A stretch of 64,000 bases of DNA from Leptolyngbya sp. Heron Island J. GTDB taxonomy: Bacteria > Cyanobacteriota > Cyanobacteriia > Phormidesmidales > Phormidesmidaceae. The position numbers and the translations under genes were made by a program. Shown piece by piece: positions 1 through 64,000 of the stretch. Location of the stretch: positions 124,001-188,000 of the forward strand of contig NZ_AWNH01000012.1 in NCBI RefSeq assembly GCF_000482245.1. Reading direction: 5' to 3'. The notes under the pieces were generated by a model. It searched no databases and had not been told where the DNA came from. It worked only from the letters and a program-made list of their open reading frames with translations. Numbering within the stretch: the stretch's first letter is position 1; each line of letters begins with the position of its first letter.

Positions 1-106
1 TTCGCGGGGTTTGGTTGATGAAAAAAGAAGAGGGAGAGTGGAGGATTGATCGTCAGATTTGGAATGCAAAACCCTAGGGGATTGTTGATGTAGGGTGAAA
101 AGGTTA

Positions 107-200
107 AGCTCCCGCGCTTAAATCATTCCCCGTTACCCCATCACTCATCCACCCATCCACAGCCTCAACCTGGGACTTTATTTGTGTGCAATCTCCTTAC
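107..200. repeat. Dispersed ~94-bp intergenic repeat, copy A
   Basis: This stretch matches 4542-4636 in the same orientation at roughly 85-90% identity by eye, with a shared core that includes CCCGCGCTTAAAT, CCCCATCACTCA and CAGCCTCAACCTGGG. It starts at the stop codon of the minus-strand ATP-grasp gene and runs downstream of it. Read on the minus strand, A/T-rich ends and C/G-rich flanks could pair imperfectly around a loop of about 40 bases. No coding signal is seen. The first 106 bases of the window hold nothing I recognise. Confidence 0.75.
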
Positions 201-1297
201 TCCAACCGGGCTTTTACCTTTTCTCTTAGTTCTAGTTGTTTTTCAGGAGAGCCTACTAGCAAAATTCCGAGTTTTCCGACTAAGACAATGCCCCAGTTGA
301 CTAAGATGATGCCTGTATGGCTGGCTTCGTCGTATTCTAAGCCGTTGAGGTCGATGTCACTGAGGGATCGATAGCGGCTGGTAAAGGTCTCATGGGTCCA
401 ATGTTTTAGGTTTAGTTTTAAGGCAATACCGGTGGGATAGGATGCACCGTTATAGCGGGGATTGCATTCGATCGCAAGATAGTTAGGTTTTGCATTAATC
501 TCTTCAACGGCTACGTCAAAAGCAAAGATCTCTTGCATGCCTCGGTCCACCATCCAAACAGCCATGGGTTCGACTAGATCCCAGGCATCGTAGACGGTTG
601 GATAACGATTACCTAAATGGTTGTAGCCATCTAAAATCTGTTCTGTAATGGCTAAGCGCTGGGGGCCATTCGGGGTGGAGCGATACTGGACATTGAGAAA
701 TGTTTTGGCATTTACTTCTTTCTGGAGCTGAATGGGGACGCCCTCAGCCACTGTCGCCAGAGCTTTTGTCAGGGTTTGTTGGTCACTGCAGCGGACGATC
801 CCCATGCCGTCAACGGAAACAGCTGGTTTGAGATAAAGCGGGTAATCAACGCCGGGATCATCTAGGTCGATGCTGCTGGGGCTGGTATATCGTACGGTTT
901 TGGGTACGGCTATGCCTAATTCATCGGCCAGGGTCATAAAGTTATTTTTGGAGTTGATCCACTGGACGGTGTCGTACCAGGGGGCATCTAATCCTTGAAA
1001 TAGGCCCAGGTAGGGGCTGTTGGCATGGACGGCATCTCCAAAGTAAAACACTGAGATTTCGTGCTCGGGATGGCCGGATAAGTGGTGAAATGAGATGTCC
1101 CAAATTACATTTTCGGTATGGCTGAGCCCGATGCGGGTGTAGTGCGCGGCGATCGCATCCCATTCTGGCTTGAGATCGGGATGTAGCTGAATCACATCGT
1201 CCGACTCTGTACTACCCAACACTCTCCCAGAAAAGTACTGATTGCCTACCACCTGATCGTGGGTGCAGATCATAATGTCGTGATTAAAAATTCTCAT
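197..1297 (-). CDS. ATP-grasp domain protein, substrate unknown
   Basis: This 366-residue protein has the C-terminal ATP-grasp signature. An ATP-binding strand with Lys157 lies in YLKPAVSVDGMG (155-166). Metal-binding residues Glu277, Asn279 and Arg281 lie in IECNPRYNGASY. Enzymes of this superfamily form amide or ester bonds using ATP and a carboxyl substrate through an acyl-phosphate; the substrate here cannot be read from sequence. The N-terminal ~120 residues form the pre-ATP-grasp part, and there is no signal peptide. The ATG is preceded by AGGA at 7-base spacing. It stands alone: the upstream gene is divergent, with no peptide, ligase or transporter partner beside it. An amino-acid ligase or a natural-product tailoring ligase are both possible. 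The fold call is secure; the specific function is not. Confidence 0.8.
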   Translation of the reverse strand: MRIFNHDIMICTHDQVVGNQYFSGRVLGSTESDDVIQLHPDLKPEWDAIAAHYTRIGLSHTENVIWDISFHHLSGHPEHEISVFYFGDAVHANSPYLGLFQGLDAPWYDTVQWINSKNNFMTLADELGIAVPKTVRYTSPSSIDLDDPGVDYPLYLKPAVSVDGMGIVRCSDQQTLTKALATVAEGVPIQLQKEVNAKTFLNVQYRSTPNGPQRLAITEQILDGYNHLGNRYPTVYDAWDLVEPMAVWMVDRGMQEIFAFDVAVEEINAKPNYLAIECNPRYNGASYPTGIALKLNLKHWTHETFTSRYRSLSDIDLNGLEYDEASHTGIILVNWGIVLVGKLGILLVGSPEKQLELREKVKARLE

Positions 1298-1789
1298 GGA
1301 TAATCCTGTTATCGTTTAATGCAGTGGTCTAGCTTAAGATCTCAAACAGTAGAGACATATCCCATCTCCACTTTCCGAGCACAGGTGCATGTGTGTTTCT
1401 AAATCCTTATAGTCCTGCAGAAACAATATACTGCAACCAAATTTGTTGCATATCGACAAACTTTTGATCTAAAGAAATGCTAAAAATTATCCTTCTGGGG
1501 ATACTTGAAAGCTGGCATTCAGCATTGGATAAATCCCTCTACCGGGTAAACTTGCGACGAATCATACCTTAAATTTCTTCAGGTTTTAGACAACTAAGAG
1601 ACCAGCCAACATGTTTAACACTTTTTTATATAACCTTTGAGCCTGGAGCATTAAACACACCAATGGCTCAATAGTTACTATCGAGTGTTTCAGATAGGCC
1701 CTGCGGAGCATATCTATCTTGCTGATTGCCTACAATAGGAATACTTCACAGCTGGTAACCCGAGCATACGCCCAGTCATCTTAGATCCT
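1298..1789. other. Intergenic region between divergent genes
   Basis: This A/T-rich spacer of about 490 bases separates the ATP-grasp gene from the first dynamin-like gene, so promoters for both must lie here. I found no coding frame with a ribosome binding site, no long inverted repeat and no convincing -35/-10 pair. Confidence 0.5.
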
Positions 1790-3775
1790 ATGTCTCTGTT
1801 GTCACACCTATCCCAAATTGCCTGTCTGCGTCAGAATATGGCTACCCAGCTAGATACGATTGCTGATACGCTGCGGTCCCTGCAAGTTAACTTTGATCTG
1901 ACTCAGCCTTTAGCGGATCTCTCTGCGGCTAGTCAAAGTCTGCGCCAGGGTGTTTTTCGTCTGATGGTGCTGGGGGATATGAAGCGGGGAAAGAGCACCT
2001 TTCTCAATGCGCTGCTAGGAGAGTCGCTGCTGCCGAGTGATGTTAATCCCTGTACTGCTTTACTGACGGTACTACGCTACGGAACGACTCCCCAGGTGAC
2101 GGTTTATTTCACGGATGAGCGACCGTCTGAGCAGTTGGATATGGATACCTTTACTCAGCGCTATACCATTGATCCGGGTGAGCTGCGGCAGGCTGAGAAT
2201 AAGGCCGCATTTGCCCATGTCAGCCATGCGGTCATCCACTACCCACTACCGCTGTTGCAAAATGGTGTGGAGATTGTTGATAGTCCTGGTCTCAATGATA
2301 CTGAGGCGCGTAATCAACTCTCTCTGGGCTATATTCAAAACTGTCATGCCATCTTGTTTATGTTGCGGGCGACTCAACCGTGTACTCTGGCTGAGCGTCG
2401 CTATCTAAATAATTATCTGCAAAATAAGGGACTATCGTTGTTTTTCTTGTTAAATGCCTGGGATCAGATTAAAGAGAGTTTATTAGATCCAGACGATCCA
2501 GATGAGTTGGCCCAGGCGGAAAAACGCCTACATACAGTGTTTTACAATTCTCTCAAAGATTATTGTGATCACTATGAGCAGCGAGTGTTTCCCATCTCTG
2601 CCCTAGACGTGTTGCGTCAGCGGCTTAAGTCACCGAATGTGCCTATTCAAGATCCGGGATTTGCTCGATTGTTGACAACTTTAGACCAGTTTTTAACTCA
2701 GGAACGGGCAAGGGCTGAGTTTCAACCAGTGGTGGCCCTGTCTCACCGAACGCTGAGGGATCTGACTGAGAAGGTACAGCTGCGTCAAACGCTGTGGCAG
2801 CAAAATGTGGCTGAACTTAAGCAAACTATTTTGCAATTGGCTCCGGTATTTGAACAGTTGGTGATGATCCGAGATGACTTTCAAACAGAGATTAGGCAAA
2901 GTTGCGATCGCAATGCTACTACCACTACTACGGCGTTCAAAGACTTTATCCTCAATCTAGAAACCACCTTTGAGCAAGACTTTGCCCCCTATCAGCCCGA
3001 TCTCTCACTGTTAGATCTGGTTAGCCCTGCCGGTCGCCAACAGTTTAATCAATCCTTAGAAACTGCATTCCAGCGTTATCTCAACGACCAGCTGCTGCGC
3101 TGGAGCCGGAGCCTGGAGCCAGTTCTGCGCAATGCCTTCCAAACGCTGTCTCAGCGGGCCGCCCACTATGGCACGTCCTACAACCAGATTACCCAGAAAA
3201 TTCTCACCACCCTTAGCGGTCAGTCAGTAGAGCTACCCCTCGACAATGCTCAGCCCAGCTGGGCAGCATGGGCCATCAATGCCCTGAAGCAGCCAGCAGA
3301 GACTCCTGAGGTGCAGACAGTGCTGGCCAGCCTCAATCTCCAGAGCATTTTGATCAATGTAGTAGCTGCCATCGGCGCTAGTTTGCTGGCCTCTAGCCTA
3401 ATTAGCACCATGGCCGGTCCGATCACCCTGGGGATTGCCAGCCTGGGGATAGGTGCTTTACAAATGGACCAGATCCGCCGGGCACTGGTGCAGGCTGCCC
3501 GTCAGGAACTCAGTGCCCACCTGCCTCGTATTGCTGCCGAACAGCAGCAACCAATTTACACTGCCATGGTGCAGTATTTTCGTGACTATGAGCAGGCCGT
3601 GATCAGTCGCTTAGATGCGGATATCACAGCTCGCAAAGCTGATTTAGAAACTCTATTGGCCCAAAAACAAGAGCAAGAACATCAAGGCCAATGTGAATTG
3701 GAGCAGTTGCAGATAGGCTTAACTCAGCTGCAGCAGGCAGATCAGGCAATTCAACAGCTTTATAGCCAAGTGTAA
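1790..3775 (+). CDS. Dynamin-like GTPase (bacterial DLP), stand-alone copy
   Basis: This 661-residue large GTPase has a complete set of motifs: G1 GDMKRGKS (62-69), switch region PCTALLT near 87-93, G3 DSPG (164-167) and G4 NAWD (222-225). The second half is long and helical. It carries a hydrophobic stretch at about 525-570 that would serve as a membrane-insertion paddle, then a terminal coiled coil. Bacterial dynamins bind and remodel membranes using GTP. It is closely similar to the protein encoded at 15677-17749, with near-identical G motifs and the same order of parts, so the two are paralogues. Unlike that copy it has no second GTPase partner beside it. The ATG at 1790 fits the conserved N-terminus, though no clear ribosome binding site precedes it. 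Confidence 0.88.
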   Translation: MSLLSHLSQIACLRQNMATQLDTIADTLRSLQVNFDLTQPLADLSAASQSLRQGVFRLMVLGDMKRGKSTFLNALLGESLLPSDVNPCTALLTVLRYGTTPQVTVYFTDERPSEQLDMDTFTQRYTIDPGELRQAENKAAFAHVSHAVIHYPLPLLQNGVEIVDSPGLNDTEARNQLSLGYIQNCHAILFMLRATQPCTLAERRYLNNYLQNKGLSLFFLLNAWDQIKESLLDPDDPDELAQAEKRLHTVFYNSLKDYCDHYEQRVFPISALDVLRQRLKSPNVPIQDPGFARLLTTLDQFLTQERARAEFQPVVALSHRTLRDLTEKVQLRQTLWQQNVAELKQTILQLAPVFEQLVMIRDDFQTEIRQSCDRNATTTTTAFKDFILNLETTFEQDFAPYQPDLSLLDLVSPAGRQQFNQSLETAFQRYLNDQLLRWSRSLEPVLRNAFQTLSQRAAHYGTSYNQITQKILTTLSGQSVELPLDNAQPSWAAWAINALKQPAETPEVQTVLASLNLQSILINVVAAIGASLLASSLISTMAGPITLGIASLGIGALQMDQIRRALVQAARQELSAHLPRIAAEQQQPIYTAMVQYFRDYEQAVISRLDADITARKADLETLLAQKQEQEHQGQCELEQLQIGLTQLQQADQAIQQLYSQV

Positions 3776-3905
3776 ATAAGTTTGGCCCAGTTGGCATCAG
3801 AGAATGCGAGTCAACGCCCGTACGGTGGCTGGTACCACGGTAATATAGGTTGGCTATAACCCGTAAATGACAAGACCTTGCCTATCTTTCCCTGATTCAA
3901 AATTC

Positions 3906-4541
3906 ATGCCTGACTTTAAACCCAACGACGGTCGTCTTTATGCCCCCGCTACCGAGCGCAACCGTGAACCGATTCTGGAAATACTGGAGCGGGTGCTGCC
4001 CAATCCCGGCACAATTTTAGAAATTGCCAGCGGCACAGGCGAACATGCCAGCTTTTTTGCTCCCAAGCTCGCTCCCCGTCGTTGGTGGCCCAGCGATATC
4101 AGCACGCCCATGCTGAAAAGTATTGCTGCCTGGCAAAAAGCGACCAATGCTCGTTATTTACTGCCGCCGATCCAACTGGATGTACGCGAGCAGTCCTGGT
4201 CGGTGGAAACTGATCAAAAGCGTCCCATTGATGCGATCGTCAATATCAACATGATCCATATTTCACCCTGGAAGGCGTGTGAATCACTGATCGCTGGAGC
4301 TGAGCGGGTATTGCCCGATCAGGGTGTCCTTTTTTTGTATGGTCCTTTTAAGCGCAATGGTGAACACACAGCTCCTAGCAATGTGACCTTTGACACCTGG
4401 CTAAAAGAACAAACGCCTGACTGGGGCGTGCGTGATTTAGAAGCAGTTGAAGGTGTAGCCAAGGTTCATCACCTGATATTGCAGGAGGTCATTGAAATGC
4501 CTGCGAATAATCTTTCCCTGGTATTTCATAAACAGCCATAA
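3906..4541 (+). CDS. DUF938 family, SAM-dependent methyltransferase-like
   Basis: This 211-residue protein has the DUF938 hallmark N-terminus (DGRLYAPATERNREPI), followed by a class I methyltransferase glycine motif EIASGTGEHASFF and an acidic strand. The family is predicted to bind S-adenosylmethionine, but its substrate is not established. An ATG 39 bases upstream (3867) would add 13 residues unlike the family, so I prefer 3906, where the protein begins MPDFKPNDGR. It lies about 130 bases after the dynamin-like gene on the same strand; co-transcription is possible but not shown. The repeat copy B starts directly after its stop codon. Confidence 0.82.
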   Translation: MPDFKPNDGRLYAPATERNREPILEILERVLPNPGTILEIASGTGEHASFFAPKLAPRRWWPSDISTPMLKSIAAWQKATNARYLLPPIQLDVREQSWSVETDQKRPIDAIVNINMIHISPWKACESLIAGAERVLPDQGVLFLYGPFKRNGEHTAPSNVTFDTWLKEQTPDWGVRDLEAVEGVAKVHHLILQEVIEMPANNLSLVFHKQP

Positions 4542-4636
4542 GGCTCCCGCGCTTAAATAGTCCCCCCGTTGCCCCATCACTCAGCCACCCATCGACAGCC
4601 TCAACCTGGGGCTTTATTTGTGGGCAATCCCCTAAC
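4542..4636. repeat. Dispersed ~95-bp intergenic repeat, copy B
   Basis: This is the second copy of the element at 107-200, in the same orientation, differing by about eleven substitutions and a one-base gap. It fills most of the space between two convergent genes. Its ends AAATAGTCCCCC and GGGGCTTTATT are partly complementary, so a long imperfect hairpin could form around a 40-base loop. Confidence 0.75.
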
Positions 4637-4697
4637 TTGACGCCTAAACCATCGGGAAATACCCATCGGGTTAGGCATGGGGATTGGTCATCTGCCA

Positions 4698-6023
4698 TCA
4701 GATATTGAGGGGGATTTTCAGGGTAAAGCAGGTGCCTTTGCCAGGGTGATGGGTGGCTGCGAGGGTGCCTTTAAGCGGGTGTTCTATGTGAGGCTGGACT
4801 TGTTGATAAATTGCGGCTGGATTGGGTCCACAGCCATCGTCCCAAACGCATATGATTAAATGTTGTTCTGTGTGTTTTGCAGCTAGTTGGATTCTGCCTA
4901 ATGCTGATTTACCCTGCTGTTGTCGGATATCGGGCATTTCGATGTCATGGGTAAAGGCGTTATGGACTAGCTGTTGCAGCGGTATGTATAGCTGCTGGGC
5001 TAATGTCTGAGAAATTATAATGTTGTTGGTTTTTAGCTGGACCAGAACAGGTTTACCGTGTTGCTGGGTGAGCTGCTCTAATTCTGTTTGACAGCGTTGA
5101 AATAGCTGCTGGATGGACTGCTTTTTGTGACTGGCAATAACTGTGGATGCTGGTTTTTGGGGGGGATACTGTCGGTGAGTCAATGAAATCGGCTGTTTTA
5201 ACCATTGCCAGAGGTTGTTCAGCCAGTGACGACGCTGGGGATGACCTTGCTTGCTTAGCTGCGTCAGGGCTGGGCTGGGTTCACCTCCCTGGTTGCGATC
5301 GCCTTTCAGCACCCTTGTCTGCCCTGCCCGGTAATCCTCTAACGCCAGGTGAGCGATCTGAATCACCTGGTCCGGGTGTTGTTGCAAGGCTGCCAGGGTT
5401 GTCTGGGCAATGTTGCCAAAACCTGGCAGATTCAAGGATTCTGCTAAACCGAGAAAGACATCTGCTTGAACTTGCAACAGGTCTGTGAGAGTATCAGGCT
5501 CAGCTACTGTCAGAGCCTGACTTAATTCATCCAGATACTCGCTGACCCCGCTTGCAAAAATCGATTGGGTCACATCTACCCCAAGCTGAGCAGCGGTGGG
5601 GAGCTGACTCTCTTGGGCATACCGGGCACCCAGATTGTGTTGCAGCTTAGCACCAATAACAGCTATGCGATCTAACGTACTAAATTCATCAACGGTTGTA
5701 TTGTCGAGCTGAGCTGACAGTAATAGTTTCAAACAGTCATAGGCTTCAAAAATTAAACCTTCTACAGTGGCCGTTAAACGAGCTTCTGGGGTGCATAATG
5801 CTCTAAAGGCGTATTCCAACGTTTGGGTTGTAATTTTGACGGCATCTAACCCGACTGTAGCGGCGGCTCCCTTCAGAGTATGGGCTAACCGCATCAGGGT
5901 ATGAACTTTCTGAACAGTAAAGCTCTGATGCAGGGTAGTAATCTCCTCCTCTATCTGCTGCAACAGGGTGGCGGCTTCTTGCAAGTAGACTGAGCCTTGC
6001 GTTTGAGTTACTGGATTAGCCAT
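4698..6023 (-). CDS. HPt/CheA-like histidine kinase fragment protein
   Basis: This 441-residue protein begins with a histidine phosphotransfer domain (phospho-acceptor His48 in RLAHTLKGAAATVGL, the CheA P1 pattern). It ends with a GHKL ATPase domain: N box LVHNAFTH with Asn355, G1 box DDGCG at 395-399, G2 box PGKGTCF near 427-433. The CheA-type N box wording supports kinship with chemotaxis or PixL-type kinases. The CheA CheW-like domain, the receiver and a recognisable dimerisation helix are missing; the middle ~200 residues are helical and of unknown type. It lies just downstream of a PatA-type response regulator on the same strand, 72 bases apart, matching the pixG/pixL-like arrangement of cyanobacterial tactic systems in reduced form. 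No Shine-Dalgarno is evident before the ATG. Confidence 0.78.
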   Translation of the reverse strand: MANPVTQTQGSVYLQEAATLLQQIEEEITTLHQSFTVQKVHTLMRLAHTLKGAAATVGLDAVKITTQTLEYAFRALCTPEARLTATVEGLIFEAYDCLKLLLSAQLDNTTVDEFSTLDRIAVIGAKLQHNLGARYAQESQLPTAAQLGVDVTQSIFASGVSEYLDELSQALTVAEPDTLTDLLQVQADVFLGLAESLNLPGFGNIAQTTLAALQQHPDQVIQIAHLALEDYRAGQTRVLKGDRNQGGEPSPALTQLSKQGHPQRRHWLNNLWQWLKQPISLTHRQYPPQKPASTVIASHKKQSIQQLFQRCQTELEQLTQQHGKPVLVQLKTNNIIISQTLAQQLYIPLQQLVHNAFTHDIEMPDIRQQQGKSALGRIQLAAKHTEQHLIICVWDDGCGPNPAAIYQQVQPHIEHPLKGTLAATHHPGKGTCFTLKIPLNI

Positions 6024-6095
6024 TGTCAGAGGAGGAGATTGTTGTTAATCAATGTTGGTGACTCGATGGGGTCACCAACAAATAGCCCATGGATA

Positions 6096-7376
6096 CTACA
6101 CAGACGGTGATAGCTGGCGGAAACGGGTGGTTGGTTTGGGGGAAGCCACAGGGGTTGGCTGTAAATGTTTAATGGCTACTTTCAAAACCCGTTTGGCTTT
6201 GATGGGTTTGCTTAGAAAACCTGTTGCTCCCACAACTTTGGCCCGTACTCGATCAGGAATGCCATTGTTGTTGGTCAGGATGATAATGGGAATGTGCCGC
6301 AGGGCTGAGACGCGTCTGAGCTGGGCGCACAGTTCGTAACCATTGATCACTGGCATTACTAAATCGAGAAAGATTAACTGAGGCTTGAGTTCGATTAGTT
6401 TTGTCAGGGCCTGGATTGGGTCGGCAATATTGACATAGCGATAGCCTGAATCTTGAAAGATCTTGGCCATGGTTTGACTGTCGGCTGGACTGTCGTCGAC
6501 GTAGACCACCACTGGGGAATTTTTGGTAACTCTGGTGGTGGGCACCAGCCCTGGCGATTGGGTAGGCGGCAGTGGAGCCGCCGCCGGTGGGAGTGGTTTA
6601 GCGGCTGGGGCTGTCTGCGATCGCGACTGGGGTTTGGACTTTAATTCCAGGTCTTTTACAGACGCTAATTTGATCAAGTCTCGTCGGATATGGGGTACCA
6701 GTGCCTTGGTTAACGAGATTAAGGGTTGCTGCGTTCTAATCGCCAGGTCTCGTAGGGTATGCTGACCGTTGGCCCACCTTTTTAAGTCTTGGAATGCATC
6801 TAAAGAGATGCGTTCTTGCAAAATTCCAGACTGCATAATCACCGGGGCCAGGTTGGGACAATACTCGGTCAGGTGAGCCTGCTGCCAGTGTTGCCAATCC
6901 TGTTGCACCTGTTCCCAAATCGGTTCTCGACGGAGGCCAATACAAGGAAAATTAGCACCATTGCGAGGGCTGACTTTGTAGATTAAAGGAGAGTTAGCGG
7001 TTTGCTTGCTCAGGGTGGCGCTATGGACAATGTCAAACAGAATCTCAGAGATACAGCCCCTAACAATTTTAGAAAAATGTTCTCTGCTAAATTTCTGATT
7101 CATCACAAGCTGCGCTACAGACTTGTAATTCTGAGCTTGATAGGAAATCTCTTTCAGATTTTTCTGGCTCAGGTCTGAGGAATTTTTGAGAAACTGTCGA
7201 TGCCAACGACGTTTGGAATGGCTCCGATCATTGGCCCAAACTATTTGACCCACGAGAAAGTATAAAAACCACTCTACATCTGTATCTGTTCCAATGGCGA
7301 GAATTCCAGTAAACAGGCTCTCCCTAGCGCGTTGAATTTTGTGAGTTAACTCGTCAATAACCGATATTTTTGACAT
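6096..7376 (-). CDS. PatA/PixG-type response regulator
   Basis: This 426-residue regulator has the cyanobacterial PATAN (DUF4388-like) N-terminal module at roughly 1-240. A proline/alanine-rich linker (255-285) joins it to a C-terminal receiver. The receiver keeps the acidic pair Asp294/Asp295, phospho-acceptor Asp338 (FLDLVMP), Thr368 and Lys390. Having the receiver at the C-terminus is typical of PatA, PixG and TaxP1-like proteins, which act in heterocyst patterning or type IV pilus motility. There is no DNA-binding domain, so output is presumably by protein contact. It is the first gene of a two-gene minus-strand unit with the HPt/ATPase protein, its likely phosphodonor. Which process it serves cannot be read from this locus, since no pil, che or pix genes adjoin it. 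Confidence 0.85.
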   Translation of the reverse strand: MSKISVIDELTHKIQRARESLFTGILAIGTDTDVEWFLYFLVGQIVWANDRSHSKRRWHRQFLKNSSDLSQKNLKEISYQAQNYKSVAQLVMNQKFSREHFSKIVRGCISEILFDIVHSATLSKQTANSPLIYKVSPRNGANFPCIGLRREPIWEQVQQDWQHWQQAHLTEYCPNLAPVIMQSGILQERISLDAFQDLKRWANGQHTLRDLAIRTQQPLISLTKALVPHIRRDLIKLASVKDLELKSKPQSRSQTAPAAKPLPPAAAPLPPTQSPGLVPTTRVTKNSPVVVYVDDSPADSQTMAKIFQDSGYRYVNIADPIQALTKLIELKPQLIFLDLVMPVINGYELCAQLRRVSALRHIPIIILTNNNGIPDRVRAKVVGATGFLSKPIKAKRVLKVAIKHLQPTPVASPKPTTRFRQLSPSV

Positions 7377-7584
7377 ACTCGTGGAAACCCTACACGGAGA
7401 GGGCTGGTATAGACCGTCTGAAATTGGCTAACTGGATTAAACAGCCCCAGCACCCATAAGCCTGAGCCCATGAAAGCTGGAAGATATATGCGTTACACCC
7501 GTGTCTTCTCGTACGAGCATAACGTGCAAGTTACATCAGTTCAAGTTGATTTATGACGGGTTATGTAAAATCAGCAATTGAGAC

Positions 7585-8925
7585 TTACTGAGTTTGAATG
7601 GTGATCACCTGGGGCGGGGTGGCATCGGGTGGATAGCGTAGAATGACGTCCACCTGGCGTTTTTCATTGGGGGCTAGGGTGACTGTTGCCAGGGGTGCCC
7701 CCTGCTGTCCGCGCAGCTGCACCAGATGAAAATTGTGAATTTGGGGTAGACCGCGATCGCTGCGATATCTAATTTGAATCGGACCCCGGAAAAATGTTCG
7801 ATTGGGCGGTTCTTCAAAAAACTGCAGCCCCTCTGTTGAGAGTTGGTCTTCTTTGATCGGGGTTTCGAGGGAAACTGTGACAGTTTTAGGAGTGTCACTG
7901 GGATTGTAGAGGGGGAAGGAGAGGTTGTAGGCGATGCCGTAGTTGCCGTGGGCCTGGTAGGCAGTGTCGTCATAGCGCACGAGCATAGGGGCGCTCTGGT
8001 TTTGACCGGTGCCTAGCTGTCCGGCATAGAGGGTGCTAATGCCATAGGAAAAGGCAGCTCCGACGGCGGGGATGGTGAGTACCGGATTGTTTTTGTCGGG
8101 GCTGTCGTCGACTACGGTGGCAGTCCAGCTGGCTCCCTGGGCGACACCTGCCACCCGCCCATAGATTACCTGACCGGGATTGTCGGTAATGGGGGTGGGA
8201 GTGCGATCGCGAGGTCCGGCTAAGCCGGACTCTCTCAAAACTGTTTCCCACTGCGCCAGGGAAGGAGCTAGCTCAGTTTCGTTGCCATCTAAGTTGGCCG
8301 CTTTGGCTAAACTCGCTAAATAGACAGGGCCGTCACTTTCTAATTCCACCAGGGTAGAACGACCATTCAGGGGGGGCTCTAATTCAGCTACGGAGATGGG
8401 GGCATTCATTAATAACGCGCTGGCCCCAGGGGGTACCACCAGCTGAGAGGGAAACATCTCCTGGCGACGCCCCTGGATCAGGTCTCCCATCACCCGGCTC
8501 CCTGGCCCAGCAAACATGGGCTCGCGGGGTGAAAAGGGCACCACACTCGGCAGGGGAATAAACGGTGCATCTGGCTGGCTCAGATAGCTGGCCCCAGCTA
8601 ACACGTTGACGGTAACTGTTTCTACCCCAGGGTTATGGACCAAAATCGCCACATACATCGATCTGAGGTCTTCCGGATCGTCAGCTCGGTAAACATGGTG
8701 GGCAAAGACATCAAACCGACCGTCAAAGGCAAACTCTAGATGGGCCTCTGGCTGGGCCATGTCGTCGGGGGGAAAAGTTGAGAGTAAAATTCCCGGCTCG
8801 CCAATGAGCTCAGGGCTGTTGCTGTTAAAAACCGGTACGGTGTCGAGCTGAGCGGGTAGCGGTCGGACTTCCTGGGGACGAACGATTGGCGGCGGTGGGG
8901 TCTGGGCGAGAAAGAGGGGGAACAT
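7585..8925 (-). CDS. DUF3370 family protein, probably secreted
   Basis: This 446-residue protein matches the cyanobacterial DUF3370 family: N-terminal PQEVRPLPAQLDTVPVFNSN, then AILVHNPGVETVTV, and a beta-rich C-terminal half with paired NPSDTPKTVTVSLETP-type strands. Its function is unknown. The N-terminus is only a short hydrophobic run before a proline stretch (LAQTPPPP), so an export signal is weak as it stands. An in-frame stop lies six codons upstream of the ATG, so the frame cannot be longer without a sequencing or frameshift error. It is flanked by unrelated genes on the same strand with sizeable gaps and is probably transcribed alone. Confidence 0.8.
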   Translation of the reverse strand: MFPLFLAQTPPPPIVRPQEVRPLPAQLDTVPVFNSNSPELIGEPGILLSTFPPDDMAQPEAHLEFAFDGRFDVFAHHVYRADDPEDLRSMYVAILVHNPGVETVTVNVLAGASYLSQPDAPFIPLPSVVPFSPREPMFAGPGSRVMGDLIQGRRQEMFPSQLVVPPGASALLMNAPISVAELEPPLNGRSTLVELESDGPVYLASLAKAANLDGNETELAPSLAQWETVLRESGLAGPRDRTPTPITDNPGQVIYGRVAGVAQGASWTATVVDDSPDKNNPVLTIPAVGAAFSYGISTLYAGQLGTGQNQSAPMLVRYDDTAYQAHGNYGIAYNLSFPLYNPSDTPKTVTVSLETPIKEDQLSTEGLQFFEEPPNRTFFRGPIQIRYRSDRGLPQIHNFHLVQLRGQQGAPLATVTLAPNEKRQVDVILRYPPDATPPQVITIQTQ

Positions 8926-8988
8926 GGGGGCAAGGCAAGCGGGCTAAGGTTGCTGGGATCTAATAGTCATGGGGATCATACAAAACAA

Positions 8989-9489
8989 TTAGCACGCTGA
9001 ATTCAAATGCTCAACTATTTTCAGAAAATCGAATTCAATCAGGGGCCGGTTGGCCGGAGTAATCAAGGGGATATGAACAAAAAGGGCCAGGGCTGATTGT
9101 TCCTGAAGATGCTTGAGGACTCGATAGTAAAGACGATTGCAGACAAAGTCGCCAGCATCATGGCTAATGCGGGTGTGAATTGTCTGTTTAATCAGGGTTG
9201 GCAGATGGATGGGGGTGGCCAGTTGCTGGTCCTGGTAAGTGCCCCACTGCTCTACGGTGAGTGACTGGCGCGTTTCGGCCATACCGCAACAGATAACTAC
9301 CTTGGGGCGGTACTGAACAATGTGGGTGATGACCTGGATGGGGGCCAGGTCAAAATTGACGGGTAGCGATCTGAGGATAATGGCATTGTCTGGCAGGTTT
9401 GCGGTCACCTGTTTGAGTAAGACATCGCTACTATTAATGCCTTGATGGGCTTTCCAGGGTCGAAAGCTGGTGATCAAGATCGGGGCCAT
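8989..9489 (-). CDS. Pyroglutamyl-peptidase I-like (peptidase C15) protein
   Basis: This 166-residue protein is shorter than the usual ~215 of peptidase C15. It begins ILITSFRPWKAHQGINSS (family: VLVTGFEPFG..NPS) and keeps a plausible Glu-Cys-His triad: Glu80 in GMAETRQSLTVEQ, Cys117 in DAGDFVCNRLYY and His139 in FVHIP. C15 enzymes remove N-terminal pyroglutamate from peptides in the cytoplasm. The missing length lies in loop regions between the glutamate and cysteine motifs, so activity is likely but substrate choice may differ. It is divergent from hisH, whose start lies 107 bases away. Confidence 0.78.
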   Translation of the reverse strand: MAPILITSFRPWKAHQGINSSDVLLKQVTANLPDNAIILRSLPVNFDLAPIQVITHIVQYRPKVVICCGMAETRQSLTVEQWGTYQDQQLATPIHLPTLIKQTIHTRISHDAGDFVCNRLYYRVLKHLQEQSALALFVHIPLITPANRPLIEFDFLKIVEHLNSAC

Positions 9490-9596
9490 TGTGGGGATGT
9501 TTTTTATCTGTATATCCTAGGACACCCATAGCGGGTATCTACCCATCCTTCAAGCAAGCCGATACTATAGAGCAGTCACTGCCTATAAGAGGGACT

Positions 9597-10235
9597 ATGG
9601 CAACCATTGCTGTGATTGATTACGACATGGGCAACCTGCACTCGGCCTGTAAGGGCCTGGAATTTGCGGGGGCAACACCAGTGGTGACTGACCAGCCGGA
9701 GGTGCTACATCGGGCCGATGGGGTGGTGCTACCGGGGGTGGGGGCGTTTGACCCGGCGATGCGGCATTTATGCGATCGCAACCTGACCCAACCCATTCGG
9801 GATGTGATTGCCAGCGGCAAACCATTCCTCGGCATTTGCGTGGGTTTACAGCTCCTGTTTGAAGCCTCTGAGGAAGGGGTGGAGGCGGGTATTGGTGTAC
9901 TGAAGGGCACCCTGCGTAAATTTAAGCCAGAACCGGGCATTACCATTCCCCACATGGGTTGGAATCAGCTGCAGCTAACCATGCCAGACCACCCCCTATG
10001 GACCACAATTGCCTCGGATGAGTGGGTTTACTTTGTGCATTCTTACTACGCTGAAACCTCTGATCCTGCCATTGTTGCGGCCACCGTTACCCACGGCAGC
10101 CAGACTGTTACAGCCGCTGTTACTAAAGATAATCTGATGGCAGTTCAGTTTCACCCTGAAAAGTCGGGTAAAACGGGGTTGCAGCTGTTAGCCAACTTTG
10201 TTGAGATGGTGAAACAGCCTGCCGTGGTTGGATAA
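9597..10235 (+). CDS. hisH: Imidazole glycerol phosphate synthase, glutaminase subunit HisH
   Basis: This 212-residue class I glutamine amidotransferase has nucleophile Cys81 in GICVGLQLLFE and the His186/Glu188 pair in VQFHPEKSGKTG, the HisH-specific tail. HisH supplies ammonia to HisF, which makes imidazole glycerol phosphate and AICAR in histidine synthesis. An upstream in-frame ATG (9489) would add 36 residues not found in the family. The ATG at 9597 gives the canonical start ATIAVIDYDMGN and has GGG a few bases before it. Its stop overlaps the start of the VanX-type dipeptidase gene (TAATG), so the two are translationally coupled. The other his genes are not in this window, as is usual in cyanobacteria. 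Confidence 0.96.
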   Translation: MATIAVIDYDMGNLHSACKGLEFAGATPVVTDQPEVLHRADGVVLPGVGAFDPAMRHLCDRNLTQPIRDVIASGKPFLGICVGLQLLFEASEEGVEAGIGVLKGTLRKFKPEPGITIPHMGWNQLQLTMPDHPLWTTIASDEWVYFVHSYYAETSDPAIVAATVTHGSQTVTAAVTKDNLMAVQFHPEKSGKTGLQLLANFVEMVKQPAVVG

Positions 10236-10930
10236 TGATGGCTAAACCCTACCAGCGTGTTCCCATTGAAGACTGTGGTGAACCGTTAGTTCCCATTCCG
10301 CTGGAGCAGTTTGCTGTTGTTACGCCCCACCCCTATGCGGCACTGGGTGCTCCCTACGGCGAGCTTTCGCCCTATTATGTGCGACAGGGGATCTTACAGG
10401 CTTTATTACAAGCCCAGGCATCTTTGCAGATCAACAATCCTGGCTGGCGGATTCAAATCTTTGATGCCTATCGGCCAATTGCGGTCCAGCGGTTTATGGT
10501 GGAACACACCTATGAACAGCTGCTGCAGGACTGGCAGCGGCAATCTCCTGGGAGAACTCGGGAGATTGCACCTAGGGAAGATCTGCTGGCGGAGGTATAT
10601 CAGTTTTGGGCTGCGCCCAGTCACGATGTGGCAACGCCGCCACCCCACAGCACCGGCGCTGCTGTGGATATCACCCTGGTAGATGGGCAGCAGCAGGTGG
10701 TGGATATGGGGTCTGCCATTGATGAGATTTCGTTGCGATCGCACCCCCATTACTTTGCCGATCAACCCAACGGAGAGATTTTTCATCACCATCGGACAAT
10801 CTTGTCCCAAGCGATGCAGACCGCTGGCTTTCGTCAGCATCCCCATGAATGGTGGCATTTTTCTCGGGGAGATCAGCTATGGGCCTGGTTAGAAAACACA
10901 GCCCCGGCTCAATATGGCCGCATTGATTAA
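10235..10930 (+). CDS. D-alanyl-D-alanine dipeptidase, VanX/DdpX family
   Basis: This 231-residue zinc peptidase of family M15D has the VanX zinc site: His138 and Asp145 in HSTGAAVDIT, His208 in EWWHFS, with catalytic Glu205 and the conserved Arg80 in DAYRP. VanX-type enzymes split D-Ala-D-Ala. Without a van cluster they are thought to recycle peptidoglycan-derived dipeptide. There is no signal peptide, so it should act in the cytoplasm. The ATG overlaps the hisH stop codon; a second ATG directly follows at 10238 and either may be used. The pairing with a histidine gene has no evident metabolic logic. Confidence 0.88.
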   Translation: MMAKPYQRVPIEDCGEPLVPIPLEQFAVVTPHPYAALGAPYGELSPYYVRQGILQALLQAQASLQINNPGWRIQIFDAYRPIAVQRFMVEHTYEQLLQDWQRQSPGRTREIAPREDLLAEVYQFWAAPSHDVATPPPHSTGAAVDITLVDGQQQVVDMGSAIDEISLRSHPHYFADQPNGEIFHHHRTILSQAMQTAGFRQHPHEWWHFSRGDQLWAWLENTAPAQYGRID

Positions 10931-10941
10931 CACCGATATCT

Positions 10942-11000
10942 GAATTTTGCACATATTTACTTCAAACTTTGGTAATTTTTAGTGAATATGTGCGAAATTC
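10942..11000. promoter_or_regulatory. Large inverted repeat, 20-base arms
   Basis: Left arm 10942-10961 (GAATTTTGCACATATTTACT) and right arm 10981-11000 (AGTGAATATGTGCGAAATTC) pair along all 20 positions if two G-U pairs are allowed; 18 of 20 are Watson-Crick. The loop is 19 bases. It begins 12 bases after the dipeptidase stop. No T-run follows, so it is not a standard intrinsic terminator. It could be an RNA stability element, a regulatory hairpin or a DNA operator upstream of the small gene at 11047. Confidence 0.7.
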
Positions 11001-11046
11001 CTAGAAATAGACATCAGTATCTACATAGTCGCTGGGTGCATGATCA

Positions 11047-11244
11047 ATGCGGTCTAAACTGAATTCCAACGAAAAGGCCTATTACGTCTTAGTGTCTGAG
11101 TGGGGGACCAAAACACTGGTGTCAGTGCACGCGACCAGTGTCCAATCAGCTGAAAAAATTGCCAGACAAAATGCTGGCAGAAAAGACGGCTGGGAAGGCA
11201 TTCATAAGATTTACAATGCCTTCCCAGCCGATGAAAAAGCGTGA
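11047..11244 (+). CDS. Small hypothetical protein (65 aa)
   Basis: This is a 65-residue frame starting ATG with no obvious ribosome binding site. The protein is soluble and mildly basic, with an aromatic patch AYYVLVSEWGTKTLVSVHATS followed by a helix EKIARQNAGRKD, a plausible small beta-alpha fold. I recognise no family. Its last third contains a perfect 16-base inverted repeat (11187-11230), which could mean that the region functions as RNA rather than protein. It lies between the dipeptidase and the convergent sugar/nucleoside kinase. Confidence 0.4.
   Translation: MRSKLNSNEKAYYVLVSEWGTKTLVSVHATSVQSAEKIARQNAGRKDGWEGIHKIYNAFPADEKA
11187..11230. repeat. Perfect 16-bp inverted repeat, 12-base loop
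   Basis: CGGCTGGGAAGGCATT (11187-11202) is exactly complementary to 11215-11230. It lies inside the 3' end of the small frame at 11047-11244 and is followed by GATGAAAAAG rather than a T-run. On the opposite strand the sequence lies just beyond the stop of the convergent kinase gene (ends 11284), so it may act as a transcript 3' end for either gene. Confidence 0.7.
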
Positions 11245-11283
11245 ACCGACGCTCAGCTCGTATATTGCAATAGGCAAGAGACT

Positions 11284-12294
11284 CTACTCGCCAACCACCT
11301 GTTTTAATGCCGCCTGCAATTCTGCTGTTGCCATTCTGGCACCATAGGCGGTCACTAGTTTGGCGGCAGCCAGGGAGCCTAAGTGGCCAGCCTGGGCCCA
11401 GCTCAGCCCGTGGGTTAACCCGTAGAGCACGCCGCCAGCATACATATCGCCAGCGCCTAAGGTATCGATGGCGGCAACGGGATGGGGGGCAATTTCTAAC
11501 ACCTGTTCGCCATCAAACAGGATAGATCCCTGGGGACCGCGAGTAATGGCAAAGGCTTTGGCCAGAGTTTTAGTATGTTCAATGGCCGTGGCAAAATCCT
11601 CCGTATCGGCCAGCAGCAGCGCCTCAGATTCGTTGGCAAAGAGCATATCAACACCGTCACCGATCATCTCTAGCAGCCCTGGTCGAAAGAATTTCACCAT
11701 GTTGTAGTCCGATAGGGACATGGCGACCTTACGTCCGGCGGTTTTGGCTAGATGTCTAGCCTTAATGGCAGCTGCTTTGCTGTTCTCTCCGCTCACCAGG
11801 AACCCTTCAAGGTAGGTATATTCAGCAGCAATAATGGCGTCAGGATTGAGGTCGGCTTCAGATAGCTGAGCGGAAATGCCTAGAAATGTACCCATGGTAC
11901 GGTCAGCATCCGGGGTGACTAAAACGAGACATTTGCCTGTGACCCCCGCTTCGGGGGCATGGCTGGTTAAATTTGTATCCACCCCGCAGTTCACCAGGTC
12001 CTGGGTGTAAAACTGACCGTAGTCGTCATCGGCCACTTTACAGCCATAGAAGGTTTTGCCCCCCAGCTGACTAATGGCAATAATGGTATTAGCAGCTGAG
12101 CCGCCACAGGATTGTTTGGTGCTCCGGCTGTTGAGCTGTGCGATCGCATTATCCTGTACCGCTTCATCCAGCAGCGTCATCACCCCTTTATCCATGCCGA
12201 TGGCGGCCAGGGTTTCCACCGATAGGGCACATTCAATATCCACCAGAGCGTTACCAAGGCCATAAACATCGTACTTCGGTGGGGTGCTGGTCAT
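11284..12294 (-). CDS. PfkB-family carbohydrate/adenosine kinase
   Basis: This 336-residue ribokinase-fold enzyme has the first PfkB signature as CGGSAANTI (63-71) and the second as DTLGAGDMYAGG, with catalytic base Asp283. The N-terminus YDVYGLGNALVDIE is the version seen in adenosine kinase-like bacterial proteins, which phosphorylate adenosine or a related nucleoside with ATP. The substrate remains inferred. I start at 12294; the frame continues upstream without stop to 12480, but those extra 62 residues are low-complexity and unlike the family. It is convergent with the small gene at 11047 and divergent from the ammonium transporter. Confidence 0.86.
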   Translation of the reverse strand: MTSTPPKYDVYGLGNALVDIECALSVETLAAIGMDKGVMTLLDEAVQDNAIAQLNSRSTKQSCGGSAANTIIAISQLGGKTFYGCKVADDDYGQFYTQDLVNCGVDTNLTSHAPEAGVTGKCLVLVTPDADRTMGTFLGISAQLSEADLNPDAIIAAEYTYLEGFLVSGENSKAAAIKARHLAKTAGRKVAMSLSDYNMVKFFRPGLLEMIGDGVDMLFANESEALLLADTEDFATAIEHTKTLAKAFAITRGPQGSILFDGEQVLEIAPHPVAAIDTLGAGDMYAGGVLYGLTHGLSWAQAGHLGSLAAAKLVTAYGARMATAELQAALKQVVGE

Positions 12295-12461
12295 AGGAAT
12301 ACAAATTATCCAATAATTTTGCCTGCCTATTATCCCGCTCATCCCTGGAGGTGGCAATGGGTGAGCAGACTTTGAAGAATTCGTGGGGGATTTATCAAGC
12401 GTCCGGACATTTTTTGACCAATACCGAAAAGGTGAAAACTTCAGCCTTTTGCCAAGGCCTC

Positions 12462-12480
12462 TTGATTGACCCGCAATCAA
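12462..12480. promoter_or_regulatory. Inverted repeat upstream of the ammonium transporter
   Basis: TTGATTG and CAATCAA are separated by ACCCG, about 52 bases upstream of the transporter ATG. This could be an operator. It does not match the NtcA consensus GTA-N8-TAC, the site normally expected for nitrogen control. Weak evidence. Confidence 0.3.
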
Positions 12481-12532
12481 TCATGTCAACGTTTATTTAG
12501 CGAATTTGTCCGAATCATTGCCCTAGAGGACT

Positions 12533-14017
12533 ATGAATAGTTTGTTCAAGCGACTTTCAAAACACAAGTCCTTCACCTTTCTGGTAACAGTTAGCTTTTT
12601 AACAGCGCTATCATCTCAGGCCTTTGGCCAAGAACCCACCAACACAATACCGCTCTCTAACGATTTTTTTTCGGCCATCAATACCATTTGGATGATGATA
12701 GCCGCTTTACTTGTGTTCTTTATGAATGCTGGTTTTGCTATGCTTGAAGCCGGAATTTGCCGCACTGAAAATGCCACTAATATATTAGCTAAGAATTTAA
12801 TTGTCTTCTGCGTCGCCGCAACGGCATTTTTTATTTTTGGATTCCGCTTTATGTTTGGCGACAGCAGTAATCCAGTCTTTGGACAATTCGGAATTCTTGT
12901 AGATTCCCTATTTCCCTCTGAAGTCAACTTAAATCCCTTCCCCCAAGGTTTTGAGAATTTAAGATTCTTTTGGCAGGATCGCTCATTCGCAGCAATTTTC
13001 TTTTTTCAACTATCGTTTGCCGGCACTACGGCAACAATAGTATCTGGGGCTGTGGCCGAACGGATAAAATTCTGGGGATTTATTCTTTTTAGCTTTGTTC
13101 TAGCAGGCTTTATTTACCCCCTAGTCGGATATTGGGTGTGGGGCGATCATGGCTGGCTAGCCAGCGTTCTGAACTTTCATGATTTTGCCGGTTCAACGGT
13201 GATTCATTGCGTCGGCGGCACCGCTGCATTGGTGGGCGCTTGGATACTCAGGCCCCGCCATGGAAAATTTGGCTATGATTCGGCAACAGAAAGTTTTCCC
13301 TATGGGGAAGAAGTTGGCACCTTTGAACCCTGTAACCCAGGATTTACCACCTTAGGCTGTCTCATCCTATGGGTTGGCTGGTTTGGCTTTAATGGCGGTT
13401 CAACCCGATTTCTAGAGTATGTTCCCCATGTGCTGATTACAACGGTATTTGCCTCTACAAGTGGTGGTCTGGCAATTCTCCTCTATAGTCCCTTAGTCAC
13501 CGGCTATAAGGTCAAACTTTCATCGATTATTAATGGCATTTTAGGCGGTCTAGTCAGCATTACAGCCTCCTCAGCCTATGTTGATATCTTAGGTGCCTGC
13601 ATTATTGGAGCTGTGGGTGGTGTCCTGGTACTGCTTGGCGAAAGTTTGTTCCAATCAAACTTATTGCGGATCGATGATCCCGTCAGTGCAGTACCTGTCC
13701 ATCTGTTTTGTGGCATCTGGGGCACAGTCGCCGTTGGCATTTTTTCTCAAAGTATTTCCCGCGAATTTAATAGTCTGCACACTATAGCGCAGCAAACCTT
13801 CTATCAATTTTTGGGGTGTAGCTGTGTCATCCTCACAACCTTGCTATTGAGTTTATTAGCCTGGATGGCCATCGGACTATTTCTTTACTATCTCAATCCC
13901 AGCGTCTCTTACCATTATTCAGAGGGTGATATTGGTGTGCTGACCACCGTCAGACGAGGCTTGAGGGTAACCCTAGAGGATGAAAAAGCAGGCAGTGATG
14001 CCACCATCATTATGTAA
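12533..14017 (+). CDS. amt: Ammonium transporter, Amt family
   Basis: This 494-residue protein has a cleavable signal peptide (about 1-32, ending SSQAFGQ) followed by the eleven-helix Amt core. The signature AGFAMLEAGICRTEN (66-80) and both pore histidines are present: His225 in FAGSTVIHCVGG and His390 in DDPVSAVPVHLFCG. Amt channels import ammonium across the plasma membrane; cyanobacterial Amts are usually under NtcA and PII control. The pore contexts are slightly unusual: the first is VIHCVGG where VVHINAG is common. The C-terminal tail is short. TAGAGGA precedes the ATG at good spacing. No glnB/glnK neighbour is present. The divergent kinase gene shares the upstream region. Confidence 0.94.
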   Translation: MNSLFKRLSKHKSFTFLVTVSFLTALSSQAFGQEPTNTIPLSNDFFSAINTIWMMIAALLVFFMNAGFAMLEAGICRTENATNILAKNLIVFCVAATAFFIFGFRFMFGDSSNPVFGQFGILVDSLFPSEVNLNPFPQGFENLRFFWQDRSFAAIFFFQLSFAGTTATIVSGAVAERIKFWGFILFSFVLAGFIYPLVGYWVWGDHGWLASVLNFHDFAGSTVIHCVGGTAALVGAWILRPRHGKFGYDSATESFPYGEEVGTFEPCNPGFTTLGCLILWVGWFGFNGGSTRFLEYVPHVLITTVFASTSGGLAILLYSPLVTGYKVKLSSIINGILGGLVSITASSAYVDILGACIIGAVGGVLVLLGESLFQSNLLRIDDPVSAVPVHLFCGIWGTVAVGIFSQSISREFNSLHTIAQQTFYQFLGCSCVILTTLLLSLLAWMAIGLFLYYLNPSVSYHYSEGDIGVLTTVRRGLRVTLEDEKAGSDATIIM

Positions 14018-14064
14018 GGCAAAGACACAACCATGCCATACCGCTTAAAGCTCGACATCTCCAA

Positions 14065-14136
14065 CCCCTTGCTCCCTGGGGGAGAAGGGGCCAGATCAAA
14101 GTCCCTCTCCCGCGGGAGAGGGGTTTGGGGTGAGGG
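14065..14136. repeat. GC-rich hairpin repeat (REP-like)
   Basis: Two adjacent G/C-rich hairpins follow the ammonium transporter. The first is CCCCTTGCTCCC paired with GGGGAGAAGGGG. The second is the perfect 20-base palindrome at 14103-14122 (CCCTCTCCCGCGGGAGAGGG), followed by TTTGGGGTGAGGG. This wording is a common dispersed intergenic element in bacterial genomes. It may end or stabilise transcripts of the convergent genes here. Confidence 0.6.
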
Positions 14137-14182
14137 CCAATTACAAAGTATGAAGCACCTTCACTTGTGTGTACACGTTAGC

Positions 14183-14710
14183 CTAGCGGACTTCGCTTAA
14201 TATGCCTTGAGCTGCAGGGCAGTTCTCGAAGGGGTTTTTATAGGTTTGAAAAAAGCTGGTTAACAATGGCTTTATTTCTTGCGGCTCACCCGACGTATTA
14301 CGATTTTCCGTCCAAATATTAAATAAAAACTCAGCATCTCTAAAGTAGTCTGATTCAGGCCTTTGTGGAATTTGGCACAGGCGCATAAATGAGGTGTTGA
14401 ATCGTCCTGCTGTAGCTTTGACCACAGCTGTCTCATACAAAATGCTGTCTAGCCTATCCTGACAAAAGCTAGACCATTCATCACCCATGGCTGCTTTTAA
14501 GTCTGACAGAGTTTGCAAAAGTGTTTCCTGGTCGTCAGAGGTATTGGCACAGTAATTTTCTCTGGCGACTGTTTCTGTAGTGGCCTGTATCTGTGGTTCA
14601 GACTTAAACATGAAATATGCAGCCGCCGCTAATCCTGACAGGATCAGAGCCACCATCGATAAAAATATAGCCGGACCCGAGGCATCTCTATCTAAGTCTT
14701 GTTTACGCAT
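14183..14710 (-). CDS. Single-pass membrane protein of unknown function
   Basis: This protein of about 175 residues has one transmembrane helix near its N-terminus (FLSMVALILSGLAAAAYFMF), then a soluble helical domain with five cysteines (NYCANTS, SSFCQDR, RLCQIPQ, ENCPAAQ and others nearby), probably facing the periplasm. I do not recognise the family. The frame is open to a TTG at 14764; I use the ATG at 14710, which has no good ribosome binding site, so the start is uncertain. It is convergent with the ammonium transporter. Confidence 0.6.
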   Translation of the reverse strand: MRKQDLDRDASGPAIFLSMVALILSGLAAAAYFMFKSEPQIQATTETVARENYCANTSDDQETLLQTLSDLKAAMGDEWSSFCQDRLDSILYETAVVKATAGRFNTSFMRLCQIPQRPESDYFRDAEFLFNIWTENRNTSGEPQEIKPLLTSFFQTYKNPFENCPAAQGILSEVR

Positions 14711-15257
14711 TTTTAGCCATGCAAAAGGTTGCTGGATGCTGACTAGCTCTTTTAGAGAGCCCAAACTTGGGACTCCCCGTGGAGCTAATCAGAAGGGGTG
14801 AGATATTGTTGTTAAGGAAGACTTTGTCCGGCGCTGACTGCCACCTTTCAAGCATCCTCGTCATCGGATCGATTGACAGTTTATATCTTCTATTCTGAAA
14901 ATCAGAATCAGTACAATGTAGCGATTTTTGTGTAAATGTGCCTGATTTTACGGATAGGCGATCAGACTCAGTTGAGTTGTTGATTCAGTGATTCAAATCG
15001 TTTGAGCTGACTACCCGTACCCCTGAATAATTTATACGACTGCTGGCAATTATACGGATACTACGAACAGGGCAATGTATTGGTAAGGGCATCAGCTCTG
15101 TAAAAATACGGCTCAGGTTTTAATGATTTGCACAGGGCCTACTGGCATCTCAACCAAGGTGTGGGCAACTGAGTTGTGTAGTCGCTGTTAAAAAAAGTTG
15201 CCGCTACTCAAAACTGCGCATATTTTGGAAAGAGGCGATCGGTCTTTTGCAAAATTC
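14711..15257. other. Intergenic region upstream of the dynamin operon
   Basis: About 550 bases lie between two divergent genes. I see no coding frame with a supported start and no strong inverted repeat. Promoters for the membrane protein (minus strand) and for the coiled-coil/dynamin unit (plus strand) should lie here. Confidence 0.5.
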
Positions 15258-15581
15258 ATGAACCCTGATCATCAGTCCAAAGAGCAAGAATTCAAACAGC
15301 GGGAAGCGGAGCTGAAGGAGCGCGAAATTAAGATTCGGATGCGTGAGTTGGAGGCTGAGTTGGAGGACTCTACCCCGGTGCAGCCTACAGTTAAACACAA
15401 AGAATCCTTAGGGCGTCCCTGGTACAAGCGTTTGCCCAAAATTGCCAGATTTGGCTTGATCGTCGTGGGTGTAATTGTGGCCGTTAGAGTAGCCACATGG
15501 CTGGCCACACTACTGCTGATATTTGGTGTGGGCTGGGCTGGTTACAAACTTTTTTGGGAAGGCGATCGCAACCAAGATTAA
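15258..15581 (+). CDS. Small coiled-coil membrane protein upstream of dynamins
   Basis: This 107-residue protein has a highly charged N-terminal coiled coil (KEQEFKQREAELKEREIKIR and onward, about 8-38), a short linker, then a hydrophobic C-terminal region with one or two membrane passes (IARFGLIVVGVIVAVRVATW and LATLLLIFGVGWAGY). I prefer the ATG at 15258 to one 60 bases upstream because the coiled coil follows at once. It lies 95 bases before the dynamin-like gene at 15677 on the same strand. By position it is a candidate membrane anchor or recruiter for the two GTPases; that role is inference. No known family is recognised. Confidence 0.68.
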   Translation: MNPDHQSKEQEFKQREAELKEREIKIRMRELEAELEDSTPVQPTVKHKESLGRPWYKRLPKIARFGLIVVGVIVAVRVATWLATLLLIFGVGWAGYKLFWEGDRNQD

Positions 15582-15676
15582 ACCTTTGAACCAAACTCTT
15601 GTTCTCCCGGCTGCCTAACCTTGATATTGCCAGGCAGGCACCGCCCCTACGAATACCCACTACCCAAGCTTACGTA

Positions 15677-17749
15677 ATGTCTACAATTCAATCGACTGAT
15701 TTCTTTAGCGACCTGGATCGTGTCGCCAAAGTGCGCCACCAGATGGCTGATGTTCTATCGGGGCTCACCAAGGTACTGGCCGATACAGAAGCCGAAAGTG
15801 CTGATACCTCCGGAGAGCTGGGTCTAGAGCAAACGATTGAGGATATGCACACCGCCAGCCAAAATCTGCGTCGCGGCGTGTTTCGACTGCTGGTGCTGGG
15901 GGATATGAAGCGCGGGAAAAGTACTTTCTTAAATGCGCTGATTGGTGAGAATCTGCTGCCTAGCGATGTCAACCCATGTACGGCGCTACTGACAGTACTA
16001 CGTTACGGTCCTGAGAAAAAGGTAACGGTCCATTTTGTCGATGGTCGGGCGGCTGAAGCCCTTGATTTTGCTGAATTTAAACAGCGCTACACCATTGACC
16101 CCGCTGAGGCAAAACAGCTGGAGACTAACCAAGAACTAGCCTTTCCCGACGTGAGCCATGCCGTGGTGGAATATCCGCTGCCACTGTTGGAAAAAGGAGT
16201 GGAAATTGTCGATAGCCCTGGTTTAAATGATACGGAAGCCCGTAATGAGCTATCCCTGGGCTACATCAATAACTGCCACGCCATTTTATTTGTGTTGCGG
16301 GCAACACAGCCCTGTACGTTAGCCGAACGGCGCTATTTAGAGAACTATATAAAAGGACGCGGGCTGGCGGTCTTTTTCTTGATCAATGCCTGGGACCAGG
16401 TAAAAGAAAGCTTGCTGGACCCGGATGATACTGAGGAAGTGGCTGCAGCTGAAGCCAGGCTACATCAGGTTTTTCGCACACAGCTTGAGGACTACTGTCA
16501 GATTGATGGTCAGGACTGGTATGACGAGCGAGTGTTTGCCATTTCAGCCCGCAATGCCCTGCGCCAGCGGCTCAAAAATCCGGATACCACCCTGGATGGG
16601 ACTGGCTTTCCACCCTTTATTGAGGCCCTGAATCAATTTTTGACCCAGGAACGGGCAGTGGCAGAATTTCGTCAGGCACGCACCCTGGGACGTCAGGCTC
16701 AAAACCGCTTTGCGGAAGTACTGGAGCGACGGCTGCCCTTACTGAATCAGACGGTGGATGAACTCAAGCAGCGGATTGAATCGGTGGAGCCTGAGTTTAA
16801 ACAACTGGCGGATATTCGCGACCAGTTTCGAGCAGATATTCGGTCAATGTGCGATCGCAAATCCCACGCTGTTGCCAACTCATTCCGCACCTATGTCCTC
16901 AACCTCGAAAATACCTTTGAAGCCGACTTTCTCCGCTATCAGCCCGAGATTCGGTTGCGAGAGTTTATCAGCGACAGTGGGCGCGGGCGCTTTAATGCCC
17001 AGCTAAAACAAGCCTTTGAACAATACTTTAACGATAAATTTTACGCCTGGTCACGTACCGCAGAACAAGAGGTGGATGCCGCCTTTGCCCAACTAGCCCA
17101 AAACGCTGCTCAGTATGGCGCGTCCTATGCCCAAATTACCGACCGGATGACAGCCAAGCTGACCGGGCAAAATACCGTTGGTCTGCCCAACAGCCTCCGG
17201 GATGACAGCTCACCGAGCTGGGCCACCTGGGCCATGGGATTGATCTCGCTCGCATCTGGCAATATCGCAGGTATGGCCCTGGCCGCCACCGGCTTTGACT
17301 GGCAGAGTATTTTGCTCAATTTTCTCACCGTGAGCAGTATTGCCCTGGTGGCCTCTGCCCTGTTTGGGGTGGTGTTGGGACCTTTGACTGTGGCCCTGGT
17401 GGGACTGGGTTTTGGTGCCCTACAGCTAGACCAGGCCCGCAAAGAGCTGGCCAAGGCGATGAAAAAGGAATTGGTCAAACATTTGCCAAAGCTGGCGGAT
17501 GAGCAGTGGCAGCCCATTTATGATGCGGTCCATGATGGCTTTGATAGCTATGAAAAGACAGTAATTGAACGGATTGACCAGGATATTGCTAGTCGTAAGG
17601 CAGAATTGGACAATCTGGTCAAACAAAAAGAAACCTGTGAGATTAATCGCGATACGGAAACCCAGCGGTTGAAGTCAGCCCAGGCCGACGTGAATAGCGC
17701 CTGCCAGCAGCTAGAATCGGTGTATCAGTATTTGCTGGCGGTGGATTAG
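15677..17749 (+). CDS. Dynamin-like GTPase (large partner of a DLP pair)
   Basis: This 690-residue bacterial dynamin-like protein has G1 GDMKRGKS (75-82), G2 region PCTALLT, G3 DSPGLND (179-185) and G4 NAWD (237-240). Next come a long helical stalk and a strongly hydrophobic segment (about 530-580, with SSIALVASALFGVVLGPLTV) that would be the lipid-binding paddle. A charged coiled coil (KAELDNLVKQKETCEINRD region) closes the protein. The start at 15677 places the conserved helix first; the frame is open to a TTG at 15599. The TAG stop is 10 bases from the ATG of the next GTPase, so the two form one operon, as seen for other bacterial dynamin pairs. It is a clear paralogue of the protein at 1790-3775. 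Confidence 0.9.
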   Translation: MSTIQSTDFFSDLDRVAKVRHQMADVLSGLTKVLADTEAESADTSGELGLEQTIEDMHTASQNLRRGVFRLLVLGDMKRGKSTFLNALIGENLLPSDVNPCTALLTVLRYGPEKKVTVHFVDGRAAEALDFAEFKQRYTIDPAEAKQLETNQELAFPDVSHAVVEYPLPLLEKGVEIVDSPGLNDTEARNELSLGYINNCHAILFVLRATQPCTLAERRYLENYIKGRGLAVFFLINAWDQVKESLLDPDDTEEVAAAEARLHQVFRTQLEDYCQIDGQDWYDERVFAISARNALRQRLKNPDTTLDGTGFPPFIEALNQFLTQERAVAEFRQARTLGRQAQNRFAEVLERRLPLLNQTVDELKQRIESVEPEFKQLADIRDQFRADIRSMCDRKSHAVANSFRTYVLNLENTFEADFLRYQPEIRLREFISDSGRGRFNAQLKQAFEQYFNDKFYAWSRTAEQEVDAAFAQLAQNAAQYGASYAQITDRMTAKLTGQNTVGLPNSLRDDSSPSWATWAMGLISLASGNIAGMALAATGFDWQSILLNFLTVSSIALVASALFGVVLGPLTVALVGLGFGALQLDQARKELAKAMKKELVKHLPKLADEQWQPIYDAVHDGFDSYEKTVIERIDQDIASRKAELDNLVKQKETCEINRDTETQRLKSAQADVNSACQQLESVYQYLLAVD

Positions 17750-17759
17750 CGAGAGAATA

Positions 17760-19418
17760 ATGGATTCTGTGACTACCTCTGAAGCACTAACACCTCTGCT
17801 CATCACCCTGCGGAAAGCTGTGGGGCTTTTAGACAACAACAATGCCGAGCTTAAAAGCGATGTGTTAGGCCAGTGCGATCGCATCTCTAATCCTTCCCTA
17901 CGCATCACTGTTTTTGGTCCCTTTAACTACGGTAAATCTACCCTCCTTAACGCACTACTGGGTGAAAAAGCCCTGCCCATTGACTTGGTACCGACTACGG
18001 GAGCAGCAATTACAGTCACCTATGGCACTGAACTAACCAGCTGTATTACCCTGACGGATGGCCAAGTGCTGAAAGAAGCCGGTACAGATCTGTTACAGCG
18101 CTACGCCACCCTGGATGAACAACGCCACATGCGTCAAGAGGTGGCTGCCGTTGCGGTGGAATGCCCTCATCCATTTTTACGGACGGGAGTGGAGCTGGTG
18201 GACCTACCCGGTACCGACGATCGCGAAGCGCAAAACAACCTGGTTTACGCCAAGCTACAAGAGACCGATGTGGTCATCCAGCTACTGGACGGTCGGAAGT
18301 TGATGACCCTGGCCGAGCGTGAACATTTGCGAGATTGGCTGATGGAGCGAGGCATCACCACGGTGTTATTTGTGGTGAATTTTCTCAATTTGATGGAGCC
18401 TGAGGAACGCAAACAGGTGATGTATCGCCTGCGGTTTTTGGCCCAGGACTTTCGCTCCACCCTACCGGACGGTGTCAGCAACCTCTACGCGGTAGATGCT
18501 CTACCGGCACTGCGAGCGCGGCTCAAGGGCGATATGGCTGCAGCCACCCAATCCGGACTACCCGCATTAGAATCGGCTTTGCAGACGCTGGTGCAGTTGC
18601 GAATGCCTCAACTGTCTACCCACCGTATGACCCGGCTATTGCCGTTGATGCCTAAGGTGCAGCAGGCTCTGCAACAACAGTTAAAGAGCTTAGAAACTCC
18701 ATCGCCAGATAGCCGTCGCGCGGCGATTCAACAACGGGCTCAGACGCTAATCCAAGAGGGTTTTCAGCAGAGTATGGCTGAACTACAAGACTGGCTGCGC
18801 TTAAGGAATTTGTTGAATCAATATCAGCACAGTTTTGCGGTTGCGCTGCAGGCAGGAACTGCATTTCAATGGTTAGAAGAGTCTCTGCAGCCGGTGTGGA
18901 AACAAAAAAAACGGGCGGTGGTGGAATGGGTGTATAAAGCCTGTGATTTTTTTGAACAACCGCGTCCGGTGGATTTGTGGGTGAGCTGGCAGCTGCCTGA
19001 TGATTCTGTTCAGGCAGTACCGGAACCGGAACAACCATCGGGGAAAAAAGAGGAGGGAATGGCTCCGGTTGCGATCGCAACTGGTCTCGGCTGGGTGTTG
19101 GGAGGCCCGATGGGAGCCGCTGTTTTGGGTGGAGCCAGTCACCTGATTAATCGGTCCGGGCGGAAGCCATCTGCCCAGCCAGAACCAACTGTTTCAGCTG
19201 ATCTCAGTCGTGAAGCGGCTCGGAGTTATCTAGCTCATTTTTCGGAAACTGCGCTGGCCGCTCTACATAATTACCAAAAAACCACCCGACCTATTCTTTA
19301 CCAGTCTGTTGCTAAGCCAGCATCGCAACAGCAGCGGATTGGCCAACAAACGCTGTTGGAAAATACTCTGGTGGAATTGCAACAGCTAAAAGCCCAGTTG
19401 AAGAATTTTGGGAGCTAA
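17760..19418 (+). CDS. Dynamin-like GTPase, divergent short partner
   Basis: This 552-residue protein has a dynamin-type GTPase head: G1 GPFNYGKS (53-60), G2 Thr near 79-80 (VPTTGAA), G3 DLPGTDD (148-154). The G4 position reads NFLN (207-210) instead of (N/T)KxD, so guanine recognition may be weakened. A helical stalk follows, then a glycine-rich hydrophobic hairpin (IATGLGWVLGGPMGAAVLGG, around 438-457) for membrane contact, and a final helix. It is only distantly related to the preceding GTPase. Ten bases separate the two genes, indicating co-translation. Paired bacterial dynamins often work as hetero-oligomers; a similar role here is inferred. It ends 22 bases from the stop of the convergent TIR gene. 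Confidence 0.86.
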   Translation: MDSVTTSEALTPLLITLRKAVGLLDNNNAELKSDVLGQCDRISNPSLRITVFGPFNYGKSTLLNALLGEKALPIDLVPTTGAAITVTYGTELTSCITLTDGQVLKEAGTDLLQRYATLDEQRHMRQEVAAVAVECPHPFLRTGVELVDLPGTDDREAQNNLVYAKLQETDVVIQLLDGRKLMTLAEREHLRDWLMERGITTVLFVVNFLNLMEPEERKQVMYRLRFLAQDFRSTLPDGVSNLYAVDALPALRARLKGDMAAATQSGLPALESALQTLVQLRMPQLSTHRMTRLLPLMPKVQQALQQQLKSLETPSPDSRRAAIQQRAQTLIQEGFQQSMAELQDWLRLRNLLNQYQHSFAVALQAGTAFQWLEESLQPVWKQKKRAVVEWVYKACDFFEQPRPVDLWVSWQLPDDSVQAVPEPEQPSGKKEEGMAPVAIATGLGWVLGGPMGAAVLGGASHLINRSGRKPSAQPEPTVSADLSREAARSYLAHFSETALAALHNYQKTTRPILYQSVAKPASQQQRIGQQTLLENTLVELQQLKAQLKNFGS

Positions 19419-19440
19419 GGAGGGAGTAATCGTCTGATAT

Positions 19441-20511
19441 CTAGGGTTCTGCACGATATTGCATATATCGATAGTATTTTGGATAACTATCAAGTCGCAC
19501 ATGCAACCAAGCAACGCCTCCTCCGGCTACAGAGATCCATAATGGTTTAGAGCTAAGCCTTTGCTTCACACATCTTCCTAACATTCTCCATAATGCATGC
19601 TGCTGAATTTCTGGTGCATTTCGTAAAAATGCAGCGAGGTTAGTATAATCCACGTCGGTTTTGCATGGAGATGGCACCACTAATAATGCATCCTTGCCGA
19701 GATTGTCGAATGCAATAACTCCATTATCACCGGCATCAACATTAAAGTATTGAGCATAAGTTTCCCGGTCAGGGGACCCAAATCGTTTTGGCAGGCTTAA
19801 AAGCACAAACTCAAAAGGACGATTGAGATGATTACTTGTAATGGGCGGAGTTTCCCATACGTAGGAAGAAAGCCCTGAATCATAAAGTAAAGAACGGAAG
19901 AAACTCCTGAACTGGTCATCATGAATCCAGCGTTCAATTACGTCGTTATAAGATAGAAGTTCATCTTTCTCATGGATCTGAAATCTAAGCGTATTGCCCT
20001 TGTTGTAAGATTCTCTAATTCCTCTGAAAGGGCCTTTGTCAATATATGTAGGAATAGTTAGAGACTCCAATTTGTTAATAAGATTTGTCAAATGGGGATG
20101 GAAGTCGCGACCGGAATCTACTGCAAAGGCATTCTTCCTAGATAGTCGCTTGAGTGATTCTGGAAGTTGATCTGTGCCGGGCATAAAAGCTCCGCCAATT
20201 AGCACAGGTATCAAATGAACCCCTCTATTGAGAGCACTCTGTATCTCTGCTTTTACAAAGTCTTCTTTTTCCTCTTCGCGGACTTTTAACTCTGTCAGCC
20301 AATCAGGACCAATTATTGCCAGTAGGGCATCTGCCTGTGCTATCTGTTCAAAGATAAATTCGTCAAATTCACGACCTACAGGAATCGTCTGGATATCAAG
20401 GAAGACATTCGATTCACCAAAATGAGCGATCAACCTGTCGGCTATTCGCCCCACAAATATATCAGCATGCCCCCCTACATCAGCTCTCCGGTACGAAATA
20501 AAGATACGCAT
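19441..20511 (-). CDS. TIR domain protein with C-terminal DUF6940-like domain
   Basis: This 356-residue protein has an N-terminal TIR domain (1-150): it starts MRIFISYRRADVGGHA, has a BB-loop region NVFLDIQTIPVGREF, then ALLAIIGPDW, and the helix DFVKAEIQSAL where Glu89 matches the catalytic glutamate of NAD-cleaving TIR enzymes. The C-terminal ~190 residues carry LAAFLRNAPEIQQHALWR and GGGVAWLHVRLDSYPKYY, which I associate with DUF6940, of unknown function. TIR domains in bacteria often deplete NAD or make nucleotide signals in phage defence; whether this one does is inference. The frame is open 35 codons upstream, but the TIR fold begins at the ATG used here. It is convergent with the dynamin pair. 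Confidence 0.85.
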   Translation of the reverse strand: MRIFISYRRADVGGHADIFVGRIADRLIAHFGESNVFLDIQTIPVGREFDEFIFEQIAQADALLAIIGPDWLTELKVREEEKEDFVKAEIQSALNRGVHLIPVLIGGAFMPGTDQLPESLKRLSRKNAFAVDSGRDFHPHLTNLINKLESLTIPTYIDKGPFRGIRESYNKGNTLRFQIHEKDELLSYNDVIERWIHDDQFRSFFRSLLYDSGLSSYVWETPPITSNHLNRPFEFVLLSLPKRFGSPDRETYAQYFNVDAGDNGVIAFDNLGKDALLVVPSPCKTDVDYTNLAAFLRNAPEIQQHALWRMLGRCVKQRLSSKPLWISVAGGGVAWLHVRLDSYPKYYRYMQYRAEP

Positions 20512-20710
20512 TTCAGAATTCTTCAGTCTGTAGGTTGGGTTGAAACAAAACCAATATTTTCGCCGTTTGTCCCATCTCTCATCAACCCAACAAATCTGAC
20601 CGATCATTGTCCACATTTTGGGTGTAAGCGTTATCGGTTGACCATGTTGGGTTTATTGAGGAATCTAAAGGACACGAGAGATTTAGGTGGGGAGTACCCA
20701 CGTTTACCAA

Positions 20711-21073
20711 TTATTGAACGTCAGACCCTGGCGGTGGCAATGTAATTGTCTTATCCACCTCAACGGAGTCCACACCGGCTACCTCAGATAGTGAAGACAT
20801 CTTGTCCGAGTCCACTGAACCCGTCACAATGCCCAGGGTCGACATGGTTTGATCCACACTTAACCCTGATGCCTTTAGCTGCTCAGCAACCTGATCGATT
20901 TGCTCTAGGTGAGCGTCATCAATTGATATTGTCACCTGTACCTTGCTCATATCTGCTCCTGGGTTTGCATCAACAATATCTGATCCACTGGGCGAACAGC
21001 TTAACAAGCCCATTGTTGCTATGACAATAATTAGCCAATGAATCAATTGCCTAGGCCACCTAGAGTGTCTCAT
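20711..21073 (-). CDS. Lipoprotein with peptidase-inhibitor I9-like domain
   Basis: This 120-residue protein has a lipoprotein signal (lipobox GLLSC, lipidated Cys26) and a small ferredoxin-like I9-type domain (KVQVTISIDDAHLEQIDQVA to VDSVEVDKTITLPPPGSDVQ). Similar small cyanobacterial proteins, often misnamed ketohydroxyglutarate aldolase, resemble subtilase propeptides. It lies directly downstream of a subtilase gene on the same strand, 82 bases apart, so it probably acts as a stand-alone propeptide-like inhibitor or chaperone for that enzyme. The ATG at 21073 fits the signal peptide better than one 51 bases upstream. Lipidation would place it at the outer face of the plasma membrane or on the outer membrane. 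Confidence 0.78.
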   Translation of the reverse strand: MRHSRWPRQLIHWLIIVIATMGLLSCSPSGSDIVDANPGADMSKVQVTISIDDAHLEQIDQVAEQLKASGLSVDQTMSTLGIVTGSVDSDKMSSLSEVAGVDSVEVDKTITLPPPGSDVQ

Positions 21074-21155
21074 AGTCCTATGGCTGTTGCGGATCTTTGC
21101 CAAGGTTAACGCAAAGATCTGCAACGAACCTTACTAAATATGCAACCGTACGGCT

Positions 21156-22436
21156 CTAGAACAAAGGGGCTTGTGCCAGACCGATGCCCACATCAGTGCC
21201 AGGGAGTACCATGCGCTGAGCATCGCGCATTAGCCAGGCCCAAAGCTCCATGCCTCGTGCTCCAGTTGCTTCAGCATAGAGAGCGGCAATGCCAGCCACG
21301 TGGGGTGTGGCCATGCTAGTACCGCTAATCGTATTGTAGCGCTCAGGCATGGGCCAGGTGGAATATACGTCTACACCCGGTGCGGCAATATCCACCTGAC
21401 CACCGTCTAGGTTGATGCTGCTGTTAGAGAAGAATCCCATCTGCAGCTTGTTATCTAGAGCACCTACGGCCATCAAGGATGGCGCATTGGCCGGATAACC
21501 CACGGGCTTGATCTCGCCGCGGTCACGTCGGCTTTCATTTCCTGCAGCCGCAATGATCAAGGAGCCGCGCTTTAATGCCCGATGGCCCACCCGTTCATAG
21601 ATGGGTGAGTAGGTATCGCCTGGTTGGGTAGGCGCTCCTAAGGACATGGAAATCACGGCGCAGTTATTATTGACCGCCCATTCAATGCCCGCCAGAATAC
21701 CACTATCGGAGCCGGAACCACGGTTGCTCAGCACTTTGCCTGCATAAATCTCGGCATTGTAAGCAACACCATAACGAGGCAGTGTTGGCGGGTCCATGGG
21801 ACCACAGGCTGTACCAATACAGTGGGTACCGTGGCCGTTACCGTCTTGTACGTCCTCGCCCCTGATGAAAGAGCGGCTGCGAATCATACGACCGGCAAAG
21901 TCAGGGTGGTTCAGGTCTAAACCGGTATCCAATACGGCGATCCTAATACCCAGACCGCTATAGGATGTATCGACTACCTTAGTTGCCTGCAATCCCCAGG
22001 TGTTTTTACAATCCTTAAATTCCACCGGCTCACCCTTGCGAGTACGAGCGGCCTGCATGGCTTGATCGGGTTCTGCTTGCTCATACAGGTGATTGGTGGC
22101 ATCACGATAGCCCCGGAGATACTCCCCGGACAGTCCTTGCCCCAGGGCATACACTACTCGCTCTGGCTGAATGGCTAAAACGTTGCTACTGGCTGCCGCA
22201 CTGGCTCGTACTGACTGAGCCTGATCGGGGTCAAGGGGAACAACAGCGACGCCTAGATCATCAAAGACGGAGGCATTGGGGCTATCGAGTTCTTCAGTTG
22301 TAAAGGCATGATCTTCAAAATCTGCGGCTCTAGCCACACCTTGAATGCCGGTTGCACTGGAGAGTGCTTGAATGCCAGCACCTAAGTCTTCGTCAGGCAG
22401 CAGTACCAGATAACGCCCTGTGGTTTCAATAGACAT
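21156..22436 (-). CDS. Subtilisin-like serine peptidase (family S8)
   Basis: This 426-residue subtilase has the full triad: Asp170 in IAVLDTGLDLNHPDF, His202 in NGHGTHCIGT and Ser374 in SGTSMATPHVAG, with oxyanion Asn300 in AAAGNES. The N-terminal ~100 residues resemble an I9 propeptide (RYLVLLPDEDLGAGIQAL). No classical signal peptide precedes it, so it may stay inside the cell or leave by another route. A good ribosome binding site (AAGGTG) lies 6 bases before the ATG. It heads a two-gene unit with the I9-like lipoprotein. Family assignment is secure; the substrate is unknown. Confidence 0.92.
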   Translation of the reverse strand: MSIETTGRYLVLLPDEDLGAGIQALSSATGIQGVARAADFEDHAFTTEELDSPNASVFDDLGVAVVPLDPDQAQSVRASAAASSNVLAIQPERVVYALGQGLSGEYLRGYRDATNHLYEQAEPDQAMQAARTRKGEPVEFKDCKNTWGLQATKVVDTSYSGLGIRIAVLDTGLDLNHPDFAGRMIRSRSFIRGEDVQDGNGHGTHCIGTACGPMDPPTLPRYGVAYNAEIYAGKVLSNRGSGSDSGILAGIEWAVNNNCAVISMSLGAPTQPGDTYSPIYERVGHRALKRGSLIIAAAGNESRRDRGEIKPVGYPANAPSLMAVGALDNKLQMGFFSNSSINLDGGQVDIAAPGVDVYSTWPMPERYNTISGTSMATPHVAGIAALYAEATGARGMELWAWLMRDAQRMVLPGTDVGIGLAQAPLF

Positions 22437-22864
22437 AATTCACCTTTAGTTGCGGAAAGTGGTCTTGAGATGCGATTCGAGATGCAGTCTGTTACATCCA
22501 GGTGCACACTTAGCTCCATACAACTTGCCAAGAAACCATTACGGAACAGCTCAAATAAAATGTGAATTTAAGAATAACTCTATAGAAATGTGCTGGTTAA
22601 GAATAGTCAACAATTATCTGAATTAGTCGATTCTTAGTTAGAATTTTCGATTTTTCAGCGTTTTTGAGAGTCTCTAACCTGTTTTAAAAAGTGTTTTTTG
22701 TTTAGTTTTGTTATCTGTTCCATGGTGATAACAAGATTTAAAATATGTAGGATTAAATTTATTGTTTTAAATGTGGGTGATTACTCACTATTGTTGGCTG
22801 TTTCTTTGCCAAGATCATGACAGGCTGATTGAGATAGCAAAGAGCAAGAGTAACAATCTCTCTG
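22437..22864. other. A/T-rich intergenic region
   Basis: About 430 strongly A/T-rich bases lie upstream of the subtilase gene and downstream of the membrane protein gene, both on the minus strand. The subtilase promoter should lie here. No coding frame or long perfect inverted repeat was found. Confidence 0.5.
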
Positions 22865-23458
22865 CTACGGCCTATTGCTTAATTCATGCTGCCACTGATG
22901 GTACGCCTGCAGTAGCCCTCGCTGTGTACACCAGAGGTAGAGAGCTGTAAGTACCCCCAAGCCTGCGGCTAGCATCCAGCGCTGAGTGTTAATGGCGGCC
23001 AGGGTCCAGGAGCCGACACCAAACGCAGCGCCGTAGGCACACAGGCTGCTGATCAGCGCGATCGCACTTCCACCCACCCGCTGTTTACCAGCAGTCCAAA
23101 ATCCGCAACTACCGCCAACAAACAGACCCACCACAGCGCCTGCGATCGCCCACACAGTATCTTGCTCGCTCAGTTGTCCAAAACTGTAAAAGCCCAGGAT
23201 AGCTAGGGACGCGGCCCCGCTAACCATGCCAGTCAGTCGACGGGGCAGACCCTGGAGAGACTGGATGCCAACGGCGGCTCCGGCAATAGCTAAAAACCCA
23301 CCTAAGGTGAGCGTTAAACCCCATTGGGGACTGCTGGGGGCCAACCCCAGAGCGCTAAAGACTAAGCTGCTAATGGCATGAAAGGTAAAAAGTGCGATCG
23401 CAATTAAACCAGCGGTATACGCTGTAGCCTGCCAGTTCCAGGAAGGACGGTATTTCAT
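22865..23458 (-). CDS. Six-helix membrane protein, function unknown
   Basis: This 197-residue hydrophobic protein has about six predicted membrane helices (for example AGLIAIALFTFHAISSLVF, GFLAIAGAAVGIQSL, IAGAVVGLFVGGSCGFWTAG, WMLAAGLGVLTALYLW) and short loops. Glycine and alanine enrichment suggests tightly packed helices. There are no recognised catalytic or transport motifs. It ends with a short polar tail. It sits alone between the subtilase upstream region and the divergent CDGSH gene. Confidence 0.7.
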   Translation of the reverse strand: MKYRPSWNWQATAYTAGLIAIALFTFHAISSLVFSALGLAPSSPQWGLTLTLGGFLAIAGAAVGIQSLQGLPRRLTGMVSGAASLAILGFYSFGQLSEQDTVWAIAGAVVGLFVGGSCGFWTAGKQRVGGSAIALISSLCAYGAAFGVGSWTLAAINTQRWMLAAGLGVLTALYLWCTQRGLLQAYHQWQHELSNRP

Positions 23459-23676
23459 CAGCGACTTAAGTGACGTTTCAGGATGACTGGGAATGAGAAT
23501 TAAATCAGGAAGCTGCCAGAGGCTGTTCTAGCTAGCGCCTCGACTACAGAGTAGCCTAAACCAACATTGATAGCGATTGTCGCATTTTAGATGACAATAC
23601 GTCCATTTAAATAACTATTGTCTTTTAATTTGGGATTGTTCACACTATAAGTGCAAACTTTGAGAGGAAATTTCCA

Positions 23677-23913
23677 ATGAGTGAACCAACGATTGTTGAT
23701 ACGAAACCAGTCGTCATGGAATTAGAACCTGGCGATTACTGGTGGTGCAGCTGTGGCAACTCTGGGAATCAGCCGTTTTGTGACGGTGCCCACAAGGGAA
23801 CAGAGTTTACCCCGGTTAAATTTACGATTGAGGAGAAAAAGACGGTTGCCCTGTGTCTATGTAAAAAGACCGATGGTCAACCCTTTTGTGATGGCACCCA
23901 TAGCAGTCTATAA
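23677..23913 (+). CDS. Double-CDGSH iron-sulfur protein
   Basis: This 78-residue protein has two CDGSH-type [2Fe-2S] motifs: Cys24, Cys26, Cys35, His39 (CSCGNSGNQPFCDGAH) and Cys60, Cys62, Cys71, His75 (CLCKKTDGQPFCDGTH). Each motif gives the 3Cys-1His ligand set of mitoNEET-like clusters. Small bacterial members are of uncertain role, with redox or cluster transfer proposed. A strong ribosome binding site (AGAGGA) precedes the ATG. The gene downstream starts 39 bases later and may be co-transcribed. Confidence 0.92.
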   Translation: MSEPTIVDTKPVVMELEPGDYWWCSCGNSGNQPFCDGAHKGTEFTPVKFTIEEKKTVALCLCKKTDGQPFCDGTHSSL

Positions 23914-23952
23914 AGGGCCGCTGTTTCAAGTGTTTTGATTGGATAAAAATCT

Positions 23953-24897
23953 ATGCCCCGTGGGAGTTTGGTGAAAAGAAGCGTGCTGTGGCTTGGGCTG
24001 TTAATGCCGCTGATGCTCTATGGCGTTGGTATTTGGCGTCGTCCTAGCCGCCAGGTCGTTACTCGCCAGCCACTCTTTCGGGGTATTGTGTACAGCCGTC
24101 ATATTGCCGATCACCCCCGACCTCAGGTGGCTCATGTCGTTGAGATTGATTTGACCACCCCTGGGCTAATTCCTTATGTGACGCCTGCCTATCAGCCGGT
24201 GGCTGAGATTGACCCGTTGGATTGGGAACGTCGAGAAACAATTGCCCGACGGACGTCTGAGGCGATTAAAGCTGAAGGGCTGCAGCTGGCGATTAATGCC
24301 AATTATTTTTTTCCATTTCGAGAAGTCACCCTGTGGAACTATCAGCCCCGTTCGGGTCAGTTGGCAAGTTTGGTGGGGTTAGCGATCGCAAATGGGAATA
24401 AGACATCGGCTGAGGACCCCCAGCGAGCAGCTATTTGTTTTTTAAACCAGCAAGCAACAATTCGTGGGGATAGTGCTTGTCCTCAGGAAACCCAGCAGGC
24501 AGTGGCCGGTAACTGGATGTTGCTGAACCAGGGCCAGCCCACCGAGACCGTACAACAACAACTCCCTAACGAAGACAACAAACCCTATTCCTATACCATT
24601 GCTGCCTTAGATGCGACGGGAACCCGTCTGTGGTTAGTGCTGATTGATGGCAAACAGCCTCTTTACAGCGAGGGGATGACGCTGGCGGAAGTGACGAGAT
24701 TTGTGCAGGCGTTGGGAGCTGATACGGCTCTGCAGCTGGATGGTGGCGGGTCGACAACGATTGCCATCGCAGCGGCTACCGGGCCACAGGTGTTGAATGC
24801 CCCGATTCATGCCAAAGTACCGGGCCAAGAACGGCCAGTGGCCAATCATCTGGGCTTTTTTGCTCAACCCTTAGACCCTGAAATCGATAACAACTAA
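23953..24897 (+). CDS. Phosphodiester glycosidase (NAGPA-like) family protein
   Basis: This 314-residue protein has an N-terminal signal anchor (VLWLGLLMPLMLYGVGIW) and a phosphodiester glycosidase domain: LQLAINANYFFPF near 111-123, then WLVLIDGK, EVTRFVQALGADTALQLDGGGSTT, and the closing GRPVANHLGFF-type end (ERPVANHLGFF). This family includes the lysosomal uncovering enzyme and bacterial exopolysaccharide-linked proteins; it cleaves or binds sugar phosphodiesters. It probably acts in the periplasm. No exopolysaccharide genes adjoin. No clear ribosome binding site precedes the ATG. Confidence 0.84.
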   Translation: MPRGSLVKRSVLWLGLLMPLMLYGVGIWRRPSRQVVTRQPLFRGIVYSRHIADHPRPQVAHVVEIDLTTPGLIPYVTPAYQPVAEIDPLDWERRETIARRTSEAIKAEGLQLAINANYFFPFREVTLWNYQPRSGQLASLVGLAIANGNKTSAEDPQRAAICFLNQQATIRGDSACPQETQQAVAGNWMLLNQGQPTETVQQQLPNEDNKPYSYTIAALDATGTRLWLVLIDGKQPLYSEGMTLAEVTRFVQALGADTALQLDGGGSTTIAIAAATGPQVLNAPIHAKVPGQERPVANHLGFFAQPLDPEIDNN

Positions 24898-25222
24898 AAA
24901 CGAGACGTTTGGTTGAGAGTTAGGCAGGGTGATAAAAGTAAAGTCCGTGTGAAGAGGATGCACCAGGGTTTTAGCCTCTAAATGCCGGGTTTTCAGGGAG
25001 CTTATGGTGCTAGTAATACACCAAGAATACGTCAGACTGTTGCCCTGATCTGACCCCCAGTGACGCCCAGTGGCCAGAGGTGATAGTGAGTCGCCAACAC
25101 ATAGTGCTTGTAGCATCAGCCCATGCAAGTTCGAAATTATGATTAAGTTTGGGCTGCATCAATCGTGATTGTTAGGCAGGCATCTTAATCTTGGAAGCGA
25201 ATTTGCTTATGCATACCTAACT
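24898..25222. other. Intergenic region, no recognised feature
   Basis: About 325 bases lie between two plus-strand genes. There is a short possible minus-strand frame but no ribosome binding site or protein-like composition. I see no terminator-grade hairpin and no clear promoter. Confidence 0.45.
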
Positions 25223-27739
25223 ATGGTTTGGAATAGACTCCAGAAGGTCTCTATATATAGCATTTTAGCTTTATTGCTATGTTCTACTGCCGCGAATGCC
25301 CAGGATGCTGAGGGCGGGGAACCGGTTGATGCCACCCGTGCAACGACAACAGATACTATTTCTCCCAGACTGGGCGTTGATTTTAATAGCCCTCGCCACG
25401 GCGATGATGAACGCAGTTTTGGGCGAGTTACGGGCTTTATTCCCCTCTGGCAAACCCCTGGTAATAATCTGACCTTTTTAGATACGGCTGTTCGTCTGAA
25501 TAGTACTGGCGAACTGGGGGGGACGGTCACCGTTGGCCAGCGGTACCTCTATAAGAGCATGGTGGTTGGTGGGCATCTTTCCTATGATGTCCGCGATACG
25601 GGTAACAATACGTTTAATCAGCTGGGGCTGGGGATCGAGGTTTTTGGTGATTTGTGGGACTTTCACCTGAATGGCTATTTGCCCATTGGGGATACCCAGG
25701 CTTCAGCCGGTCGCACTGGCGGCACAGGACAGGTAACCGATACCCGGTTTCAGGGAAATCAGCTGGTCTTTTTAACCGAAGGGGGCTCGGAGTTTCTAGA
25801 AAGTGCTTGGGGTGGTGTTGACCTGGATGCAGGCATGCAGCTGGTCGATTGGGAGGATTGGGGTCAGCTCTGGGGCTACGGCGGTGTTTATTATCACGGG
25901 GATGCCATCGGCGGGCGGCTACGGGTTGATCATCGGGTCCAAGACTGGCTGCGTCTGGGATTGGGGGTGCAAAGTGATGACAATTTTGGCACTCGGGGCT
26001 TCTTTTCGGTGGGCTTTAGCTGGGGTGGAGGTCGCCAGACCCGCTCCGATACAGACGCACTGTGGTTCCGGGCAGCAGAAAGTGTTACCCGCAATAGTGC
26101 CATCGTGGTGAAGGAAAGTGAAGTCGTCACGGCGGGCAGCACTGAGATTGCGCTTAACCCAGCGACAGGGCTGGCCTACAGTTTTCAGCATGTGACGCCT
26201 GATGCTACGTCGACAGCGGGGGATGGCACGATTGAAAATCCGGCGGCCAATTTGAATTTAATCAATGTCCAGGCCGGTGACATTATTTATGTGCGGGAGG
26301 GTGATAGTCGGACTAATCCGTTGGCTCCCTTTACGGTGCCAGGGGAAGTGACGGTGATTGCGGCTGCGATCGCAGAAAATATCTCCACTCAATTGGGGGA
26401 TATTCCTTTACCAGGGGCCGGTGTGGACGATCTTCCCTTGGTGGATGCCACCGGGTTTGACAATGGGATTACCCTAACCGGTAGCAACATCCGTCTGGCT
26501 GGCTTTGAGGTCTTTGGTGCCAATGTAAATGGCATTTTTGCCACCAATGCGCCTAATGCCATCATTGAAAATAACATCAGTCGTAACAATACGCTGGTGG
26601 CCATTGGGGTGGAGGGCGCATCAGATGGGGCCATCGTTCGCAACAACCAGCTGGATGCCAATAGTGTCGGCATCGGCATTGCTACCTCGGTTGATGTGCT
26701 GGTACAACAAAATCAAATCACCAATAGTCTGGGTCTGGGCATTGGCTTTATTGAGGCGGACAACGGCATCATCGATACCAATATCATTAGCGATGGTGCC
26801 GGGGCAGCCATTGGGGTACTCAGCGGCAGTGGCATTGCCATCAGCAATAATCAAATTATCAATACAAATACCGACATCGGCACCCTTAATTCACCTTTAG
26901 GGCCACTCGGTTCACCAGCGGCTGTGGTGGTGGGAGCCTTGGAGGGCGACGTTACGATTACGGGCAATATCGTCACCGGCAGCACCGGCTCGCTGATCCT
27001 GAATGGCCAGGGGATTTTGGTTGGCAGTAATGCTGGTACCATGGCTCTCACACTGGAGGGCAATACCATCAGTAACAACCAGGGAGATGGCTTTAACCTG
27101 CTGCTGGCGGGGGATGGCACCGCCACCGTCGATATCGTTGACAATATCATTGAAAACAATGGGTCAAATGCACCAACCCTGCGCGGTGATGGCATTAAGA
27201 TTGCTATTGAAGAAGATGCTCAGATTACCCAGCTTGCGATCGCAGAGAATCAGCTGATCGGCAACTTTGATGACGGTCTCGATATTAGCCTAGGTCAGTT
27301 TCAGAATATCCCCCTTCCCATTCCTATCCCGATTCCCGGTATTGGCACAGCCATTGGCTCCAGCAATGCACAGCTGAGTAATGCCGAGAGTAGCAATAAC
27401 GTCATTACCGACAATCAAAATGGTCAGGGTATTATCTTGCGTAGTCTGGGGGACAATAGCAGCCTGTTGATTGTGGTGGATAACAATGAATTGACCAACA
27501 ATGTGGGCGGTGGATTAGAAGCATCCTCCTTAGATACCAACGCCGATGGATCAACGAACCTGTGCCTAGCGCTGACCAATAACAATAGCGACAATGGCTA
27601 CCAGCTCAATGAAATCCCCGGCAGCACCTTTACGGTGGTCAATCGAGATGCCGTAGACGCCCTCAATACAGGGGCGATCACCTTTTTCCCAGTGCAGCTC
27701 AACTTTGACACCGTGGCGGATGCCGCCAGTTGTCCATAG
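25223..27739 (+). CDS. Inverse-autotransporter-like beta-barrel with beta-helix passenger
   Basis: This 838-residue outer membrane/surface protein has a signal peptide ending AANA (cleavage near residue 26). The first ~270 mature residues (PRLGVDFNSPRHGDDERSFGRV, then YKSMVVGGHLSYDVRDTGNN and RLGLGVQSDDNFGTRGFFSVGF) resemble the inverse autotransporter/intimin-type beta-barrel of cyanobacteria and planctomycetes. The rest is a right-handed parallel beta-helix of asparagine-rich repeats (IIENNISRNNT, IVRNNQLDANS, VLVQQNQITNS and so on) running to about residue 790. A barrel first and passenger last matches the inverse (type Ve) order. The start is the ATG before the signal peptide; an in-frame TTG at 25169 is less likely. 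Its role, perhaps adhesion or polysaccharide binding, is inferred. Confidence 0.8.
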   Translation: MVWNRLQKVSIYSILALLLCSTAANAQDAEGGEPVDATRATTTDTISPRLGVDFNSPRHGDDERSFGRVTGFIPLWQTPGNNLTFLDTAVRLNSTGELGGTVTVGQRYLYKSMVVGGHLSYDVRDTGNNTFNQLGLGIEVFGDLWDFHLNGYLPIGDTQASAGRTGGTGQVTDTRFQGNQLVFLTEGGSEFLESAWGGVDLDAGMQLVDWEDWGQLWGYGGVYYHGDAIGGRLRVDHRVQDWLRLGLGVQSDDNFGTRGFFSVGFSWGGGRQTRSDTDALWFRAAESVTRNSAIVVKESEVVTAGSTEIALNPATGLAYSFQHVTPDATSTAGDGTIENPAANLNLINVQAGDIIYVREGDSRTNPLAPFTVPGEVTVIAAAIAENISTQLGDIPLPGAGVDDLPLVDATGFDNGITLTGSNIRLAGFEVFGANVNGIFATNAPNAIIENNISRNNTLVAIGVEGASDGAIVRNNQLDANSVGIGIATSVDVLVQQNQITNSLGLGIGFIEADNGIIDTNIISDGAGAAIGVLSGSGIAISNNQIINTNTDIGTLNSPLGPLGSPAAVVVGALEGDVTITGNIVTGSTGSLILNGQGILVGSNAGTMALTLEGNTISNNQGDGFNLLLAGDGTATVDIVDNIIENNGSNAPTLRGDGIKIAIEEDAQITQLAIAENQLIGNFDDGLDISLGQFQNIPLPIPIPIPGIGTAIGSSNAQLSNAESSNNVITDNQNGQGIILRSLGDNSSLLIVVDNNELTNNVGGGLEASSLDTNADGSTNLCLALTNNNSDNGYQLNEIPGSTFTVVNRDAVDALNTGAITFFPVQLNFDTVADAASCP

Positions 27740-27746
27740 AGGGCAT

Positions 27747-27782
27747 ACCGTTAGAGGTGTTCCATGGAACACCTCTAACGGT
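27747..27782. terminator. 36-base perfect palindrome between convergent genes
   Basis: Two 18-base arms pair perfectly with no spacer (ACCGTTAGAGGTGTTCCA and its complement). It lies 8 bases after the stop of the beta-helix gene and 17 bases before the stop of the convergent Anbu gene. No long T-run follows on either strand. It probably ends or protects both transcripts. Confidence 0.65.
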
Positions 27783-27799
27783 TTATGACAATAACCCGA

Positions 27800-28567
27800 T
27801 TACTCAATGGAAAAATCGGGCTCAGCATCAATGGACACCCGATTCCACTCGGGTGTTGGCATATTTAGCGTGGCTTCTCGCAGCGCTCCTTCCCAGTATT
27901 TACGAATTTTTGCCAAATAGGGATCGCTGGACTGAAGCTGTACCCGATGGCGAATTTCAAAACTGTTGGCTTCATAAAGCACCATGTTGATGGGAGGGCC
28001 AACAGAAATATTAGAGCGCATCGTCGAATCGATGGAGAGCAAGGCGCATTTGGCAATTTCATCTAATGATGATTCATGGGTCAAGGTGCGGTCCAAAATC
28101 GGTTTGCCATATTTGGTCTCACCAATTTGCAAAAACGGCGTTTCCGGCGTTGCTTGAATACAGTTACCCTGACTGTAAATTAAATACATTGCCGGTGCTT
28201 CCCCTGGCAGCTGCCCCCCGACTATAAAATTGCACTGAAATTTAATGCCGTCTTGATCTAACCAGGTGCGATCTTCGTCCTGAATTTTACGAATCTCATA
28301 GCCAATATAGCGAGCCACCTCATACATGGTGGGAATGGTGTGTAGCGAATCCTTAGCACCGGTTTTAATCGCCTGACCTAGCTCGTGGATCACCGCCTGA
28401 GTCACCGATAAATTACCTGACACACAGGCGACAATTACCCGCTCTCCAGGAATTGAGAAGTCAAATAGCTTTTGATACGACGAAATATAATCTACTCCCG
28501 CATTAGTGCGAGAATCGGCTGCCAAGATCAGCCCTTCCTTGACAGCTATCCCCAAACAATAGGTCAC
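27800..28567 (-). CDS. Anbu-type proteasome-related peptidase
   Basis: This protein of about 255 residues belongs to the Anbu (bacterial proteasome-like, Ntn-hydrolase) family: TYCLGIAVKEGLILAADSRTNAGVD, then SYQKLFDF with the active-site lysine, and ACVSGNLS. Family members mature by exposing an N-terminal threonine. An ATG at 28588 exists, but the GTG at 28565-28567 is followed directly by ACC TAT TGT (Thr-Tyr-Cys) and preceded by GAGGAG with 9-base spacing. It gives the family start M-T-Y-C with the catalytic threonine at position 2, so I choose GTG. The ATP-grasp, alpha-E and transglutaminase partners found next to Anbu in proteobacteria are absent. Confidence 0.88.
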   Translation of the reverse strand: MTYCLGIAVKEGLILAADSRTNAGVDYISSYQKLFDFSIPGERVIVACVSGNLSVTQAVIHELGQAIKTGAKDSLHTIPTMYEVARYIGYEIRKIQDEDRTWLDQDGIKFQCNFIVGGQLPGEAPAMYLIYSQGNCIQATPETPFLQIGETKYGKPILDRTLTHESSLDEIAKCALLSIDSTMRSNISVGPPINMVLYEANSFEIRHRVQLQSSDPYLAKIRKYWEGALREATLNMPTPEWNRVSIDAEPDFSIE

Positions 28568-29026
28568 TAATTCTGACTCCTCTTTCATCTAGTAGCTGCG
28601 CTCAGTGCAGATAAATAATGCATCAGCTTTTTGGTAAGATATGACACATCGTCAAAATATCATGACTTTATCGAGCGTAGCCCCTTAGTCTCTTAGCCAA
28701 TGTTTTGAGCTGTCGGAATAATAGGGTTTTACCAGGACATTGTCTGTGGAGCTAAGGACTGAGGTTTACAACAATAAAAGTTTTAACTACATACTGAAGA
28801 TTCTGTTGCGATTCATAGCGAGATGCTACGTGCTGTCTAGATTGATTTTATTCCTATACTTTAATTTAAACAGCAATTGTTCAGCCTACCTACATTGAGT
28901 TGTTTCTATGTTCGTTAGTCTCTATAGTCTGTTAGTCTAATTGCTAGGCGTTGTTTATCGGCTCTGGTCTTCATGAGAACAATCTCATCGTTGCCTCTTA
29001 TGAAAGTGTAATCAGAGCATACAGAC
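28568..29026. other. Divergent intergenic region with TAGTCT repeats
   Basis: This region of about 460 bases holds the start regions of Anbu (minus) and the DICT-GAF gene (plus). GAGGAG at 28577-28582 (minus strand) is the Anbu ribosome binding site. Three copies of TAGTCT lie at 28916, 28925 and 28933, spaced 9 and 8 bases, about 90 bases before the DICT-GAF start. No small gene was supported. Confidence 0.5.
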
Positions 29027-30142
29027 ATGGGAATCTCCTTATTTTTATCTCTTAAAAATCAGTATGAATCACTGCGACGGGTAAACAGCGTTCCAGTTAT
29101 GAATCTGATTAGTCACCAGATAGAAGATCAAATTATTAATCATCAAATTACAACTGATTTTTTTGCCGGGTTTCAACGGTTTTCTCATTTTCCTGAACAA
29201 CTACGCCGCTACAGCCGACTTGGGGCAATTTGCCGCCGGGTTTATGTTTTTGGGGTGCCAGATTGCCAACCCGCTACAATTGCAGGACTGGAATTTATTG
29301 AACTAGCCCCAGCCTCTTCCTTGGCCCAAGAATGGTTTTTGTTAGTCAATACGCCTACGTTTTGGGCCACCTTGGTGGCCCGTGAGGTCGACGGCTACGA
29401 TCCGTCAACGAAAGGTCGCCGCTTTGATGCGGTCTGGTCCTATGATGTTGAGGTGATTGAACGAGTGGCACTGCTTGTTTCTCAGGTGATGGAGAAACCC
29501 TATGAGCCGATCCGTGAACGAGATTATGTTCAGCAAAATTGCCATATTTCTGAAATCAACAGCAATATGGTTAACCAAATAGAAACTGTAAATGCGCTCA
29601 GTCAACGGCGATGGTCACAGTTACAGACACTGCGGGCCCTTTCAGCTATTTCCGCCCAACGGTTGATGCCCTTTTTGGAAGAAGCAGCTAATGTACTGCT
29701 GGAGGTGTTTGGAGCGACTGGGGTTGTGATCGCATTTCAGGCAGATAGCGATAGTTATAAAGTGGTGGTTGCTTCTGGAGAAGCCATGGGGAAAGGCTGG
29801 GGCGTGCATCTGGCCGACGGCATCTGTGGCAAATCCATTCGCGAAGGACGTCCTATACGGTATCAGGACATTAGCCACCATCAGCGGTTTGACTCACAGC
29901 TGCCCAGTGCCCAGTCCTTAATGGCAGCACCTATCCACCATCATAAGCAACCGGGGGTGGTTGCCCTGGGGCACCCCAAACCCAATACCTGGGATGAAGA
30001 AGATATGGATATGCTAGAAACCGTGGGTCGTTTTATGGCTATTGGGCTAAAGCAATTTCTGAAGCAAGCCCAGTCAAAACTTAAATCTCGCGATCAACAG
30101 AAAGTAAAAGCTTGCGACTATCCGGGATTGACAACCAAATAA
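29027..30142 (+). CDS. DICT sensory domain plus GAF domain protein
   Basis: This 371-residue soluble protein has an N-terminal DICT domain (about 1-165: SLFLSLKNQYESLRRVNSVPVM, VYVFGVPDCQPATIAGLEFIEL, EWFLLVNTPTFWATLVAREVDG), a cyanobacterial sensory module linked to light and cyclic-di-GMP signalling. A helical linker and a GAF domain follow (about 215-350: LRALSAISAQRLMPFLEEAANVLLEVFGATG to VGRFMAIGLKQF). The GAF domain has no obvious bilin-binding cysteine in the usual motif, so the ligand is unknown. No output enzyme domain follows, so it probably signals through a partner. It is followed by convergent pigment-type genes, with no demonstrated link. Confidence 0.82.
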   Translation: MGISLFLSLKNQYESLRRVNSVPVMNLISHQIEDQIINHQITTDFFAGFQRFSHFPEQLRRYSRLGAICRRVYVFGVPDCQPATIAGLEFIELAPASSLAQEWFLLVNTPTFWATLVAREVDGYDPSTKGRRFDAVWSYDVEVIERVALLVSQVMEKPYEPIRERDYVQQNCHISEINSNMVNQIETVNALSQRRWSQLQTLRALSAISAQRLMPFLEEAANVLLEVFGATGVVIAFQADSDSYKVVVASGEAMGKGWGVHLADGICGKSIREGRPIRYQDISHHQRFDSQLPSAQSLMAAPIHHHKQPGVVALGHPKPNTWDEEDMDMLETVGRFMAIGLKQFLKQAQSKLKSRDQQKVKACDYPGLTTK

Positions 30143-30170
30143 CGCCTGTCTTTTTTCTCATGTTGATTTT

Positions 30171-31313
30171 TTATGGGGACTTAATGGCCATATTACTCTG
30201 GAGGGAGTATGGCTGTGATTGGTTGACCTGATACTCAATTAACTGCTGTACCTTGATAATGGTCTGATTAAATTCTGGACCTTTGCGGTGAGGCATGCTG
30301 TCAAAGGCCTGTTGCTCATCTTCCATCATCAGCACATCCTGTTCAACTAAGCCTGCCAACAAACCACGGGCCGCATTAAACAGACTGTTTTTAACAAAAC
30401 GGCGAAACCGCATTGGTAGTTTGTGTAGCCGATGGAAGGCCCCTAGCGAAACAAAATGAACTAGATAGGCTTTCGTTTGGGTTTCACTCACCGGACAGAA
30501 GAGACAATAAATTTTAAAGTCTTTTCCTAAAACAGACTGCCAGTGGGGATAAACATAGCTGACATCCAGATTGGTAGGACGCAGCTGGCGCATAGCTGGA
30601 ATAAATAGCTGGCCAACGGAGTAAATTTTGTCGATTTTGTAATAGCTTTCGGCATCGTAATGGGCATCTACGCGAGTTGGATGGGTTTCAATCTCACGCA
30701 GCACTGGATTGGCCCATGCTTGCAAATCATCGTGCAGCCGCCCATGGTACATGTCCATCAGGTTCTCGATCAAAAATGAGAAATGGGAGCGGGTGTCGAT
30801 GGTGGTGTAGGAGGCAATGTAATTAATGTGATCCCACTCCGGTATTCCCATCAGCGGCACGGTATCTGCCTGGTCTACCTCTCCTGGAAACAGCCAGATA
30901 AAACCGTCCTGTTCTTTGACTGGGTAAGTACGCAGACGACAGTTAGGCAGCTTTTGTTTTTTGCTCAGGTAGGGGACGTCCACACAAGCGCCCGTGGGAT
31001 CAAACTGCCAGCCGTGGTAAACGCACTCTAGCTGATTGCCCTGCACTTGGCCATGGCTGAGCCGGACTTGGCGGTGGGGGCAGCGATCTTCCAGGGCATG
31101 GACTACGGTTTGGTTAGCTGATGCGTCCCTGGCCTGCTCACGATACAGCACGATGCGCTGATGCCACAGCACCACCCCCAAGGGTTTATCGGTGAGCTCA
31201 CTACTTTGGGCCACCACATACCAATGGTTAAGATTAATCGGAGCACGACGAACAGCTTCCAGCGATACGGCAGCAGTTTGTCCAGAGGTGAGGATAGAAA
31301 AAGGCTGAACCAT
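30171..31313 (-). CDS. Rieske non-haem iron oxygenase, PaO/CruH-like
   Basis: This 380-residue protein has a Rieske [2Fe-2S] site Cys78-x-His80 (CPHR) and Cys97-x2-His100 (CVYHGW), and a mononuclear iron site Asn184, Asp187, His190, His194 in ENLMDMYHGRLH. The spacing between the two histidines is three residues, where many ring-hydroxylating oxygenases have four. The overall pattern resembles chlorophyll-degradation or carotenoid-tailoring oxygenases rather than aromatic-ring dioxygenases. It lies directly downstream of an FAD/Rieske desaturase gene on the same strand (194 bases apart). By analogy with the synechoxanthin pathway, it may oxidise methyl groups on an aromatic carotenoid; that is inference. 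Confidence 0.8.
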   Translation of the reverse strand: MVQPFSILTSGQTAAVSLEAVRRAPINLNHWYVVAQSSELTDKPLGVVLWHQRIVLYREQARDASANQTVVHALEDRCPHRQVRLSHGQVQGNQLECVYHGWQFDPTGACVDVPYLSKKQKLPNCRLRTYPVKEQDGFIWLFPGEVDQADTVPLMGIPEWDHINYIASYTTIDTRSHFSFLIENLMDMYHGRLHDDLQAWANPVLREIETHPTRVDAHYDAESYYKIDKIYSVGQLFIPAMRQLRPTNLDVSYVYPHWQSVLGKDFKIYCLFCPVSETQTKAYLVHFVSLGAFHRLHKLPMRFRRFVKNSLFNAARGLLAGLVEQDVLMMEDEQQAFDSMPHRKGPEFNQTIIKVQQLIEYQVNQSQPYSLQSNMAIKSP

Positions 31314-31507
31314 ATAGGATATTTGTAGAAGGCAGCAAGGAACGCGGCAATTAGATTACACCCTAACGCACATACTCAGCTGTAAAAGAGCTGAATGAAA
31401 TCATCAAGGTGTTGCTGATTTTCGGTAGGATTTAATCTGAACAATATCGCTATCGGGCAATCTGGTCGGATCGATTTATCCGCCAAATCAGCAACGGTGA
31501 AAAAGCG

Positions 31508-33466
31508 CTAAATTTTGAAGACGCCTTCGGGATTAACCGACATTAATGGACGACGGGCACTGCCCTCTTGCTGTAAAACTTCATTGGCAGCGAGTAAACC
31601 GCTGCTGATGGCTCGTTCCATTAACCCGCAGGGGAAGGGCATTTTGACCCAGTCTCCGGCAAACAGGAGGTTGGGGACAGCGGTGGCGCTGCTAGGGCGG
31701 TTGGGATAGCTACCGGGTGGAAATCCGGCAAAGTTCTTTTGGTTCACGAGTTCCTGGTGCAAAATTGTGGCTCCTTCTAGTTCAGGAACAATCTCCCAAA
31801 GTTCTCGTTTGAAGGTGTCTAATAGCGCTTTCTGGGTAGGAAATTGATTCTCTTTATAACAGTAAGCGTGTAGCTCTACAACGCTCCCGCCTGTATCTTC
31901 GGCCCATTGGGCATAGTCTCCTTGGACTTTATGGTAAAGGGTAATGCTGTCAGTGAGGTCGTAGCCGGAGAGGGAGGTAAACCAGCTGTGTTCCCATTGG
32001 AAATCGCGATCAAGCCAAAAACGGCCCACTGCAAACGGATCGGCCACCTGGAGCTGGTCGACCTGGGCCATAACGGTGGGATGGGGGTCTCCCTGAGAGA
32101 GGGCAAAGAGATTTTTGATGCCGGGAATATCGGCGGCAAAAATAAAGTAGTCGGCTGCCAACTTGTTGGCGAATGCTTCAGCCTTTTTATCGGGGTTAGC
32201 CGCCATCAGCTGGATGCGATCGCGTTCTCGTTTGAGCACCTTAAACTGAGCTAAATTCTCTTGGGCTGGGCCGCGCACCACCTGGCCATCAGCGTCATAG
32301 GCGGCACCGTGGCAGGGGCAAACAAAACCTGCGCCGTTGGCGGCAACTTCTTTGTTGACGCTACAGCCCTGGTGGGTACAGGTCAGGGAAATGGCGCGAT
32401 CGCTGGTGGATTCTGTCACAAACAGTTTGTCGCCTGCACCATAGTATTCGGTATCATCAGTACTCAAGAGGGGATTGCGATCGCACCAGAACGGCACTGA
32501 ATTGACAGCAATTGGCCCTTTTTGGTATTCAACATTAGCGATCTTACCCTCACCCCAGTTAATCTGACTCACGGTTACACCCGTTAGAATCCGACCACCA
32601 TTGGCTACAATTGCATCACTTAAAGGGTCCACTAAACAGCGACCCATATCTTCGCAGGTACCGTTAAACGCCAGTCCTTCAGGATTACCAAAAAAGTAAA
32701 AGTGAAAAAACTGCATCAGCTCACCAGCACTCAGCACATCCGGCGAATTGAGGCTGGATTTGGCAAAGGGCAAAAAATACAGATCGTATAGCCCCTTAGG
32801 AAACTGACCCTGGCCCCATTCTTCCACCGACAGATGATCCAACCGCTCATAGGTTTGGGGCATACGGAAGCTGGTGATTTCTCGAAACACTTCCAAATGC
32901 TTCAAATTGGTTAAATTAATCCCCCATTTCAGGCGGTTGTCTGATTCCACCGCCAAATCCACAATGTTCCAGGGAAACGCCGCATTGCTGGGGTAAAACG
33001 CCTCCGGTTTGTAGCCATTTTTATAGAGAACTGCATAGAAATTAAGGGACTGGAAATTATCCCGTGCCTTGAGCTCATCCACCAGGCTAAACAAGTTGTA
33101 ATACTGGGGAAAAAAGCCATGGAAACCATGTTCCATCCGCAGTTCATGATCGCCCACTTTGATGGGCCAGCTAGCAATCTTGCCCCCCAGCTGGGGAGAG
33201 CGCTCTAGCAACGTGACAGCGACTCCGCGCTTACTGAGTTCATAGGCCGCTGCGAGTCCAGCCAAACCACCCCCAACAATTACAGCGGTGGTAGCACGTC
33301 CTACCTTTTGTGGTAAATCAAGCCGATCAACTTGATGGAGCGTCGGTTGGGGTTTAGCAAAGCGGGTGTAGCCCAAGGTGCCGCTAACGGCTCCGACTCC
33401 TAGTAGCTTCAGGGCGCTTCGTCGTGAAATGTCAGGGGTTTGCCAGGTTTCAGGGAATGGATTCAT
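31508..33466 (-). CDS. FAD desaturase with internal Rieske domain, CrtU/CruE-like
   Basis: This 652-residue flavoprotein has a twin-arginine-type N-terminus (SRRSALKLLG, 15-24), an FAD dinucleotide motif GGGLAGLAAAYELSKRG (65-81) and the carotene-desaturase/amine-oxidase fold. A Rieske domain is inserted at about 340-415: Cys363/His365 (CTHQGC) and Cys383/His386 (CPCHG), with Cys368 and Cys385 placed for the disulfide seen in b6f-type Rieske proteins. It ends GDWVKMPFPCGLMERAISSG, the usual desaturase C-terminal FAD motif. FAD/Rieske proteins of this kind include beta-carotene desaturase/methyltransferases (CrtU, CruE) making aromatic carotenoids. Its neighbour, a Rieske oxygenase, fits such a pathway. 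Substrate assignment remains inferred. Confidence 0.82.
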   Translation of the reverse strand: MNPFPETWQTPDISRRSALKLLGVGAVSGTLGYTRFAKPQPTLHQVDRLDLPQKVGRATTAVIVGGGLAGLAAAYELSKRGVAVTLLERSPQLGGKIASWPIKVGDHELRMEHGFHGFFPQYYNLFSLVDELKARDNFQSLNFYAVLYKNGYKPEAFYPSNAAFPWNIVDLAVESDNRLKWGINLTNLKHLEVFREITSFRMPQTYERLDHLSVEEWGQGQFPKGLYDLYFLPFAKSSLNSPDVLSAGELMQFFHFYFFGNPEGLAFNGTCEDMGRCLVDPLSDAIVANGGRILTGVTVSQINWGEGKIANVEYQKGPIAVNSVPFWCDRNPLLSTDDTEYYGAGDKLFVTESTSDRAISLTCTHQGCSVNKEVAANGAGFVCPCHGAAYDADGQVVRGPAQENLAQFKVLKRERDRIQLMAANPDKKAEAFANKLAADYFIFAADIPGIKNLFALSQGDPHPTVMAQVDQLQVADPFAVGRFWLDRDFQWEHSWFTSLSGYDLTDSITLYHKVQGDYAQWAEDTGGSVVELHAYCYKENQFPTQKALLDTFKRELWEIVPELEGATILHQELVNQKNFAGFPPGSYPNRPSSATAVPNLLFAGDWVKMPFPCGLMERAISSGLLAANEVLQQEGSARRPLMSVNPEGVFKI

Positions 33467-33842
33467 TAAGGAAATAGACGTAATCGGTGAACGATTGAGA
33501 GGGTGAGAGTCATGAGGATTAAAAAGTCAAGACAAACCAGGTCAAGCAGATTTTTGATACTTCAACCCAAAACCTATACGGACACCTCAGGCACTATGGA
33601 TGATCAATGACGGTATCGGGTGATGGAGAGTTAACCAGCCTGTTAACACCTATGGTGAAGAGCGGAAAGTTCATCGGCCTCAACCGTGATGTGGGCGCAA
33701 CGTTATGGATAACGCCCATACATCGAAAAAATAAAACCTCATGAATTCATTTCCATAAAGTGCTTTTAGGCCATGACTAGGCAAGTTTGATATAAATCAT
33801 TTTTGGTACAAATCTTAAACCATAAAGGACTGTAACGGGGAA
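33467..33842. other. Divergent intergenic region
   Basis: About 375 bases lie between the FAD/Rieske desaturase gene and the divergent ABC-2 permease. A short palindrome CGTTATGGATAACG lies at 33701-33714 and could be an operator; evidence is weak. No gene is supported. Confidence 0.4.
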
Positions 33843-34634
33843 ATGCCAATGGCTTACCTACTAGCTCAAATTGCGAATTATCAGCGAGAAATTATGGCGG
33901 TTGCCCAGCGCATTTTACTAGAGCTATTGCGACGGCGGCGCAGCTTGATTTTTTGGGCAATTTTCCCCACATTACTGTTGTTTCTGAATGGAGCGATTAC
34001 GGCAGAACGGGCACAGCTGGAGCGAGCAGAGGCGTTAGCAGTCGTAGCCCCGCCAACCCTGGTGGGGGCAGCATTATTTTTTAGCTGTTTGGGCGGCAGT
34101 GTGGCGACGGTGGTGGCTGAGCGTGAACAAAATACGCTGAAACGGCTATTTCTGTCACCGTTGCGCGGGGTGTCTTATTTTTTGGGGATTGTGGTGGCCC
34201 ACAGTGCGATTGGGGTGGGTCAGGGATTATTGGTGTTTGCGATCGCCCTGGCCCTGGGTGCAACCTTTCCCGGCTCATGGCCCCTGGCCATAATCATTAT
34301 TCTGCTCAGCATTCTCACCTATGTGGGCGTCGGCTTTATCCTCGGTACCCAATTCGCCCGCCGCACCGAAGATGTCAATGCCTTAGTCGCCGCCTTTGGC
34401 GTACCCTTACTGATCCTGGGTGGAGCCTTTATGCCCACTGCCATTTTCCCCGACTCCCTGATCCGGCTGGCCCAATTCAATCCCATTTTCCATATGACAG
34501 AGGCGTTAACACTGACCCTGGCCGGAGAAGCAGCCAATCACCATATCAGCTTTTTAGGAATATTTGCCCTGGCCATGGTGATTACTGGCTGGCTATCCTA
34601 CCGCCGGATGGTGCGTTTAGAACGCACCCTTTAG
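33843..34634 (+). CDS. ABC-2 type transporter permease, orphan
   Basis: This 263-residue membrane protein has six helices and an ABC-2 permease layout: amphipathic N-terminus, ERRRSLIFW-like entry (LRRRRSLIFWAIFPTLLLFL), the coupling region VAEREQNTLKRLFLSPL and the conserved PLLILGGAFMPTAIFPDSL stretch. Such permeases export drugs, lipids or polysaccharides when joined to an ATPase; no ATP-binding gene is adjacent. ATGs at 33843 and 33849 are both possible; GGGG lies at a better distance from the second. The TerD-like gene starts 35 bases downstream. Confidence 0.86.
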   Translation: MPMAYLLAQIANYQREIMAVAQRILLELLRRRRSLIFWAIFPTLLLFLNGAITAERAQLERAEALAVVAPPTLVGAALFFSCLGGSVATVVAEREQNTLKRLFLSPLRGVSYFLGIVVAHSAIGVGQGLLVFAIALALGATFPGSWPLAIIIILLSILTYVGVGFILGTQFARRTEDVNALVAAFGVPLLILGGAFMPTAIFPDSLIRLAQFNPIFHMTEALTLTLAGEAANHHISFLGIFALAMVITGWLSYRRMVRLERTL

Positions 34635-34669
34635 CGGCCCTTTAACGGTAAGTTGAAATAAAGCTGTGC

Positions 34670-35233
34670 ATGGTCTTGCCAATGAATGCAAACACTAATG
34701 GCCAAGTTCTACCCAAGCATATAACCCTACTCCAGTGCGGTCTCAGATGGGATGCCCAACCCGAGACAGAATTAGATTTAGACATGGCGGTTTTAGCCCT
34801 GACTGCCACGGGCAAATTGGCCGCTGGGAAAGAAGGATTGATCTATGCTGGACATCCCCGTCACTCATCCGGCGCAATTCAACTGCTCAACGACAGCATT
34901 ACCGGCGAAGGCGACGGTGACGACGAACAACTGGTGATCCATCTGTTACAGCTGCCGGTCGATATCACCAAGCTGCTATTTGTGGTCAATATTGACTGTG
35001 GTGAAGAACAGCACCAGGACTTTAGCCAAACCCCAAATGCCTGCTGGCGTCTGCTCGATCGCTCCAGTCAGCGGGTTTTACTCAATCGGTCATTGTCCAA
35101 TGCCCAATGGCAAAACGTCACTACTCTGTTTGTCGCCACATTGGAACGCACAGTCGATCAATGGCAAATAGTCTCCTGTCTTGAACCCAGCTCCCTCAGA
35201 AATCTCCATGACCTTCTGCACCAATACAGTTAA
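34670..35233 (+). CDS. TerD family protein
   Basis: This 187-residue protein matches the TerD/tellurium-resistance fold: ETELDLDMAVLALTATGKL, then NDSITGEGDGDDEQLVIHLLQLP and KLLFVVNID. The acidic GEGDGDDE loop and DLD motif are the calcium-binding sites of TerD. Family members act in stress and tellurite tolerance and possibly phage defence; no terA-F partners are present. The N-terminus has two ATGs (34670, 34682) and neither has a good ribosome binding site. It follows the ABC-2 permease closely on the same strand and may be co-expressed with it. Confidence 0.78.
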   Translation: MVLPMNANTNGQVLPKHITLLQCGLRWDAQPETELDLDMAVLALTATGKLAAGKEGLIYAGHPRHSSGAIQLLNDSITGEGDGDDEQLVIHLLQLPVDITKLLFVVNIDCGEEQHQDFSQTPNACWRLLDRSSQRVLLNRSLSNAQWQNVTTLFVATLERTVDQWQIVSCLEPSSLRNLHDLLHQYS

Positions 35234-35250
35234 AAACAGTTAACACTCGT

Positions 35251-36135
35251 TTAACTCAGCGCTGCACATACTTGCTCAATGCTTTGAACGCTGCCGGGGT
35301 TGATCAGACCATGGTAGTCAAAGCCATAAACCTGATCGGATTGGACGGCTGATAGCTGTTCCCAAAACGGATCGGTTTTAAGCTGGGCGATTTCCTCCTC
35401 CAAACCGCTGCCAGAGTCAATAAAAAACAGCTGTTCTGGATTCATTGCCAAAATTTTCTCAGCAGATAGGGTAATGTACCCTTGAAATTCACTTTGACCC
35501 TGCAAATCTGCCGTCAGGTTTTGAATATTAAACTTCTCCAAAAAATTGCCTGCCCAGCTATCTTTGTTAGGCGACAACAGCGGTTCTCGGCTGGCCAACA
35601 CTATTGCTGTCGGGCCACTGTCCGAGGCCTGTGCCAAACAAGCATCATACCGTTCCACCAAAGGTGTTGGATCGACATTCAGCTGAGTAGCCAGGACTTG
35701 GGTAAAGTTTTTAAGACTTTCCCAATCATCAATCTCTGTAGATAACACATTGACCTCTAAGTCTGTTAGTCGTTCCAGCGTTTTATCATGGAATCCCGCC
35801 GCACCAATCACCAGGTCAGGTTGCAACGCCACAATTTTTTCGAGATCGGGTTCAGTGCGTCCGCTGCTAACAATCGTTAATCCCTCAAATCGCGGATCTG
35901 CAGTCAGCAGCGAACTGCCAGGAATAGCCACCAGGGTATCGTCAGCCAGCGTCTGCACAATATCAGCACTGATGGAGGTCAGCGCCACAATCTTCTCAGG
36001 TGTATTTTCAGCTGTAGCAGTGGTCTCTAGTGTTGCGGGTGTTGCGGGTGTAGAGGAAGGGTTGGGGCTACAGGCTGAGACGGTCAGGGCTAGACTCAAC
36101 ACCCCAAAGAGTTTTCCTAAAACGTGGGTCGTCAT
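35251..36135 (-). CDS. Siderophore/haem-type ABC substrate-binding lipoprotein
   Basis: This 294-residue periplasmic binding protein has lipobox VSAC (Cys22), then a low-complexity threonine/alanine linker and a helical-backbone binding fold: PEKIVALTSISADIVQTLADD, EKIVALQPDLVIGAAGF and the C-terminal INPGSVQSIEQVCAAL. It belongs to the class that delivers iron-siderophores, haem or cobalamin to FecCD-type permeases. It is the last gene of a minus-strand unit with a FecCD permease, ATPase and TonB receptor. A strong ribosome binding site (AGGAG) precedes the ATG. The exact ligand is not deducible. Confidence 0.88.
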   Translation of the reverse strand: MTTHVLGKLFGVLSLALTVSACSPNPSSTPATPATLETTATAENTPEKIVALTSISADIVQTLADDTLVAIPGSSLLTADPRFEGLTIVSSGRTEPDLEKIVALQPDLVIGAAGFHDKTLERLTDLEVNVLSTEIDDWESLKNFTQVLATQLNVDPTPLVERYDACLAQASDSGPTAIVLASREPLLSPNKDSWAGNFLEKFNIQNLTADLQGQSEFQGYITLSAEKILAMNPEQLFFIDSGSGLEEEIAQLKTDPFWEQLSAVQSDQVYGFDYHGLINPGSVQSIEQVCAALS

Positions 36136-36172
36136 AATTGTTCTCCTAAGCTGCTGATATCATCAATGGACA

Positions 36173-38527
36173 TTAAAACTGCCAGGTAACCCCAGCTTGC
36201 ACATTTAATCCTGGCTGCTCAAAACGAGCCCGCCGCAGGTCAAATAGACTATCGTTGCTATCTAAAAACCGCACATCGGCATAACGTTCATAGTCAGTAT
36301 CAAACAGATTGAACAATCCTAAATTTAGGGTGAGATTAGAATGAACCTGATAGTAACCAATCAAATCAAACACGGAGTAGCCATCAGGGACAAAGGGATC
36401 TTGGCCGGCTTCCGGTTCAAACCCTTCCCCTCGGGCAGTGCCCACCAGGGTACTGACAAACTCAGCCCCCCAGCGTTGATCGGATGATCGGTAGCGCAGC
36501 CCCAGGACTGCTTCAATGGGGTCAACTGTGGACAACGGTTCATCTGAGGTGAGATTGTTCCCCTCGGTCCAGGCAATTGTTCCCAATAGGCTAAACCCAC
36601 CTTGCCCAGGCGTAAACTGATATTCTGCCTTAGCCTCTGCCCCGTAGGTTTCTACTTCATTCAGGTTGACGTTTTGAAACACTAAAAAGGGTCGCCCCTG
36701 GACAAATTCTGTATCAATTAGCTGGTTGTCAATAAAGTCGTCGTAGCGGTTGTAGAATCCTGCCAGACTAAAATTAAACTTCGAGAAATTGCCTCGCATT
36801 CCTACTTCAAAACTGTTGCTGGTTTCTGCTTCCAGGTCAGGGTTGGGTTCGGTGCGGTAGCCAAAAATTTGGTTGGTGAAACCGCTGTTAATCTCATCAT
36901 ACTGGGGGGCACGAAAGCCACGGGAATAGCGTCCATAGAAGCTCAGCTCAGAACTGGGCTGATACACTAACGCCAGACTGGGTGCAAACGAGCTATCACT
37001 AAAGTCGGTTGCCGTGGCTCCATTCCGCTCAAAATCTTCGTCAATGGAGATGTTTAAGTCGTAATAGTCGTAGCGTAGACCAGGGATCACACTAAAGCTG
37101 CCGTCACCAAATTCAATCTCATTCTGGAGATAAACCCCTGCCCTCAAGGTATCTGAGTTGGGATAATCCCGTGTGGGAAAGTCATCGGGAATGGCCGTTT
37201 GGGTAGTTGCGCCGGTAATCAGGTCAGTTTGCACTCGGTCCCGCGGTCGAGCATTAAAGGTATTAGAAACATCTACTCCGTAGGTCAGCCGGTGACTGCT
37301 ATTACCCCAGTCAAAGTCACTACGCAACTGAACATCGCCCCCAAACACCTGATCGGCAAAGCGATTCTCACTCACCCGCAAAGCAGGCAATGTTTGAAAT
37401 GTGCGAAAATCAAACGACAGTAGCTCCCGCTCGTTTTCTTCTTGGGTGCGAGCATCCTGGAAATAAAGACGGGCCTGGGCAAAGTTAAGAAAGGATGTGC
37501 TTTCTGCATTGTCGTATTTATAGGCCAGACTAAACCGGGTGCGATTGGTGTCAATCTCTTCTTCAAATCGCGTCGTGGTGCCTGTAATTAGGGGTAAATT
37601 CTCGTCTGCTGTGGTGGTGTCGGTATCGTTATCAAATAGCTCCACGGTAAAGTCAACCGCACTAGTTTCATCCAAGTTATAGACCAATTTCCCCAGCAAA
37701 CTGTTGCGGCTATTAATTTGGTCATCCCCTAAATTTTCGGCTTCAGAACTATCTCGTCGAGAATAGGCTAAGAGGGTATCGATATTATTAAATCGATAAA
37801 CCTGAACCAGGGTGCTGGCAAATCCGCCATTACGGCTGTCAAAATTGGTCGAACCGGTGGCAGCCGAATTACGACCCACATTATCAATCAGCTCAGTGGG
37901 GTCCAGGGTAAAGTAGCTGACTGTACCACCCAGGGCATCACTGCCATACAGGGTAGATGCTGGACCGCGTAAAATCTCAGCAGTCCGGAGGATTTCAGTA
38001 TCAAAATAATCTCTGCCCAAATTAAACCCGGCCCCCACGGTGACTGGATTACCAAATTGAAAAGCGGAGGGTAGCCGGATATCATCGACTTGAATCAGCA
38101 CCCGGTTACCATCAATTCCGCGAATATTAAAATCCTGTAGGCCAAATTGCAGATTATTTCTAACCGATACACCGGGTTCATAGCGAACCAGGTCAGAAAT
38201 GTCGCGAATCAATAGGCGATTAACCTCCTCTGCATCCATCACAGTCACAGTGGTTGGCGATGTCTGAATGGTGCGGGGGGTACGAGTGCCGGTAACTGTA
38301 ATCCGTAACAACCCGTCTTCATCTTCAACCACATCCTCGTCGATGACATTATCTTCAGTTGGGTCTACTGGCTCGGGGGGTGTCTGAGCAAGATACCTGG
38401 TTTCCGGAGTAGCTACAGGCAAACCGTGAGGCGTATTTTCGGATGCTGCCATGGCGTGGGCAGCCATTAGGAGCATTAAGCATGGGCCTTTAAAAAGAAA
38501 AATTCTCAATAAGCGCGGGTAGTTCAT
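36173..38527 (-). CDS. TonB-dependent outer membrane receptor, haem/haemoglobin-receptor type
   Basis: This 784-residue receptor has a signal peptide, an acidic stretch with a TonB-box-like LLRITVTG segment (73-80), a plug domain (TPRTIQTSPTTVTVMDAEEV, IRGIDGNRVLIQVDD) and a 22-strand barrel ending VTWQF. The plug wording and the FRAP (near 536) and NPDL (near 560) boxes are typical of haemoglobin/transferrin/lactoferrin-family receptors. The histidine usually found between those boxes in haem receptors is absent, so a siderophore or other chelate is equally possible. It lies between the ATPase and binding-protein genes of the same uptake unit. Confidence 0.88.
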   Translation of the reverse strand: MNYPRLLRIFLFKGPCLMLLMAAHAMAASENTPHGLPVATPETRYLAQTPPEPVDPTEDNVIDEDVVEDEDGLLRITVTGTRTPRTIQTSPTTVTVMDAEEVNRLLIRDISDLVRYEPGVSVRNNLQFGLQDFNIRGIDGNRVLIQVDDIRLPSAFQFGNPVTVGAGFNLGRDYFDTEILRTAEILRGPASTLYGSDALGGTVSYFTLDPTELIDNVGRNSAATGSTNFDSRNGGFASTLVQVYRFNNIDTLLAYSRRDSSEAENLGDDQINSRNSLLGKLVYNLDETSAVDFTVELFDNDTDTTTADENLPLITGTTTRFEEEIDTNRTRFSLAYKYDNAESTSFLNFAQARLYFQDARTQEENERELLSFDFRTFQTLPALRVSENRFADQVFGGDVQLRSDFDWGNSSHRLTYGVDVSNTFNARPRDRVQTDLITGATTQTAIPDDFPTRDYPNSDTLRAGVYLQNEIEFGDGSFSVIPGLRYDYYDLNISIDEDFERNGATATDFSDSSFAPSLALVYQPSSELSFYGRYSRGFRAPQYDEINSGFTNQIFGYRTEPNPDLEAETSNSFEVGMRGNFSKFNFSLAGFYNRYDDFIDNQLIDTEFVQGRPFLVFQNVNLNEVETYGAEAKAEYQFTPGQGGFSLLGTIAWTEGNNLTSDEPLSTVDPIEAVLGLRYRSSDQRWGAEFVSTLVGTARGEGFEPEAGQDPFVPDGYSVFDLIGYYQVHSNLTLNLGLFNLFDTDYERYADVRFLDSNDSLFDLRRARFEQPGLNVQAGVTWQF

Positions 38528-38589
38528 CTCAGGATTATTAGACTAATTGGAAAATCAAGACAGTCCAGCAGACTGTGGTTTATGGCTGC

Positions 38590-39423
38590 CTATGTTTCGG
38601 GGCTGGATGCCAATTCAACGGTTTCGTTTGGTGGGGTGGGGGCAGATTGTTTGGCGGTCAACGGACAGATTTGGGGACCCACAGGGGTGTCTACAATGGC
38701 TACATCGACGTCAAACACCTGGTTAACAATGTCAGGAGTGAGGGTATCGGCCACTGCACCCACAGCCCACAGAGTGCCCTCGCGCATGAGGGCCAGCCGA
38801 TCGCTGTAGCGAACGGCGAGATTAATATCGTGCAGGACGGTGATGATGGCCAGCTGTTGTTTTTGATTGAGCTGTTTGAGCAGTTCTAAAAGCTGCAGCT
38901 GATAGTGAATATCGAGGTAGGTAGTCGGTTCATCAAGCAGCAATACCTTGGGTTGCTGGGCCAGGGCCAGGGCCAAAAAGGCTCGCTGTCGCTGACCTCC
39001 AGACAACGCGGATACGGGGACATGGCGATATTGCTCCATGTCTGTCCAGGCTAGGGCTTGCTCAATCTGCTGGTGATCAGCGGCGGTGAGGTCCCACTGC
39101 CACCAGGGTTGGTGGGGAGAACGGCCTAGACTCACTAGCTGATAAACACTGAGACCGGCTGGCAAAATTTGTTGCTGGGGTAGCAATGCTAGCTTCCGGG
39201 CGACCGCTGTCGGTGACAGGCTGTGGATATCGTCACCGCTGAGCCAGATAGTTCCTTGTTGGGGAGATAAGATCCGCCCGCAGAGTCGCAGCAAGGTGGA
39301 TTTACCAGACCCGTTGGCTCCCAGAATACTGAGCCATTCCCCTTGATGTAGCGTCAGGCTGACCTGCTGAACAATAGTGGTGTCGCCATAGCCACCTTGC
39401 AGATTGGATGTTTCTAAAACCAT
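38590..39423 (-). CDS. ABC transporter ATPase, FecE/HmuV type
   Basis: This 277-residue ATP-binding subunit has Walker A GANGSGKST (35-43), Q-loop LLPQQQ, signature LSGGQRQ (140-146), Walker B LLLDEPTTYLD (161-171) and a switch histidine in LHDINLAVRYSD. The wording is that of iron-chelate/cobalamin importers. GAGGGG lies 7 bases before the ATG inside the end of the permease gene, two bases beyond whose stop this gene starts, so translation is coupled. It powers uptake through the FecCD-type permease. Confidence 0.93.
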   Translation of the reverse strand: MVLETSNLQGGYGDTTIVQQVSLTLHQGEWLSILGANGSGKSTLLRLCGRILSPQQGTIWLSGDDIHSLSPTAVARKLALLPQQQILPAGLSVYQLVSLGRSPHQPWWQWDLTAADHQQIEQALAWTDMEQYRHVPVSALSGGQRQRAFLALALAQQPKVLLLDEPTTYLDIHYQLQLLELLKQLNQKQQLAIITVLHDINLAVRYSDRLALMREGTLWAVGAVADTLTPDIVNQVFDVDVAIVDTPVGPQICPLTAKQSAPTPPNETVELASSPET

Positions 39424-39425
39424 AG

Positions 39426-40466
39426 CTAGCCCCTCGTAATAGCTCCACTACGACGATAAAGCAGCCACATAAAGACGGGGGCTCCCATGATTGAGGTGAC
39501 AATGCCGACAGGTAGCTCAATGGGACCGAGGCGGGCCAATAAATCAGCAAAGCAAAGCACCAAAGCTCCCCCCATGGCAGAAAAGGGCAGCACTAGTCGA
39601 TAGTCGTTGCCGACCAAAAATCTGACGCCATGGGGGACGAGCAGACCAATAAAGCCCACTAAACCAGCAATGCTGACGGCTCCAGCGGTGAGCAAGGTGG
39701 CGACTGCGCCGATCAGCAGTCGCGATCGCACCAAGGACGACCCCAGCCCCACCGCCAAATCATCCCCCAGATTTAACAAATTCACCTGCCGAGCCAGTAA
39801 ACAACCCAGGAGCAAAGCAATCAACATACTGGGGCCAACAATTCTCACTTCTGTCCAACCCCGGCCATTGAGACTCCCGATCAACCACGTCAGAGCAGCC
39901 TGCACCTGGCCATCCGGAGATAACAGTAGCAGCATGGTTTGCAGCGCCGCAAACAGAGTACTGGCGGCAACGCCTCCCAGGATGAGACGCTCCACCGAGA
40001 TCTCACCCCTGGTTTTGGCCAGGGCAAAGACCAGCGCCATCGCGATTACCCCGCCCAGCCAGGCCCCCAACGGTAGCCAGATAGCCCAGACCCTAAGACC
40101 GACGATCAGCACAGCCGCCAGCCCTGCCCCAGAGGAAATCCCTAGCAAAAACGGACTGGCGAGCCCATTGCGCAACATCCCTTGCAGCAAAGACCCGGCC
40201 ATCCCCAAAGCCGACCCAACCATGATCGCAGCCACCACCCTGGGCAACCGTAAATCCCACACAATTGTCTGGTTGATGGTACTGCCCTCTTTGAGTAAAG
40301 CCGCCCATAATTCTGGGCGAGTCAGGGCCACAGAGCCAAAGGACAAGGAGATAGCGATGGTTAAAAACAGCCCCAGCAATAGCAGTAAACCCACCAGCAA
40401 TAACGGCGGCCACACCGACCGCTGCCGTGACCGTTGAAGAGCTGCTTTTGATGAAACCGATCCCAT
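39426..40466 (-). CDS. FecCD-type ABC permease for iron chelates
   Basis: This 346-residue membrane protein has about ten helices and family signatures LRLPRVVAAIMVGSALGMAG, LLGISSGAGLAAVL, and VGFIGLLVPHGVRFLVGNDY with the closing ELPVGIVTSIMGAPVFMWLL. As one subunit in a homodimer it moves siderophore, haem or cobalamin across the plasma membrane. It is the first gene of the four-gene uptake unit, 170 bases downstream of the two-component response regulator gene. No Fur-box-like sequence was found ahead of it. Confidence 0.92.
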   Translation of the reverse strand: MGSVSSKAALQRSRQRSVWPPLLLVGLLLLLGLFLTIAISLSFGSVALTRPELWAALLKEGSTINQTIVWDLRLPRVVAAIMVGSALGMAGSLLQGMLRNGLASPFLLGISSGAGLAAVLIVGLRVWAIWLPLGAWLGGVIAMALVFALAKTRGEISVERLILGGVAASTLFAALQTMLLLLSPDGQVQAALTWLIGSLNGRGWTEVRIVGPSMLIALLLGCLLARQVNLLNLGDDLAVGLGSSLVRSRLLIGAVATLLTAGAVSIAGLVGFIGLLVPHGVRFLVGNDYRLVLPFSAMGGALVLCFADLLARLGPIELPVGIVTSIMGAPVFMWLLYRRSGAITRG

Positions 40467-40531
40467 GCCTGTATGCCGCTGACTTAACCCTGCATCTATG
40501 TCCAGAACCGGAGTTTTTCCGTAATTGCTCT

Positions 40532-40603
40532 GTGGACAAATAAACGTCCACGCAAATCATCCCTTTAATGAAAATAGATGTCAAGTAAAGCAATTGACTT
40601 TAC
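40532..40603. promoter_or_regulatory. Inverted repeats upstream of the FecCD permease gene
   Basis: GTGGAC (40532-40537) and GTCCAC (40546-40551) flank an 8-base spacer. GTAAAG (40585-40590) and CTTTAC (40598-40603) flank a 7-base spacer. Both lie between the response regulator stop and the permease start and could be operators of this uptake unit. Neither is a terminator-grade stem. Confidence 0.35.
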
Positions 40604-40636
40604 GTGAGCAGCCTGAGCGGTTACTAAAGGCCAGGG

Positions 40637-41275
40637 TTAACCAAGATACTGATGAGCCCATAGGGCAGCCTGGGTGCGATCGCGAACATCCAGCTGGCAA
40701 AAAATATTTGTCAGGTGATTTTTAATTGTGCCTTCGGTTAGGTTTAGGGCAGCCGCAATTTCTCGATTACTTTTACCCTGGCCCAACAGTTTCAAAATCT
40801 CCAACTCTCTTCGATTAAATTGGATATCGTAATCGGTTGATTTAGGATCCGCCGGAGCATTGTTCAGCTGAGAGAACACCTTGGGGGCAATGGTGGGGCC
40901 TAATTGGCTATAGCCCTGGTTTAAGCTACGAATAGCAGCGGCCACCTTGGGAGCCGGGGTGCTTTTGAGCAAATACCCTAATGCTCCTGACTGTAGGGAT
41001 TTAAACACATATTCATCATTGTCAAATGTGGTTAAAACCAAAATCCGAATCCAGGGGTAGCGGGTATGAATAGCTTGAGTTGCCTGGACTCCGTCACAGA
41101 TGGGCATCCGCACATCCATCAAAATAATGTCGGGCTGCAGTGTTTCCGTCAGCGCAATGGCTTCCTCTCCATGATTGGCTTCACCAACCACAATCAGATC
41201 CTCTTCAAGGGATAACAACGTCGCCAGTCCTTGCCGAAAAATGGGTTGATCATCAGCTAATAAAAGTCGAATCAT
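40637..41275 (-). CDS. NarL/LuxR-type response regulator
   Basis: This 212-residue regulator has a receiver with Asp8/Asp9, phospho-acceptor Asp54 (ILMDVRMP), the Thr in VLTTFDND and Lys in GYLLKST. A LuxR-type helix-turn-helix at about 145-210 follows (FNRRELEILKLLGQGKSNREIAAALNLTEGTIKNHLTNIF). Its start overlaps the stop of the upstream histidine kinase gene by ATGA, so they form a tight pair. The uptake genes follow 170 bases later on the same strand, making them plausible targets. Confidence 0.93.
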   Translation of the reverse strand: MIRLLLADDQPIFRQGLATLLSLEEDLIVVGEANHGEEAIALTETLQPDIILMDVRMPICDGVQATQAIHTRYPWIRILVLTTFDNDEYVFKSLQSGALGYLLKSTPAPKVAAAIRSLNQGYSQLGPTIAPKVFSQLNNAPADPKSTDYDIQFNRRELEILKLLGQGKSNREIAAALNLTEGTIKNHLTNIFCQLDVRDRTQAALWAHQYLG

Positions 41276-42501
41276 CGAGGTATCCTAATCTGAATACAGG
41301 TGCCCTGGCCTAGTCGGCTATCCACCCGCATCGACCCACCGACCAGCTGGGCTCGTTCATGCATCCCCCTGAGACCAAACCCATAGGTAGGTTTAGCCAG
41401 ATCAAAACCAATCCCATCATCTTCCAGTCTGATAGTAACCATCTCTGCCGAGGCTTTCCCCTGTAGCTCAATGACCCGGGCCTGACTATGTTTACGGATA
41501 TTTTCTAGCCCTTCTTTAATCATGCAGTAAAGCTGATGATTGGTTTGTAACGCCAGCTGCGGTAAGTTGATATTGCCCTTGACAGTCAAGGATGGCTCAG
41601 AGTCGAAGGATTCGAGCAACTGCATCAGGGCTAAATTTAGATCAAATGTTTCTTCTCGCATGGTAGTGACTGCTCGGCGCACTTCGCGGACAGACTGACT
41701 CGCCAACAGTTTGGATGTGTTCAGCGCCTGTTGCACCTTTTCAGAGTCTTGATTATAAAGTCGTTGTGCCAATTCTAGCTGTACGTCCAGGGAGATTAAG
41801 GTATGCCCTAGGGAATCATGGATATCTCGGGCAATGCGGCTACGTTCTAAATCCGCTGCCAACAGTTCAACTTCCTGGGATAACGCAACGGCCTGCTGGC
41901 GACTCTTATACTCGGCCACCAGGGTCAGACAAAGCAAAATAATCAGGACACTGAAAGGAACATAAATTACCAGATTGTTAAAGACCGCATCAATCACCAT
42001 GAGCTGAGGAGCAGCTTGCAGAGCATCAAGATGTATTTGCACCCGTGCTTGAATTTGCTCAATCGGTGTAGACACATTTTGCATCAACCGCCACACTAAA
42101 CCAACATGCCAGGCGATACCAGCCCAAATGGCAGTGACGATAACATCGCGACGACGCAACAAAAAACTACTTTTGGCTAAATACAAAAAGAGAAGCAGAT
42201 CGAGTCCCCAGTCGCTAAACGCACGGGTCAGCAACAAACAGAAAATCTCAATAAAAATGTAACTTTGCCGTTGCCATAGGGGTCGCCGAATTGGAAAAAC
42301 AAAGCTCAACGCCGCTAAAACTGCCAATACACAGAAATTCAGGTAGTCGCCTACTCCGATTTCATAGGGCACCGAGTCATGTAGGATAGGAAACAAGACC
42401 CTCAGGGTCACCATGACCAAAAATGCCCACTCCACATAGCGTAAAATTTTTGGAATTGAAGGATTGATGGTGGAAATCTGAGGAGTTGCCTGAGCTGACA
42501 T
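41272..42501 (-). CDS. DesK/NarX-type sensor histidine kinase
   Basis: This 409-residue kinase has about five or six N-terminal membrane helices (1-195) without a large extracytoplasmic domain, then a HisKA_3 dimerisation domain with phospho-acceptor His228 (ARDIHDSLGHTL) and a GHKL ATPase domain (N box KEGLENIRKHS, G1 DDGIGFDL, G2 GFGLRGMHER). Polytopic sensors of this type sense membrane state, antibiotics or small molecules. Its cognate regulator overlaps its 3' end. The gene is divergent from the S9 peptidase and has a good inverted repeat in its promoter region. Confidence 0.92.
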   Translation of the reverse strand: MSAQATPQISTINPSIPKILRYVEWAFLVMVTLRVLFPILHDSVPYEIGVGDYLNFCVLAVLAALSFVFPIRRPLWQRQSYIFIEIFCLLLTRAFSDWGLDLLLFLYLAKSSFLLRRRDVIVTAIWAGIAWHVGLVWRLMQNVSTPIEQIQARVQIHLDALQAAPQLMVIDAVFNNLVIYVPFSVLIILLCLTLVAEYKSRQQAVALSQEVELLAADLERSRIARDIHDSLGHTLISLDVQLELAQRLYNQDSEKVQQALNTSKLLASQSVREVRRAVTTMREETFDLNLALMQLLESFDSEPSLTVKGNINLPQLALQTNHQLYCMIKEGLENIRKHSQARVIELQGKASAEMVTIRLEDDGIGFDLAKPTYGFGLRGMHERAQLVGGSMRVDSRLGQGTCIQIRIPR

Positions 42502-42566
42502 CAGCCTAACTAGCCTAATTCTATGATTGCTTTTATAGCTTATGAAAGTTATGGATAAACTTCCAT

Positions 42567-42583
42567 GACAAATGTCATTTGTC
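42567..42583. promoter_or_regulatory. Inverted repeat GACAAAT-GTC-ATTTGTC
   Basis: A perfect 7-base inverted repeat with a 3-base spacer lies 66 bases upstream of the histidine kinase start and 91 bases upstream of the divergent S9 peptidase. It is embedded in a run of ATGAC/GTCAT half-sites (42565-42591). Such spacing suits a dimeric NarL-type regulator, so autoregulation by the adjacent response regulator is a reasonable inference. Confidence 0.55.
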
Positions 42584-42673
42584 GGGATGACCTGTCGCTA
42601 TGGCACTGGCTGCAAAATCCTGAGTAACTTTAAAGAGCAAAGATAGAAGAGCCTGCGGAGGCTGTCGATTTTT

Positions 42674-45016
42674 ATGAAACAACTACAGCTGGGTACAGGG
42701 TTAATAGCAATATCCATTGGCATGATGGGGTTTGGGTTTGGCAATTTACCCTTACCACTGACGACAAATGCGGCGATGGCAGCTGATGATCAGCTATCCC
42801 CGCTGATTCAACGGGAGTTATTCTTTGCTAATCCAGAGATTACCGGAGCTCAACTTTCTCCCGATGGCCAGTTTCTAGCATTTCAAAAACCTCTAGACGG
42901 GGTGATCAATGTGTGGGTTAAGGGCATCAATGAGCCCATGGAAGCGGCTCGTCCAGTGACCGCAGATGGAGATAGTCCCATCATTGCTTATTTTTGGAGT
43001 GCCGATGGACGCTATATTCTCTATGCGCAAGATAAGGGGGGCAATGAGGATTTCCATATCTATGCTGTAGACCCTAATTCTTTAGGCGAGACTATTCCAA
43101 CCGCCCGTAATTTAACTCCCCTAGAGGGTGCTACAGCTTTGATCTATGCGGTGCCTAAACAAACACCTAACCAGATTATTGTGGGTTTGAACGATCGCGA
43201 TCCTCGATTTCACGACATTTACCGTTTGGATTTGACGACGGGAGACCGCACATTGTTGCTACAGAATGATGAGAATATCGGTCACTGGACAACTGATTTA
43301 ACGGGCAATATCCGTCTAGCCCATCGTCAAACCCTGGAAAAAGGCAATGAGATTTTGGCAGTCAAGGATGATGGGTTAATCCCTGTCTATAGCTGCCGTA
43401 TTGAAGAAACCTGTATGCCCATTCGCTTTCATCCAGATGGTCAGCGGGTATATCTCATCAGCAATCGCGATGGAGATTTGATTCAGCTAGAACTGCTAGA
43501 TCTTGAGAGCCAACAGAGTCAGGTGATAGAAGCTGATCCTGAAAACCAGGTAGATTTTGCCACTGCCATATTTTCAGAGGCTACAGATGAGTTGGTGGCA
43601 ACGGCCTATGTTGGTGATCGCCTCCGCATCTATCCTCAAGAGGAGCAGTTTGCCGCCGACCTGGCGTTTATCCAGCAACAACTTCCTGAGATGGAACTGT
43701 CTGTGCAATCCATGACTCAGGATGACCGTCTGGTGCTGATCAGTGCCCAAAGCGATGTCAATCCTGGGGCTGTCTACTTGTTTGATAGTAGCGCTCAAAC
43801 CCTGGAAAAACTCTATGAAGTGCGACCAGAGCTATCCAACCAGCAGCTGGCTACCATGCAGCCAGTGCGCTATACCGCCCGTGATGGCTTAGAAATTCCG
43901 GCATATTTGACCCTGCCTCAGGGCCTAGACCCGGTGAATTTACCGGCGATTGTGATGCCCCACGGTGGCCCCTGGGCGCGGGATGTATGGGGATATCACC
44001 CATTTACTCAGTTTCTGGCCAATCGAGGCTATGCGGTACTCCAACCGAATTTTCGCGGGTCTACTGGCTATGGTAAAGCCTTTCTCAATGCGGGTAACAA
44101 TGAATGGGGCACCGGCGCAATGCAGCATGACCTGACGGACGGGGTGCAGTATCTGATCGATGCAGGCATTGCCGATCCGGAACGGGTTGGTATTTTTGGA
44201 GGCTCCTATGGAGGGTACGCAACACTGGCTGGGTTAGCCTTTACGCCCGATATTTATGCGGTTGGGGTATCTGCTGTAGGGCCTTCTAATTTGATTACAT
44301 TGCTGGAGTCAATTCCTCCCTACTGGGCAGCGCTTCACGCAACCTTTGCGCTGCGGTTGGGCGATCTCGAAGATGAAAGCGATCGCAACCGTCTGCAGGC
44401 CCAGTCACCGCTGTTTGCTGCCGAACAAATTCAAGCCCCGCTGATGGTAATTCAAGGAGCCAATGACCCGCGCGTTAAGCAAGCCGAATCGGATCAAATT
44501 GTGGCCGCGTTGCGAGATCTAGACCGCCCTGTAGAATATCTAGTCGCCCTTGATGAAGGCCATGGCTTCCGTAAAGAAATCAACACGCTGGCCATGACCG
44601 CTGCCCTGGAACGATTTTTGGCTGAGCATCTTGGCGGTCGTTATCAACCAGAGATGACGCCCGACTTACAAACACAACTGGACGCTTTAACCGTTGATAT
44701 CAATACTGTCACGGTAACTGAATCCAGTCAGCCAGAGATTGTTGAGCTGGACCCAGCTATCTATGATCGCTACACAGGCACCTACCAGCTAATGCCCAAC
44801 ATGCAGATTGCGATTTCAGTAAATGAAGAACAACTCATTGCTCAGGCTACGGGGCAAGAGGCGTTTAATCTGTATCCCATTTCAGAGACTCAATTTGTGG
44901 CTAAAATTGCCGATATCTTGATCCAATTCCAGGCAGCGCCAGAAGAAACCGTGAGCGGTCTGACACTGTATCAAGCCGGTCAAGAACTCTTTGCCCCTAA
45001 AGTGAGTGGAGAATAA
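42674..45016 (+). CDS. S9-family prolyl oligopeptidase-type serine peptidase
   Basis: This 780-residue enzyme has a signal peptide (ending NAAMAAD, about 37), a seven-bladed beta-propeller region (40-410) with repeats such as FYFWSADGRYILYAQDK, and a C-terminal alpha/beta hydrolase. The triad is Ser511 (GGSYGGYATL), Asp598 (GANDPRV) and His630 (DEGHGF). A further ~110-residue beta-rich tail follows the hydrolase domain, longer than usual for this family. Exported members cleave short peptides. The ribosome binding site is weak. It is divergent from the two-component pair and followed by msrA 79 bases later. Confidence 0.92.
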   Translation: MKQLQLGTGLIAISIGMMGFGFGNLPLPLTTNAAMAADDQLSPLIQRELFFANPEITGAQLSPDGQFLAFQKPLDGVINVWVKGINEPMEAARPVTADGDSPIIAYFWSADGRYILYAQDKGGNEDFHIYAVDPNSLGETIPTARNLTPLEGATALIYAVPKQTPNQIIVGLNDRDPRFHDIYRLDLTTGDRTLLLQNDENIGHWTTDLTGNIRLAHRQTLEKGNEILAVKDDGLIPVYSCRIEETCMPIRFHPDGQRVYLISNRDGDLIQLELLDLESQQSQVIEADPENQVDFATAIFSEATDELVATAYVGDRLRIYPQEEQFAADLAFIQQQLPEMELSVQSMTQDDRLVLISAQSDVNPGAVYLFDSSAQTLEKLYEVRPELSNQQLATMQPVRYTARDGLEIPAYLTLPQGLDPVNLPAIVMPHGGPWARDVWGYHPFTQFLANRGYAVLQPNFRGSTGYGKAFLNAGNNEWGTGAMQHDLTDGVQYLIDAGIADPERVGIFGGSYGGYATLAGLAFTPDIYAVGVSAVGPSNLITLLESIPPYWAALHATFALRLGDLEDESDRNRLQAQSPLFAAEQIQAPLMVIQGANDPRVKQAESDQIVAALRDLDRPVEYLVALDEGHGFRKEINTLAMTAALERFLAEHLGGRYQPEMTPDLQTQLDALTVDINTVTVTESSQPEIVELDPAIYDRYTGTYQLMPNMQIAISVNEEQLIAQATGQEAFNLYPISETQFVAKIADILIQFQAAPEETVSGLTLYQAGQELFAPKVSGE

Positions 45017-45095
45017 TCCTGATAAACCGCTATACTACGGAGCGGCTATCAAGCACCCATCTAACTCAGGGAAACAATAATCGGAGATTAGCACA

Positions 45096-45575
45096 ATGGT
45101 TGCAAGTGCCACTTTTGGAGCAGGTTGTTTTTGGGGAACCGAACACGCATTTCGACAGTTGTCTGGTGTGGTCAAAACATCCGTTGGCTACATGGGTGGA
45201 CACTTTGAAAATCCCTGTTATTTGGATGTCCTCTCTCGAATTACCGGGCATGCTGAAGTGGCCCAAATCCACTATGACCCAGCAACAATTAGCTACGAAA
45301 CCTTATTAGACCGCTTCTGGCAGATTCATGATCCCACTAGCCTGAATCGTCAGGGGGCCGATCGTGGCGAACAATACCGCTCAGTCATTTTCTATCATAC
45401 GGACGAGCAACGGCAGCTGGCCCATCGAGCTAAACAGGCGATGGCGAGCCAATATCCCCAACCCATTGTGACCGAAATTGTTGTAGCGACTCAATACTGG
45501 TTAGCCAGTGAGGAGCATCAGCAGTATTTTGAAAAAAAATCTCTTAAACGCCACTCAAAACAGTATCTGTCTTAG
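45096..45575 (+). CDS. msrA: Peptide-methionine (S)-S-oxide reductase MsrA
   Basis: This 159-residue protein has the MsrA active-site GAGCFWGTEHAF with Cys11, Glu-containing strand SVGYMGG, and HDPTSLNRQGADRGEQYRS. It reduces methionine-S-sulfoxide in proteins, using thioredoxin. The length is near the family minimum and the C-terminal resolving cysteines of longer forms are absent. CGGAG lies some distance before the ATG. A strong intrinsic terminator follows at 45592. It lies downstream of the S9 peptidase on the same strand. Confidence 0.95.
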   Translation: MVASATFGAGCFWGTEHAFRQLSGVVKTSVGYMGGHFENPCYLDVLSRITGHAEVAQIHYDPATISYETLLDRFWQIHDPTSLNRQGADRGEQYRSVIFYHTDEQRQLAHRAKQAMASQYPQPIVTEIVVATQYWLASEEHQQYFEKKSLKRHSKQYLS

Positions 45576-45591
45576 AGAACAGACCTAAAGA

Positions 45592-45636
45592 AGAGCCCTG
45601 GTGATTCTTGATGGATCACCAGGGCTCTTAATTTTT
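45592..45636 (+). terminator. Rho-independent terminator of msrA
   Basis: A perfect 14-base stem (AGAGCCCTGGTGAT, 45592-45605, and its complement 45615-45628) encloses a 9-base loop and is followed by TAATTTTTT. It begins 17 bases after the msrA stop. On the minus strand no T-run follows, so it mainly serves msrA and insulates the convergent small peptide gene. Confidence 0.92.
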
Positions 45637-45685
45637 TGAATGCTAATACAGATAACTCACAAATTGAGCAACTGTAGCTAGATCG

Positions 45686-45862
45686 TTACTTAGTACGCTC
45701 GTCAAGCTGGTCCAGACGCTCTGCCTGAATATCCTTAACACTCTTAGTCTGATTGTCTAAGTGCTCAAGACGCTGCTCATGAAGCTTGTTACCACCTGCA
45801 ACATCCTTTAGCTGATCATCAGACAATTGCTCGTCAGTAACGTTCTTGTTCTGCTCTTCCAT
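45686..45862 (-). CDS. 58-residue double-glycine leader peptide, RiPP/bacteriocin-like
   Basis: This small peptide has a leader EQLSDDQLKDVAGG (11-24), the LSDxxLxxVAGG pattern of Nif11/NHLP-type and other double-glycine precursors. The following 34 residues are highly charged and helical, with an internal near-repeat: RLEHLDNQTK (31-40) and RLDQLDERTK (49-58). There are no cysteines and little serine/threonine, so a lanthipeptide is unlikely. The ATG at 45862 has GAGGTAA 5 bases upstream; a longer frame to 45943 has neither ribosome binding site nor sense. It is divergent from the short NHLM-type HlyD protein at 46191, which suggests a secretion link. No modifying enzyme or export ATPase lies nearby. 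Confidence 0.65.
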   Translation of the reverse strand: MEEQNKNVTDEQLSDDQLKDVAGGNKLHEQRLEHLDNQTKSVKDIQAERLDQLDERTK

Positions 45863-46143
45863 GGAAGTTACCTCAATCAATGTAGAAACAACAAAAGTCT
45901 TGTCCGGTCGTCTAACACAGGACTCCCCAATCATATCGAGCATCTCGCAAAATGGAAGAGATTTTGTCAGCTTCTCATGAATTTTTAATGATATATGGGG
46001 TTTTGAAGAGTTTTCTGAGGTTTTATTAAGAGATCAGAAGTCAATTGTGATGAAATCCAGTTAAATGCAGCTCTAATTATTAGAATCTCCTGAGTATGGT
46101 CACATTTGCTCAACTTTCTGCTATAAGGGGCATTGAGACTTCA

Positions 46144-46161
46144 AATGTGATTAATCACATT
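46144..46161. promoter_or_regulatory. 18-base perfect palindrome before the HlyD-like gene
   Basis: AATGTGATTAATCACATT lies 29 bases upstream of the HlyD-like start and downstream of a TATAAG-like element (46122-46127), a position suited to repression. The half-sites TGTGA/TCACA resemble CRP/NtcA-class sites, but the spacer is 4 bases rather than 6. Confidence 0.5.
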
Positions 46162-46190
46162 GCAAGTGCTGGGTTAGAGGTGAGGTACGC

Positions 46191-46781
46191 ATGGGCGACA
46201 GTAATATTTTTCGTCGAGAAGCTTTAGAGCGGTTATCTTCTCCAGAGCAGCTTGACCAGCTGATGCAAATCGTCTCACCTCGTAGCTGGTTGCCACTAGC
46301 GACCGTTGGCGGATTGTTAGGAGCTGCTATTTTTTGGGCCTGTGAAGGGCGCATTCCTGTAACCACTAGTAGCCATGCCATCCTGGCCTATGCTGAAGGC
46401 GAGTCTGGTGAATTAGTTGGCGTAGCACATTTCCCCACTGGAGAGCTGGCCCAAATTGAACCGGGCATGGATGTCCTGCTAATTCCTGATGTAGAAGGGA
46501 ACAAACAGGCGGCTGGGGGTATAGAAGGCAAGGTGAGTCAGGTGTCACTGCCCACGGTGATGACCCTAGATGGTGTCCGTCAGCTAGATGATCCAGCTGC
46601 GCCTACGACCATTGAGGTGCTGATTGAACTGACCCCTGATCCTAATACCAGTAGTGGTTACAAATGGTCTGCCAGCAGTCTTAACATGATTCCTTTGGGA
46701 GGCATGCATGCCACTGCCAGGGTAACCCTGGATGAGAAAGCTCCCCTCTGGTTTGTTCTGCCCTTTTTACATCAGTCCTAA
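46191..46781 (+). CDS. Short NHLM-type HlyD/membrane-fusion-like protein
   Basis: This 196-residue protein starts NIFRREALERLSSPEQLDQLMQIVSP, the characteristic N-terminus of the NHLM bacteriocin-system secretion protein (HlyD family). One transmembrane helix (about 33-51) follows, then a short beta-domain (GELVGVAHFPTGELAQIEPGMDVLLIPD) and the family C-terminal motif SGYKWSAS. The lipoyl domain and long alpha-hairpin of full-length adaptors, normally between helix and beta-barrel, are absent, leaving a clean internal deletion in family terms. The frame is intact, with a strong ribosome binding site (GAGGTGAGG, 46177-46185). It is divergent from the leader-peptide gene. A role as stub adaptor or regulator of peptide export is inferred. 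Confidence 0.72.
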   Translation: MGDSNIFRREALERLSSPEQLDQLMQIVSPRSWLPLATVGGLLGAAIFWACEGRIPVTTSSHAILAYAEGESGELVGVAHFPTGELAQIEPGMDVLLIPDVEGNKQAAGGIEGKVSQVSLPTVMTLDGVRQLDDPAAPTTIEVLIELTPDPNTSSGYKWSASSLNMIPLGGMHATARVTLDEKAPLWFVLPFLHQS

Positions 46782-46908
46782 AATTCAGACTGTCCTGAAC
46801 ATCAGACAGGGTTGCTGTTCCAAACTATGGTCTCATCTATAAAGTTGAGGCTGCACTCTCCTGCTTTCAGGACAGCTCAGCATTTAAATCAGCAACGGTA
46901 ATCAGGAT

Positions 46909-47808
46909 TTATTCGCTATCTACTGTTTGCGGGTGGGTAGTGGCTGGCCGCTGGTATTGAATTAACCAGGCGAAGACTGCACTGGTGGCAAACATAATCA
47001 GGGCATAGATGGCGGCTGGAATGGCCATGGTGGAATTATTGAGAAACGTGGGGCCGCTGGCAATGGCAATGGCTAAGGTGCCGTTCTGAATCCCGACTTC
47101 AATGGTAATGGATTTGGCACTGGGGGCATCGAGTCTAGCCAGGTTGGCGATCGCAAATCCCAAGGCCATGGTCACCACATTGAGGCTTAGTGTCACCCAG
47201 CCTACCTGGAGGAAAAAGCTAGCCACATTAGCCCGTTCCTTAGCCAGTAAACCGACAATAATTAATGCCAAAAAGAATAAAGATAGCCACTTGACCCAGC
47301 CTTCGATCCTGGCTGCAAATCCTGGGGTATAGCGATGCAGCGTCATGCCCAAACCAACAGGAATCAACGTAATCACAGCGATTTGAATCACCGTTGTTAA
47401 AAAGGAAAGCCGCAGAGCGACAGCTTCCCCTAAAAACTGTTGCATTGACAGATTTACCACCAGAGGAATCGTCACGATCGTAATCAGGCTGCTCACTGCC
47501 GTCAGCGTAATTGATAGCGCCACATTACCCCGCACCAGGTAAGTCACCATATTGGATGTTGGCCCTCCTGGACAGGCCGCCAAAATCATCACACCAACGG
47601 CGAGTTCTGGAGAGAGCGGAAACAGACTGGCGAGCATAAAGCCAACCACCGGCAGCATCACTAACTGGGCAATCAGTCCTAAAATGACAGCCTTGGGCTC
47701 AAGCCAAATCCGCTGAAAATCCTTAAGGGTTAGCCCCAGACCCATGCCTAGCATAATTACAAACAGGGCCAACGGTAGAAAAACTGTGGTTAAAAAATTG
47801 GATTCCAT
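46909..47808 (-). CDS. Bile acid:sodium symporter (BASS) family transporter
   Basis: This 299-residue membrane protein has about nine or ten helices and BASS signatures: LTLKDFQRIWLEPKAVILGLI, LAACPGGPTSNMVTYLVRGN and the unwound crossing segment EVGIQNGTLAIAIA. Cyanobacterial members can transport pyruvate, pantoate or other organic anions with sodium; the substrate here is unknown. It stands alone on the minus strand and is divergent from the NB-ARC/WD40 gene. Confidence 0.88.
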   Translation of the reverse strand: MESNFLTTVFLPLALFVIMLGMGLGLTLKDFQRIWLEPKAVILGLIAQLVMLPVVGFMLASLFPLSPELAVGVMILAACPGGPTSNMVTYLVRGNVALSITLTAVSSLITIVTIPLVVNLSMQQFLGEAVALRLSFLTTVIQIAVITLIPVGLGMTLHRYTPGFAARIEGWVKWLSLFFLALIIVGLLAKERANVASFFLQVGWVTLSLNVVTMALGFAIANLARLDAPSAKSITIEVGIQNGTLAIAIASGPTFLNNSTMAIPAAIYALIMFATSAVFAWLIQYQRPATTHPQTVDSE

Positions 47809-47932
47809 CTTTAGTTTTCCGTCCTTCGCTATAGCAATCCTACCGTGATTGCACCGGCTGTTTCACAGGCCTGGCTGGGATAGAAAATCTCTAAGTAGTA
47901 TCCTAGTTCTCAAGCCACATTTGAAAAGCTGC

Positions 47933-50900
47933 ATGGAGTTTGAACAGGCCCTGGCCCTGGTGAATGATGCCATGTCTGCTACTTTTAGCAGGCTGCTCAG
48001 TGATGCGGAATTAGCCTTATTCAAAGGAGCCTGGCACGGACAAACCTATGACGTTATTGCTGAGGAATCTGGCTATGCATCGAGTTACTTTACCCGAATT
48101 GTCGGCCCCAAATTTTGGAAAAATCTTAGCCAGGCCCTGGGGGAAAAAGTTAGCAAAACCAGTTTCCGTGCCGCTATCGAACACCGACAGCAACAACTCA
48201 ATCAGGCCCCCTCTACTCTCCCTGCCGTCCCGGCTCCCTCGTCTGCCACTACTTCCCACCCCCTCGCCATCGACTGGGGTGAAGCCCCCGACGTTACCGC
48301 CTTCTACGGACGTCAAACCGAACTGGAAACGCTGACCCAGTGGGTCATTACCCATCGCTGTCGCCTAATCGGCGTTTTGGGCATGGGGGGCATCGGTAAG
48401 ACTACTCTGACTGCAAAATTTATAGAAACGCTAGAGGCACGCACAGACTATCCGTTTACCCATATCATCTGGCGGTCGTTGCGTAATGGGTTGCCCTTAG
48501 TTGACTGGTTAGATGAGGTGATCCCGTTTATCTCCAATCAGCAGGACACCGAAGCCTCTCCTAAACGATTGCTCTACTGGCTGCGACAGTCTCGTTGTCT
48601 ATTGATTCTCGACAATATGGAGACAATTTTGCATAGTGGAGAGCGAGCGGGTTCTTTTTGTGAAGACTATGCAGACTATGGCGATCTGTTAAAGCTACTG
48701 GCGGAGACGCGCCACCAAAGCTGTGTAGTGCTCACCAGCCGAGAAAAACCGGCGGTGGTTGGGGCCTTTGAAGGCGTCGATTTGCCAGTGCGATCGCAAT
48801 CCCTAACCGGCTCCCCTGAAGCTGCCAGCGCCCTGCTGGATGCCAAGGGATTAGTGGGAACAGTGGCTGAAAAACAATCACTGGGAGAACGCTACAGCTA
48901 CAGTCCCTTAGCCTTAAAGATTGTTGCCACCTCAATTCAAAGTCTTTTTGAAGGGCGTATAGACCTGTTTCTGGCCGAAGATACCCTGGTTTTTAATGGT
49001 CTGCAGCGACTGTTAGACCAGCAATTTGAGCGACTAACGGCTCTAGAAAAAACCATGATGATCTGGTTAGCCATTAACCGAGAATGGACCTCTATTAGCG
49101 AACTGGTTGACGACATTCAACCAACCGTTGCCAGGATACAGGTTTTAGAAACCCTGGAATCCCTCAGTTGGCGGTCCTTGATTGAGAAACAAGCAGGACG
49201 CTACACCCAACAACCGGTGGTGATGGAATATGTCACTGGCCAATTTATTCAACAGGTGTTGCCAGAACTTAACGGAGCTGAGCTGTCATTGTTTCTCAGC
49301 CATGCGCTGCTGAAAACCACTGTCAAAGACTATATTCGCCTGAGCCAGCAGCGGTTGATTGTGCACCCTATTGCCCATCAGTTTGCCCGTAACTTTAGCG
49401 CCAGGGCGATTTTAGCACAACAGATCCAACGGTTATTGACTACCTTAAGGCAGCCGCCTCAACAGTTTTCGGGGTACGGTGCTGGCAATCTGTTGAACCT
49501 ATGTATTGAACTCGATGTGGATTTGGCCGGGTTGGATTTTTCCCATCTGCCCATCCACCATGCCTATTTACAACAGACTTGTTTGCACCAGGTCAGTTTT
49601 GTGGGGGCCACCTTTATTCATACGGCCTTTACCCAAACCTTTGGCAATGTATTAGCGGTGGCCTTTAGTCCCAATGGTCAGCTGTTAGCGGCCTCTGATA
49701 CCAATGGGCAGATTTGGCTGTGGCGAACCGATCACCTGGAGCAACCCTACCTTACGTGGCAGGGGCACGGAAACTGGGTCTGGAGTCTGGACTTTAGCCC
49801 CGACAGTCAGTTTCTGATCAGCGGCTGTGATGATGACGATGACACCCTGAAACTGTGGGATGTGCAGACGGGGCAGCATCTGCGAACATTAATGGTGCCT
49901 GAAAGTCGGGTACGCACTGTCCGCTGGCATCCACAGCAGACACTGATCGCCAGTAGCGGTGTGGATGGGATGGTGCGACTCTGGGAACCGGAGACGGGGG
50001 ACTGTGTGCAAACCCTGGCAGGACACACCAATAAATCGTCAGCCTTAGCCTGGTGCCCTCAGTCAGATAGAGCACATATTCTCGCCACGGGCAGTGCGGA
50101 TCAGACCATTCGAACTTGGGATACCGAGACTGGTGACTGTTTGTGGGTGATGGATGTGGGGGTGGGCGTGTTTGCGATCGCATGGCACCCCGATGGCAAT
50201 ATCCTAGCCAGCGGTAACAAAAATGGCGATGTGCAGCTTTGGGATAGCCATACTGGTGCCTTGCTTAACACCCTCCAAGGCCATCAAAAATGCCTTTGGA
50301 GTTTAGCCTGGAACCGTGACGGTAGACTGCTAGCCAGCGGTGGGGATGATTACAGTATTCGGCTATGGGATACCCAAACCGGGCAGTGTCTGCGGATTCT
50401 CCAGGGGCACCAAAATGCAGTGCGGGCCGTAGGATGGCAGCCTGGGCTAGTCGCCAGTCCCTCGCCTCCTCAATCCGAAGAGAGTTCCGAACTATTGGCC
50501 AGTGGATCGTTTGACCAAACAGTGCGGCTATGGAGTCCACGGGCGGATGCTTCTCTCAAAGTGTTGCAAGGGTATCGCAATGGTCTACAAGCCCTAGCCT
50601 GGCATCCTAGCAATGCCGTGTTAGCTAGTGGTGGGCACGATCGACAGGTGCGGCTGTGGAATACCCAAACCGGCCAATGTTTGACAGTGTTATCAGGTCA
50701 TAGTCAACCAGTGTGGTCAGTGGCCTGGAGCCAGGATGGTCAATTAGCCAGCAGTGGCGACGATCAAACCATCTGTCTATGGCATATGGCAACAAACCAG
50801 ATCGATGCCGTCTTAAAAGGCCATCAAGGGAGTATTTGGGATCTGGCCTGGCACCCTACCCAGGGTACCTTAGCCAGTGCCTCCCATGATCAAACAGTAC

Positions 50901-52345
50901 GGCTATGGAATACCGCAACGGGTTGCTGCCTAACAACGTTGAAAGGCCATGCAAGCTTTGTACGCACTGTAGCCTGGAGTCCTGATGGGCGTCTCTTAGC
51001 CAGTGGTAGCTATGACCAAACCCTCAGACTCTGGGATGTGGCCACCGGAGACTGTTTACACATACTAGATGATCCAGAAAACTGGGTGTGGCGGATGGCG
51101 TTTAGCCCCAATAACAAGACCCTGGCAACCGGCAGCACTAACGGTGATATCAAGCTGTGGCAGGTATCTACAGGCAAGCATATACAGACGCTCAAGGGTC
51201 ATCAAAATTCAGTTTGGTCACTAGCATGGCGTCCTAATGGTCGTACTTTAGTCAGTAGTTCTCACGATCAGACGGTCAGGATTTGGCGGATAAGTGATGG
51301 CCAGTGTCTGCAGGTGCTTAAAGGACATACTAATCTGATCTGGCAAATGGCACTAAGCCCAGACGGAAAGACCATTGCCAGCTGTGGGTCAGATGAAACC
51401 ATTCGGGTCTGGGATGCGGTTGCAGGCACCTGTTTAAAAGTCTTGCGACCTTTGCGCCCCTATGAAGGAATGAACATTACCGACGTGCAAGGGCTGACCG
51501 ATGCCCAGCAGATAAATTTGAAGCGTCTCGGTGCGGTAGTAACAACAATAAACACATCTGTATCATCACCAGAGACCTCAACACCTGCAATTCCTGTCAG
51601 TTCTGTCAAAGATAATGAACCCCCTTTAAGGATTAGTTTATTTGGTGGGTTGACGATCGCCTATCAACAACAGCCACTGAGGAATCTGGGCTCTAGTCGC
51701 ACCCAATCGCTCTTGGCCTATCTGTTGTTACATCGCCATAGTAACCAGTCTCGTCAGCAGATTGCCCTAGCTTTATGGCCTGATTCTTTAGATAGTCAAG
51801 CTCGTACTAATCTCCGCAAAGAATTGCATAATCTGCGACGCCATTTACCCCAGGCTGAAGCCTATTTAGAAATTAACGCTAGTCAACTGGGCTGGCAAAA
51901 TCAAGCGCCTTTCTGGCTAGACGTGGAAGACTTTGAGCAAGTGCTGATTACGGTAGATAATCAAGCCGAAGGGGAAGCCATTTCCAGTTTGGAACAGGCT
52001 GTTGCTCTATACACCGGAGATTTACTGCCTGCCATGTATGACGAGTGGCTTTATCCTATACGAGAAAAATTCCAGCAACAGTTTAGTCAAGCCCTGGCTC
52101 AGTTAGTTGATATTTTACGAAAACAGGAAAAGTACTCACCAGCATTAACCTATGCAGAAAGGCTATTACGGTTAGATCCGCTCAAAGAGGCTACTTATCA
52201 ACGGCTAATGCAGCTACATAATCAATTAGGAAATCGTGCTACGGCTCTTCAGATTTATCATCAGTGCATGACCATCTTGCGAGATGAATTAGGGGTTGAT
52301 CCTAGTTCTAAGACACAGGAGATATATAGGCAGTTGTTACAATAG
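47933..52345 (+). CDS. NB-ARC ATPase with WD40 repeats and C-terminal SARP/BTAD
   Basis: This 1470-residue protein has, in order: an N-terminal helical domain (1-85, ending GPKFWKNLSQALGEKVSKTSFRAAIE) typical of cyanobacterial STAND proteins; an NB-ARC NTPase with P-loop GMGGIGKTT (150-158); a helical region; a pentapeptide-like strip (about 530-568); fourteen WD40 repeats (570-1172, each ending like LWDxxTG); and a SARP-type winged helix plus BTAD (about 1231-1470). In AfsR-type regulators the SARP module is N-terminal; here it is last. The start at 47933 begins the conserved domain; an in-frame ATG at 47849 adds 28 unrelated residues. It probably senses a ligand through the WD40 propeller and activates transcription upon nucleotide exchange. 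Confidence 0.88.
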   Translation: MEFEQALALVNDAMSATFSRLLSDAELALFKGAWHGQTYDVIAEESGYASSYFTRIVGPKFWKNLSQALGEKVSKTSFRAAIEHRQQQLNQAPSTLPAVPAPSSATTSHPLAIDWGEAPDVTAFYGRQTELETLTQWVITHRCRLIGVLGMGGIGKTTLTAKFIETLEARTDYPFTHIIWRSLRNGLPLVDWLDEVIPFISNQQDTEASPKRLLYWLRQSRCLLILDNMETILHSGERAGSFCEDYADYGDLLKLLAETRHQSCVVLTSREKPAVVGAFEGVDLPVRSQSLTGSPEAASALLDAKGLVGTVAEKQSLGERYSYSPLALKIVATSIQSLFEGRIDLFLAEDTLVFNGLQRLLDQQFERLTALEKTMMIWLAINREWTSISELVDDIQPTVARIQVLETLESLSWRSLIEKQAGRYTQQPVVMEYVTGQFIQQVLPELNGAELSLFLSHALLKTTVKDYIRLSQQRLIVHPIAHQFARNFSARAILAQQIQRLLTTLRQPPQQFSGYGAGNLLNLCIELDVDLAGLDFSHLPIHHAYLQQTCLHQVSFVGATFIHTAFTQTFGNVLAVAFSPNGQLLAASDTNGQIWLWRTDHLEQPYLTWQGHGNWVWSLDFSPDSQFLISGCDDDDDTLKLWDVQTGQHLRTLMVPESRVRTVRWHPQQTLIASSGVDGMVRLWEPETGDCVQTLAGHTNKSSALAWCPQSDRAHILATGSADQTIRTWDTETGDCLWVMDVGVGVFAIAWHPDGNILASGNKNGDVQLWDSHTGALLNTLQGHQKCLWSLAWNRDGRLLASGGDDYSIRLWDTQTGQCLRILQGHQNAVRAVGWQPGLVASPSPPQSEESSELLASGSFDQTVRLWSPRADASLKVLQGYRNGLQALAWHPSNAVLASGGHDRQVRLWNTQTGQCLTVLSGHSQPVWSVAWSQDGQLASSGDDQTICLWHMATNQIDAVLKGHQGSIWDLAWHPTQGTLASASHDQTVRLWNTATGCCLTTLKGHASFVRTVAWSPDGRLLASGSYDQTLRLWDVATGDCLHILDDPENWVWRMAFSPNNKTLATGSTNGDIKLWQVSTGKHIQTLKGHQNSVWSLAWRPNGRTLVSSSHDQTVRIWRISDGQCLQVLKGHTNLIWQMALSPDGKTIASCGSDETIRVWDAVAGTCLKVLRPLRPYEGMNITDVQGLTDAQQINLKRLGAVVTTINTSVSSPETSTPAIPVSSVKDNEPPLRISLFGGLTIAYQQQPLRNLGSSRTQSLLAYLLLHRHSNQSRQQIALALWPDSLDSQARTNLRKELHNLRRHLPQAEAYLEINASQLGWQNQAPFWLDVEDFEQVLITVDNQAEGEAISSLEQAVALYTGDLLPAMYDEWLYPIREKFQQQFSQALAQLVDILRKQEKYSPALTYAERLLRLDPLKEATYQRLMQLHNQLGNRATALQIYHQCMTILRDELGVDPSSKTQEIYRQLLQ

Positions 52346-52648
52346 GTTATGCCAACAAGAGATAGATTCTTGCTTGCTTACTTCAAGGTTGAAGGAGTTA
52401 GCAGCATTTTAGAAAAATCTCACTTCCTGATTACATCAGTGTGGTAACGAACTAAATACCTTGTGTTTTGAGAACGTTTTCGCAACGTTTATGGAACATC
52501 GAGTTTTCTAGGATGAAATCACGAATGAATGCCTTGTGACAATAACGAACGAGAGTTTTCTTGTTAACAAGAAAATCACCAAGTTTTTATTCCAACAGGA
52601 TTCATATCGGCTCACTTATTTCTAGAAGACTATACAAGGAGTCAATCA
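52346..52648. other. Intergenic region upstream of the small RTX gene
   Basis: About 300 bases. It contains the 20-base palindrome at 52556-52575. A 32-residue frame starting at 52349 has no ribosome binding site and was not accepted. The promoter of the RTX gene should lie here. Confidence 0.5.
52556..52575. promoter_or_regulatory. Perfect 20-base palindrome upstream of the RTX gene
   Basis: TTTTCTTGTTAACAAGAAAA lies 73 bases before the start of the small RTX gene. It has no spacer and no T-run beyond the symmetrical ends, so a dimeric protein operator is likelier than a terminator, though it also lies downstream of the NB-ARC/WD40 gene. Confidence 0.5.
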
Positions 52649-53116
52649 ATGTCAGATATCAATCTTAATCACATCCGGACTATTAATCAGCAGGTTATTC
52701 ATCTGGAATACGATTCTAATGGTGGTGACATCATACTCGGCACATCCCGTGATGACGTGCTTGTTGGTGACAACGGCGACGATATTCTTGACGGCAAAGA
52801 AGGTAATGATGATTATATTGGTGGCTTAGGTAGTGATACCTTTGTCTTCCGTCAAGGGCATGGCACCGATAACATTCTTGATTTTCAAAATGGTGTTGAT
52901 CATATCGGCCTCGCCAATGGCTTACTCTTTGAAGATCTAAATCTTGTTCAGCAGGGGGATGATGTCCTTATTCTCGTATATGATCAAACACTGGGTATGG
53001 TTAGCGACATTCAAGCTAGCCAGCTTACGGCAGAAGACTTTATATCGGTTCCATCTACCCAGTTTGAGGGACTTATTCTTCCTGTGTCACCTCAAACACT
53101 GGTCAATATGGATTAA
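52649..53116 (+). CDS. Small RTX-type calcium-binding protein
   Basis: This 155-residue protein has RTX nonapeptide-like repeats (ILGTSRDDVLVGDNGDDILDGKEGNDDYIGGLGSD, 31-65), then the common post-RTX strand set TFVFRQGHGTDNILDFQNGVDHI. There is no signal peptide; RTX proteins are usually exported by type I secretion with an uncleaved C-terminal signal. It may be a small secreted calcium-binding protein. AAGGAG precedes the ATG at good spacing. No type I exporter adjoins. Confidence 0.82.
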   Translation: MSDINLNHIRTINQQVIHLEYDSNGGDIILGTSRDDVLVGDNGDDILDGKEGNDDYIGGLGSDTFVFRQGHGTDNILDFQNGVDHIGLANGLLFEDLNLVQQGDDVLILVYDQTLGMVSDIQASQLTAEDFISVPSTQFEGLILPVSPQTLVNMD

Positions 53117-53125
53117 AGGTTATTA

Positions 53126-53167
53126 GTTTTGAGTTTTAAGTTGTGCTCGCAACTTAAAACTCAAAAC
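53126..53167. terminator. 18-bp perfect hairpin between convergent genes
   Basis: GTTTTGAGTTTTAAGTTG (53126-53143) pairs exactly with 53150-53167 around a 6-base loop. It lies 9 bases after the RTX stop and 24 bases before the stop of the convergent PEP-CTERM gene. It lacks a T-run but would form a stable stem in both transcripts. Confidence 0.6.
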
Positions 53168-53191
53168 GGAGAACTTACTGATACGTAAATC

Positions 53192-53878
53192 CTAGATTCG
53201 TTTGTAACTGGCGGTTGCTAGTAATCCTACCGCGATAACGCCAACGATCAATGTGGGTTCAGGTGTGCTTACACGATTAAAGGTGATGGGGGTGCCAATG
53301 GCTCCACCGCTGGGTAAGAGAAATGTATCGGTGGAGTCAACGGTATTGGCGGCAATGGTAACTGTCGAAACTACAGTGCTGCCGGGTACTGGGAAGCTGG
53401 TGGGACAACCTATTGGTACATTGGTACCAAAAAACTCGTCTTCTCTGTAGGTTAAGGTCAGGTCACAGCTGGGCGTCAGGAGATTGCTCAAGTCTAAAAT
53501 GGGCGTGGTTTGTTCACAGGTGCCCAGGGCGGTGCCGAGATTGCGATAGCTAAATATGCTCAGGTCAACGCCTGTGGCTCCAGGGCTAAATTCATAGGCT
53601 CTGCTACGGAGTAGGCTGCCTGTGTTACCAAAAAATTGTTCTAAATGAACATATTGCGAGGTCGTTGTGCTACTGGTCGGTACGGCACAATTTTCCATGG
53701 TCAGCAGCGGAACATTAGGATTATTGTTAACCTGTGCTTGGTTAGTAAAGAAGCCCGTAAACCAATCTACTGCCTGCTGGACCTGTTCGGTTGGAGTAAG
53801 CGTGGCAGCCAGCGTTGGAGCGCTGATGATGGCAGAAATCAAGGCGGTGCTAACACCTGTTTGCAAAAGTCGCATCAT
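53192..53878 (-). CDS. Secreted PEP-CTERM sorting-domain protein
   Basis: This 228-residue protein has a signal peptide (ALISAIISAPTLAA), a beta-rich middle with several cysteines, and a C-terminal STPEPTLIVGVIAVGLLATA-SYKRI tail. The tail has a PEP motif, one membrane helix and basic end, as in PEP-CTERM proteins sorted by exosortase. The mature part, about 170 residues, is of unknown function. AGGAGG lies just before two consecutive ATGs (53878, 53875); the second has the better spacing. Exosortase genes are not in this window. Confidence 0.82.
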   Translation of the reverse strand: MMRLLQTGVSTALISAIISAPTLAATLTPTEQVQQAVDWFTGFFTNQAQVNNNPNVPLLTMENCAVPTSSTTTSQYVHLEQFFGNTGSLLRSRAYEFSPGATGVDLSIFSYRNLGTALGTCEQTTPILDLSNLLTPSCDLTLTYREDEFFGTNVPIGCPTSFPVPGSTVVSTVTIAANTVDSTDTFLLPSGGAIGTPITFNRVSTPEPTLIVGVIAVGLLATASYKRI

Positions 53879-54052
53879 AAACCTCCTTGATGAAAACGAT
53901 AAACATCGCAGTCTAAAACTTATACTACACTCTTATTACATCGTAAGGGAAATAGGACATTTCCTCTCAACAAGCTACAAATCGGGCATCAGCTGTGTCC
54001 GAGATGACCGATTTATCAGGGATTGTTCTCCCCACTTAAAACTCTCTCACGC

Positions 54053-55234
54053 CTAACCATAGGGGCTTGGTGTCGGTATAGTTCCATTGAGGACCCAGGC
54101 ACCAATTTCTTGTAACTTGTAGTCCAACGGATCGTGCAAACTGAGCGTGCGTAAGTCTCGCCAGTAGCGGTCAAAACCATAGCTAGCTGCTGTGGAGCGC
54201 GCGCCCATGAGTTCAAACATGCGATTGGTAACCGTGAGGGCCATCTCTGTGGTGATCACTTTAGCAGAAGCTGCCGAGATTGCTACTTCCCCACGTTCTG
54301 CATGGGTGAGGGCATCTCCTTTGTCCCAGGCTTGCTGTACTTGCTGTGCTACCTGGTCTGCCAGCGCGTTAGCTCCCCGCAGCTGTGCCCATAGCTGACC
54401 ATAGTTGCGTTGTAGATACGGATCGTTTACTGCTTGATCGACACCAGAGGTCAGCCATGGTTTTGAGCGATTGCAGGTATACTCTCGCGCATCTTCAAAG
54501 GCAGCTTCGGCAATGCCTAGGAAGATATAGCTGAGTAAGAGCAGACCGTGAATGCCGAGGAACGTTGCGATCGCAACGTCAGGGTTAGGTGGTGGTCCTA
54601 AAATCTCCTCAGCACTCAGTTCTACCTGGTCAAAGGTAAAGCTACCGCTGGCAGTACGTCGTTGCCCCATAGTGTGCCAATTGTGATTGTAAATTAAGCC
54701 TTGGCGGTCTCTGGGCACAACAAATAAAACAGGAATCGGATTGTTGGAGGCCATGGCTGCTCCGATGATCCGATCGGCAACTGCGGCACCGGTACAAAAC
54801 GTTTTCTCTCCGTTTAGACGATACTGGTGATCTGTGGCTTCAATCGTGAGGCGAGGATCGCGAACGTTGATGGCATTGGCCCAAAAAAGATTGTATTGGG
54901 CAGTTTCTCGATATGCCTGCTCTGCCTGTTGGCGACTGCCCGATAGCATTGGTGTGGCACTTAGAATCAAATGGTAGGCATAGAGCTGGGCGGTGGCTGC
55001 GTCACCTTTGGCGATGGTTTTGATGATGGTCATGGCCTCTATCCAATTGGCCCCGATACCACCATAGGGTTTGGGTACGACCAAGGGCAACAACCCGGCA
55101 TCGCGGAGCAGGTTGATTTCGTAGGTGGGGACTCCGGCTTTGCGATCGCGCTCAAGTGCCGTTTTCTTCAGTTCGGCAGCAACGGTTTCAGCAATTGACT
55201 GATAGTCGATGTGACTTTGTAAAGTAATCGTCAT
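54053..55234 (-). CDS. Acyl-CoA dehydrogenase-fold flavin monooxygenase, SfnB/DszC-like
   Basis: This 393-residue protein has the acyl-CoA dehydrogenase fold (helical N-domain, GEKTFCTGAAVADRIIGAAM beta-domain motif, C-terminal helices with MFELMGARSTAASYGFDRYWRD). Details such as WHTMGQRRTASGSFTFDQVEL are typical of the SfnB/DszC/hydroxyacylphenyl-type flavin monooxygenases in this superfamily rather than classical acyl-CoA dehydrogenases. It lacks the catalytic glutamate in the usual position as far as I can tell. It ends the minus-strand run headed by the SARP regulator. No reductase partner is adjacent. Confidence 0.78.
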   Translation of the reverse strand: MTITLQSHIDYQSIAETVAAELKKTALERDRKAGVPTYEINLLRDAGLLPLVVPKPYGGIGANWIEAMTIIKTIAKGDAATAQLYAYHLILSATPMLSGSRQQAEQAYRETAQYNLFWANAINVRDPRLTIEATDHQYRLNGEKTFCTGAAVADRIIGAAMASNNPIPVLFVVPRDRQGLIYNHNWHTMGQRRTASGSFTFDQVELSAEEILGPPPNPDVAIATFLGIHGLLLLSYIFLGIAEAAFEDAREYTCNRSKPWLTSGVDQAVNDPYLQRNYGQLWAQLRGANALADQVAQQVQQAWDKGDALTHAERGEVAISAASAKVITTEMALTVTNRMFELMGARSTAASYGFDRYWRDLRTLSLHDPLDYKLQEIGAWVLNGTIPTPSPYG

Positions 55235-55306
55235 GGATTCTGTTTTCCTAGATGGTGTGTGTCTTTACCTGAACTGGATAGCTGAATTAATTTAATTGCA
55301 AGGCTT

Positions 55307-55516
55307 TTAGGGGAAAATCTGGTGAATAATTTCTGAGAAATCACCCGTATTCGATTGTGGCGTGTTTAACGACTGTTCATTCTGAATAACAGGATCTGAT
55401 GCATACACTTTTGACTGGGTTAGTTTAGCCGCTATCACCATTAGGCCTAGACCAAGGCCTAAAATAAGCAGCTGTTTACGATGGAAAATCATAATAGAAG
55501 AGAGAGAGTTATTCAT
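55307..55516 (-). CDS. Small membrane-anchored or secreted protein
   Basis: A 69-residue protein has an N-terminal hydrophobic segment (LLILGLGLGLMVIAAKL) after a basic FHRKQ, so a signal peptide or membrane anchor, then a polar tail (ASDPVIQNEQSLNTPQSNTG). No family is recognised. The ATG at 55516 lacks a good ribosome binding site; another at 55492 would still leave the hydrophobic part. It lies between the methyltransferase and flavoprotein genes on the same strand. Confidence 0.5.
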   Translation of the reverse strand: MNNSLSSIMIFHRKQLLILGLGLGLMVIAAKLTQSKVYASDPVIQNEQSLNTPQSNTGDFSEIIHQIFP

Positions 55517-55615
55517 CTGATCAGACTTAAAGAAACAAGGGCGAATCAATCAATTTCGCTGATTTTTAGGTGATCGTCACTTTTAAAGTGTTTGATTTGG
55601 CTTACAGATCCGGCA

Positions 55616-56734
55616 CTATTGAGAGAGCCTGCGGGCGAGATAATAAGTGTTCTGGAAGTCGTTTTCCAGCTGTTGTACTTCGATGTTGCTAAAGCCAGCG
55701 GCCTGTAGCATTTCCAGGGCCAGTTCTTGACCCCACATGGCTCCCAGACCTGGACCACCGGCTGCTAGGGAGACGGCAGTGCAGTGATTACAGGAAATAC
55801 TGTACAACAACGGCCCCACAGGATGATTTAAATTATCCTCTAAGCGGCTAGATGCTTGAATTTCTTGCATCAGATAGAGCCCCTCTGGTCGCAGGGCTCG
55901 GTAGATATTTTGTAAGACGATATCTGGCTGTGCCTGGTCGTGAATGGCATCAAATGAGAGTGCCAGGTCATACTGATTTTCTTCCATAATCAAGGCTGCA
56001 TCTTGTATCTGAAACGTCACATTTTGTAGCCCCAATCGTTGTGATTCACCTTTGGCCCAGGCAATGACTTCACTGGATAGGTCATAGCCGACAAAGCGAC
56101 TGTTGGGAAACCAACTGGCCAGGGTGTGTAATATACGTCCCTGTCCACAGCCAATATCAACGACAGAGATACCCTCAGCCAGTTGTTCTTTTAAGCCAAG
56201 GACTAGGGGTAAAACCTGGGTTTCAAGGGCGGTGATGACGGTTTGTGCACTTTCTTCTGCCATCACTGCATGGAAACGCTGGTAGGCAGAATAGGGAACG
56301 CCACCACCATGATGAAAACAATCGACAATGGCATCTTCAACACCCCCAATTACGGGAATAAACTGCATGGTGGTGGCCATGTTGTTAGGACTGGCGCTGC
56401 GGGTGAGCCAGGCGGCATGTTCAGCTGGTAGCCGGTAGGTTTTGTTGCCACTGTAATAGGTGACAATGTGGCCAGTGACCATGGCCCCTAACCATTCGCG
56501 AACGTAGCGTTCATTCAGCTTGGCCGCATCGGCAATTTGTTGACTGGTGGCAGGTGGTAGTTTGGCCATGGTGTCCAATAGCCCGGTGCGATGGCCAATG
56601 GATAGCATATGAGCCAGGGCACCACTATTGAGGATGTTGAGCAAGTTTTCGGCAAAGTCTGTAGACTTGTCGGTGTCAAATGCTGGGGTATCACCTTCAA
56701 CGGCCAGCGGGGTTAGGGAGTCTATCGCTGTCAT
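55616..56734 (-). CDS. SAM-dependent methyltransferase with N-terminal winged helix
   Basis: This protein of about 372 residues has an N-terminal helix-turn-helix-like dimerisation part (about 30-90: LSIGHRTGLLDTMAKLPPATSQQIADAAKLNERYVREWL) and a class I methyltransferase domain (VVDIGCGQGRILHTLA, then VGYDLSSEVIAWAK and DLALSFDAIHDQAQPD). This arrangement matches Rv2258c-like and O-methyltransferase-type proteins acting on small molecules. An upstream ATG (56764) is possible, but GGAG lies 6 bases before the ATG at 56734. It is a middle gene of the SARP-headed minus-strand run. The substrate is unknown. Confidence 0.84.
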   Translation of the reverse strand: MTAIDSLTPLAVEGDTPAFDTDKSTDFAENLLNILNSGALAHMLSIGHRTGLLDTMAKLPPATSQQIADAAKLNERYVREWLGAMVTGHIVTYYSGNKTYRLPAEHAAWLTRSASPNNMATTMQFIPVIGGVEDAIVDCFHHGGGVPYSAYQRFHAVMAEESAQTVITALETQVLPLVLGLKEQLAEGISVVDIGCGQGRILHTLASWFPNSRFVGYDLSSEVIAWAKGESQRLGLQNVTFQIQDAALIMEENQYDLALSFDAIHDQAQPDIVLQNIYRALRPEGLYLMQEIQASSRLEDNLNHPVGPLLYSISCNHCTAVSLAAGGPGLGAMWGQELALEMLQAAGFSNIEVQQLENDFQNTYYLARRLSQ

Positions 56735-56827
56735 CATGGGCTCCAAAAAGAGTTGGACTTTCATGATTCAAGAATAGAAACTGCTGCGTTCCCTAACCGT
56801 CTTTTGGGCGTTCCCTGGGTGTAGGCC

Positions 56828-57103
56828 CTATGATTTCTCGATACTTGCCGGTAGCTCATCCACTAAATCGGCTGACCAAATGGTGTCATAGGGGACATTG
56901 CCTCGCTGATAGGCAGCCCTGACTGTTTCAGCATCAGCCGCGTCGAGCTCACAGATACTACGTTTGCGATCGCGCGATAAATAGGTGCGTTTCCAGATGA
57001 CATTGCGCTCTGTCATACAGGGGGCCGACCGCTCCACCAGCTCATCCCACAGTGCCTGGTCAATGGGTGGATCGTAGGTGGTTTCGACAACAATAAGAGC
57101 CAT
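56828..57103 (-). CDS. DUF4242-like small protein
   Basis: This 91-residue ferredoxin-like fold protein (LIVVETTYDPPIDQALWDELVERSAPCM, VIWKRTYLSRDRKRSICELDAADAETVRAAYQRGNVPYD) resembles DUF4242/SCO4226-type proteins, some of which bind nickel. The function is unclear. The ATG at 57103 follows a weak GGATGA; the frame is open to a TTG at 57124. It begins 31 bases after the SARP regulator stop, so the two are co-transcribed. The methyltransferase follows. Confidence 0.72.
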   Translation of the reverse strand: MALIVVETTYDPPIDQALWDELVERSAPCMTERNVIWKRTYLSRDRKRSICELDAADAETVRAAYQRGNVPYDTIWSADLVDELPASIEKS

Positions 57104-57134
57104 GGTGATGTCATCCGTAAACAAAGAAATTGAG

Positions 57135-60100
57135 CTATGGGGATACTATCTCAGTCTTAGATTCCTTTTCCCATAGCTTTACAGCCTGTTTAGCTTGGGC
57201 AATTAACCGCTGAGCCCGACCACTTAAGTTAGTTCCAGGCAATGTCTCTAACGATTGCCAATGGCGATGCAGCGTTGTGTGATCGTCTAACAGACTAGCA
57301 CTGAGGATACACAGGGCATTTGCCATAGCCATATCGTTGGGGTGCTCAACAATGTTAGCTGCTTGGTCAGCCATGCTGGCATAGGTGAGAGCGGTGGCCC
57401 CATCCTCTTGCTGGAGGGCGATCTCAGCAGCATGACTGGCAATAAAAACTCGTTTACGTTGAGCATCCAGCTGATCAAGTTGGATCAATGCCTCCGTCAG
57501 GGCTGTTTGACCTGGTTTATCTGGATTTTGACCATAGGCGTATAGAGCAATTAAGGCATCTGCAAAGGCGGTCTCACTCCCCTGGGGCAGGTTAGGCGCT
57601 AACTCCAGCAGTGCTTTGGCATAGCTCGGGTCAGGCTGTTGACGATCCCAACTGTTCATGGCCAGGTTGGCAAGACTATGGCTCTCATTTAGCTGATCGC
57701 GCTGATTGGGGGCTTGACTTTGAGATATTTTCAGGGCGGTTGTTAGCTGTTGCCGAGCTAAGTCATAATCGCCACGGTAACGATAAATGCAGCCTAATCC
57801 TAAATGAATGTCGCTGATGGATACCCCCAGCGGGTTAGCAAGGGATTGGGCTTCCAATAAGATGGCTTCAGCCCGATCCATATCCCGTTCAATTTCAGCT
57901 AAACAGCAGCCATTTACGGCTAGATTTTCTGCCTGTAGATGAGGCACTGGAGGCAGGACGTCGATAGCTTCCAAACACTGTTGATGCACATCGGTCAAGC
58001 TGTCTTGGGTGTATTTTAAGAAAGCCAGGGCCTGTCGTGCAGCGGTTTCTGCTTCTGGCAGGTTCAAGCCGACCAAATCCGCCAACTGTTGCTGGATTTG
58101 AACTTCCACGGCAGTGGCGTCTGATTTGGATACACCGGCTAAAACTCGGATGCGCAGGAGTTGGGTTGAATAGAGGCTGCGATCGCAACTGGGCAAATAA
58201 TGGCAATGTTCTAATCCCCGGTTCACTAGCTGCATTACGTCGGCGTAAGCAAACAACCGTAAACTGCGGCTGGCAGCGGTAACACAGGACTTAGCCGCCA
58301 AGGCATGATTACCCGCCAGGCCAGCATGGTAGGCCACCTGGTTGGCTAAATCATCCTCTACCATTTGGGACTCCAGGGTTTTAGCCAGTTGGCCATGGAT
58401 AATGCGACGGCGGGGCAACGACAGCTGATTGTAGGCTGCCTGGCGCACCAAATCATGAACAAAATCATAGTTGCCCTGTTCAGCAAAGCTGGCTGAAGTC
58501 CCTGGGTTAACAGGTTGCACAATCTGTTGGTGTTCTAACTGTTCCATGGCCAACAGAAACTGCATGGGTGGGTAGCTGGCCGCCAGGGCCAAAATCTCTG
58601 GATTAAAGCATCGCCCTAGGGCTGCAGCCCAGGGGACCAAGTCTCTCGCTGCTCCATCTAGTCGCTGTAAACGATCGTCGATTAATCCCTGTAGATCACT
58701 GATCTCTCCAGTATTGGCCCGCGCGACTTCCAGGGCAAATAAAGGATTGCCACCGCTGTCGCTGTAGATTTGTTGGATATCTGATGGTTCGGCTCCATCT
58801 TCGGAGTTGAGTAATGGTGTGACAAGTGCCGATATTGCCTCAGCCGATAGGGGGGGAACAGTGATTTCCTGCAGACGTTTGGCCCGTTGTAGAGACTTAA
58901 TAAAGATGAGAACGGCTGAATTTTCTTGCAGTTCTTGTTGTCGAGCGGCACAGGCAATGCGCAATGGCCCTTGCCCCATCAGTCGAAAGACATAGTGTAG
59001 CAGTGCCGTTGACGCATCATCTAGCCAGTGAATATCATCAAATAAAAGCAAGAGAGGCTGTTCAGGGCTAGCTATAGCCCCCAAGCTCTGCACCATAGCG
59101 TCTAACAACTGTCCTCGATTTTGTAAATTGCTGGAGGTATCCTCTAGCTGAGGAAATGACTCAGAGAGATGGGTGCTACGCAGTAAATCTATCCACACGC
59201 CGTAGGAACGCAGTTGCTCTGCTGCAAAGGCACTACCCCAGCAAGTCTGCCAGTTGCACTGTGCCGCACTCTTAGCTAAGGATTCCAGCAGTCGAGTTTT
59301 TCCAATGCCAGGCTCTCCGGTTAGCAATAATAAAGGTGCAGGCTCGTCTAAGGTCGATAACAGCCATTGCTCTAAGCTGCCAAACAGCTGCTCACGTCCA
59401 ACTAAGGTGCTCGTAGCATTGGGGGCAGCCAGAACCAGTGGTATGGCTGGAGCAGTCTGTGCAGATTGAAGAGCTTCTGTTGTTGTCTCAACAGTATTTT
59501 CCTCTGCTAACAATAGCTGCTGATAAATGCTGGCTGTAGTCGGGCTGGGAGGCACCCCTAATTCCGTTTGCAGGGTGGTCATGCACTGGTGGTAAAGCTG
59601 CAAGGCGGTGGAGCGGTCTCCTATTTCACCATAAAGGGCCATCAACGTTTGATACACACTTTCTTCCAGAGGTTCAGCCTTTAACCACTGCTGTCCCGTT
59701 GCGATCGCTTTGGTTATTTCACCGAGGGCCTGTAGCTGTCGAGTCAGCTGAGCCAATGCGTGACCATAGCTTTTTCTGAGACGTTCTTGCTCGGCATAAA
59801 TCCAGTCAGCATCACAGTCTGGCCAAAGCTTCCCTTGATAGACTTTGATAGCAGTTTCAAAAAAACCAATAGCTGCCGCTCCGTCTACCTCCGCTGCCGA
59901 GGCTAGGGCAGTTTCAAAGATATCAAGATCCACTTCACAGGGAATCTGTGGCTGCCAGTGCAGTGTGGATTTGGTGATAGTGATTAGCTGCTCGATGGTA
60001 GGACAGGTGTGCCGCAGATAGTGCAGCTCTTTTCGTAGATTCGTGCGGCCTTGAGTGTCAGCAGAATCTGGCCATAGCTGTCCGGCAATCCGTTGGCGAG

Positions 60101-60245
60101 ACTGGGGGGCATGGCGATGCAAAATTAGATAGGCGAGCAGGAGTTGCGATCGCGATCGCAACTCTACACTGCCTGCTCCTGCTTGGACAAAGTGAAAGTT
60201 GCCTAGCAAAGAAATCTTTAGGAGCTGTTTGCCCACAGTCAACAC
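57135..60245 (-). CDS. SARP/BTAD transcription regulator with AAA ATPase and TPRs
   Basis: This 1036-residue regulator has an N-terminal SARP winged helix and BTAD (about 5-250: LLLAYLILHRHAPQSRQRIAGQLWPDSADTQGRTNLRKELHYLR), an AAA/STAND ATPase with P-loop TGEPGIGKTRLL near 308-319 and LLLFDDIHWLDDAS, then TPR-like helices to the end. SARP proteins activate biosynthetic or virulence operons. Its SARP domain is very similar to that at the C-terminus of the NB-ARC/WD40 protein at 47933. The start is GTG at 60245; a second GTG follows nine bases later. A double HIP1 octamer lies within its 5' part. It heads a minus-strand run with DUF4242, methyltransferase and flavoprotein genes, its likely regulon. 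Confidence 0.86.
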   Translation of the reverse strand: MLTVGKQLLKISLLGNFHFVQAGAGSVELRSRSQLLLAYLILHRHAPQSRQRIAGQLWPDSADTQGRTNLRKELHYLRHTCPTIEQLITITKSTLHWQPQIPCEVDLDIFETALASAAEVDGAAAIGFFETAIKVYQGKLWPDCDADWIYAEQERLRKSYGHALAQLTRQLQALGEITKAIATGQQWLKAEPLEESVYQTLMALYGEIGDRSTALQLYHQCMTTLQTELGVPPSPTTASIYQQLLLAEENTVETTTEALQSAQTAPAIPLVLAAPNATSTLVGREQLFGSLEQWLLSTLDEPAPLLLLTGEPGIGKTRLLESLAKSAAQCNWQTCWGSAFAAEQLRSYGVWIDLLRSTHLSESFPQLEDTSSNLQNRGQLLDAMVQSLGAIASPEQPLLLLFDDIHWLDDASTALLHYVFRLMGQGPLRIACAARQQELQENSAVLIFIKSLQRAKRLQEITVPPLSAEAISALVTPLLNSEDGAEPSDIQQIYSDSGGNPLFALEVARANTGEISDLQGLIDDRLQRLDGAARDLVPWAAALGRCFNPEILALAASYPPMQFLLAMEQLEHQQIVQPVNPGTSASFAEQGNYDFVHDLVRQAAYNQLSLPRRRIIHGQLAKTLESQMVEDDLANQVAYHAGLAGNHALAAKSCVTAASRSLRLFAYADVMQLVNRGLEHCHYLPSCDRSLYSTQLLRIRVLAGVSKSDATAVEVQIQQQLADLVGLNLPEAETAARQALAFLKYTQDSLTDVHQQCLEAIDVLPPVPHLQAENLAVNGCCLAEIERDMDRAEAILLEAQSLANPLGVSISDIHLGLGCIYRYRGDYDLARQQLTTALKISQSQAPNQRDQLNESHSLANLAMNSWDRQQPDPSYAKALLELAPNLPQGSETAFADALIALYAYGQNPDKPGQTALTEALIQLDQLDAQRKRVFIASHAAEIALQQEDGATALTYASMADQAANIVEHPNDMAMANALCILSASLLDDHTTLHRHWQSLETLPGTNLSGRAQRLIAQAKQAVKLWEKESKTEIVSP

Positions 60246-60628
60246 CCGTCAGCTGCAATCGTCTTTGCAGCACATTGTAATGGATGCAGTTGGGGTGAAC
60301 CCTGATTTTATTGCAAGTTTTTAAGCATATAGCAGTTTTCCAGTTAATTAACGCTGTGATATTGGGTTAGAGGGGAGTTTCCTTATGAACAGACTGATAA
60401 CCGCTCGAATATGCTCCTAAACTCCGAAGTTTCAGTCCCTTGAGGCTAATTTTCCCAATTCAAAACTCAAAACTAAGAACTGAGAACTAAGAACTAATAC
60501 GAAATCCTGACTGATAGCGCCCGGTATCGAAGGGCATCCACAAGGGAGTGCCCCTACAGGATTGTCCATTTTTAATCGGGTTTAGTGAATTCGGATTTAG
60601 TGTAAGAACTCAAAACCAAGAACTGGTA
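60246..60628. other. Intergenic region with A-rich microrepeats
   Basis: About 380 bases. The SARP gene promoter should lie here. It holds the CAAAACT/AAGAACT tandem microrepeat at 60461-60500 and a related copy near 60604-60625, and the imperfect hairpin GGGCATCCACAAGGGAGTGCCC (about 60532-60553). No gene is supported. Confidence 0.5.
60461..60500. repeat. Tandem microrepeat of CAAAACT/AAGAACT units
   Basis: Imperfect tandem units CAAAACTCAAAACTAAGAAC followed by TGAGAACTAAGAACTAATAC. The same AACTCAAAAC unit occurs in the hairpin at 53126-53167 and near 60608. Such A-rich words are frequent in cyanobacterial intergenic DNA; no function is evident. Confidence 0.55.
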
Positions 60629-61660
60629 TCATTCGCCTGTTTTCAGAGCTTTCAGCTGCTGATTTAGGGCCTCAATCTGTTGTTGCTTGACGGCATCATC
60701 CAAACTCTCACTGTTTTGGATATCTAAAATTTGTTTACCAATGTCCAATTCCCGAATTGGATTCCAGTCCTTATCTTCCGCTGGAACGAAGTCAGACCAG
60801 CCCAGGGGAGCTAGCACTTCACTGTCTTGATAATCAGTAAAAAATGTTCGAATATCTTCCTTCAGACAGGCTGGCAAGTCACTGCGATAGGCTAGAGGTT
60901 CTGTGGGAATCATCGGTGATGTCCAGATGATCTGAATTTTTTCACGGGTTTCTGGGTATGATTGTTCCATCATTTTTAACGTTTCGCTATTGTTGGTGGC
61001 AACGTCCACCTGGCTATTGGCCACAGCGAGGGCGGTCGCTTCGTGGGTGCCTGCAAACACTAATTCATCAAAAGCTTCATTGGGATTAATGTTGTTTTCC
61101 GCAAATACATACAGGCTTGGCACTAAGTAGCCAGACGTGGAATTGGGATCATTAAAGGCAAAGGTTAAATCTCCTGCATTTTCGATAACGTATTGATCCC
61201 CGTTCCCAGCTTCAATATCAATGTTCTCAAGGATGGGATTATCCTTGTGGGTAATCAAATGAGAATAGTACCCCTGGCTGCCATCGGCATTTACCGAGCG
61301 CACAAATGCTTCTGCCTGGGAACGCTTGGCTGCCTCAATGTAGGCCTTGCCGCCATACCAGGCCAATTGAATCTTGCCGGCCCCCATGGCTTCAATCACA
61401 CCGGCATAGTCCGTGGCATACAGACCGTTGACAGGTCGCCCGATGGCATCAGCCATTATTGCCAGTAGTGGTTCCCATTGCTGTTTTAGATTTGCCTGAG
61501 ATTCAGAGGAACTAATGCCAAACTCTAGTTCGGCAATCTCAGGGGCACACAGGTTTCCAGCTGCAGTGGTCTGGGATGACGGTGAACAGCTGACCAATAA
61601 GAGGATGCCGAATAGACTTGTTAAACTCTTACCCTTTAATAGAAAGTGTTGTTTGAACAT
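60629..61660 (-). CDS. phnD: PhnD-type phosphonate/phosphite ABC binding lipoprotein
   Basis: This 343-residue periplasmic binding protein has lipobox LLVSC and PhnD-family motifs: LEFGISSSESQANLKQQWEPLLAIMADAIGRPV, AGKIQLAWYGGKAYIEAAKRSQAEAF, FNDPNSTSGYLVPSLYVF and IIWTSPMIPTEPLAYRSDLP. It binds phosphonate, phosphite or a similar oxyanion for an ABC importer, but no phnC/phnE genes are in the window. The start at 61660 is preceded by AGAGAGAA; a frame open to 61720 is less likely. The C-terminal helix extension is common in the family. Confidence 0.88.
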   Translation of the reverse strand: MFKQHFLLKGKSLTSLFGILLLVSCSPSSQTTAAGNLCAPEIAELEFGISSSESQANLKQQWEPLLAIMADAIGRPVNGLYATDYAGVIEAMGAGKIQLAWYGGKAYIEAAKRSQAEAFVRSVNADGSQGYYSHLITHKDNPILENIDIEAGNGDQYVIENAGDLTFAFNDPNSTSGYLVPSLYVFAENNINPNEAFDELVFAGTHEATALAVANSQVDVATNNSETLKMMEQSYPETREKIQIIWTSPMIPTEPLAYRSDLPACLKEDIRTFFTDYQDSEVLAPLGWSDFVPAEDKDWNPIRELDIGKQILDIQNSESLDDAVKQQQIEALNQQLKALKTGE

Positions 61661-61732
61661 GGCGTATTCTCTCTTTATTTGATGGTATCTCACAACTACA
61701 GTCATCCCGAGGATCAGCAATGCCTAATAACT

Positions 61733-61984
61733 TCATCGTTGAGCAGCACCACGCCCACGGCGCTGCTGGGTGATCGAGGTAGATTGTACGGTTGGAGAGG
61801 TCGTCTGTTGATCTGACGGGCCACACAGACGACTCAGATCAACGATCTGACCATTTGCTGTTTCCATAAAGCAAACGGGAGTGCTGGTGACAAGAGAGGG
61901 CTCTGCTACAGCGGCCATTGCATTCAGCATAACTAGGCTGCCAGTAAACCCAAGGTTGCGCAGTAACGTGATTGGACGGGCCAT
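61733..61984 (-). CDS. Small secreted protein with CFMxTxxGxxVDLxxLCG motif
   Basis: This 83-residue protein has a signal peptide (about 1-27, ending AVA) and a short mature part with VCFMETANGQIVDLSRLCG, a motif (two cysteines flanking a beta-hairpin) seen in many small secreted cyanobacterial proteins of unknown role. The tail is rich in threonine, glutamine and arginine. It lies 72 bases upstream of phnD on the same strand. No ribosome binding site is clear. Confidence 0.68.
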   Translation of the reverse strand: MARPITLLRNLGFTGSLVMLNAMAAVAEPSLVTSTPVCFMETANGQIVDLSRLCGPSDQQTTSPTVQSTSITQQRRGRGAAQR

Positions 61985-62036
61985 AGTATATCTGTTGGTT
62001 GAGAACAGTTGAAAGTATTGGTAAGTGAGAAGAAAG

Positions 62037-62071
62037 GCTCCCTCGCCGGTAAGAGAGGATAGCGAGGGAGC
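62037..62071 (-). terminator. Terminator hairpin downstream of the AOC-like gene
   Basis: GCTCCCTCGC (62037-62046) pairs perfectly with 62062-62071 around a 15-base loop. On the minus strand it is followed by CTTTCTTCTC, a modest T-rich tail. A second imperfect hairpin (62075-62086 with 62098-62110) lies between it and the stop of the gene at 62123. Confidence 0.65.
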
Positions 62072-62122
62072 TTGTTTTACCCGGTATTATTTAGGAAGTA
62101 CCGAGTAAAACGCCGCTATGAG

Positions 62123-62791
62123 CTAGTAATCTACAGTTAGCTCAAAGGTTAAATTCACGCCTTCTGTGGCATTAAAGCCAAGAAATGCTTGAACGGCCTC
62201 ACCACTGGCGTTACGATAGCGACCCGTGCCGCCAATAATGGCCCGTGCCACCGGCTCACCCACATCAGCAATTTCCCAACCGTCGCTAACAAGGGTTTCA
62301 TCACCGAGTTCATGGCCAAAGTTATAAAGTTGGTGGGTGATGACAAACTCTCCACTGGCAGCGGCGGCACCGTCTGGGTTAACAAACCAACCGCGACACA
62401 CCCACCGGCCTTGTACGAGGGCTGGAAATTCGGGACTACCATCAGGATTAACGCCATTGCTGCCGTTGAGGGTACCGGCTGGATAGATATAGCCTTGGGT
62501 AACAAACGAATTGCCATAGGCGGGAAACCCGTTACTGAGTAAAGGGGCATCGTCAAAGACAAACCGAGTGGCGTCTTCTGCGATATCAAATCGGAGTACC
62601 TGGGAGTTAGAACGACGATTTTGCTTGGTTTGAACGTTAGTGGTCTTTGCGGGTTCTACTACAATCTTTTGGCTTGGCTGGGTTGGGTTAGCGATCGCAA
62701 CATTACTAAGGGCTAGGGTAGTGGCTGTGGCTAAGGCTACAGTTAAGAGATGCTGTTTGCAAAAGTGGCTGAAGGATTGGAAAACGTTCAT
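62123..62791 (-). CDS. Secreted allene-oxide-cyclase/dirigent-like barrel protein
   Basis: This 222-residue protein has a signal peptide (about 1-34, ending NVAIA) and a beta-barrel domain with the AOC/dirigent-like closing motif ARAIIGGTGRYRNASGEAVQAF. An FGHELGDETLVSDGW stretch and VQGRWVCRGWFVNPD precede it. Bacterial members of this fold are of unknown function. AAGGAG lies 6 bases before the ATG. It lies between the RTX protein and the phnD region. Confidence 0.7.
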   Translation of the reverse strand: MNVFQSFSHFCKQHLLTVALATATTLALSNVAIANPTQPSQKIVVEPAKTTNVQTKQNRRSNSQVLRFDIAEDATRFVFDDAPLLSNGFPAYGNSFVTQGYIYPAGTLNGSNGVNPDGSPEFPALVQGRWVCRGWFVNPDGAAAASGEFVITHQLYNFGHELGDETLVSDGWEIADVGEPVARAIIGGTGRYRNASGEAVQAFLGFNATEGVNLTFELTVDY

Positions 62792-62910
62792 GGGTTGTCT
62801 CCTTGATTGGTTAATAGGGGTTGGGTGTGATAGGGAAAGAGTTATTGGTTATTAGTTGTTGGTTGTTGGAGTTTTGGTTTATGGCTATTGTTTTAGAGAG
62901 GGGGCCGAGC

Positions 62911-64000
62911 CTAGGTTGCAAATGTGAAGGCTTCTGGGGTGAGGGTGAAGTTAAACTCGTCGGTGGTCTGGCCTACGACTGAACCGACTAGGTCGTTGCC
63001 ATCAGCGCGGATAATATCGACGCCGAACAGGATGTCATCAACGACAAAGTTTTGGAGAATATAGTCATCGGTGCTGCCGCTAAGAACAATCCGATCGCCT
63101 TCTGATAGGCTGAAATCGAAGATGGCTGCGTGGTCAATGTCTCCCTCACCTAGATAAAAGGCGGTTGCGGCACTGCCTAAAACAAATAGGTCCGCGCCAC
63201 CGTTGCCGGTGAGCTGGTCAAACTCGCCGTTACCCGGTAGGCCAACGCTGGGATCTACACCGATCAGTACATCGTTGCCGCCGGTTGTGGTGGCGTCAGC
63301 TTCAACGGCATCCCCAAACAGTTCGTCGTTGCCGATGCCGCCGATGATCAGGTCGTTACCGCCTCGGGCGTTATCAGCCATGGTAAAGGCGTCACCCACT
63401 AAAAAATCATCGTCAGCGCCGCCTTGACTGTTGAATGTATCTTGCAGATTGCCAACTACCAGGTCATTACCGCCATGGGCATCATCTGACAAAATAAAGG
63501 CATCACCTGCAACAAAATCATTGCCGTTGCCACCAAAGACAGCGTCATGGCCACCGCGACTGTTGCCCCGCATGGAAAAAGCGTCGCCGTAGACATCGTC
63601 ATTTCCAGCATTACCATTCACCAGGTCGTTACCACCCTGGGCGTCTGCGCTGATGCGTTCGCCATCGCCGAAGACTTCATCGCTGCCGTCGCCACCCAGG
63701 ACGGTATCACCGCCACCCTGAGCTTGGTCTGTAAGCGAGCCGTCACCTTCAAGCTGGTCGTCGCCGTTGCCGCCTGCGATGCGATCGCTACCGCCCATTG
63801 CCTGGTCCCGTAGCGTGCCGTCACCTGTAATCACATCAACGCCATCGCCGCCGTTAATCTGGTCGTCACCGCCCTGGGCATTGTCGGCTAAGGTTTCAGC
63901 ATCACCAAAAAGGTCATCATTGCCGTCGTTGCCTTCAATAACATCGTCCCCCCCTTGTCCCTGATTGACAATCTGGTGGGCATCACCAAAAACCCGATCA
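62911..64000 (-). CDS. RTX-like calcium-binding repeat protein, 3' part
   Basis: This gene runs off the right edge; its 5' end is missing, and the frame is open with RTX repeats to the end of the window. At least 360 residues are seen: RTX-like units with a long period of about 36 residues, for example GGNDLVNGNAGNDDVYGDAF, alternating GxGxD motifs with longer DAxxGGxD loops. A non-repeat C-terminal domain follows (FVLGSAATAFYLGEGDIDHAAIFDF onward) typical of RTX proteins. It is probably an exported calcium-binding surface or secreted protein. A GTG at 63834 is internal and not a start. Confidence 0.85.
   Translation of the reverse strand, partial: DRVFGDAHQIVNQGQGGDDVIEGNDGNDDLFGDAETLADNAQGGDDQINGGDGVDVITGDGTLRDQAMGGSDRIAGGNGDDQLEGDGSLTDQAQGGGDTVLGGDGSDEVFGDGERISADAQGGNDLVNGNAGNDDVYGDAFSMRGNSRGGHDAVFGGNGNDFVAGDAFILSDDAHGGNDLVVGNLQDTFNSQGGADDDFLVGDAFTMADNARGGNDLIIGGIGNDELFGDAVEADATTTGGNDVLIGVDPSVGLPGNGEFDQLTGNGGADLFVLGSAATAFYLGEGDIDHAAIFDFSLSEGDRIVLSGSTDDYILQNFVVDDILFGVDIIRADGNDLVGSVVGQTTDEFNFTLTPEAFTFAT

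Follow-up and report, generated by a model that had tools for sequence, protein, structure and literature searches.

The peptide gene and its surroundings

The stretch of Leptolyngbya sp. Heron Island J DNA analyzed here, 64,000 nucleotides in length and referred to as the window, carries a gene for a short precursor peptide with a double-glycine (GG) leader. Translation of the minus strand yields a leader, MEEQNKNVTDEQLSDDQLKDVAGG, followed by a core, NKLHEQRLEHLDNQTKSVKDIQAERLDQLDERTK, and a stop codon; on the plus strand, stops interrupt the reading over 45686-45862. A gene for a shortened HlyD-type adaptor (mini-HlyD) points away from it. The features of the locus are as follows.

45862-45686, minus strand: GG-leader precursor gene, 58 aa, read from the sequence; stop codon at 45688-45686
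45791-45862, minus strand: 24-residue leader ending in GG, LSDDQLKDVAGG, from the sequence, with residues invariant in homologues
45689-45790, minus strand: 34-residue core without cysteine, predicted as a single helix, from the sequence and AlphaFold2
45743-45772, minus strand: core unit 1, RLEHLDNQTK, from self-alignment
45689-45718, minus strand: core unit 2, RLDQLDERTK, 18 residues after unit 1, from self-alignment
45871-45874, minus strand: GAGG ribosome-binding motif, read directly, 9-12 nt before the ATG of the peptide gene
45998-46030, minus strand: three 11-bp direct repeats, CTTAATAAAAC CTCAGAAAACT CTTCAAAACCC, upstream of the peptide gene and resembling the array of the Sec genes discussed below
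46191-46781, plus strand: mini-HlyD of 196 aa and clade A3, oriented divergently to the peptide gene and matching TIGR03794

Between msrA and the peptide gene lies a terminator-like hairpin with a 17-bp stem (45591-45629). The window also contains, at 47849-52345, a 1498-aa frame that, judged by eye, resembles an NTPase plus WD40 repeats with a SARP/BTAD-like C-terminus.

Leader, core and homologues

A preliminary description of the locus had proposed a 24-residue GG leader and a 34-residue core devoid of cysteine, and both are borne out by the minus-strand translation. The search for homologues that it suggested can now be reported: the GG motif is kept in all 17 homologues aligned, in which leader positions S14, L18, V21, G23 and G24 are invariant. 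The near-repeat of the core halves is likewise real. Self-alignment of the core scores best at an offset of 18, a score equalled in 22 of 20,000 shuffles (p about 0.001), and the internal repeat is stronger in several orthologues than in the window peptide. Among 41 automatically scored peptides, the core repeat reaches p ≤0.01 in 32, a tally that is an undercount where scoring began at the last GG. The GG motif and a duplicated core are kept across Leptothoe/Adonisia, Nodosilinea and relatives; a Nostoc-like family, in whose precursors every core copy has a GG of its own, is more distant. Orthologues at 79-98% identity occur in five sister genomes of the genus (G002-G006), and named relatives are Adonisia turfae, Leptolyngbya sp. 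PCC 7375, Leptothoe kymatousa and a Leptolyngbyaceae MAG. One further GG peptide of this family occurs per genome (L009 4676-4855; L062, L063, L064, L072), unlinked to any part of the cassette.

Comparison of the peptide gene with its PCC 7375 orthologue gave a dS of 0.49 and a dN of 0.007; for the core alone, the values were 1.05 and 0.012. Judged from these substitution rates, purifying selection is strong on the gene, in the core as well as in the leader.

No Pfam or NCBIfam profile scored above cut-off for the peptide. The poor fit to Nif11 peptides noted earlier holds up: neither the Nif11-type (TIGR03798) nor the NHLP (TIGR03793) leader model matches the peptide at E values up to 10, and a PDB sequence search returned a sole, weak match, of the leader region to a Nif11 chain (E 0.15). 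A lanthipeptide had been considered a poor fit as well, and we agree for this and for any other Cys/Ser-modified RiPP, given a core free of cysteine and no modification enzyme noticed beside the peptide gene in the loci read, by inspection rather than by a dedicated search. The further suggestion of an unmodified helix gains support from the same two observations and stands as a prediction: AlphaFold2 folds the core into one helix spanning residues 24-57 (pLDDT 76-83 in the core blocks, from a shallow alignment of 17 sequences). The hydrophobic moment of the core at 100 degrees (mu 0.207) does not exceed chance (shuffle p=0.29), which weakens a reading as a membrane-active amphipathic helix; we consider such a helix unsupported.

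A shortened adaptor and its export cassette

The mini-HlyD aligns to positions 1-55 and 287-420 of TIGR03794 with nothing between them in frame; it is thus without positions 56-286, the middle 230 profile positions, and at 105.9 bits it falls below the model cut-off of 156.2. With mini-HlyD as bait, an unbiased search of 390 Cyanobacteriia genomes returned about 48 loci whose frames are short and match the full model. Full-length adaptors match the mini-HlyD model in separate stretches only, and the mini-HlyD stands clearly apart. On these alignments, the mini-HlyD forms a separate class among HlyD-type adaptors.

By our own count, a GG peptide lies close to mini-HlyD in about 43 of the 48 loci. 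In many genomes the peptide gene is usually arranged head-to-head with a complete NHLM-type cassette, which in other genera consists of a TIGR03896 protein of the two-domain cyclic-nucleotide-binding type, the mini-HlyD, the C39 transporter TIGR03796 and the partner ABC protein TIGR03797. In the window, mini-HlyD alone of this cassette adjoins the peptide gene; the genes for the C39 transporter and its ABC partner are on the same contig at a distance of about 97 kb (L074; 1127 and 993 bits), and no TIGR03896 protein was found next to the cassette in this genome. Genome G028 has, in addition to a mini-HlyD cassette, a separate full-length NHLM HlyD (C28:42768-45310; L186, L204; 359 bits), which is accompanied by a TIGR03896 gene of its own.

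Taken together, we hold it very probable that a mini-HlyD NHLM cassette exports the peptide in unmodified form, as a duplicated helix. From what is known of the family and from the linkage, the C39 domain of the TIGR03796 exporter would recognize the leader and cut after GG, and TIGR03796, its partner TIGR03797 and mini-HlyD would carry the 34-residue core across the inner membrane. The middle segment missing from mini-HlyD should hold the hairpin by which full-length adaptors reach the outer-membrane channel TolC. Without the hairpin segment, the likely first stop of the core would be the periplasm, where it would presumably be released. Hairpin nanotubes have been described (PMC8277102).

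Repeat proteins with matched units

Beyond the preliminary description, comparison across genomes indicates that the peptide is part of an export cassette that is conserved, and that its core unit recurs in repeat proteins with Sec signals. The window genome encodes about nine such proteins (MKRTLLSALTVLVASAAIAPVASA...), each with 3-10 copies of the unit. Their genes are scattered in the genome, none adjoining the peptide gene, and several lie at or near contig ends (G000: start of C111, end of C48, end of C117 and start of C13; L014, L016, L010 and L017). Breaks in the assembly are therefore probably due to the repeats, and the count of about nine is a minimum. The proteins have no Pfam or NCBIfam match above cut-off either, and AlphaFold2 predicts one of them (L013) as an unbroken helix of 176 residues (pLDDT mostly >94, from a shallow alignment of 14 sequences).

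In related genera a different unit, VNFDELRRENLDKDA, is present in GG peptides and Sec proteins alike, and a third occurs in Nostoc-like genomes, where it reads LNERFDxARxENLDK in GG peptides and SDRFDEARRENLDKG in Sec proteins. Genome G240 has the identical alternation of two unit types in its GG peptide and its Sec protein. The best identity of GG core to Sec protein over 14 residues was 10.2-12.2 within lineages as against 4.9-8.8 between them. In each of three divergent lineages, the GG peptide is accompanied by Sec proteins bearing that lineage's unit, a comparison that rests on few clades and not on many independent events. The pairing across genomes is not strict: GG peptides occur without detected Sec relatives in G030, G034, G277 and G367, and in G009 a GG peptide was not detected, though Sec repeat proteins are present. 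On the genomes compared, this counts as evidence against co-assembly of the two families. In plasmid records, no relative of the Sec protein of the window lineage (lineage A) was found, and for lineage B the search returned one pentapeptide-repeat protein at 24% identity, which we do not accept as kin.

The shared unit might reflect nothing beyond common ancestry and recombination of repetitive genes, which recombine readily, and the small number of clades is in keeping with this. However, GG and Sec genes of the window genome agree in codon at only 2-6 of 10-11 identical residues, making recent gene conversion unlikely and leaving recent transfer unsupported. Both families have moreover shifted the same way in each of three lineages, including the unit alternation of G240, and recombination of coding units would not predict the shared promoter array described below. 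We therefore consider ancestry without a functional link very improbable.

A shared promoter array

All eight Sec genes with readable upstream DNA have, about 110 nt ahead of the start, an 11-bp direct repeat in five copies. When both strands of the 64-kb window were scanned with a matrix for which Sec genes alone had served as training set, the best site was 46030-45998, upstream of the peptide gene, with a score of 16.3 versus 5.0 for the next. Genome-wide, the exact array pattern matches the eight Sec promoters and no others; with one mismatch allowed, there are 37 matches (several overlapping in one array), among them the promoter of the peptide gene, as compared to seven for a reversed control. 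Lying between two divergent genes, the array could serve mini-HlyD instead. It is recognizable in four of six orthologues of the peptide gene and weak or missing in the other two, as it is in the second GG paralogue. For lineage B, a lineage-specific matrix left the array undetected in most GG genes and thus gives little support. Nostoc-like (lineage C) GG genes (L210-L214, L260) have an upstream 11-bp array of their own, TTTATCCAACA, unlike that of their Sec genes.

The array is of a kind bound by OmpR/PhoB-type regulators, a class assignment that we infer. GG peptides can act as signals in other bacteria, and a response-regulator-type array would suit a peptide that is an intercellular signal, with the GG and Sec genes belonging to the response. 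Such a role leaves the up to ten unit repeats of the Sec proteins unexplained, and in the loci read, the peptide has no recurrent neighbor encoding a dedicated receptor; we find it improbable, marginally more so than the toxin discussed in the next section.

Possible role in the envelope

The occurrence of matched repeats across two export routes points to a structural partnership. We tentatively favor, at somewhat less than an even chance, a structural helix that is unmodified, cleaved after GG, exported by the NHLM cassette and co-assembled with the Sec repeat proteins. In the periplasm, the core would meet the long helical rods exported by Sec and bearing the same unit, and might pack against these, forming a short end piece, cap or linker within an assembly of the envelope or matrix. 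Cleavage, destination, helix formation in vivo and physical association of the core are all inferred here, and direct partnership with the Sec proteins is in itself a guarded proposal, a little more doubtful than the favored reading. More guarded still is the broader picture of a two-route envelope system, in which a GG peptide leaving by an NHLM cassette, with a mini-HlyD uncoupled from TolC, co-assembles with Sec rods under a common promoter of response-regulator type, the units coevolving in each lineage. The observations point to GG peptide and Sec proteins as a system of the cell envelope or matrix that has not been described before; in the open-access literature, we found no description of the core unit or of multi-core GG precursors in cyanobacteria.

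Most of the data would be accounted for equally well if the GG peptide and Sec proteins stayed apart and both bound one third partner, such as cell wall, polysaccharide, outer membrane or a receptor, that dictates the unit of each lineage. Matched units and a shared promoter array fit this arrangement just as they fit co-assembly, and it would accommodate the occurrence of either family without the other. Yet no common target is known, and a highly charged helix offers no hint of a binding site, so that we regard a shared target as rather unlikely.

A bacteriocin-type toxin directed at related strains, with the Sec proteins as immunity factors or decoys soaking up the peptide in the periplasm, would agree with the usual labeling of NHLM cassettes as bacteriocin exporters (PMC2887384, PMC3140520) and with several Sec copies per genome versus one or two GG peptides. 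We judge it improbable. The core is constrained (dN 0.012), which counts against a rapidly diversifying toxin, and its amphipathicity at the helical angle is insignificant; genomes with the GG peptide only would be without a decoy, and the Sec genes are dispersed, away from the peptide gene.

Relation to known systems

The export cassette is the one known from NHLM/NHLP bacteriocin export, with three genes (Haft et al. 2010, PMC2887384), and it corresponds to the group V cassette of Wang et al. 2011, which likewise has a protein with two CAP_ED domains (PMC3140520). The present system resembles these in having a TIGR03796 C39 ABC transporter, TIGR03797, a HlyD family member and a TIGR03896 protein beside a GG precursor. 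It differs from them in its HlyD, which lacks profile positions 56-286, in a short leader that is neither NHLP nor Nif11 by NCBIfam, in the lack of any modification enzyme seen here and in the recurrence of the core unit in Sec proteins.

The nearest functional precedent appears to be EbfG1-4 with PteB, GG proteins of Synechococcus elongatus biofilms that are exported by a C39 transporter and act in the matrix (PMC4997328, PMC9981879); the likeness, drawn from published descriptions, is one of role and architecture and not of sequence. Both cases involve small GG proteins, a C39 transporter, a cyanobacterium and a proposed structural role outside the cytoplasm. Mature EbfG proteins, however, are 6-7 kDa and partly amyloid-forming, whereas the present core is smaller and a charged predicted helix.

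As in multi-core RiPP precursors (microviridin, cyanobactin; PMC5934393), several core copies occur, most clearly in Nostoc-like members. In contrast to those precursors, no modifying enzyme was seen, and the two units of the window lineage remain together in a single predicted product.

GG peptides labeled as bacteriocins abound in cyanobacterial genomes, few of them with a tested function. With its shortened adaptor and a peptide unit that also travels by Sec, the recurring cassette described here offers a testable alternative to that label, and mini-HlyD could serve as a marker gene for finding such repeat-core peptide systems.

Several other mini-HlyD cassettes (L265-L268, L270, L272, L274, L275) accompany precursors with up to four GG-core copies, whose cores differ widely (EDGGFLHQTEG, EDGGYRRQNPEG, HDSGQYSG, EDGGQYSKK). 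When Sec partners were sought for the EDGGFLHQTEG-type peptides, nothing but further GG precursors came up. At L215 (6552-6845), a GG peptide with three different units (LSGxSxEEFExGLGNK) is found with a cassette of another family.
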